Virus record (IMG/VR): IMGVR_UViG_3300025590_000027
Span: 1 to 31,439 of that record
Length of the DNA: 31,439 bases
Origin: a virus
Strand: one strand, 5' to 3'
Part shown: piece by piece, positions 1 to 31,439 of the stretch
Numbering within the stretch: the first letter of the stretch is position 1
Layout of the letters: each line of letters starts with the position of its first letter
The notes under the pieces: model-generated
What the model was told of the DNA's origin: nothing
Database searches by the model: none
The model's input: only the letters and a program-made list of their open reading frames with translations
Translations under genes and position numbers: made by a program

Positions 1-168
1 ATATTTCATCGTGAGGTTTTGTATATGAATGAAACAGAAAGGTATTTACATTCATTGTTTGATTCTAAACGTTTTCGTGGCGAGTGGTTCGATTTGTCGG
101 GGGATGATATTGAAAAGGCCAAATCTATTATAAAAAAGGGTATTAGTGGGAGTGTTTTAGTAAAGTAG
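1..168 (+). CDS. GIY-YIG family nuclease, C-terminal fragment (T5orf172/MUG113-like)
   Basis: The reading frame is open from the first base and stops with TAG at 166-168, so only the last 55 residues are visible. The piece HSLFDSKRFRGEWFDLS followed by an acidic stretch and a short helix matches the end of the T5orf172/MUG113 branch of GIY-YIG nucleases, where an RGEWF motif closes the domain. The catalytic GIY and YIG strands would lie upstream of the window. Such proteins in phages are usually free-standing endonucleases of unknown target. The product is identified by motif memory only, so the family is fairly likely and the activity is unproven. Confidence 0.6.
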   Translation: MFHREVLYMNETERYLHSLFDSKRFRGEWFDLSGDDIEKAKSIIKKGISGSVLVK

Positions 169-178
169 AGGCAAAATA

Positions 179-186
179 GTGTATAG
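179..186 (+). promoter_or_regulatory. Candidate phage promoter element GTGTATAG
   Basis: GTGTATAG begins 14 bases before the ATG at 193. The same GTGTA-type core recurs ahead of the genes at 1135, 1343, 6330, 11718, 17117 (minus strand) and 19234. It may be the recognition element of the sigma factor encoded at 1656-2357. This is inferred from recurrence only. Confidence 0.3.
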
Positions 187-192
187 ATATGT

Positions 193-1080
193 ATGGCGGT
201 TTATGATAATATACCAGTTTACGTTGGAGAGGCTAATGATGATAGTGGGTCTTCGGTAGTGGATGGCGATGGTAGATTTATATTTGCATCGAAGTATTCA
301 GTTAGTCGTTCGGTTGCGGCATCTAAAATTAATCGTTTAGGATCAGGTTGCGGTCCACAAGGTATGGTTTCCGCTAGTGATGATCGTTGCGAAGTAGATA
401 TTGAGTTTTTTTTATTAAATATAGATAACAACGAAGAATCTTATTCTTTTTTGCTTGATTCTTATAATGGTACTGGGGAGAGGTCTTTTCCAATTAGGAT
501 TGGTGCGAGCATATACAAAAAATGTTTTTTAAATAACTACTCTGTTACTGTAAGGCCGTTTGAGCCTGTTAAGCTTAGGGCTAAGTTTGAGTGTATAGAT
601 TTCCCTGAAAACGAAGATTTCAAGAACAATACAAATACCATTAATAATAATTATAACAATTTAATGAGTAGTAATAATGTTGTTTATTCTTATTCATCTA
701 CAATTAGTGGTATAAGCGGCGAAATTTTAAACTCCGAATTGATTACTGATTTTGCTTACGACAAAAAATATAACAATGAGTTGGTAAAAAAAATAGGGAA
801 TGACTGTACCGCTGTAAGGTCTATTGTTGAGGATGTCGAGATAAATGTTGGCATAGAATCCACTGGTTTTAAATCGTTTATGTCTCGCGGTGGAGATAGA
901 ATTGAATCCGATATATTATTTATACCGAAAGATGTAGCTGGAGATCCTATTAGCACTATTAATGAAGACATAGGGTTTTTGGTTCCATCTGGGACATTAA
1001 TTGTAAATCAAGAATACAGTACACAAGGTGGGGATAATAGTTTGGCTAGATTAAGATTGTCTGACACATTAAAGTTTTAA
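193..1080 (+). CDS. Tail-tube-like structural protein (paralogue 1)
   Basis: This 295-residue protein has no signal peptide or membrane segment. Its layout matches the tube-like proteins at 12817-13953, 13992-15155, 27741-28535 and 29557-end. An N-terminal strand region (FASKYSVSRSVAASKINRLG) aligns with the RVQSANYGFTINRQDV region of the main tube proteins. A central LNNYSVTVRP...AKFECIDF segment corresponds to their SYSV..VGS.P...E..NI signature, and a C-terminal KKIGNDC...VEINVGI segment to their ERIGSKFPFARVV..VNASLSV. It lacks the VGS-P core and is the most divergent member. It is probably a tail tube or tail-tip component, but the similarity is faint and no catalytic motif is seen. The ATG at 193 was chosen because the candidate promoter lies just before it. 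Confidence 0.5.
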   Translation: MAVYDNIPVYVGEANDDSGSSVVDGDGRFIFASKYSVSRSVAASKINRLGSGCGPQGMVSASDDRCEVDIEFFLLNIDNNEESYSFLLDSYNGTGERSFPIRIGASIYKKCFLNNYSVTVRPFEPVKLRAKFECIDFPENEDFKNNTNTINNNYNNLMSSNNVVYSYSSTISGISGEILNSELITDFAYDKKYNNELVKKIGNDCTAVRSIVEDVEINVGIESTGFKSFMSRGGDRIESDILFIPKDVAGDPISTINEDIGFLVPSGTLIVNQEYSTQGGDNSLARLRLSDTLKF

Positions 1081-1120
1081 GTATCCTTATAATTAGATAG
1101 TAAGGAAAACAAAAAGATAA

Positions 1121-1130
1121 GTGTATCTAT
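1121..1130 (+). promoter_or_regulatory. Candidate phage promoter element GTGTATCTAT
   Basis: A GTGTA-type element starts 14 bases before the ATG at 1135, the same spacing as the element before the gene at 193. Function is inferred from recurrence. Confidence 0.28.
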
Positions 1131-1134
1131 TTAT

Positions 1135-1260
1135 ATGCTGTTTTTATTGATTGTTGGTTTTATATTATTTTTTATGTTAGGCATGGCTATTTATTACGCG
1201 AAAGTTGCTAATCAAACACCTAAAAATAAAATGCCAAGAAACAGGTCTGATTATTTTTAA
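1135..1260 (+). CDS. 41-residue single-pass membrane microprotein
   Basis: A short frame encodes MLFLLIVGFILFFMLGMAIYY, about 21 strongly hydrophobic residues, followed by a basic polar tail ending NRSDYF. This is the form of a single-pass inner-membrane peptide with a cytoplasmic C-terminus. It fills the gap between the tube-like gene and the zinc-ribbon gene, and no other gene explains that gap. Small membrane proteins of this kind in phages can be holin-, spanin- or superinfection-related, but nothing here distinguishes these. No convincing Shine-Dalgarno sequence precedes the ATG. Confidence 0.4.
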   Translation: MLFLLIVGFILFFMLGMAIYYAKVANQTPKNKMPRNRSDYF

Positions 1261-1321
1261 TATTTAGTGTTTTTTGGTGTAAACATGGATTGGTATTTCT
1301 TTTTTTTTGAAAAACCATTGA

Positions 1322-1338
1322 TTTGACGTATAAATAAA
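1322..1338 (+). promoter_or_regulatory. Candidate promoter: TTTGAC + GTATAAATAAA
   Basis: TTTGAC (1322-1327) is followed directly by GTATAAATAAAG, which contains TATAAATA at 1329-1336, a few bases before the ATG at 1343. TATAAATA is the core late-promoter sequence of T4-type phages, read by a phage sigma factor. The unit it would drive encodes a zinc-ribbon protein and a sigma factor. The arrangement resembles the element before the portal gene (TTTTGAC, then GTGTATAATAAAG). Assignment is by sequence likeness only. Confidence 0.4.
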
Positions 1339-1342
1339 GTAT

Positions 1343-1675
1343 ATGAACCATGTTTTTTGTATTGAGTGCGGCAGTAAAATTGAATATGCCTATTCCAAGC
1401 CTAAATTTTGCTCAAGTTGCGGCTCTAAGTGTGGGGGAAACCACCTCGAGAAAAAAGAGCCGAAGAAATTTATAAAAAAAGAGTCTTTGGCGGAAGATGA
1501 AACCGACATAGATTTTATCCCAGATATCGATAAGCTATCTGTAGATGTAGAGTCTAACGGGAATAATGTATTTACCTTTGGTTCTTTAGCTGGAGAAAAA
1601 GAATCACCTAAAACTGTAAGAAGTAGAGGTTCTAAAACTATAGAAGACTTTATTGATGACAGAAGATCAAGGTAA
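1343..1675 (+). CDS. Zinc-ribbon protein
   Basis: This 110-residue protein begins with a four-cysteine zinc ribbon: C6-x2-C9 and C23-x2-C26, both followed by GSK, with an extra Cys at 30. After residue 35 it is charged and probably disordered, rich in Lys and Glu, ending in an SKTIEDFIDDRRSR helix. Its 3' end overlaps the sigma factor gene by 20 bases, so the two are probably co-translated. Zinc ribbons next to sigma-like genes suggest a role in transcription (RNA polymerase binding or sigma partner), but that is inference from position. It could equally be a structural or DNA-binding accessory protein. Confidence 0.55.
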   Translation: MNHVFCIECGSKIEYAYSKPKFCSSCGSKCGGNHLEKKEPKKFIKKESLAEDETDIDFIPDIDKLSVDVESNGNNVFTFGSLAGEKESPKTVRSRGSKTIEDFIDDRRSR

Positions 1676-2357
1676 AAAATTTGAGGACTATATTGATGTA
1701 ATAGAATTAGCCATACGCAAACAGCGTAGTAGGTGGAGGCTAGATTGTATAGCCTGGTTTGATTTTGAAGATGTAGAACAAGTTATAAAGCTCCATATTT
1801 ATAAAAAATGGAGTATGTGGAATCAAGATCTACCGTTAGAGCCTTGGATAAATACTATAGTAACTAATCAGATAAGAAATCTGGTTAGAAATCACTATGG
1901 CAACTATGTTAAGCCGTGTGTTAATTGTCACCACAATTTGGGGGGTGATGCTTGTTCCTTTACAAAAAGCGGTTTACAAGATGGGGAGTGTGTTGATTTT
2001 TCAAAATGGTCAAAAACAAAAAAAGTAGCTTTTGAATTAAAAGTTTCAGTACCTAGTGAGAATCATTTGTATGAAATGGGGGAGTGGCCAAGTGAAGAAT
2101 TGCAGTTTGATGATCCAATAAACAAACTCAATGTTTTCATGAAGAAAGAACTGAGTGAGTTACATTACAAGGCATATTATATGTTGTTTTTTGAGCGTAC
2201 TGGAGAAGAGGAGGTTGCCAAGCTAATGGGCTACAAAACAAACGAAAAGAAAAGGAAGGCTGGTTACAGGCAAGTTAAAAACCTAAAAAAGTTATTTTTG
2301 AAAACCGCTTCAGACATAATAAGAGAACAAGATATAATAATAACAGGAATTGAGTAA
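1656..2357 (+). CDS. Phage RNA polymerase sigma factor with zinc-binding insert
   Basis: This 233-residue protein has a sigma-70 region 2-like helical segment near residues 35-80 (DFEDVEQVIKLHIYKKW, then PWINTIVTNQIRNLVRNHY). C88-x2-C91-x8-C100-x11-C112 follows, likely a zinc site, and the C-terminal LSELHYKAYYMLFFERTG / EEEVAKLMGY region resembles a region 4 helix-turn-helix. Such a protein would direct host RNA polymerase to late phage promoters. An in-frame TTG lies one codon upstream (1653), but the ATG at 1656 is the better start. It overlaps the zinc-ribbon gene and its stop overlaps the ATG at 2357. Family recognition is good; promoter targets are unknown. Confidence 0.7.
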   Translation: MTEDQGKKFEDYIDVIELAIRKQRSRWRLDCIAWFDFEDVEQVIKLHIYKKWSMWNQDLPLEPWINTIVTNQIRNLVRNHYGNYVKPCVNCHHNLGGDACSFTKSGLQDGECVDFSKWSKTKKVAFELKVSVPSENHLYEMGEWPSEELQFDDPINKLNVFMKKELSELHYKAYYMLFFERTGEEEVAKLMGYKTNEKKRKAGYRQVKNLKKLFLKTASDIIREQDIIITGIE

Positions 2358-2431
2358 TGGATATTGTTGAAATTATTTTGATAATGTTGTTTATTATAAT
2401 TTGGGCAATGAGAGGTAAATTAGGAGTATAA
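2357..2431 (+). CDS. 24-residue hydrophobic peptide
   Basis: The stop of the sigma factor gene overlaps an ATG (TAATG at 2355-2359), opening a 24-codon frame whose product is almost wholly a membrane helix (IVEIILIMLFIIIWAM) with a short basic end. TAATG overlaps are also used at 12260, 28535 and 29557 in this window, which supports translation by coupling. At this length chance cannot be excluded. Confidence 0.28.
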   Translation: MDIVEIILIMLFIIIWAMRGKLGV

Positions 2432-2440
2432 AAATAAAAC

Positions 2441-3490
2441 ATGGACTTAACAAAAGAACAAAAAGAATTTATTCTAGAAAATAGCAAAAAAATAACTGAT
2501 CTTAACGAGATGACTAGAAAGTGTTTCGAGGATGATAGTCTTGACGGCAGGAATAAACAAGGAAGGCTTGTGCGTAAATTTATGATTGATAACGCAATAG
2601 AATTCAATACCCAATTTAAAGGTAAACAGGAAGAGATACAATTTTCTGAAGAGCAAAAAGAATTTATTATACAACAAGCGAGAGACGAGCTTTCTTCTTT
2701 AGCAATTGCGAAGCTTCTTTTTCCAGATAAGAGGGTAAACCCATTAAGTCTTGAGCAAAGGGCTGTTTTAGAGGTTATTAAGGATATTAACCCTGATTTC
2801 CTGCCATCTAAAGACAGCGGTGCGTTAGATTCTTATGTAGCGCCTAAAGCAGCAAGCAGAATAGTAAAAAAGATTAATGAGGCAACTGGTAATGCCTTCG
2901 AAGAGTCTAAGTTAAATAGGCAGCATCAAGTATACGTGGAAAGATTGGGTATAAACCTAAACAATTCGCGTTTCTTAAAAATAATTAATAACTATTTAGA
3001 CAAAAGCGACAGAGAGTTATTTGAGCATGAATTCATAAGGCTTACTTGGGATAAACCAGACTGTTCTGCTGATGAGATAAATCTTTATCTAAATGTATGT
3101 AAGGAAATTATTAATTTAGAAGTTATAAGCAAGCACTTAAATAAGTTGAACGACATGTTTGACGTAGCTGACGATCAAACAGAAATGTCTGTGCGCTTGG
3201 CCGAAATTATCAAAGCTAAAAGCTCAGAGTACCATCAATGCGAGGGAAGAATAGAAAACCTTACAAAAAAGCTACAAGGAGACAGGGCTACGAGAATGAA
3301 TACGAAGTCAAAAAATAATGCTTCTATTTTATCAATAGTTCAATTGTTTCAAGAAAAAGAAGAGAGAGACAACATGGTTAGAATGGCAGAGATGCAAAAA
3401 ATGACAGCCAAGAAGGAGGCTGAGAGGCTTGAGGGTATGGCTGAGTGGAAAGCTAGAGTATTAGGTATAAGTCAAGACGATGTCATTTAA
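2441..3490 (+). CDS. Putative terminase small subunit
   Basis: This 349-residue soluble protein has no known catalytic motif. It has an internal repeat: LTKEQKEFI at residues 3-11 and FSEEQKEFI at 68-76 each begin a helical segment of about 45 residues that could be a helix-turn-helix unit. The rest is helical, with a coiled-coil-like C-terminal region rich in Lys, Glu and Met. It precedes a nuclease and the large terminase in a chain of overlapping genes, where the DNA-recognising small terminase is normally found. The call rests on position, predicted DNA-binding repeats and the coiled coil. It is longer than the usual 150-200 residue small terminase, so another DNA-binding packaging protein is possible. 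Confidence 0.4.
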   Translation: MDLTKEQKEFILENSKKITDLNEMTRKCFEDDSLDGRNKQGRLVRKFMIDNAIEFNTQFKGKQEEIQFSEEQKEFIIQQARDELSSLAIAKLLFPDKRVNPLSLEQRAVLEVIKDINPDFLPSKDSGALDSYVAPKAASRIVKKINEATGNAFEESKLNRQHQVYVERLGINLNNSRFLKIINNYLDKSDRELFEHEFIRLTWDKPDCSADEINLYLNVCKEIINLEVISKHLNKLNDMFDVADDQTEMSVRLAEIIKAKSSEYHQCEGRIENLTKKLQGDRATRMNTKSKNNASILSIVQLFQEKEERDNMVRMAEMQKMTAKKEAERLEGMAEWKARVLGISQDDVI

Positions 3491-4400
3491 ATGCAAAGAA
3501 TGTCAGGGGGATTTCGAATCTCTTAGGGGTTTACATACCCACATCAAGAAACATGAAATGTTTCTTGGAGATTACTACGTAAAACACTACAAAAGAAAAA
3601 ACAAACTCACTGGCGAGCTTCTCCCTTTTAAAAATTATAAACATTACTTTGATCACGATTTTTCACAACCGCACCAACTCATGAAGTGGTGCAATAAAGC
3701 TGATCCAAAAGAAGTAAAAACTTATATACAGAAATTATTATGCGACAGAATAAAAAACAAAGAACTTAAATACGGTCCAACGGATTTGGAGCTTATAAGT
3801 GCTGGGTTGCCTTCTATTGATGTTTATAAAAAGTATTTTGGCAGCTACACGGCAGTATGTAATAAATGTGGCGTTGACCCACTGCTGGGTTGTAGATTGC
3901 CAAAAGGTTTTGACAATGACTTGTCTAAAACAAAAATTTTGATTGATACTAGAGAACAACAACCATTAACTTTTAAAAATTCAGAATTGCATAAGCTTGA
4001 TGTCGGCGATTATGGAGTGACATCGCAAGATTATGATTATACATATGTTGACAGAAAGTCATTTGGCGATTTTTGCGGGACAATAACAGTTGGTTATGCT
4101 CGTTTTTGCAAAGAAATGGATAGGTGTAGGTCTTTGGGCTCTTATTTGTTCGTGGTTATGGAGTTCGATATCAATGAGATAGAAAACCTCAATAAAAAAA
4201 GCTACAAGAAGTATAAGCTTGATTATGTTTTTCATAATATGAGAGAAATACAAAAACAGTATAGTGATTGTTGTCAATTTGTCTTTTCTGGTTCTAGAAA
4301 AAACAGTGAGCTCATTATACCAAAACTTCTTGTCATGGGAAAAAAATTATGGTCCACTGATATACAATATTTCTGGTCTAAATATATACAAAAAAAATGA
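3480..4400 (+). CDS. ERCC4/XPF-type nuclease with N-terminal C2H2 finger
   Basis: The 306-residue protein begins with a classical C2H2 finger, C-x2-C-x12-H-x3-H in the first 25 residues. Residues 98-133 (YGPTDLELISAG...YKKYFGSYTAVCNKCGV) resemble the homing-endonuclease-associated repeat that accompanies HNH and NUMOD proteins. The C-terminal half is an ERCC4 nuclease domain: IDTRE at 155-159, LDVGDY ending at 178, and DRKSFGD at 191-198. The signature ERKxxxD Glu is replaced by Asp191. ERCC4 nucleases cut branched or flapped DNA. Here the gene overlaps the putative small terminase by 11 bases and the large terminase by ATGA, so resolving replicative branches before or during packaging is a reasonable inference. 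Confidence 0.75.
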   Translation: MSFKCKECQGDFESLRGLHTHIKKHEMFLGDYYVKHYKRKNKLTGELLPFKNYKHYFDHDFSQPHQLMKWCNKADPKEVKTYIQKLLCDRIKNKELKYGPTDLELISAGLPSIDVYKKYFGSYTAVCNKCGVDPLLGCRLPKGFDNDLSKTKILIDTREQQPLTFKNSELHKLDVGDYGVTSQDYDYTYVDRKSFGDFCGTITVGYARFCKEMDRCRSLGSYLFVVMEFDINEIENLNKKSYKKYKLDYVFHNMREIQKQYSDCCQFVFSGSRKNSELIIPKLLVMGKKLWSTDIQYFWSKYIQKK

Positions 4401-6256
4401 GTTGGCAAACAGGAATACAAGAGTCTAGAAATAGGTTCCCAGATATAAACAAAGAGATTTTAGAGATAGATGGATATCTAGAAGAAGAAGAGGCAAAAAT
4501 ATTGTTTTATAAATTCTTAAGACAAAACCCATCTTTTGCTGCGGAGTTTATTACTGGTGTCAGATTATTCCCTTTCCAGCACATGGCTATTAAGGGCATG
4601 ATGGAGACCGATTACTTTTTAGGCATATGGAGTCGTGGAATGTCTAAAAGCTTCTCTACGGCGGTTTTTGCGCTGTTAGACGCTATTTTAAACCAGGGTG
4701 TTCACATCGGAATTATTTCTAAGTCTTTTCGACAGTCAAAAATGATATTTACGAAGATGGAAGAGATCGCGGCGAGCCCAAAAGCTGAATTTCTTTCTCA
4801 ATGTATTACGAGAGTGTCTAAAGCTAATGATCAATGGGTTATGGAGTTAGGGGCAAGTAAGATAACGGCTCTGCCACTTGGTGATGGCGAAAAACTTCGT
4901 GGTTTTCGATTTGAGCGTATGATTATTGACGAATTACTGCTTATGCCAGAGAAGGTCTTGAACGAGGTTATCATGCCATTCCTTTCTGTTATAAAAAACC
5001 CGACAGAGAGACAGGAGACATACGATATCGAAACCGAGATGATAGAACAGGGTAAAATGAAAGAGGAGGATAGACATAAATGGCCGAACAACAAAATTAT
5101 TGGTTTGTCTTCTGCATCTTACAGGTTTGAACATTTATATAAGATGTATTGTCAATATGAGTCATTGATTCTTAATGAAAACGAACAGGATAAAGCTCAT
5201 AGGGTTATAATGCATTTTAGTTATGATTGCGCACCTCAACAACTGTATGATCAAAACCTTATTGATCAAGCTAAAGCTACCATGAGCCAATCTCAGTTCG
5301 ATAGAGAGTTTATGGCCGTATTTACAGACGATAGTTCTGGTTACTTCAAAGTAAGTAAAATGATGGAATGCACTATACCAGATGGAGAAGGTCAATGTGT
5401 GGAGGTAGTAGGAGAGCCTTCTGATGAATATATTCTAGCTTTTGACCCTTCATGGTCTGAAAGTGAGGGTTCTGATGATTTTGCAATACTGATGATAAAA
5501 TTAAATAGAGACACAAAGAAGGGGACCGTTGTCCATAGCTACGCATTACCTGGAGCCAACTTAAGAACTCACATTGTGTATATGGCCTATCTATTGAAAA
5601 ATTTTAATGTGGTATCTGTTGTTGGGGACTATAACGGAGGTGTTCAGTTTTTAAACTCATGTAACGAAAGCAGTATATTTAAAAAAGAAGGTCTTAAACT
5701 AAATGTTATAGATGCAGATTTGGACGACCACCAAGAATACGAAAAAGGATTAAGGGATCTAAAAAGACAATATAATAAAGAAAACCAGACATATGTGTTT
5801 TTAAGGAAGCCCACTTCAAAATGGATTAGATATGCCAATGAGTTATTGCAAGCGTCTTTTGACCACAAGAGAATATTTTTTGCTGGGGGAGCAATGAATG
5901 ACGATTATAACAAGCAAAGGAAAGCAAGAATACCAATAAAGAAATTAAAGTTTATCAAGAACTATGAAAATAATTCTGAGCCGTCCAAAATGATTGATTT
6001 TGTAGAACACCAAAAAGACATGATGGATCTAATTAAGGTTGAGTGCGCTATGGTTCAAGTCACAACCTCAACACAAGGTACACAAAGCTTTGATTTACCG
6101 CTTAACTTAAGAAAGCAGAAAGGCGCAGATAAAGCAAGAAAAGACTCATACTCGGCTTTGATTTTAGGAAACTGGATGATGAATACATATTACGATATGA
6201 TGGATGATGGCATTAATACAGTACAGGGCACTTTTACCCCTATGTTTATAGATTGA
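4397..6256 (+). CDS. Terminase large subunit (ATPase and nuclease)
   Basis: This 619-residue protein is the packaging motor that pumps DNA through the portal and cuts it. An FPFQ adenine-binding-like motif near residue 55 precedes a Walker A-type loop, SRGMSKS, at 79-85, and Walker B MIIDE with D178 and E179. The RNase H-like nuclease begins at LAFDPS (D350), has VGDYNGG with D411, and a third acidic residue in the HQKDMMDL stretch (D541 or D544). The length is normal for the family. The ATGA overlap with the upstream nuclease gene puts it in the same operon. Confidence 0.9.
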   Translation: MSWQTGIQESRNRFPDINKEILEIDGYLEEEEAKILFYKFLRQNPSFAAEFITGVRLFPFQHMAIKGMMETDYFLGIWSRGMSKSFSTAVFALLDAILNQGVHIGIISKSFRQSKMIFTKMEEIAASPKAEFLSQCITRVSKANDQWVMELGASKITALPLGDGEKLRGFRFERMIIDELLLMPEKVLNEVIMPFLSVIKNPTERQETYDIETEMIEQGKMKEEDRHKWPNNKIIGLSSASYRFEHLYKMYCQYESLILNENEQDKAHRVIMHFSYDCAPQQLYDQNLIDQAKATMSQSQFDREFMAVFTDDSSGYFKVSKMMECTIPDGEGQCVEVVGEPSDEYILAFDPSWSESEGSDDFAILMIKLNRDTKKGTVVHSYALPGANLRTHIVYMAYLLKNFNVVSVVGDYNGGVQFLNSCNESSIFKKEGLKLNVIDADLDDHQEYEKGLRDLKRQYNKENQTYVFLRKPTSKWIRYANELLQASFDHKRIFFAGGAMNDDYNKQRKARIPIKKLKFIKNYENNSEPSKMIDFVEHQKDMMDLIKVECAMVQVTTSTQGTQSFDLPLNLRKQKGADKARKDSYSALILGNWMMNTYYDMMDDGINTVQGTFTPMFID

Positions 6257-6285
6257 TTAAAAGAGGGTAAAGTCAAAGTTATGAA

Positions 6286-6308
6286 AGTTAAAAGTTAAAC
6301 TTTTGACT
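6286..6308. promoter_or_regulatory. 23-bp near-perfect dyad, operator-like
   Basis: AGTTAAAAGTT (6286-6296) and AACTTTTGACT (6298-6308) are inverted copies around a single central A, with one mismatch. A wider inverted pair, AAAGTCAAAGTT at 6269-6280 and AACTTTTGACTTT at 6298-6310, overlaps it and could form an AT-rich hairpin. The dyad ends 8 bases before TATAAT at 6317-6322. It could be a regulator site or an mRNA hairpin after the terminase gene. There is no long T-run, so a strong terminator is unlikely. Confidence 0.4.
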
Positions 6309-6322
6309 TTTCGGTGTATAAT
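6303..6322 (+). promoter_or_regulatory. Candidate promoter of the portal-capsid operon
   Basis: TTGACT lies at 6303-6308 and GTGTATAAT at 6314-6322, followed by AAAGAAT and the ATG at 6330. The TTGAC-to-TATAAT gap is 8 bases, too short for a housekeeping sigma-70 promoter. If it is active it fits better a compact phage-type promoter like the one at 1322-1338. It would drive portal, protease-scaffold, decoration and capsid genes. Confidence 0.4.
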
Positions 6323-6329
6323 AAAGAAT

Positions 6330-8342
6330 ATGGCAAAGAGAAAATACAATAAGAAATCCGATTATTGGAGTAAATTCAATAAAGAGGAAAAGCCTAGCGT
6401 TTCAACTGGTAAAGTTGTAGATGCAAATGATAAATTTGAACCAAACATGATGGGAGACCCTTTTTATGTTTCTTCTGCATCTTATGGAACAAAAAAATCT
6501 ACAGCTGCTTGTGCTAGAACTTCTGGATCAAGTACTGGTAGGAGAATAAACAGATCTGCAATAGACCCAACTTTAGATAGATTTTCAAGAATAAGAGGGG
6601 GACTTCTTCCTTATAAATATGCATCTGACGGAGTAAATATAAGAGAGGCTATAGAGCTTTGCCAAAAAGCTTATGCTAATGTTGCGGTTTTCAGAAACGC
6701 TATTGATGTAATGTCAGAATTTGCCAACACTGAAATATTTTTAGATGGAGGCACAAAAAAAAGCAGGGATTTCTTTAAAGAGTGGTTTAAAAAAATAAAC
6801 TTTCAAAACTTAAAGGATCAATATTTTAGAGAATATTATAGAAGCGGAAATATTTTTCTTTATAGAATTGACGGCAACTTTAAAAATGATGATTTTCTTG
6901 AATTAATTAAATCTATTTCGCCTAAAAAAACGGCGGAAAACAAGGTTCCTATCAGGTATATCTTAATGAATCCTTATGATATAGTAGCTAAAAGATCATC
7001 AACTTTTAATCAGGGTGCTTATGAAAAAATACTCTCTGAATACGAAATGTCAAGATTGCAAAATCCATCTACTGAAGAAGACAAGGAAATATTTAATTCT
7101 TTACCAAAAGATGTACAGAAGAATATTAAAAACGGAAGTTACAGTACTGATGGTTTAAAAATACAGCTTGATCCAGAAAAAATTTCTCATTCTTTTTATA
7201 AGAAGCAAGATTATGAGCCTTTTGCGATACCGTTTGGTTATCCAGTGCTTGAAGACATAAACGCAAAGCTTGAACTGAAAAAAATGGACCAAGCTATAAC
7301 TAGAACTGTGGAGAACGTTATTTTGCTTATTACGATGGGTGCCGAACCAGATAAAGGGGGAATTAACCCACAGAATCTGAACGCAATGCAAAACCTATTT
7401 AAAAATGAAAGTGTGGGCAGGGTTCTTGTTTCAGACTATACAACTAAAGCAGATTTCGTATTACCAGATTTAAACAGGGTTCTTGGTTCTGAAAAATACA
7501 AAACTTTGAATGAGGATATTAAACAAGGTTTGCAAAATGTTGTTGTTGGAGAGGAAAAATATGGAGCCACTCAAGTTAAAGCTCAAATTTTTATTGACAG
7601 ACTAAAAGAAGCAAGAAACGCATTCTTGTCGGATTTTTTACAAAAAGAAATTAAAAGAGTATCTCAAAATCTTGGTTTTAGATCGTATCCAACTGCGGTG
7701 TTTAAAGACATTGACATGAGAGACGAAACACAGCTAATGAAAGTTGCAACAAGGCTTATGGAGCTTGGGGTAATTACTCCTCAACAAGGCATGGAGATGT
7801 TCCATACTGGAAAATTCCCTGAGGTGGAAGAGATTTCCTCTTCTCAAAAGAAATTCGTCGAAGAAAGAGAAAAGGGTTACTACAACCCTATAGTCGGCGG
7901 TGTCCCAATGGTTGAGGGTGCAGATCAGGGCAGCGATCCAAAGGGCCCGAATAAAGCAGCTGGAAGACCAGAGGGTACAAGCGGAATACCCCAAGAAGAA
8001 TCTAGCGCCTCGTCTTACTCTCGGAAGAATATAGAAAAAATTATCTCCGAACTTGAAGGTTTTAGGTCATTAGCAAAAGAGTTAATTATCAAAAAAACAG
8101 GGGCAAAAAAATTCTCAAAAAATAAGAAAAAAATGCTTGATGGTTTGTGTGAAGCTGTGGTTTGTTCTACTGATGTTGGAAATTGGACACAAAAGGCAAT
8201 TTCTTGTGTAGATAACTTAGAGGAAATACAAGACTTAGGGATATTACCAGAAATTTTAGAAATAGGAGCAAAGCACGAACTAAGCAGTTACGAAGCAGCA
8301 ATATTACATCACAGCAATGAAATTCATAAAAAAGAAGTCTAA
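6330..8342 (+). CDS. Portal protein
   Basis: The 670-residue protein forms the dodecameric ring at the capsid vertex through which DNA enters and leaves. Evidence is its place between large terminase and protease-scaffold, and a portal-like course: N-terminal arm, mixed region with YYRSGNIFLYRIDG, a long helical stretch (ELKKMDQAITRTVENVIL) and a FLQKEIKRVSQNLG region. A Gly/Pro-rich tail with AGRPEGTSGIP at about 560-570 is often seen at portal C-termini. A further 120-residue Lys/Glu-rich helical extension follows. An upstream in-frame ATG at 6303 would lie inside the candidate promoter, so the ATG at 6330 (MAKRKYNKKSDYW) is preferred. It overlaps the next gene by 26 bases. Confidence 0.85.
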   Translation: MAKRKYNKKSDYWSKFNKEEKPSVSTGKVVDANDKFEPNMMGDPFYVSSASYGTKKSTAACARTSGSSTGRRINRSAIDPTLDRFSRIRGGLLPYKYASDGVNIREAIELCQKAYANVAVFRNAIDVMSEFANTEIFLDGGTKKSRDFFKEWFKKINFQNLKDQYFREYYRSGNIFLYRIDGNFKNDDFLELIKSISPKKTAENKVPIRYILMNPYDIVAKRSSTFNQGAYEKILSEYEMSRLQNPSTEEDKEIFNSLPKDVQKNIKNGSYSTDGLKIQLDPEKISHSFYKKQDYEPFAIPFGYPVLEDINAKLELKKMDQAITRTVENVILLITMGAEPDKGGINPQNLNAMQNLFKNESVGRVLVSDYTTKADFVLPDLNRVLGSEKYKTLNEDIKQGLQNVVVGEEKYGATQVKAQIFIDRLKEARNAFLSDFLQKEIKRVSQNLGFRSYPTAVFKDIDMRDETQLMKVATRLMELGVITPQQGMEMFHTGKFPEVEEISSSQKKFVEEREKGYYNPIVGGVPMVEGADQGSDPKGPNKAAGRPEGTSGIPQEESSASSYSRKNIEKIISELEGFRSLAKELIIKKTGAKKFSKNKKKMLDGLCEAVVCSTDVGNWTQKAISCVDNLEEIQDLGILPEILEIGAKHELSSYEAAILHHSNEIHKKEV

Positions 8343-9849
8343 ATCAGAAAAAAAAGATTATCTATACACTGCAACTTTTGATGCAGAAATTTTACCCTGC
8401 GAAGTGGGAGCTTCTTTTATTTCAAAAGCTTCTTTAGAAAATCTTGAGTCATTAGTTCCTGGTGAAATTGATTTTGAAGATAATTCGGATCTGTTAGGAG
8501 TGGCGTTCAATGCTGCTGTGGTTAACAAATTTAATAAAAACGGCGACGGAATAAGTACTGATACAGCGATAGCTTATACAAAAAACTTTGTTCATAAACC
8601 AACTAATATAGAACACGATAAAGACAGAATTGTTGGACATATCGTAAACGCTGGTTGGAGTGATTATGGAACTAACGAAATACTGTCGGAAGCAGAAGTT
8701 AATAATTATTCAAAACCTTTTAATATCGCTTTGGGTGCGGTTGTTTATAAATCAGCTAACGCTGAGTTTGCTGAAGCGGTAGAGAGGTCTGTCGACTCAT
8801 ATAGTCCTTATTATCATTCGGTCTCTACAAGTTGGGAGGTTGGCTTCTCTGAATTTGTGTTGGCGGTTGGAAGTGAATACACTGAGGATGCTACAATTAT
8901 AGACGACATTGAAGAGATGGAAGAAATGGTTGGGTGCCTTAAATCTAATGGCGGTTCTGGTTATACTCAAGACGGAAGGCCAGTAAACAGATTGATTAAA
9001 GGAAAGATTTATCCACTTGGTATAGGTTATACTTCTAACCCAGCTGCCGATGTTAAGGGGGTTCATATGAAGGCAAAAGAAGAAGAAAGCTTTAATTTAA
9101 CAGATAAAAAAGATAAAAATATTTCACAAAAACAAAAAACTAATGTAAACCTTAAAAAGAATAATTCTATGGAACTCGAAAAAGTAATCTCAGAACTGAA
9201 GGACCTTCTCGGCGAGAAGAAGTTCTCGCAAGAAGCCATCGCTTCAATGACTAGCACCTTTACTGATGCTATTAAAGAAAAAGATGAGCAGTATAAGCAA
9301 GAACTTCATAAAACTCAAGAAGAGAAGGAGGCCGTTGCCAACGAACATGCAGAACTAAAAAATTCGGTTGAAGAGCTGAAGTCTAAGTTCGAGCAAGCGC
9401 AATCCAAAATCGCCGAATACGAAGCGTCTATTAAAGCTGAAGAAGCGGTATCTCGTTTTAATCAGCGTATGGATGTTTTGGATCAAAGGTTTGATCTTGA
9501 AGACGAAGACAAAGAGTTTTTGGCTAAGGAGCTTAAATCTATCGAAACAGAAGAAGCCTTTGCTTCGTTTGAAGATAAGATTACAGTTCTTTGGAAACAC
9601 AAAAGCAAAGAAGCCAAAGCCGAGTTCGAAAAGAGCGTCGAAGCTAGAATCCAAGAAGAAGTTGCAAAAAGGATGACAAATCCTGTTTCAGAAGCTTCAA
9701 CAGAAAAAACACATGAGGAAATCCTTGACAGTGTAGAATCTAGCGAGGCAGCAATCTCCAATACTAATGAGCCAGTATCCCGTGAGGAGCCTAGCCTTAG
9801 AGAGAAATTTGCAAGTGCATTTGACCGAAAAAACATTGAAATATCTTAA
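8317..9849 (+). CDS. Prohead protease fused to scaffold protein
   Basis: Residues 1-250 form a protease-like domain: NIEHDKDRIVGHIVNAG with H100, then YYHSVSTSWEV at about 165-175, where a Ser in 168-172 could be catalytic, as in the His/Ser proteases that mature phage heads. Residues 250-284 are a Lys/Asn-rich linker. From M285 to the end the protein is charged and helical, with a long coiled coil typical of scaffolds that are degraded during maturation. The gene stands between portal and capsid genes, as expected. An internal ATG at 9169 (M285, MELEKVISELKDLL) could give free scaffold, as with lambda C and Nu3. The catalytic assignment is by pattern only. Confidence 0.7.
   Translation: MKFIKKKSKSEKKDYLYTATFDAEILPCEVGASFISKASLENLESLVPGEIDFEDNSDLLGVAFNAAVVNKFNKNGDGISTDTAIAYTKNFVHKPTNIEHDKDRIVGHIVNAGWSDYGTNEILSEAEVNNYSKPFNIALGAVVYKSANAEFAEAVERSVDSYSPYYHSVSTSWEVGFSEFVLAVGSEYTEDATIIDDIEEMEEMVGCLKSNGGSGYTQDGRPVNRLIKGKIYPLGIGYTSNPAADVKGVHMKAKEEESFNLTDKKDKNISQKQKTNVNLKKNNSMELEKVISELKDLLGEKKFSQEAIASMTSTFTDAIKEKDEQYKQELHKTQEEKEAVANEHAELKNSVEELKSKFEQAQSKIAEYEASIKAEEAVSRFNQRMDVLDQRFDLEDEDKEFLAKELKSIETEEAFASFEDKITVLWKHKSKEAKAEFEKSVEARIQEEVAKRMTNPVSEASTEKTHEEILDSVESSEAAISNTNEPVSREEPSLREKFASAFDRKNIEIS
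9169..9849 (+). CDS. Possible internal-start scaffold protein
   Basis: This frame lies wholly within the protease-scaffold gene and would give a 226-residue scaffold alone. The ATG at 9169 follows the Lys/Asn-rich linker and begins the first scaffold helix. From this codon onward the gene uses more C-ending codons (CTC, TTC, GCC, GAC, ATC), like the decoration and capsid genes downstream, while the protease half does not. The Shine-Dalgarno sequence is weak, only an A-rich stretch with AAGAA. Nested scaffold genes are known in lambda (Nu3), but this one is inference. Confidence 0.4.
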   Translation: MELEKVISELKDLLGEKKFSQEAIASMTSTFTDAIKEKDEQYKQELHKTQEEKEAVANEHAELKNSVEELKSKFEQAQSKIAEYEASIKAEEAVSRFNQRMDVLDQRFDLEDEDKEFLAKELKSIETEEAFASFEDKITVLWKHKSKEAKAEFEKSVEARIQEEVAKRMTNPVSEASTEKTHEEILDSVESSEAAISNTNEPVSREEPSLREKFASAFDRKNIEIS

Positions 9850-9875
9850 AAATTTAACAAAAAAAAACAAATATT

Positions 9876-10484
9876 ATGCTAAGAATCTTACCATTCAGAC
9901 AATATGACGAAAACGATGTAATTAATCTTTTCGCTCTAGATGAAGCTAGCGCTAACGAGTCCCTTACGGACACGGGTGCTGGAGATGCTGGTGTATTCGT
10001 TAAAGTCTCCGCTGGAGATTTCGACAAAGACCCAGTAAGTTACTCGGATAACTCTTACCTTGGTAAGACTGATTATCCTTTTATTAAAGCTCAATACCCA
10101 AGTGTAAACCTTGAGTGTTCACCAGCGATTAGCGGTGACTCATGTCTTGGAATTACGCTACGTCAAACTGCAAAGTATGACGAAAACGGCGAAAAACTGC
10201 TTTACAATCCAATCAAAGCGGATGAAAGTTTCTCCGTAATGCCAGGACAAGCTGTTCCAGTAGCTACTCGCGGAGTGTTTACTCTTGTAGAAGAAGGTTA
10301 TGAGGGATCATTAACAGTCGGAGGCGGTATCGCACTTAGTGCATCCGTAAGTGGTCAAGTTGTTGCTTGCGCTTCAACAGCACCCGAAAAAATCGGTACA
10401 GTTATCGGAACTGGTTCTCGCTCTAGCGGAACTATTACTGATGCTTATGCAGGTGGCTACGCAGTAATTGCTCTCGGTCTTTAA
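9876..10484 (+). CDS. Putative capsid decoration protein
   Basis: The 202-residue, acidic, Gly/Ser/Ala/Val-rich protein looks beta-rich and has no enzyme motif. Its position, directly between the scaffold and major capsid genes, is where lambda D-like decoration proteins are encoded. Repeated small-residue stretches near the C-terminus (LSASVSGQVVACAS, SSGTITDAYAGGYA) fit an exposed beta-structure. Its codon choice is like the capsid gene, pointing to high expression. An A-rich leader with no Shine-Dalgarno precedes the ATG. Another virion protein of similar size cannot be excluded. Confidence 0.5.
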   Translation: MLRILPFRQYDENDVINLFALDEASANESLTDTGAGDAGVFVKVSAGDFDKDPVSYSDNSYLGKTDYPFIKAQYPSVNLECSPAISGDSCLGITLRQTAKYDENGEKLLYNPIKADESFSVMPGQAVPVATRGVFTLVEEGYEGSLTVGGGIALSASVSGQVVACASTAPEKIGTVIGTGSRSSGTITDAYAGGYAVIALGL

Positions 10485-10514
10485 AAATTAACCTTTAACT
10501 AAGAAATATATCAA

Positions 10515-11633
10515 ATGAAAATTTCCCTTAAAAGAACACCAGAACAGCTAGAGCTTATTAAAGCTATGGCTTCTAAAAATCGTTCGGTTGCATATGAGGC
10601 TCAAGTAGCTCTTGCTGAATTCATCGGTCCTGTGATCGCTGAAGTTATCAATAACGCTCCTGTCCTTAGTAACCTATTTACTCCTCTTCAGTTTAACTCA
10701 GAAGACAATCCTTCAATTCCGTTGGATCTGTACTATGATGTAACTGATGAAGATTATGTCAATGTCTACAGCACAAGCGTTGCTGGAGGCCTTCCACAAA
10801 ACCAAGTCGTACCTACTGTGTCCGAGCTTAAGGTAGCTACCTATAGCCTTGATACAGCAGTAAGTTTTGATCGTCGTTATGCAGCTAAGAGCCGCATGGA
10901 TGTCATCAGCAAAACTTTCACTCGTATGGCTCAAGAGATTCTTCTCAAGCAAGAGCGGACTTCAGCTAACCTTATTATGGGTGCGGTTGCAGCAGCAAGC
11001 ACGAATGGCAAGGATCATGTTTTCCGCGCCACTACAGACGGAGCATTCCTTCTTGACGACTTTAATAACCTTATCACCCGTGCCAAGCGTATTAATACCG
11101 CCTGGAACAAGGGTACTCCAGAAGGAGGTCGTCGCGGGATTACCGATCTAATTGTTTCTCCAGAAGCTGTTAAGTCTCTGCGCGAAATGGCCTATAACCC
11201 AATCAATACAAGAGGCACCGACGATATCGCAGGTACCGACGGTATTCGTGAGTCTGTTTACAATGCAGGTGGAGGTCTTCCAGACTTCTACGGTGTTTCC
11301 ATTATGGAAGTAAACGAACTTGGTGTCGGACAGAAGTTTAACACCATCTTTGATACGGTCGCAGGAGCAACATCTTATGCTAAGGCTGATGGAACTGCTG
11401 GTGCAGGATTTGATCCAAACGCTGACGAAATCATGCTTGGTCTTGATCGCGGACGCGATTCTCTCATTAAGGCAATTGCCGTTGACGAAGAGAATGGTTC
11501 TGAGTTCAGCCTTATCGCTGATGATCAATACAGTATCCGTCAAAGCAAAATCGGCTGGTTCGGTGGCATTGAAGAGGGCCGTATGGTTCTTGACAATCGC
11601 GCACTTGCTGGTATCGTTGCAAACGGTCTATAA
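10515..11633 (+). CDS. Major capsid protein (HK97-like fold expected)
   Basis: The 372-residue protein is the likely shell subunit. It follows portal, protease-scaffold and decoration genes and is followed by a strong terminator, as expected for the most expressed late gene. An N-terminal helix (LKRTPEQLELIKAMASK) precedes an E-loop-like region with acidic and Asn-rich stretches. A long helix (FTRMAQEILLKQERTSANLIM) matches the spine-helix position, and conserved-looking A-domain pieces follow (DLIVSPEAVKSLREM, GVSIMEVNEL). Codons are biased to C-ending forms. No homology search was possible, so the fold is inferred from context and layout. Confidence 0.8.
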   Translation: MKISLKRTPEQLELIKAMASKNRSVAYEAQVALAEFIGPVIAEVINNAPVLSNLFTPLQFNSEDNPSIPLDLYYDVTDEDYVNVYSTSVAGGLPQNQVVPTVSELKVATYSLDTAVSFDRRYAAKSRMDVISKTFTRMAQEILLKQERTSANLIMGAVAAASTNGKDHVFRATTDGAFLLDDFNNLITRAKRINTAWNKGTPEGGRRGITDLIVSPEAVKSLREMAYNPINTRGTDDIAGTDGIRESVYNAGGGLPDFYGVSIMEVNELGVGQKFNTIFDTVAGATSYAKADGTAGAGFDPNADEIMLGLDRGRDSLIKAIAVDEENGSEFSLIADDQYSIRQSKIGWFGGIEEGRMVLDNRALAGIVANGL

Positions 11634-11652
11634 GCTTAAAAAGCACATTTTT

Positions 11653-11683
11653 AAAGGTCATCCTGTACAGGATGGCCTTTTTT
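11653..11683 (+). terminator. Intrinsic terminator after the capsid gene
   Basis: A 13-bp stem (AAAGGTCATCCTG at 11653-11665 and CAGGATGGCCTTT at 11668-11680, one G-U pair) with a tiny loop ends in a run of six T. It sits 20 bases after the capsid stop codon. It would end the capsid transcript and leave the next genes to the element at 11684 or to read-through. Confidence 0.85.
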
Positions 11684-11692
11684 GTGTAAATA
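11684..11692 (+). promoter_or_regulatory. Candidate phage promoter element GTGTAAATA
   Basis: GTGTAAATA follows directly after the terminator T-run and lies 34 bases before the ATG at 11718. A second TATA-like run, ATATAAT, lies immediately before the ATG. A promoter here would restart transcription for the two genes at 11718-12727. Confidence 0.3.
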
Positions 11693-11717
11693 TTGTATAA
11701 CAAACCTATCATATAAT

Positions 11718-12260
11718 ATGGAAGAAAAAAAACCAGAAGAATTAGATGTATCCTACGGAGTAGAAAACATCGAAGAATCTAAAAAGTTGTCAAAAAAGCC
11801 AACTAAAAAGAAGACTCGTAAAAAAACAAAAAAGACAAAAGCCAAAAGCGATGTTGTTGAAAAAGAAGAGTCCAAACCTGCTAAAAAGAATCTTATTGAT
11901 GAGATAAACGATATGAAATCTGAAGGTAATGTAAATACAAAAGAATTTAGAGATAAAATGGGAGAACTTGAGAAAGTTCTTGGTGTAGATTCAATTAATC
12001 CATTTGGAACAAATGAACTGGATATTTTTGAAGACAACATGAAGGAAATGAATCAGGCAGACCTGCAAAACTTAGCTTATAAAGTTGGGGTTAACCCTTT
12101 TAGGGGAAGTAGCGCACTAAGGGCTTCTCTTGTTTCGGAATTTAAGAATTATAATAGAAATAACATGAGGAATATCATGCCAACACCCACCGAGGCGATA
12201 AAGCTAGATCCGAATAACCCACAACATGCAAAAACTATTAAAATATTAGGGGAAATTTAA
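11718..12260 (+). CDS. Lys-rich head protein with SAP/HeH-like C-terminal segment
   Basis: The 180-residue protein begins with about 60 residues very rich in Lys, Thr and Glu (KKPTKKKTRKKTKKTKAK), probably disordered and able to bind DNA or capsid inner surface. The middle is helical. Residues 112-140 (MNQADLQNLAYKVGVNPFRG, then SSALRASLVSEF) resemble the helix-extended-loop-helix pattern of SAP/HeH/LEM motifs, which bind DNA. The frame extends upstream to 11682, but that start lies in the terminator region, so ATG 11718 is preferred. Function is not known; a minor head or neck protein is likely from its place. Confidence 0.5.
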   Translation: MEEKKPEELDVSYGVENIEESKKLSKKPTKKKTRKKTKKTKAKSDVVEKEESKPAKKNLIDEINDMKSEGNVNTKEFRDKMGELEKVLGVDSINPFGTNELDIFEDNMKEMNQADLQNLAYKVGVNPFRGSSALRASLVSEFKNYNRNNMRNIMPTPTEAIKLDPNNPQHAKTIKILGEI

Positions 12261-12727
12261 TGACTGGTTTAAACGATTTGGCTAAAAGTATAATGGAGTG
12301 TGAGTTCGATAACGATTCATCACTAAATTCAATTCAGTCTATAAAGTGCTGGTTAGAGTCTAACCTAGGACTACTTAATACTTTGATAAATACAGAGTAT
12401 TGTCTAGATGGCCCAGAACTCGATTGTGAGGCGTCTGACATACACAAGCAGCTCTACTTACATCATTACTATGTCAAGAAGACCAGGAACGCAATGAGAG
12501 GCATTATGGCCACTTCAAGCTCTGGTGAAGATCCGTGCAGCAACTCTAGAGGTGAGATATTATCTTTGAGCGATGGAGAGAGCAGGGTTACATTTGCTAA
12601 TAAGAATGAAACAGCAAAAGTAATTAGGGGTTTAGCTCAAGACGCTAAAATGGCAATAGATGAGCTTGTTGGTAAATACAACATGTATAAAGCTGGACCT
12701 AGACAAATTGGAGGTATAGAGGCTTAA
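12260..12727 (+). CDS. Putative head-tail connector (adaptor) protein
   Basis: The 155-residue helical, acidic protein starts at a TAATG overlap with the preceding gene. It has no enzyme motif. Size, helical make-up and place after the capsid gene and before the inverted neck and tube operon fit an adaptor of the head-tail connector, the ring that docks on the portal. Three Cys residues in the middle (YCLDGPELDCEASD and EDPCSN) are unusual for a short structural protein. The call rests mainly on position. Confidence 0.4.
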   Translation: MTGLNDLAKSIMECEFDNDSSLNSIQSIKCWLESNLGLLNTLINTEYCLDGPELDCEASDIHKQLYLHHYYVKKTRNAMRGIMATSSSGEDPCSNSRGEILSLSDGESRVTFANKNETAKVIRGLAQDAKMAIDELVGKYNMYKAGPRQIGGIEA

Positions 12728-12761
12728 TAGGCCTTTAACCTTATAATTAACCGTATCAATA

Positions 12762-12789
12762 AAAAACCCCGCCGAGAGGCGGGGTTTTT
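12762..12789. terminator. Bidirectional terminator between convergent operons
   Basis: A perfect GC-rich stem, CCCCGCC (12767-12773) and GGCGGGG (12778-12784) with a GAGA loop, is flanked by five or more A on the left and five T on the right. Read from either strand it gives a hairpin followed by a U-run. It lies between the + gene ending at 12727 and the minus gene ending at 12817, so it can stop both. Confidence 0.9.
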
Positions 12790-12816
12790 GCGTAACGATA
12801 ACCAAAACAAAGTTAC

Positions 12817-13953
12817 TTAAACAACTCCAAACACTGGTCTGCTTTTAGCGGCGGCGTCACAAACAATACCTTGTGATATATCGTCAATTCCGCCGAGCTG
12901 GACATTAAACGTTAAATCAACACTTTTATTAGATCCTATGCTAGAAGAAAATGATTCTGAGTCTAGTGTTGCTCCTTTAAGAGTCCACCTGATGGCTTCG
13001 GTTTGGTCGCAAGCCTTTAGGACTAAGGACACGGAGCCGTCTGATGAATCACAGCTGTCAATTATATTGGCTAAGTTTCCAGCTTGAACATCACTGAGTA
13101 CAGCGTTGACGCTAAGACTTGCGTTAACTGGAAAGTCAACAACCCTAGCGAACGGGAACTTACTTCCTATTCTTTCAATAGGAGTCCTTGAAAGAGGAAG
13201 GGATAAAGAAGCACTTTGAACATGAAACGATCCGTTTCCACTAATAACAGAAAGGGTTCCGTCATCAGCAGCGCCGCCATCAAATCCAGGGAATTCAATA
13301 GTAATATCTCCTGGTCTTAAAGCTGTAGGCCCATCTTGGCCTGTATTTTTAGGTGTGAGAATTGATACTGTTCCAATAAGAGGTTCTCCTGATTCAATAT
13401 CAATGGCAGGGGTAGCTCCAGTCATGTTAAGGCTCGCAAAATCTGGACCAATCACCGATCCGTTATTAGAGCTTATGTTAGCGGCTTCATAAGTTGCAGT
13501 GGCTGTAGGTATTGAGCCTACAGAAAGATCAACTGAATAATCACTCAAGTAGGCATTGCCTATCCCAATGAGCCCATAAGGATCTCCACTAAGAAAAGTT
13601 GTTGAGTCTTGACCTTCGTCAGAAGTTACAATATAAAAGTTTTTCCCAGATGTTGCTTCAAGAGCGCCACTGGCGAATTGAGCTAACGAGTTAACATTAA
13701 AGCCCATTGCTTTTTCATTAATTCCATCACTAAGGTAATATGAATAATCAAAGTTAACAGTGGGAGCCTCAAGAATCAAAGAATCTATTCTTGCTAGGTT
13801 TCCATATTGATTAACGTCCTGTCTATTAATGGTGAATCCATAGTTTGCACTTTGGACCCTGATAAGTTCTTGATGTTCTCCAGTTGCCGTTGATGGGCAA
13901 TCTTTAGACACAAAAAGTGATTCCGATTGGTAAATTACTCTGTTTCTTGACAT
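12817..13953 (-). CDS. Tail tube protein (paralogue 2)
   Basis: The 378-residue, beta-rich protein is a close paralogue of its neighbour at 13992-15155. Both begin RNRVIYQSE and share RVQSANYGFTINRQDVNQ, GNLARIDSLILEAPTVNF, a SYSV/TL-DLSVGS-PTA signature, PLSRTPIER and SESFSSSIGSNKSVDLTF. Tail tube proteins stack as hexamer rings around the tape measure protein. Evidence is the gene order (last in a neck-to-tube operon), strong codon bias and lack of enzyme motifs. At 378 residues it is larger than many tube proteins, so it may carry an added surface domain in its middle third. The leader is A-rich with no clear Shine-Dalgarno. Confidence 0.6.
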   Translation of the reverse strand: MSRNRVIYQSESLFVSKDCPSTATGEHQELIRVQSANYGFTINRQDVNQYGNLARIDSLILEAPTVNFDYSYYLSDGINEKAMGFNVNSLAQFASGALEATSGKNFYIVTSDEGQDSTTFLSGDPYGLIGIGNAYLSDYSVDLSVGSIPTATATYEAANISSNNGSVIGPDFASLNMTGATPAIDIESGEPLIGTVSILTPKNTGQDGPTALRPGDITIEFPGFDGGAADDGTLSVISGNGSFHVQSASLSLPLSRTPIERIGSKFPFARVVDFPVNASLSVNAVLSDVQAGNLANIIDSCDSSDGSVSLVLKACDQTEAIRWTLKGATLDSESFSSSIGSNKSVDLTFNVQLGGIDDISQGIVCDAAAKSRPVFGVV

Positions 13954-13991
13954 ATTTTAAGAATGTTTGTTGTTTTTTTTAAATTTTTTAA

Positions 13992-15155
13992 TTAAGACCA
14001 AGGCAAGCTTGTATTGTTGCTTCCGCTAACAAAAATTCCTTTATCTAAATCTCTAACTCCACCAATTTGTGTTGAAAATGTTAGGTCTACGCTTTTATTT
14101 GATCCAATACTTGATGAGAAGCTTTCAGAATCAATAGTGCAACCCTTCATGTCGATATTCATTCCAACAGTAGTTCCGCCACACTCTTTAAGTTGCAAGC
14201 TTACGTTCTGAAGATTGCTATCACACCCGCTGATGAGGCTGGCTAGGTTGGCTGCTTGTGTGGTATTAACTATGGCATTAACTGTTAAAGAAGCGTTAAC
14301 TGGGAAGTCAACAACTCTAGCAAATGGGAACTTTGCACCAAGTCTTTCGATAGGAGTTCTAGAAAGAGGTAGGGAAAGAGAAGCGCTCTGAATGTGAATG
14401 GCTGAATCAGAACCATCCATAGTACTGAATGTTTGTCCGTTAAAGGCACTTAAATCAAGAGTTATATCTCCAGGTCTAATAGCTGAAAGAGTATCTTGAG
14501 CGTCTGCTGAGAAGTCTCCGTTATGAGAGTTTCCAGTAGAGTAAGGAAGAATTACTTCAAGGCCGACTGGCAAACCAGCTACAGGATTAACTCCTGGGCT
14601 TTCAATATTAATAAAACCTACTCCAGATACACCAGTAATACTTGCATCACTATTAATGTTTGAAGCTTCAAAAGATGCTGTTGCTGTTGGCAAAGAGCCT
14701 ACTGAAAGGTCCAAGGTGTAGTCTGTAAGGAATGCGTTACCAATACCTATAATTGTATTATCATTGGCTCCAGTTACTCTATTTAGGTTTGCGTCTCTTC
14801 CTTCTGGAACAGTTAGGATATAAAAGTTTTGTCCAGTACTATTAGATAAGTGGCCAGAAGCAAATTGAGCAGCAGATGGTTGAGAGGAATTTTCAACCCA
14901 AAAGTCAAGTGCTCTTTCATTAAAGCCGTTTGTTGGGTAGTAGGAGATATCAAAATTGACAGTCGGAGCTTCAAGAATCAAAGAGTCGATTCTAGCTAGA
15001 TTGCCAAATTGGTTAACGTCCTGTCTGTTTATCGTGAAGCCGTAGTTTGCACTCTGCACACGATGAAGTTGGGTATGGTCGCTTAAGCCTGTGGAGTTAT
15101 AGTCCTTGCTTACAAAAAGCGCCTCTGATTGATAGATTACTCTGTTTCTTGCCAT
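13992..15155 (-). CDS. Tail tube protein (paralogue 3)
   Basis: The 387-residue protein is the upstream member of the tandem tube-like pair; the signature stretches listed for the neighbour at 12817-13953 recur in the same order. Differences cluster in the middle (residues about 150-240), where this copy has a longer GVSGVGFINIESPGVNPVAG stretch. The two copies may mix in one tube, or one may be the tube and the other a cap or tip ring. The intergenic gap to the next gene is 38 bases and A/T-rich. Identification as tube is by gene order and family layout, not by a database match. Confidence 0.6.
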   Translation of the reverse strand: MARNRVIYQSEALFVSKDYNSTGLSDHTQLHRVQSANYGFTINRQDVNQFGNLARIDSLILEAPTVNFDISYYPTNGFNERALDFWVENSSQPSAAQFASGHLSNSTGQNFYILTVPEGRDANLNRVTGANDNTIIGIGNAFLTDYTLDLSVGSLPTATASFEASNINSDASITGVSGVGFINIESPGVNPVAGLPVGLEVILPYSTGNSHNGDFSADAQDTLSAIRPGDITLDLSAFNGQTFSTMDGSDSAIHIQSASLSLPLSRTPIERLGAKFPFARVVDFPVNASLTVNAIVNTTQAANLASLISGCDSNLQNVSLQLKECGGTTVGMNIDMKGCTIDSESFSSSIGSNKSVDLTFSTQIGGVRDLDKGIFVSGSNNTSLPWS

Positions 15156-15205
15156 AGCTATGATTATTTTAAGTGTTTACAGTTGTTTTTGTGTATTGTG
15201 AAAAT

Positions 15206-16078
15206 TTATGTATGTCTAAATCGATGATGTTGTATTTCAAAATCAATAAAACCAATGAAAATATCGTTGGTTAAAGATTTTCTTGCTCTATCTGTCAATT
15301 TTGATGTTGTAACGTTGTTTATATAAAGCTTGTTGCCATCTGAAGAATTTTGTACTAGATCGTTATAGTTGTAGGTGCCTGATTTAAGATCGTTAAATTC
15401 ATTATATGGGTGGTCACACATTGGTATAACTGGTATACATTCATTTTTAGAATCAGCAAATATAGAAAGAATGCCGTCTAGTTGATAGCTGTCTTCTGCC
15501 AGTACAGCAGCGGTAGATGTTATTGTTGTTTCTTCCATCCCCCCAAAAGCAAAGTCTTTATTTTGAGCTGTAGCTATAGATATGAATACTGCTGGAAGAA
15601 CTTGGTCATATGGATCTATATAAGACTCTATTGGTCTTGGGAGCCTAGAATTAATAACATGCTTTCTTTCTGCTATTAAATCATCTTCGCTTTCGTTGGT
15701 AAAATATATATTGAAGTCCTTTACGGAAAAATCGCATTTTATTTCATAATTTGGATTGGTTGTTTCCATTAGGATTCTTCCATTTTCAAAATCTATATCT
15801 CCTCCAACCCTTGTGTTTAGACCAGTATCATAAATCCCAGTTGGAGTGCCATTAGCCGTAAAACCGTCTGGTATTATAGCTCCATCAATAGAAGAATCGC
15901 TAACCCATTGTTTGTAAGGGCTTCCGTAAATTTGGCGAGAAGATCCCATTCTGTCATCCTCGTAATTAAAGAAATTGGCCCCAGTTATGTTTGTATAAGC
16001 CTTACCTTTAGAAAGGAGATAGTTATCAAACCAAAGTAAAACCGTATTTGTTACCTTGTGATGGTATTGTTCTATCAT
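15206..16078 (-). CDS. Putative tail terminator protein
   Basis: The 290-residue protein lies between a putative tail-completion gene (ATGA overlap at 16075-16078) and the tube genes, the usual place of the tail terminator that caps the tube and joins it to the neck. The N-terminus (HHKVTNTVLLWFDNYLL) could form the first helix of such a fold, followed by beta-rich sequence with ICEF-like strands and several Asp/Asn turns. It is longer than most tail terminators (130-200 residues). No conserved motif supports the call beyond position, so a different neck or tube-associated protein is possible. Confidence 0.35.
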   Translation of the reverse strand: MIEQYHHKVTNTVLLWFDNYLLSKGKAYTNITGANFFNYEDDRMGSSRQIYGSPYKQWVSDSSIDGAIIPDGFTANGTPTGIYDTGLNTRVGGDIDFENGRILMETTNPNYEIKCDFSVKDFNIYFTNESEDDLIAERKHVINSRLPRPIESYIDPYDQVLPAVFISIATAQNKDFAFGGMEETTITSTAAVLAEDSYQLDGILSIFADSKNECIPVIPMCDHPYNEFNDLKSGTYNYNDLVQNSSDGNKLYINNVTTSKLTDRARKSLTNDIFIGFIDFEIQHHRFRHT

Positions 16079-16653
16079 GACAGTTCGCTAAATTTTTTTT
16101 TGTATTTTTTTATTAAAGCAGAGATGTAAGGAGTGTTTTCAAATTTACCCCCTCTAACCTTGTTCTTTACCTGTATAGCTACACCAGATCTACTTGAAGC
16201 GTTAGATTTATTTAGCAACCTACCAAGACCAGATATTCCAGATTCTATTCCTTTCGCCCAACTTCTGCCAGTAGCCCAAGGCATTGGGGTAACGAGAAAG
16301 ATGTCATCTGCTTCTGGTATGTCGACGGTGTAAACAATACCTATATTGGCTTCACCAGATTCCTTAAAGCTTATTTGCTCAAGTATTTCCAATATTGGTT
16401 TTATTGGATCTTCCCCAGAATTAAAACCTATAAAACCAAAAAGGTTGGATTGGCCACCAAGAGTACCGCTTATATTTGATGCGTTTGGGCCAGATAATAT
16501 TTCAACAGTTACTGGATGAGTTAAGAACTCTTTAATCATGTCTTTTTTGACATTATCAAAGTTGTTTTTAAATTCTTTTTTAAAATCTCTTTTTAAGAAT
16601 TTAGGAGCTTGTTTTTTTAAAGAATTTTGTACGTCTATAGGTAGTTTAGCCAT
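16075..16653 (-). CDS. Putative tail-completion / neck protein
   Basis: The 192-residue basic protein has a Lys-rich, helical first third (LKKQAPKFLKRDFKKEFKNN) and a Gly-rich middle (SGTLGGQSNLFGFIGF). A conserved-looking MPWATGRSWAKGIESGISGLG stretch follows and the basic C-terminus ends YISALIKKYKKKF. Position, one gene after the putative head-closure protein and with one-base overlap at 16653, fits an HK97 gp10-type neck protein. This is a call by order, size and helical basic N-terminus. Confidence 0.4.
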   Translation of the reverse strand: MAKLPIDVQNSLKKQAPKFLKRDFKKEFKNNFDNVKKDMIKEFLTHPVTVEILSGPNASNISGTLGGQSNLFGFIGFNSGEDPIKPILEILEQISFKESGEANIGIVYTVDIPEADDIFLVTPMPWATGRSWAKGIESGISGLGRLLNKSNASSRSGVAIQVKNKVRGGKFENTPYISALIKKYKKKFSELS

Positions 16654-17117
16654 TATTCTGGTTTAGCTTCGTCAAGAGGGGTCAAAAAGAACTGATAAAA
16701 TACATTACCAGTTATGCCGAATGGGCTTCCGTCACTTTTAATTGTAAACATTCTTCCGTCAAACTCAACTCTTCTTGCTTCTTGTATAAAATCAAAACCT
16801 TCTTTTTTAACTATTATCTTGACGGAACCTTTCGGTAAAACGGTTTTTGTTTGAGTTTTAAAGTTATTTAAAAGTTCTTCTTCTGTTTTTATGTAATAAA
16901 CCCTAGCTTGGAAAGTTTTAGGCGTGACCGTATATTCTACGCTCTCGTTTTTCCCAGTATTGGCTCTGCCATATACAGTGTTATAACAAGGGTCATAAGA
17001 TATGATTGTTTTTTTACCATCCTTGTAAACAGTTATTGTTTGAGCAAAAGTTGTATGAAGACAATCGTAAAAAGAGTTGATTTCAGAAATTTTTGATGAA
17101 GATAAAAAGCCAGCCAT
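16653..17117 (-). CDS. Putative head-closure / head-tail joining protein
   Basis: This 154-residue protein is first in the minus-strand operon. After a short helix (SSSKISEINSFYDCLHTTFAQ) it is mostly beta: ITVYKDGKKTII, EYTVTPKTFQARVYYI, SVKIIVKKEGFDFI and RMFTIKSDGSPFG. A small beta-barrel of about 110-150 residues is the normal form of head-closure proteins that plug the connector. Likely transcribed from the divergent region 17118-17162. Call by size, beta content and order. Confidence 0.45.
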   Translation of the reverse strand: MAGFLSSSKISEINSFYDCLHTTFAQTITVYKDGKKTIISYDPCYNTVYGRANTGKNESVEYTVTPKTFQARVYYIKTEEELLNNFKTQTKTVLPKGSVKIIVKKEGFDFIQEARRVEFDGRMFTIKSDGSPFGITGNVFYQFFLTPLDEAKPE

Positions 17118-17162
17118 ATTGAAAATTACACTTTTTTTCGTATTATATTAAGGATAAAGGGT
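17118..17162. promoter_or_regulatory. Divergent intergenic promoter region
   Basis: These 45 bases separate the starts of two divergent operons. On the minus strand a GTGTA element (complement of 17127-17131) begins 14 bases before the ATG of the gene ending at 17117, the spacing seen at 193 and 1135. On the + strand CGTATTATATTAAGGATAAAG precedes the ATG at 17163, with AAGGA as a possible ribosome binding site. TATAATAC reads on the minus strand across the centre. It probably drives both operons. Confidence 0.45.
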
Positions 17163-17450
17163 ATGAATGCTAAAAAAATATTAAACGACTGCTCGTATAA
17201 AGAGATTTCTGGGCTATTTAAAACCATGTTAATGTTGGTAGAGGATATGAAAAAAGATCATGAGTTTCATTATCAAAAACTTTATGATGAGTTGCCTGAA
17301 AAATACCATCCTACAATTAGAGCAGCTGATCACTTTACCCCAGATAAATTGTCATGGATAAGGAAAAGGATATTGGATTACGGAAATGAATCTGTAAGAA
17401 ATATGGAAAAAGAAATTGAAAATTATCAAGTTAGTTTTAAATTTAAGTAA
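17163..17450 (+). CDS. Small helical protein of unknown function
   Basis: The 95-residue protein is helical and charged (KDHEFHYQKLYDELPEKYH, then DKLSWIRKRILDYGNESVRNMEKEIENY). It shows no motif known to me. It opens the tail operon on the + strand and is followed 5 bases later by the first putative chaperone gene. AAGGATAAAGG before the ATG is a usable ribosome binding site. A tail assembly factor is likely from position, nothing more. Confidence 0.5.
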   Translation: MNAKKILNDCSYKEISGLFKTMLMLVEDMKKDHEFHYQKLYDELPEKYHPTIRAADHFTPDKLSWIRKRILDYGNESVRNMEKEIENYQVSFKFK

Positions 17451-17455
17451 GGATT

Positions 17456-18220
17456 ATGGAAAATAAAGTATTATATCAGTTTACTCTAGATAAAGAGTAT
17501 GAAAAAATAGTAGAGTCAACCAGGAAAAATAAAAAAACTGGAGAGGAAACTATTACAAAAAGGAAAAAGAAGGTTAAAGAGCCAGTAGAGGTTCAAATTA
17601 AAAGACCTAACAGGAGGGAGCTCGAAGAGGCCGAGCTTGAGTATTCTGTTGAAATGAGTAATTGTATTAAAAAAGGTATTTTGACAAAGGCTATGCTAGC
17701 AAAAAAGTATAGCGATACTGGGGGTGTCTTTAGTGAGACTAACAGTGAAGAATATGCCTCTCTCTATAAAGACGCTTTAGATCTTCAGAACGAGTATATG
17801 AGGTTGGATACGGTAGAAAAAAGAACCGAAAAACAAGAAGGGCGTTTTGAAAAAGTTAAAGGCCTTATGGCTTCAAACAGAAAAGAAATTGTTGATTTTG
17901 AGTCTAATTTCCAATCTTTGTTTGATCACACGGCAGATATAAAAGCACAGAACAAAGTTCTTCTTTGGTATTGCCTATACTTAACTTTTATTTACGATGA
18001 AGAGCTAGACAAGTTTGTTCAATATTTTAAAGGCGAAGACTTCGAAGAGAAAAAGTCTTATTATTATGATCTAGAGGAATCGGACGATAAATTTTATAAC
18101 GATTTAATTAAAAAAGTATCTACCACTTTGGCTTTTTGGTTCTTTAATCAAGCTTCTTCTCAAAAAGAGTTTGAGGAACTAATCAAAAAAGTCGAAGAAG
18201 GAGAAGAGCCTGAGGAGTGA
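17456..18220 (+). CDS. Putative tail assembly chaperone 1
   Basis: The 254-residue protein is very charged. Its first part is a small beta segment with a Lys-rich loop, then KRPNRRELEEAELEYSVEMS begins a long helical region, and the C-terminus is acidic. It is followed with GTGA overlap by a second charged helical gene and then the tape measure gene. This is the place of the lambda G/GT-type chaperones that hold the tape measure protein before tube assembly. Unlike lambda, the two frames are joined by overlap and not by an evident slippery site. Function is inferred from order. Confidence 0.45.
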   Translation: MENKVLYQFTLDKEYEKIVESTRKNKKTGEETITKRKKKVKEPVEVQIKRPNRRELEEAELEYSVEMSNCIKKGILTKAMLAKKYSDTGGVFSETNSEEYASLYKDALDLQNEYMRLDTVEKRTEKQEGRFEKVKGLMASNRKEIVDFESNFQSLFDHTADIKAQNKVLLWYCLYLTFIYDEELDKFVQYFKGEDFEEKKSYYYDLEESDDKFYNDLIKKVSTTLAFWFFNQASSQKEFEELIKKVEEGEEPEE

Positions 18221-19194
18221 CCGACGAATACTACATTTCTATAGTAGGAGAAATTTTTGATGGTTATAGCGAGTGCGAATTTGATGGGCGCTTGATATAT
18301 TTAAAACATTTGACCGTTAAGGATCAAAGGTATATTCATGTCTATTACGAAAAATATAAAAATTCAGCAATCAAAAGAGGCGTAAAAACAGAGCAAGAAA
18401 TTCTTGACGGTTTAAAGGAGGATGGGTTATGGAATTCTGATGATGATTTTAAAATAGCTACCTTAGAGACAGAAATACAAAACTTAAACATAACAAAAAA
18501 AAGCATGTTTCTTCAGTCTCAAAAAGACGAAGTCCAAAAAACTATAAGTGAGAAACAAGCTATTTATTATAAGTTGAAAGACGATAGGCGCAAGATAGTA
18601 GGCAAGACCGCTGAAGACTACGCCTCAAACATGTCTTCTATTGAGATGATAAGATATTTTGTGTTTGATTCTAAAGATTTAGATAAACATGCGTTTTCTA
18701 AAAGTGATTTTGATGAAATGGATGATTATTTATTAAGTTCATTGCAGAAGCTACAGGAGAAGACGAGATCTAGATTAAATGAATTAGATATACAGAAGGC
18801 TGTTTTGCGTCCGTTTTTTAGTATGTATTTATCGTTTTGTGATAACGCTAAAGATTTTTTTGGCAAACCAGTCATTGATCTTTCTGTGTTTCAGATGAAA
18901 CTTGTTTTGTTTGGTAAGATATTTCAAAGTATATTCCAATATGTGGAAGATATACCAGACGGAATAAAAGAAGACCCAGAAAAATTAATGGCTTTTTCCG
19001 AATCTAAGAACGATAAATCAAAAAAGAAATCGTTTTTAGATGAAAACGCTTCTGCCTCTACGGTTTTTGGGGGGACAAAAGAAGACATAAATGAAGTTGC
19101 TGGTCAAGGCAAGGCTATTTCTCTTTCTAAAGAGATCAAGAAGGCTGGGGGCAAATTAGATATGGCACAAATGATGAAATTGGCTGGTAAATGA
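18217..19194 (+). CDS. Putative tail assembly chaperone 2
   Basis: The 325-residue protein starts with GTG, and the GTGA overlap with the previous stop means coupled translation; GAGGA just before is the ribosome binding site. The N-terminus (YYISIVGEIFDGYSECEFDG) is beta-like; the middle has a coiled coil (residues 80-135) and helical stretches (DDYLLSSLQKLQEKTRSRLNELD). The last 60 residues are basic, ending AGGKLDMAQMMKLAGK. It precedes the tape measure gene by 39 bases. It could be a second chaperone or a tape-measure-associated virion protein. Confidence 0.4.
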   Translation: MTDEYYISIVGEIFDGYSECEFDGRLIYLKHLTVKDQRYIHVYYEKYKNSAIKRGVKTEQEILDGLKEDGLWNSDDDFKIATLETEIQNLNITKKSMFLQSQKDEVQKTISEKQAIYYKLKDDRRKIVGKTAEDYASNMSSIEMIRYFVFDSKDLDKHAFSKSDFDEMDDYLLSSLQKLQEKTRSRLNELDIQKAVLRPFFSMYLSFCDNAKDFFGKPVIDLSVFQMKLVLFGKIFQSIFQYVEDIPDGIKEDPEKLMAFSESKNDKSKKKSFLDENASASTVFGGTKEDINEVAGQGKAISLSKEIKKAGGKLDMAQMMKLAGK

Positions 19195-19205
19195 TATTAA
19201 ATTTG

Positions 19206-19210
19206 GTGTA
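19206..19210 (+). promoter_or_regulatory. Candidate phage promoter element GTGTA ahead of the tape measure gene
   Basis: GTGTAATACC starts 28 bases before the ATG at 19234. It is one of seven GTGTA-type sites in real intergenic gaps. AAGG twice (19219-19230 region) could serve as ribosome binding site. Confidence 0.25.
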
Positions 19211-19233
19211 ATACCTTAAAAGGTTATAAGGTC

Positions 19234-22200
19234 ATGCCAATAAAAATTCCAGTAGTACAAACAGGCTTAGAGAAAAGCATTGCGGATTCAGCTAAAAAAG
19301 CTGGCAGAAATTTAAAAATAAATTTAGGAACCAACGCTAAGGATATTAAATCTTTAGAACAGCCTCTTGGTAGAATTACTGGTCAGGCAGACGAATTTAC
19401 AAAATCAATGGAGGCTGCAAATGCCCGTGTTTTGGCGTTCGGAGCTTCAGTAGGAATAATTAATAGCGTAGTACAATCTTTTAAAATTTTAATATCTACA
19501 ACTATTGAGGTAGAAAAAAGTTTAGCAAAAATTAATTCCATACTTAAGACTAACGCAAGTGGTCTCTCGGACCTAAAAGACCAGATATTTAGTATAGCAA
19601 AAGGAACAGAACAGACTTTTGATACCGTAGCAGAAGCCGCCCTAGAACTATCTAGGCAGGGTTTAAGTGCAACCGAGGTTACAAAACGATTAAACGACTC
19701 TCTAATTTTAGCCAGACTTTCTGGATTAAGTGCATCTGAAGCTGTTGCTGGTTTAACTGCGGCGGTTAACAGTTTTACAAAAGCTGGTTTAACGACAAGT
19801 GAAGTTCTTAATAAAATAAGTAATGCAGCCAACCAGTTTGCTGTTTCTGAACGAGACTTGATTGAAGGATTTAAGCGCTCTGCATCTGTTGCGGAACTGG
19901 CTGGAGTTAGTATAGATGAACTTGGGGGTATTATAACCGCAGTCCAACAGAAAACTGCCCGTGGTGGAGCAGTCATAGGAAACTCCTTTAAAACTATTTT
20001 TACAAGAATAGGAAGAAAGGATAATTTAAATCTTTTAAAAAGCTTGGGCGTTGATATAACAGACGTACAAGGAAAAATATTACCTGCCACAAAACTAATA
20101 GAAAATCTTGCTGGGAAACTGGATAGCTTAAACGAAATTCAAGTTAGATCAATAACTCAAAAAATTGGTGGTGGATTCCAGATAGCCCCGTTGCTGGCAG
20201 CTCTTTCGGATTACAGCAGCGAATCTTCAGTGGCCATAAAAGCTACCGAAGCTTTTAGAAACGCAACAGACGAGGCTTATCAAAAGAACATAGTTCTAAA
20301 TAAAACTTTAGCCGCATCAATCAACTCTACAGTATTGAGTGTTAAGGAGCTGGCTAATGCTCTTGGTGAAATTGGAGTAACAGACACATTTAAAAGTATA
20401 ATTGGTTCTGTTGGTGCTTTTGTAGAAACAATTAAAAAAGTTTTAACTGGCGAGGGTATAGGATCTACATTTGCTAGGGGTGTAGTGTCTGGTATCAGTA
20501 GTGTTTTAATTAAGGGTGGTTTAGCACTTTTTGCTTTGCTTGTAGGCAAATTAACTTTACAGCTAGCTAAATTTGGAGTAGAATCTTTCAAAACATTTTT
20601 CGGTTTAAACAAGGCTGCAAAACAACTTGAAAACACTCAGAGACAAATAGCAGCGACGCTTCTTAAGGATAGTAGTATAAGGAAACAAATACTAAATATA
20701 GAAAACAGTACAGCTACCGTGGCTGTAAAAAGAGCGCAACAGGCGGCGGTGTTTACAACAGCGCTAAACGAGCAATTAAGAATAGTTACTCAGATAAATC
20801 GAATTTCTGGATCTATTTCTGGCCCAGTTGTCAGGGGTACTCAAAAAGTAAGGAGTCAAGGTTTGGTGGATAGTTCTAGAACTGGTAGTGTTCGTGGTGC
20901 GGGTGGATTTTTGCCAATAGGTGCCGAACAAAAAGATATTAATAGAGGCGTTGGTGGCGCACCAAAAGGATCAAAGCCAGTTGTTATTCCTAACTTTGCC
21001 TTTGGAATGGGTAAAAGGGGAACAATGGTTGCTAACGATAGTGAATATATCGTACCTAATTTTGCTGGAGGCGGATCTGCTATATTTAATCAAGACATGG
21101 TCAACAATATTGGCTTGCCTGAAGGGGCCAAGAAGATTAATTCTGCTGGGGGATTTATACCCAACTTTGCTTATACTTTAGGTACAAACAAAGACAATAT
21201 TGCAATAAGGTCTGTGACCTCTCCTCTTGATAAAAAAACAGGGGGAAGAAAAAGAGGAACAGGGGCTGTGAAGCAAGCCATCCAAGCCGCCGTAACCAAA
21301 GCAAACGAAAGAGGGTTTGCTAAAATCACTGCGGACATTATTTCTGATTCGTCGCTAGGAGCCTTTACTAAGTATTTCGGAAGAGCCAAAAGAGGTAAAA
21401 ATGTTTGGGATAAATCTGAATTTAGAAAAAATGCAGCTGGAGGTTATGTTCCTAATTTTGCAAAGGAATACATAAACCAGCGTGGTCAAGATTTTGTTTT
21501 GCTTACAGGTTCTTATGGTGAAGATAAAGCCGATTCTTCATTTTATGCAGTTAAAGATAAAAAAAATCAAACAAGAATTTATGAGTCTGCTGAGAAAGCG
21601 GGGCAAAAAGGTTTTGGTGAGGAACTTCTTACCAAGGTAGATGTACCGACATATCAAGCAAGAAAGCCAAAAGGTGATGCTGGGGGTAGTTCTTACATAG
21701 ATAAATTAGAAGCTGAAATTAGAGATTTAGGAGCCGATCAAGCAGTTAAAACAGCTGGGGGTATTTCTAGCCCAATCAATGTCAGGTCTGAAAGTGCTAA
21801 TGAATTAAAAGGAAGGTTCCAGAAGGGAGCGGTAAATTCTTTAGCTGGAAGTGTTTTTGAGGTTGCTTTAGCTTCTCTATTAGATGGAGATGGATTTAAG
21901 GATTACGCATCAAGAACAGAAAACTCATTAATAGATTTGCCAAAGTCTAAGGGCATATATGAAGCTTTTGGAGTTAAAGAAGGCCAGGGCAAGTCAGGTG
22001 CCGAAGTTAAGGGGTCATCTAGCAAGACACTTCAGAAGTCGGCAGCTAAAAAGTTTTTTGATGTATTAGTTGGTAGCAAACCAGCATTCGTAAGAAAGGG
22101 CAATGAGGTAGATCAGGCAGATCTTGTAGGTAAAAAACTATTAAATGAGGATGCAAAAACATTAGGGTTTCTAAAAAAAGGCCCCAACGGAAGGTTTCCT

Positions 22201-25200
22201 AATGGAACTTATACAATAAAACAGGGTGATTTAAGTAGATTAGAGGGTCGGTCTTTTACTTCTGACAAAAGAGGTATATTGGAAAGCTCTGCTTCTGGTT
22301 ATATTCCTAACTTCGCAAACCAAGAGACCCCTCTTGAGAATGCAATTCGAAGAGAAAGGGCTGCTGGTCTAAATGCTAATCAAATAAGAGTAAATCAAAG
22401 TGGGAAATTAAGAAACAGCCAAAACCCGCAAGGTTTAGCTGTGACAAACACTAGGGATGAACCTACTGGCAGGATACCAAACTTTGCAATAACAAAAGAT
22501 ACACTTAGTGATTCTGGAATATCTTCTTCAAGCGTAAAAGCTTTTGCTTCAAGCCTTGACTCTTTAAACAAAAAAATAGCAGAGCTAAACCAAGAAGTAC
22601 AAAAAGGCACTAAATCTTATGAGGAGGCATCCAAAGAAGCTTCTGAATATGCGAAAACACTAGCAGAAGGAAAAAAGAAAATTTCTGGTGTGGCAAAAGA
22701 GGGTATTTCAAACGTAGCTTCTGGATCTATAGAAAAGAAAGAAGAAAAAGTCAGAGGAGATACAACCGCAAAGCTTATAGGTCTTTCTGCGATAGCATTT
22801 ACTTTACAGGGGGCTTTCTCAAGTATTGAAGGAGAGTTGACTGGATTTCAAAAAGGTTTAGCTGGGGCTGCTGAGAGTGCCGCTGGAGCCGTAACTACAT
22901 TTGCTTTATTTGAATCTTTCGGCCAAGATTTAACAGATACGAATTCTGGTCTTCTTGGTTTGATCAACGGCAAAGGAGAAGGCAAAGGTGGTGGCCCAGG
23001 TACTTTAGGATTGCTGGGAGGAAAAGGTGGCAAGACTGGAAAAAAATTTGCAACAGGACTTAGTAAAACATTAAAATTTGTAACTAAAAACTTCACAAAA
23101 CTTCTTCCTTTTGTTGGCCAAGCAGTTGTTGCTTTTCAAGGTCTTAGCGCTGCTTTTAAGTTTTTAAAAGGTATTGAGTTATTGAAACCTCTTACTGACG
23201 TTATTCAAAAAGGTATTGATGGGTTTAAAGGCTTTTTTACTAATATAGCAGAAAAGCTCAATATTATTGATACGCCAGCAGAGAAGGCGGCACAGGCTCT
23301 TAGTAAATTAGGCGAAGCAGCTATTCAAAGCGGTTTAGATCTTTCAAAAGGGCCAATAAACTTAGCTGAAGGTAGGTTGAGTTCAAGAAGGGCCGCTTTA
23401 GCTGGAGCTAAAGGAGAAGATGGAAAGCTTCTTACAGACCCTGCTGAGATTGTAAGAGAGTTATTAAATAAAAGATCAGAAAGAGGAGGAGGTGTTTTAG
23501 GTACAATTTCAACTGGAGATAAAAATGATAAAACTTTAGGCGAAGAAATTTCAAAACAGTTTGAAAGAGGGATTCTTAATACTTTAGGAACAGAAGACCG
23601 CAAAGTAATTATAGATAATCCAGAAAAAATAGGAGAAGTTCTTGATAAGCAGTTTAATAAACTTTCTAAAGACCAACAGAGAGAAGCTAGGGCGGGAGTA
23701 GGAAAAATAACTGGATTGCAAAGTAAGTTAGAGAGAGCGAAAACAGAAGGAGATGTAGAAGAGCAGGAAAGGCTTCAAAAACTTCTTATAAAAGAAGAGG
23801 AATCTCAAGCAAATATATTAAAAATCCTAATAGAGAAGAGCAAAGAAAGAAATAAAGAAGAGGAATTTCAGAAAAAAATAGTGAAACTTGACTCTGAAAG
23901 GTTTAAGATTCAATTAGATTCTAATCTCGAAAGAGCTAAAACTTTAGCTTCAATTAAAACTGAAGCACAATTTCAATTAGAGCTAGAAGCTTCTTCTGGT
24001 AGAGCTGGAAAATTAAGAAAAGATCAAATAGCAAAAGAAATTCGCGGACTCGAAGCACAAAAGAAACTTAACCAAGACATATCTAACGCTTTTGTTAAGA
24101 GGATACAGGGCAACCAAGCTATTCAAAACGTTTTGCAACCAGACGCCACAGATAAGATAAAACAAGAGACTGCCAATAAGATAAAAGACATTCTTGTTGA
24201 CACTAATATAATTTTACTTTCTGGTAAAAAAATAGAGGGTGATATAGCTAATATTGTAGAGGATAGATTAAGTAAGATAAGTGGGATAGAAAAGTTAAGT
24301 GGAGATATTGTTAGCGTTATTAGAACCGAAATAACAGAAATAACCAAAAAAGCCCAACTTGAGCAAGCCATAACAGAACAGGCTAACGCTCGTCTTAGAT
24401 TGTTGAAGCTTGAGACAGAAGAGGTGTCAGAACAAAGAAGACAAAGGGACCTTCAAAGAGAAGCTGGAGAGATCGAAGCTAGAAGCTCTTCTAATAAAAA
24501 TATAAGAGCCCTAGAAATAGATAAACTAAAAGAAGAAGCAAATTTGGTAGGTGTATTTGGAAGCAGAAACCAAGCTGGCGGGAAAAAAAGAATTGCAAAT
24601 CTAGATTTTGAAATAGGACAGGAACAAATAAAAGAAGAAAAAAGACAGTTTTTGGTTGGAGAGCAAAACCAATTAAGGGATCGTATTCGTAGCTCTGGGT
24701 TTGGTATAGACAAAGAAAGGTCGCAAGAAGCTATAGTGGATTCAGCTACACTGGAAAATCTTCCAAAAATAGCTGGCCAAATTGAGACAGCTATTGTTTT
24801 GCAAAGAAGACAGCAAGAGGAGCAAGCGAAAAAAGACTTGGCTGCCGCTGAAGCCATAATCCAAGGCCAAAGACAAAATGTAGCTGATTTTTCTACGGCA
24901 AGTAAAACCGCAACAACCGCTATGAAAACCAACGTAGATCTTTTCGGAAGTTGGGTAAGCAAGCTTGTAAATAAAGAAGCTATAGATGTAGCTTTTAAAA
25001 ATATAAAAGAATCAGAGTCTTCCCTGTCCACTAAAAAAGATGAAGTAAAGACGTTAGATAAATCTATTATAAAAGAGGAATTTGTGATAAGTAATCTTAG
25101 CAATCAAATATCAAAAACCAATTCGGATATTAGCAAGGCGGCAGAAATTTTATCAAAACTTAAACCTCGTTTTGATAGAATTTTAGCTGCTGGTGGAAAA

Positions 25201-27738
25201 AACCCAAATATAGCAAATCAATCTACACCAGAGCAAAGATTACAACGAGACGAACTTGGTCTACCGTGGGCGGATATTAGAACTGAATACAAAAATACTG
25301 TAGAGACATTTGAAAAATATACAAAAAAATTAGAAAAAAATGAAGAAAAGCTTCGAGGCTTGGTAGAAAAAAGGCGTAAAGCTCAAAACGAATCTACTAG
25401 GCTTGAAGAGAAAAAGTCTGACACAACAGTCGATATAATTAATTTACAAAAAAATATAGATAAAGACAAATCAACTATTAAAAGGCTTGGGGGTGATGCA
25501 GTAAAAATAGAAGATAAATCAGGAGAGAATGCCTCAAAAGGCACAACTACCGCTGTAGGCAAAGCAACTGAGGCTATAAAATTATTGCCAACACAAATTG
25601 CCGATTTGCTAAAGGGGCTTCCTCTTATTGGCGAAGCAATTGCTTTGACGCAGCAAAAAAATAAACAGGATCAAACTTTTAAAAGAGAGTTTGAATTTAA
25701 TTATTTAACAGGTGAAAAACCTACACTAAAAACTCTTAATGAAATAACAAAAGATTTTTTTACTCCTGCAGCTCCTATTGATTTTACTCCTGCAGCTCCT
25801 ATTGATGTATCAGGTACTGTAGCAAAAACTGCAGCTAGTGTAAAAGAAGTTGAATCTAAGAGTAATGATAGTCAAACAAAACTAGATTTACAAAGAAATA
25901 AGTCATTATTAGATATAAACGCAAGTATTCAAACTGCTAACTCTTTAGCTGCTCAAGCTGCCGCACAGCAACAAGATACTTTAGGACAGTCTTTATTTAA
26001 AGCTAGAACATCTTTTGCAACTCAAGATTTAAAAAGTTCTTTGGTTACTGGGACAGCCGCTAAAGCTGGTATCGAAGTGGGTAAAAAAGGAGGTAGTAAT
26101 GAAGAAAGAGTTTTGGCTGAAAACAAGATTCTAGCTACACTTGAACTGGAGGCTGAAATTGCTAGCGAAATAGACGCAGCTAAAAAAGTTGCTCTTGAAT
26201 TCCAGTTAGAAAAGACTATTCAAATAGCAGAACTTAACACTAAGATTGCTGATCTTTTACAAGCTGGTGACCTTGATGGTGCTAGGGTGTTGTTGACTAA
26301 TATAAAAGAAATAGAGAACAGAACCCTTAGTATAGGTAAACAGCTTTATGCGGCTCTTGTTGTAACTCCTGAACAAGGCAAAGAAAATTTCAAAACCGCT
26401 TTTGTAAATGCTTCTGTTCAATTCAGAGATAATGTCATAGAAGGAATGACGGAAGCAATAACACAAGGGGGAGATTTAAAAGATATTCTTTTAGACGCTG
26501 CTACATCTTTCTTAAAAGAACTTTACAAAGCTAACTTACAAAGTATAGCAGGAGACTTGTCTAATGCATTTTCAAGTGTTGGAAAATCTATTTCATCAGC
26601 GCTGGGTTATGCCGCTGGAGGTAAAGTTACTGGAGGTAGTGGGGCTCGAGATGATGTGCCAGCAATGCTCATGGGTGGAGAATACGTGGTGAAAAAAAGT
26701 TCTGTATCAAAATTCGGAGAAAAATTTATGGACTCCATTAACCGAGGCGTTGTCCCAGGTTACAACCAAGGAGGCTTGGTTAAAGAAGACGAAAACGAAT
26801 TAAGAAACGCACCAGCGCAAACTGGAAAAGGTGGATTCTTTACTCCAGGAATTGAAGGTTATGGAGAAATATCTGGAAGACAGAATCTGCTTGATTTTGC
26901 AACTCAGGGGTCTACTGCTGGGTTAACAGATGTAATATCTGATTTGGGAGGAACTGGCGCATATATAAATCTTGAGCCAGAAAGCGGAAGGTTGACAAAC
27001 TTTGGAAGAAATGTTGGTACCCCAGAACAAGTTAGAGTGCAAGACGCCAAAAGACAAGCTCTCGGATTGGTTTTTGAATGGCAGGAAGTGAGGGATAGAC
27101 AACGCTTTGAATATGAGCAGAGAGAAAAGGAGCGTAAGAAAGCCCTAAAGAGAGCACTGCTTTCAGCAGCCATATCAGCTGCTACTGGATTTGTTACTGA
27201 TAAGATTACTGGTAGCTTTGGTAGTGGCGGTGAACCATTTGGACCAGATGGTTCACCGCCACAAACGATCGATAGTCCAATCCGTTCCGCTTCTGCAAGG
27301 CCTCCAAATTTTGCTACTGGAGGAATGATTCCTCCTCAACCTGGGGTGGATACAGTTCCAACTATGTTGAATGGAGGTGAGTTTATAATGAACAGCGCCG
27401 CAGTAAGTAGAGTAGGAGAGTCTAATCTGCAAGGCTTAAATGCTGGTGGTCAAAGTATAGAGTCGGACACTGGCATAAGCAAAGATGTCATAGATAAGCT
27501 TGAAGATTTGATTGATGTTTCAAAAGATAAAGTTGGGGATATAAATATTACAATAAATGGCGTAGGAGGTCAAACACAAGGCGCAGGGAGTCAACAAGAA
27601 CAAGGGCAACAAGCACAAACAGGAGCCATGGGTCAGGGAACAAATGAAGATAACAAGAGAATGGCTAATCTTATTAAAGAGCAGGTCCTGCTTGTTTTGT
27701 CAGACGAAAAAAGATTGGGTGGTCAATTAAGAAGATAA
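19234..27738 (+). CDS. Tape measure protein with embedded extra domains
   Basis: The 2834-residue protein sets tail length and is ejected first. Residues about 100-300 match the TP901-type tape measure core (GTEQTFDTVAEAALELSRQG, SGLSASEAVAGLTAAVNSF, ARGGAVIGNSFKTIFTRIG). A membrane-like stretch lies at 424-447 and another near 1181-1195. (I/V)PNFA occurs at 585-589, 607-611, 642-646, 739-743, 1024-1028 and 1081-1085, with PPNFA at 2690-2694. Between the fourth and fifth copies lies a 280-residue domain with E876, D901 and E924-x-K926, a PD-(D/E)XK-like order. Residues 1350-2000 are coiled coil. Two VPxML-x-GGE motifs (2475-2483, 2708-2716) mark the usual C-terminal region. It is preceded by putative chaperones and followed by minor tail genes. 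Confidence 0.85.
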   Translation: MPIKIPVVQTGLEKSIADSAKKAGRNLKINLGTNAKDIKSLEQPLGRITGQADEFTKSMEAANARVLAFGASVGIINSVVQSFKILISTTIEVEKSLAKINSILKTNASGLSDLKDQIFSIAKGTEQTFDTVAEAALELSRQGLSATEVTKRLNDSLILARLSGLSASEAVAGLTAAVNSFTKAGLTTSEVLNKISNAANQFAVSERDLIEGFKRSASVAELAGVSIDELGGIITAVQQKTARGGAVIGNSFKTIFTRIGRKDNLNLLKSLGVDITDVQGKILPATKLIENLAGKLDSLNEIQVRSITQKIGGGFQIAPLLAALSDYSSESSVAIKATEAFRNATDEAYQKNIVLNKTLAASINSTVLSVKELANALGEIGVTDTFKSIIGSVGAFVETIKKVLTGEGIGSTFARGVVSGISSVLIKGGLALFALLVGKLTLQLAKFGVESFKTFFGLNKAAKQLENTQRQIAATLLKDSSIRKQILNIENSTATVAVKRAQQAAVFTTALNEQLRIVTQINRISGSISGPVVRGTQKVRSQGLVDSSRTGSVRGAGGFLPIGAEQKDINRGVGGAPKGSKPVVIPNFAFGMGKRGTMVANDSEYIVPNFAGGGSAIFNQDMVNNIGLPEGAKKINSAGGFIPNFAYTLGTNKDNIAIRSVTSPLDKKTGGRKRGTGAVKQAIQAAVTKANERGFAKITADIISDSSLGAFTKYFGRAKRGKNVWDKSEFRKNAAGGYVPNFAKEYINQRGQDFVLLTGSYGEDKADSSFYAVKDKKNQTRIYESAEKAGQKGFGEELLTKVDVPTYQARKPKGDAGGSSYIDKLEAEIRDLGADQAVKTAGGISSPINVRSESANELKGRFQKGAVNSLAGSVFEVALASLLDGDGFKDYASRTENSLIDLPKSKGIYEAFGVKEGQGKSGAEVKGSSSKTLQKSAAKKFFDVLVGSKPAFVRKGNEVDQADLVGKKLLNEDAKTLGFLKKGPNGRFPNGTYTIKQGDLSRLEGRSFTSDKRGILESSASGYIPNFANQETPLENAIRRERAAGLNANQIRVNQSGKLRNSQNPQGLAVTNTRDEPTGRIPNFAITKDTLSDSGISSSSVKAFASSLDSLNKKIAELNQEVQKGTKSYEEASKEASEYAKTLAEGKKKISGVAKEGISNVASGSIEKKEEKVRGDTTAKLIGLSAIAFTLQGAFSSIEGELTGFQKGLAGAAESAAGAVTTFALFESFGQDLTDTNSGLLGLINGKGEGKGGGPGTLGLLGGKGGKTGKKFATGLSKTLKFVTKNFTKLLPFVGQAVVAFQGLSAAFKFLKGIELLKPLTDVIQKGIDGFKGFFTNIAEKLNIIDTPAEKAAQALSKLGEAAIQSGLDLSKGPINLAEGRLSSRRAALAGAKGEDGKLLTDPAEIVRELLNKRSERGGGVLGTISTGDKNDKTLGEEISKQFERGILNTLGTEDRKVIIDNPEKIGEVLDKQFNKLSKDQQREARAGVGKITGLQSKLERAKTEGDVEEQERLQKLLIKEEESQANILKILIEKSKERNKEEEFQKKIVKLDSERFKIQLDSNLERAKTLASIKTEAQFQLELEASSGRAGKLRKDQIAKEIRGLEAQKKLNQDISNAFVKRIQGNQAIQNVLQPDATDKIKQETANKIKDILVDTNIILLSGKKIEGDIANIVEDRLSKISGIEKLSGDIVSVIRTEITEITKKAQLEQAITEQANARLRLLKLETEEVSEQRRQRDLQREAGEIEARSSSNKNIRALEIDKLKEEANLVGVFGSRNQAGGKKRIANLDFEIGQEQIKEEKRQFLVGEQNQLRDRIRSSGFGIDKERSQEAIVDSATLENLPKIAGQIETAIVLQRRQQEEQAKKDLAAAEAIIQGQRQNVADFSTASKTATTAMKTNVDLFGSWVSKLVNKEAIDVAFKNIKESESSLSTKKDEVKTLDKSIIKEEFVISNLSNQISKTNSDISKAAEILSKLKPRFDRILAAGGKNPNIANQSTPEQRLQRDELGLPWADIRTEYKNTVETFEKYTKKLEKNEEKLRGLVEKRRKAQNESTRLEEKKSDTTVDIINLQKNIDKDKSTIKRLGGDAVKIEDKSGENASKGTTTAVGKATEAIKLLPTQIADLLKGLPLIGEAIALTQQKNKQDQTFKREFEFNYLTGEKPTLKTLNEITKDFFTPAAPIDFTPAAPIDVSGTVAKTAASVKEVESKSNDSQTKLDLQRNKSLLDINASIQTANSLAAQAAAQQQDTLGQSLFKARTSFATQDLKSSLVTGTAAKAGIEVGKKGGSNEERVLAENKILATLELEAEIASEIDAAKKVALEFQLEKTIQIAELNTKIADLLQAGDLDGARVLLTNIKEIENRTLSIGKQLYAALVVTPEQGKENFKTAFVNASVQFRDNVIEGMTEAITQGGDLKDILLDAATSFLKELYKANLQSIAGDLSNAFSSVGKSISSALGYAAGGKVTGGSGARDDVPAMLMGGEYVVKKSSVSKFGEKFMDSINRGVVPGYNQGGLVKEDENELRNAPAQTGKGGFFTPGIEGYGEISGRQNLLDFATQGSTAGLTDVISDLGGTGAYINLEPESGRLTNFGRNVGTPEQVRVQDAKRQALGLVFEWQEVRDRQRFEYEQREKERKKALKRALLSAAISAATGFVTDKITGSFGSGGEPFGPDGSPPQTIDSPIRSASARPPNFATGGMIPPQPGVDTVPTMLNGGEFIMNSAAVSRVGESNLQGLNAGGQSIESDTGISKDVIDKLEDLIDVSKDKVGDINITINGVGGQTQGAGSQQEQGQQAQTGAMGQGTNEDNKRMANLIKEQVLLVLSDEKRLGGQLRR
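20986..22488 (+). repeat. Cluster of six (I/V)PNFA motifs in the tape measure gene
   Basis: Six copies are coded at 20986-21000, 21052-21066, 21157-21171, 21448-21462, 22303-22317 and 22474-22488. Most are preceded by Gly-Gly-aromatic or Ser-Gly-Tyr (GGFIPNFA, GGYVPNFA, SGYIPNFA). Spacer lengths are about 17, 30, 92, 280 and 52 residues. Codons differ between copies (CCT AAC TTT GCC, CCA AAC TTT GCA, CCT AAC TTC GCA), so the motif is kept at protein level and is not a recent DNA duplication. Role unknown: linker, cleavage site or docking motif. Confidence 0.85.
21463..22302 (+). other. Embedded 280-residue domain, PD-(D/E)XK nuclease-like
   Basis: Tape measure residues 744-1023, bracketed by PNFA motifs. 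Residues 870-880 (LAGSVFEVALA) hold E876, IDLPK holds D901, and GAEVKGS holds E924 and K926. The order Glu, Asp, Glu-x-Lys and the surrounding hydrophobic strands fit the core of PD-(D/E)XK nucleases. A Gly/Lys/Ser-rich N-terminal part precedes it. This is a pattern match by eye and could be chance; no domain search was possible. Confidence 0.4.
25759..25806 (+). repeat. 24-bp perfect tandem duplication in the tape measure gene
   Basis: Two perfect 24-base copies (25759-25782 and 25783-25806) encode FTPAAPID twice, residues 2176-2191. Identical at the base level, so the duplication is recent. It adds 8 residues to a Pro-rich hinge between coiled-coil regions. Confidence 0.9.
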
Positions 27739-27740
27739 AA

Positions 27741-28535
27741 ATGTTTGAAGCTAAGTTTAATCACGAATCTAGGTTTTTTGCTGGGGATTATGAGGTTTCT
27801 GGAATAGAAACCTTAAATATAAGCTATTCTGCTGGTGCAAAAATGGAATACCCACTTGGAACTAGAAAAGGTTTTAATTCAGTACTAAGTCAAAATAATC
27901 AAACACTGACAATAAACAGAAATTTAATATATGAAGATTATTTGTTAAATTACACTGGCAATAATTCTATTGATGGGAGTATATATTACGACGGTATTCA
28001 TTATGGATTTAATGAGGGGTATTTGTCTTCCTACTCTTTAAACTGTGCTGTCGGTTCCTCTCCTAGAAGTTCTGTAAATATATTTATATTAGACGAAATG
28101 ACTACAGGTGTTGACGCAAGCGACAATTTCCAAGTAGCGCCTCACCCTTTGATAGATATACCAAGCCAAGGATCTATAACTGTATCTTGCGATAATTCTT
28201 CGACAAATAGAGTTTCTAATTTTGATTATTCAATCAACTTAAAAAGGAAACCTCTTTATGGAATTTGTAATAAAGAACATCAAGATATATTATTGGTGCC
28301 TCCAGTTGAATACTCTTGTTCTATACAAATTGATGTAGATGATGCTTTTCTTGCTAATTCTTGGGATTTTTTCGAAGAAAGAGAAAATAAAAGTGTTAAT
28401 TTAAATATAAAAGGTAGGGGCGGAACTAATTTGCAGAGTGTAAGTATACCTAATGCTAGCTTAGTTGGTGAATCTTTAGATGTATCAGCTGATGGGGCGT
28501 TAAAGTTATCTTTAAACTACAAGGGGCATATCTAA
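27741..28535 (+). CDS. Tail-tube-like minor tail protein (paralogue 4)
   Basis: The 264-residue beta-rich protein follows the tape measure stop by 2 bases. It shares the family layout: an N-terminal GIETLNISYSAGAKMEYPLG segment, the central LSSYSLNCAVGSSPRSSVNIF signature and the C-terminal YSINLKRKPLYG...VEYSCSIQIDVDD segment. It is shorter than the main tube proteins. Position right after the tape measure gene is typical of the distal tail ring, which is itself a tube-fold protein in siphoviruses. That role is the best guess. Confidence 0.55.
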   Translation: MFEAKFNHESRFFAGDYEVSGIETLNISYSAGAKMEYPLGTRKGFNSVLSQNNQTLTINRNLIYEDYLLNYTGNNSIDGSIYYDGIHYGFNEGYLSSYSLNCAVGSSPRSSVNIFILDEMTTGVDASDNFQVAPHPLIDIPSQGSITVSCDNSSTNRVSNFDYSINLKRKPLYGICNKEHQDILLVPPVEYSCSIQIDVDDAFLANSWDFFEERENKSVNLNIKGRGGTNLQSVSIPNASLVGESLDVSADGALKLSLNYKGHI

Positions 28536-29557
28536 TGGCTACGAATTATTCATCAGGGGAACTGTATTATGATAGGAGTGAAAATCTATCTGGTATACAA
28601 AGCGCTTTGGTTTCGGATTATGACCCCACTTTCGGGAGTTCTGTTACCTTTTCTTCCAGTCTTAGAGAATATCGTCAAGATGATAATTATTTTTATATTC
28701 ATCCAAAAGACGTAAATTCTTTAAAGGCTTCTTATCAGGTTGTTTTTAAAGAAAACGGAAACGATGCAGTTAAGTTGGTAAACGAGCTAGAAAAAAAAGG
28801 AGGACATATTCCGTTTTATCTGAAAACTGATCGAGACGTATACAAAGATACATATGGATATTGTGATTCTTATAGTGTGACCCATAAGAATGAAAATAGT
28901 TTTGAAATAAGAGTAGACTTTAACGCCGATGAAATTCCGAATCTTTTTGAATGGAAAAGTAAATCTTATGTAAATTTTCCATTTAAAAAATGGAATGGAA
29001 ATAATAAGAGCTACAAAAAAAATGATGTTGTTTATTATAAAGGTGACGCTGGAAGTCAGAATAAGATATATAACTTTTTTTATTGCATTAGAGATCATGT
29101 TTCTACAGAGTTTGTGACGCCAAACGTTTTTATAGCAGAAGAAACATCTCCGTGGACAAGAGAATTTTGTTGGTGTCCAGACGCAAAGTGGCAAAACTCT
29201 GTGTCTTTTGACATTTCAAGGTTTGAATCAGATTTTTCACAAAGAGAAAAAAATAGAATTAATTCGGCTGTTTTTCCGATTGACTATAAATTTACAGCGA
29301 TAGACACAAAACAGTTGAAGGCTATGCTTCATTTTTTAGAGACAAGGGGTGGTTATATGAGATTTAAACACAGAATACCTTCTTTGTATAATAGGCCTAA
29401 GATTTTAATTGCCACAGAATGGACTCATACTTGGTTGGGTTGTGATACTCATGAACTGTCTATAAAAATGAAAGAAGATCCTCTTGGTTCTTTAAGTGAA
29501 AATTTCGAAGAACAAGTAGGAGGCTTCACCTACACATTCCCATTTGAACTATCATAA
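28535..29557 (+). CDS. gpM-like minor tail protein, duplicated, with carbohydrate-binding-like insert
   Basis: The 340-residue protein starts and ends at TAATG overlaps. It appears to hold two related units: residues 70-145 (DAVKLVNELEKKGGHIPFYL...CDSYSVTHKNENSFEIRVDF) and 265-325 (DTKQLKAMLHFLETRGGYMRF...CDTHELSIKM). Both have a helix, GG-hydrophobic-F stretch and a late Cys-Asp strand, as in lambda M-type minor tail proteins. Between them, residues 150-216 (KKWNGNNKSYKKNDVVYY, then FFYCIRDHVST) resemble a CBM5/12-type chitin or polysaccharide-binding module, W...Y..GD.V.Y. It is probably part of the tail tip. Motif-level recognition only. Confidence 0.55.
   Translation: MATNYSSGELYYDRSENLSGIQSALVSDYDPTFGSSVTFSSSLREYRQDDNYFYIHPKDVNSLKASYQVVFKENGNDAVKLVNELEKKGGHIPFYLKTDRDVYKDTYGYCDSYSVTHKNENSFEIRVDFNADEIPNLFEWKSKSYVNFPFKKWNGNNKSYKKNDVVYYKGDAGSQNKIYNFFYCIRDHVSTEFVTPNVFIAEETSPWTREFCWCPDAKWQNSVSFDISRFESDFSQREKNRINSAVFPIDYKFTAIDTKQLKAMLHFLETRGGYMRFKHRIPSLYNRPKILIATEWTHTWLGCDTHELSIKMKEDPLGSLSENFEEQVGGFTYTFPFELS
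28982..29183 (+). other. Carbohydrate-binding-module-like segment (CBM5/12 type)
   Basis: Residues 150-216 of the minor tail protein: W153, then SYKKNDVVYYKGD, an aromatic strand FFYCIRDHVS and a further Trp (SPWTREFCW). The W/Y-GD-V-Y order is that of CBM5/12 modules. It interrupts two gpM-like units, as an inserted receptor-facing loop would. Confidence 0.4.
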
Positions 29558-31439
29558 TGAGAGATTTATTAAAAAGCAACAACACTCTTGTTTTAATAAC
29601 TGAGTCTCCAGCCTTTAAGGTAACAGATGAAACTGGTTATCTTTTTTCGGCTGTTCAAAATTCATCGTATTCATTCCAGATGGATAGAGCTAGTGTTAGA
29701 CAAATAGGGAGAAAAAAGCCACAGATAGATGATATCAATAGACATCCAGATGTCGATTTAAATATTGATTATTTTGCATCTCCAGCGATGTATAACGAAG
29801 TTCTTATGGGTTTGAATTTCTCAATTGGCAGAAATTTTGTTCCCGTTGGTTTATTGGAGGGCTTAAATGAAAAGTCTTATAATTTTCATTTTTACAACCA
29901 CCCAGAACAGGGTTCTGACGCAATAGAATATTTTAAGTCTGCTGATTTATCTATACCTAATAGCGGTGAGGTTATTTCTATAGGAAATGCATATTTAAAT
30001 AGTTATGGAATGAGTTTTCAAAATAATTCTATTCCTTTAGCAAGAGCTACTTATAAATGTTCAAATATCGAAGCATCTTTGTACGAAGGTCCAATTAAAT
30101 CTCCAGCAATAAATCTTCAAAGTGGAAATTCTTTAGGCGTTGGTAATATAAATTTGCAAGATTCGGTTTTATCTGGGACTGTAAACGAAATACCGTTTGA
30201 TTCGTCAAACCCCACTATAGTTAATAGCAGTTGCGGTCTTGATTTAAGACTTGAAAACATTCAAGTTGGAGGACAATCGATATCTGAAGAAGAGCACATT
30301 ATAGAGTCTTTCGATTTTAGGGTTAATTTAGAAAGAGTACCTTTGTATGGGCTTGGGTCTGATTATGTTTATGGTAGAAAAATACAATACCCAATAAGAG
30401 GTGACATTTCAATATCATCAAAAGTAGATAACTATGACTCTGGTTTTATCTCTGGCTTATTGGCTTCAGAAGAGGATTATGAATTTGAATTTACGGTTAG
30501 AGACGAACTTTTTGCTGTAAAACTTTTATTTGATAACGTCAAGCTGAACTCTTTTACATATTCTATGGGCGTAAATAATGAAATGATTTACGACGCAAAT
30601 TTTCAGTTTTTATCTTACGACAAGAAAGGTTTAAATGGTTGGCCATTTTCTCTTGGGCCAAGCGTCGTTTATGATTCTCTTGATTTACCTATTAGAAGTA
30701 CCGCAGAAAACATACCAACCCAATGGAGTCAAAACGATCTTACGGCTGCATTATTATATTTAGGTAATAATGTCTCTGAAGTTGGCGACTTTGCTTTCGA
30801 TGGTTGCCAAAACATAACAGGTAGACTTTTTGTCCCTGACACAGTATTATCTATTGGTCAAGGATCTTTTAAGGATTGCAGTAGTTTTGATGGTCTTTTG
30901 TTTTTAAGTGACTATCTTAAAGAAATTAAATCAGATGCATTTTTAAATTGTGTTGGTTTTGATAGCCTTTATCTGGGAAATAGTATATCTAGTGTAGGAG
31001 ACGGGGCTTTTTATAATTGTAATAGCATTACAGGAGATTTATCTATACCAGAAAGTTTAACAAGTATTGGTTCAGAAGCTTTTTATAATTGTTCTAGCTT
31101 TACTGAAAAAATAATTATTGGACAAAATGTTACAATCGGAGCAAACGGTTTCGAAGGTTGTAATTTCGATACATTAGAAGTATCAAATTCAGTAACTAAT
31201 GTGCAAAACGGAAATTATGATTATTGGTCAGATTGGGATATAAATTTATCTTTTGATTTATCTGTTAAAACAATTGGTGATTATTCTTTCGATAATTATA
31301 TTTTTATTGGAGATTTAAATATCCCTAAGTTTGCCGAAAATATAGGAAAGGGTGCTTTTTTAAACTGTCTAGGTTTTGATGGGTCTTTAAATTTTTTAGG
31401 GTCCAAACTCAAACTTATTGATAATAGCGGTTTTAAAAA
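29557..31439 (+). CDS. Tube-like/leucine-rich-repeat tail adhesin (paralogue 5), partial
   Basis: Starts at a TAATG overlap (29555-29559) and stays open to the window end, 627 codons so far. Residues 1-360 share the tube-like family layout: VQNSSYSFQMDRASVRQIG, LNSYGMSFQNNSIPLARATY and FRVNLERVPLYGLGS...ISISSKVDN. From about residue 390 a BspA-type leucine-rich repeat (LRR_5) begins, with nine copies of (I/V)-x2-x2-(A/S)-F-x2-C such as VGDFAFDGC, IGQGSFKDC, VGDGAFYNC, IGSEAFYNC and IGKGAFLNC, about 22-24 residues apart. The tube-like part would dock on the tail tip and the repeat would act as a host-surface ligand. The last repeats and the stop lie beyond the window. Confidence 0.65.
   Translation, partial: MRDLLKSNNTLVLITESPAFKVTDETGYLFSAVQNSSYSFQMDRASVRQIGRKKPQIDDINRHPDVDLNIDYFASPAMYNEVLMGLNFSIGRNFVPVGLLEGLNEKSYNFHFYNHPEQGSDAIEYFKSADLSIPNSGEVISIGNAYLNSYGMSFQNNSIPLARATYKCSNIEASLYEGPIKSPAINLQSGNSLGVGNINLQDSVLSGTVNEIPFDSSNPTIVNSSCGLDLRLENIQVGGQSISEEEHIIESFDFRVNLERVPLYGLGSDYVYGRKIQYPIRGDISISSKVDNYDSGFISGLLASEEDYEFEFTVRDELFAVKLLFDNVKLNSFTYSMGVNNEMIYDANFQFLSYDKKGLNGWPFSLGPSVVYDSLDLPIRSTAENIPTQWSQNDLTAALLYLGNNVSEVGDFAFDGCQNITGRLFVPDTVLSIGQGSFKDCSSFDGLLFLSDYLKEIKSDAFLNCVGFDSLYLGNSISSVGDGAFYNCNSITGDLSIPESLTSIGSEAFYNCSSFTEKIIIGQNVTIGANGFEGCNFDTLEVSNSVTNVQNGNYDYWSDWDINLSFDLSVKTIGDYSFDNYIFIGDLNIPKFAENIGKGAFLNCLGFDGSLNFLGSKLKLIDNSGFK
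30730..31439 (+). repeat. BspA-type leucine-rich-repeat coding region
   Basis: About nine repeats of 22-24 residues in the C-terminal part of the tail adhesin, each with a G-x2-(A/S)F-x2-C turn and a hydrophobic L.IP or LYLG strand. Repeat Cys are mostly kept. The DNA copies are diverged, so this is an old expansion. It continues past the window. Confidence 0.75.

Follow-up and report, generated by a model that had tools for sequence, protein, structure and literature searches.

A GY/FIPNFA peptide as the putative joint of exchangeable cargo modules inside phage tape measure proteins

The tape measure proteins (TMPs) of a large group of uncultured phages probably contain an internal cassette site, in which the peptide GY/FIPNFA serves as the joint and exchanged cargo would be delivered together with the TMP. 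As judged by comparison of related sequences, GY/FIPNFA is a module joint, and cargo is exchanged, gained and lost as whole units at or beside the codons of the motif. Such motif-marked exchangeable domains suggest that the proteins which the tails bring into bacteria as cargo are swapped by these phages. The case was recognised in the window, i.e., the whole stretch of 31,439 nucleotides analysed here (IMG/VR record IMGVR_UViG_3300025590_000027), and was extended to the relatives of its TMP.

The motif array and its relatives

The TMP of the window is encoded by an ORF of 2834 aa (19234–27738, plus strand, as are all array features below). It contains the conserved N-terminal TMP core (PF10145, residues 125–312, 19606–20169, E 1.8e-27), also matches several PHROG tape-measure families, and is a very long ORF among tail genes, with minor-tail genes immediately downstream and neighbours that are conserved in relatives. 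Six (I/V)PNFA copies follow the core, all in frame and exactly where the preliminary description had placed them (residues 585, 607, 642, 739, 1024 and 1081), whereas 2000 shuffles of the same protein gave on average 0.0135 PNFA and 0.0005 [IV]PNFA and never more than one. Copies 1 (IPNFA, 20986–21000) and 2 (VPNFA, 21052–21066) lie inside a constant small beta domain (residues 582–626, 20977–21111) that is conserved in relatives. Copy 3 (IPNFA, 21157–21171) joins the constant segment to cargo module 1 (92 aa, 21172–21447), copy 4 (VPNFA, 21448–21462) joins this module to cargo module 2 (280 aa, 21463–22302), copy 5 (IPNFA, 22303–22317) joins cargo module 2 to a constant DEP module (NPQGLAVTNTRDEPTG, 22318–22473), and copy 6 (IPNFA, 22474–22488) ends the array.

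A seventh copy that had been counted with these, PPNFA at 27301–27315 (residue 2690), is present and in frame, but it is isolated from the other six, and PNFA is absent from the C-terminal half of the closest relative, L002, so it was excluded from the array. A VPTMLNGGEF element directly follows PPNFATGGMI at this position; in L002, ATGGYIPN stands ahead of VPAMLTGGEF. A C-terminal element of this type might have given rise to the array motif; an hhalign comparison of the constant beta domain with the C-terminal "VPAMLxGGEFV" elements gave no support for homology (probability 0.5%). No RNA structure was found at motif copy 3.

Searching viral sets for further PNFA-array proteins, by whole-protein search (70 loci) and by a DNA pattern for A-G-G-[FY]-I-P-N-F-A (110 stretches), yielded a non-redundant set of 125 ORFs from viral contigs, each with at least two PNFA. 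The core profile detected the TMP core in 109 of them, and most of the remaining 16 start where the stored stretch is cut off, or close to it. These loci contain 2,706 further ORFs, and 19 of them gave 51 matches to the motif; 16 of the 19 have the TMP core, and three are long ORFs whose motifs resemble an array. On this sequence survey, the motif is confined to TMP-like ORFs. No capsid gene with the motif was seen among the ORFs of the relatives' loci. Homologues retain the motif, and the free loss that the preliminary description had named as evidence against its reading did not appear. In a phage collection of 50,697 records, no record contained the array region or the two constant modules, the single match being at chance level (E 2). 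Three matches came from genome bins, two of them Flavobacteriaceae and one on a contig with phage structural genes; since all three could be phage contigs placed in bins, the host is a guess.

The relatives share a common order, from the N to the C terminus, of core, constant three-motif segment, usually one to three variable cargo modules, constant "TRDEP" module and tape. In the main group, the constant triple consists of VVIPNFAFG, EYIVPNFAGGG 22 residues further on and GFIPNFA after another 35 residues, and each variable module terminates in GY/FIPNFA, while the TRDEP module contains NPMGLAVTNTRDEPxG followed by IPNFA or a variant and then the tape. A second group has GHIPNYANPE in place of the opening triple and otherwise follows the same rule. 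Across the 75 arrays scored with both constant parts, 56 carry one cargo module, 12 two, five three, one four and one none. Segments of at least 60 residues, some constant ones included, fell into 60 clusters, 39 of which have a single member. L176 has ten PNFA copies, some of which form a second group towards the C-terminal end of the TMP (residues 2602–2854), so that cassettes may occupy more than one TMP site. In L055 and L057, the first array segment (about residues 553–1140 and 553–1220, respectively) includes a long low-complexity stretch with repeats like GSKNQTAPPQERQ within the cargo segment.

Exchange of modules at the motif and selection on its peptide

The preliminary description had called the motif-delimited segments cargo-like, and they do behave as exchangeable modules. 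In pairwise comparisons, 1474 of 2280 right ends of conserved blocks fell 0 to +4 residues from the first residue of a motif; many of these ends repeat one shared layout, and the stricter counts at cargo-side motifs, where 50% of right and 57% of left block ends lay at the motif against 9% and 11% for random array positions, thus matter more. Junctions were read at base level in five pairs (L006/L007, L080/L113, L047/L067, L004/L035 and L066/L069), and in each the DNA ceases to be identical inside the motif codons or at most a few bases away from them. Near-identical flanks surround unrelated cargo in 48 TMP pairs (60 residues before the cargo at least 90% identical, 40 after it at least 80%, cargo with less than 10% shared 4-mers), although these pairs are not independent events, because many of them share ancestry. 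Unrelated cargo within near-identical flanks indicates replacement rather than drift. Gain or loss of a whole unit could be read in L154, which carries a 280-aa module 66% identical to cargo module 2 of the window directly after the third constant motif and has no counterpart of the 92-aa module, the gap running exactly from motif to motif. Cargo module 2 also matches L077, at 29% identity over 127 residues.

The 271 copies of G[YF][IV]PNFA in relatives are encoded by 176 different 21-mers, only two of 245 within-gene motif pairs are identical in DNA, and codons also differ between the window copies, as had been pointed out before; since codons vary freely and the peptide is conserved, the motif is maintained at the protein level, in line with the selection on the protein originally put forward. 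Within the motif, P-N-F is strict among relatives, which argues for more than a flexible linker. Within one family, cargo modules gave dN/dS values mostly of 0.12–0.5, with one pair at 0.8, indicating that the cargo is under purifying selection.

An AlphaFold model of window residues 556–1119, made with 48 relatives, has a mean pLDDT of 76. In this model, copies 1 and 2 are predicted as strands of the small constant domain, with pLDDT near 90, whereas copies 3 and 5 lie in stretches with pLDDT below 50, copy 4 is immediately N-terminal of the ordered 280-aa module, and copy 6 is at the end of the DEP module, adjoining a low-confidence stretch; the 92-aa module is poorly predicted. The suggestion that motifs mark domain boundaries therefore holds for copies 3–6, each found in a linker or at the edge of a domain, but not for copies 1 and 2, which are inside the predicted beta domain.

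Cargo identity and the possible role of the joint

The commonest cargo superfamily comprises 102 modules and conserves E...D...(E/D)xK. In its commonest family (76 sequences), to which cargo module 2 of the window belongs (E876, D901 and K926), D and K never vary and E is conserved to at least 90%. E, PFDF and DAK are found in a second cargo family, which occurs in 23 arrays and proved related to the commonest (96.1%, E 3e-9). The order E, D, (E/D)xK is that of PD-(D/E)XK nuclease residues, and cargo module 2 follows it. Nevertheless, no nuclease fold was detected for cargo module 2 by Pfam (76 members), PDB profile search, Foldseek with two AlphaFold models, or hhalign to the Mrr_cat alignment, and the PD-(D/E)XK core is not plainly visible in the second AlphaFold model; with no detectable fold or profile similarity, it was not filed as a PD-(D/E)XK nuclease. 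A Walker A P-loop is present in a third cargo family, which occurs in 10 arrays and includes a module of L004. Apart from this P-loop, searches of Pfam, PHROGs, NCBIfam and PDB for known effector domains of the polyvalent-protein class were negative. The 92-aa cargo module 1 has a weak match to an acetyltransferase family (E 0.015), and no relatives were found for this module or for the modules of L084. Labels assigned by eye to single modules of L084, L176 and L148 (ADP-ribosyltransferase-like, kinase-like) were dropped after searches gave no support for them.

It is reasonable to suggest that the TMPs of this phage group have a site for cassettes that lies after the N-terminal core and ahead of the coiled tape, with the GY/FIPNFA joint peptide on both sides of every cargo domain, and that cargo could be exchanged by recombination between phages. 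As the tail empties, cargo would enter the host envelope or cytoplasm alongside the TMP, and could act early in the host, in most cases as a nuclease that depends on metal, in some as a P-loop enzyme. For phage JBD30, it has been proposed that the TMP exits the tail during infection, its C terminus leading (PMC11445458). The most likely role of the joint, which we would put at nearly an even chance, could be that of a short docking strand by which each module is packed or aligned for threading; it is favoured because copies 1 and 2 are predicted strands of a folded constant domain and because P-N-F is too strict for a plain linker.

The main rival to a docking strand, ranking second and rather unlikely in our estimate, is that GY/FIPNFA is a site at which a phage or host protease cuts, freeing single cargo domains during assembly or after entry, in parallel with the supposed role of pre-toxin and peptidase domains in polymorphic toxins. 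The strictness of P-N-F would equally fit a protease site, as would the position of the motif on both sides of cargo, mostly in low-confidence linkers, and TMPs of other phages are cut or have been proposed to be cut (JBD30). However, the position of copies 1 and 2 within a predicted beta fold speaks against cleavage, and cuts at all copies would separate the TMP core from the tape. Moreover, no protease was recognised in or beside the TMP, and the sole peptidase-like match in the window is a sub-threshold one to a capsid scaffold protease, and the motif was seen in no capsid gene.

It is less probable still that the variable modules are inert spacers or fast-drifting tail parts instead of delivered effectors, with the motif as a structural turn. 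The great variation in TMP length, the structural setting of copies 1 and 2, and the lack of a confirmed enzyme fold in any module except the P-loop would be consistent with that reading, but near-identical flanks around unrelated cargo point to replacement, catalytic-type residues are kept though the rest of the module diverges, the cargo is under purifying selection, and one cargo family has a Walker A motif. A role purely as a recombination site, i.e., a short repeated DNA for cassette exchange whose peptide has no function, would explain why break points fall at the motif; it is very improbable and was rejected on the codon variety described above, as the peptide is conserved and the DNA is not, and copies 1 and 2 flank no cassette. 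It is possible, with rather less assurance than for the cassette site itself, that these TMPs are a modular injection platform that swaps early-acting enzymes, with the joint as a specific docking or release signal otherwise unknown from any system.

Known systems and other genes of the window

Two known kinds of system resemble the array TMPs in part. Polyvalent proteins of phages and conjugative elements are large and multidomain, and it has been proposed that they bring several effector domains into the host together with the DNA (Iyer et al. 2017, PMC5512222); the array TMPs likewise have several unrelated domains per polypeptide that vary between relatives. Polyvalent proteins are not TMPs, the term "tape measure" being absent from the text, and in the part of the source covered, no short peptide joining all the domains was found. 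Polymorphic toxins combine a constant delivery part with variable domains that are replaced as cassettes by recombination (PMC3482391), and a constant part with replaceable cassettes is also found here. In polymorphic toxins, however, the toxin domain is C-terminal and an immunity gene lies alongside, whereas in the array TMPs the cassettes are internal, with the motif on both sides, and the constant DEP module and then the tape come after them. Enzymatic domains built into the TMP, as proposed here, are known from T5 pb2, Basilisk gp47 and phiIPLA35, but these either degrade the wall or are peptidases, and they lack an exchange site bounded by a motif. No paper on the motif was found in the open-access literature. 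As far as the open-access papers searched go, TMP-internal cassettes with a joint peptide on both sides appear to be new, while polyvalent-protein-like multidomain cargo and polymorphic-toxin-like cassette exchange are of a known kind.

A 2023 survey of TMP mosaicism found a mosaic signal in TMPs but confirmed no genuine recent case (PMC10684548). By contrast, the pairs described here are clear cases of genuine recent domain exchange within TMPs, with junctions readable at base level, the type of case that the survey could not confirm. Splitting TMPs at GY/FIPNFA is a simple rule that reveals dozens of uncharacterised virion-carried protein families. If the cargo is delivered, the array TMPs would represent a natural platform for injecting proteins through the tail, with cargo that can be exchanged, and would be a source of proteins that act early against the host or its defences.

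Elsewhere in the window, five consecutive minus-strand genes (12817–17117) lie within an otherwise plus-strand structural block, and this run is conserved beside the TMP in most relatives. Two neighbouring genes of the run (12817–15155) are paralogues starting with ARNRVIYQSE or SRNRVIYQSE, and a 3′-truncated plus-strand gene (29557–31437) resembles them in the style of its N terminus, after which come BspA-type leucine-rich repeats (LRR_5, E 6e-32). Upstream of the terminase, a plus-strand gene (3480–4400) matches the ERCC4-type nuclease family phrog_3490 (E 5.5e-12).
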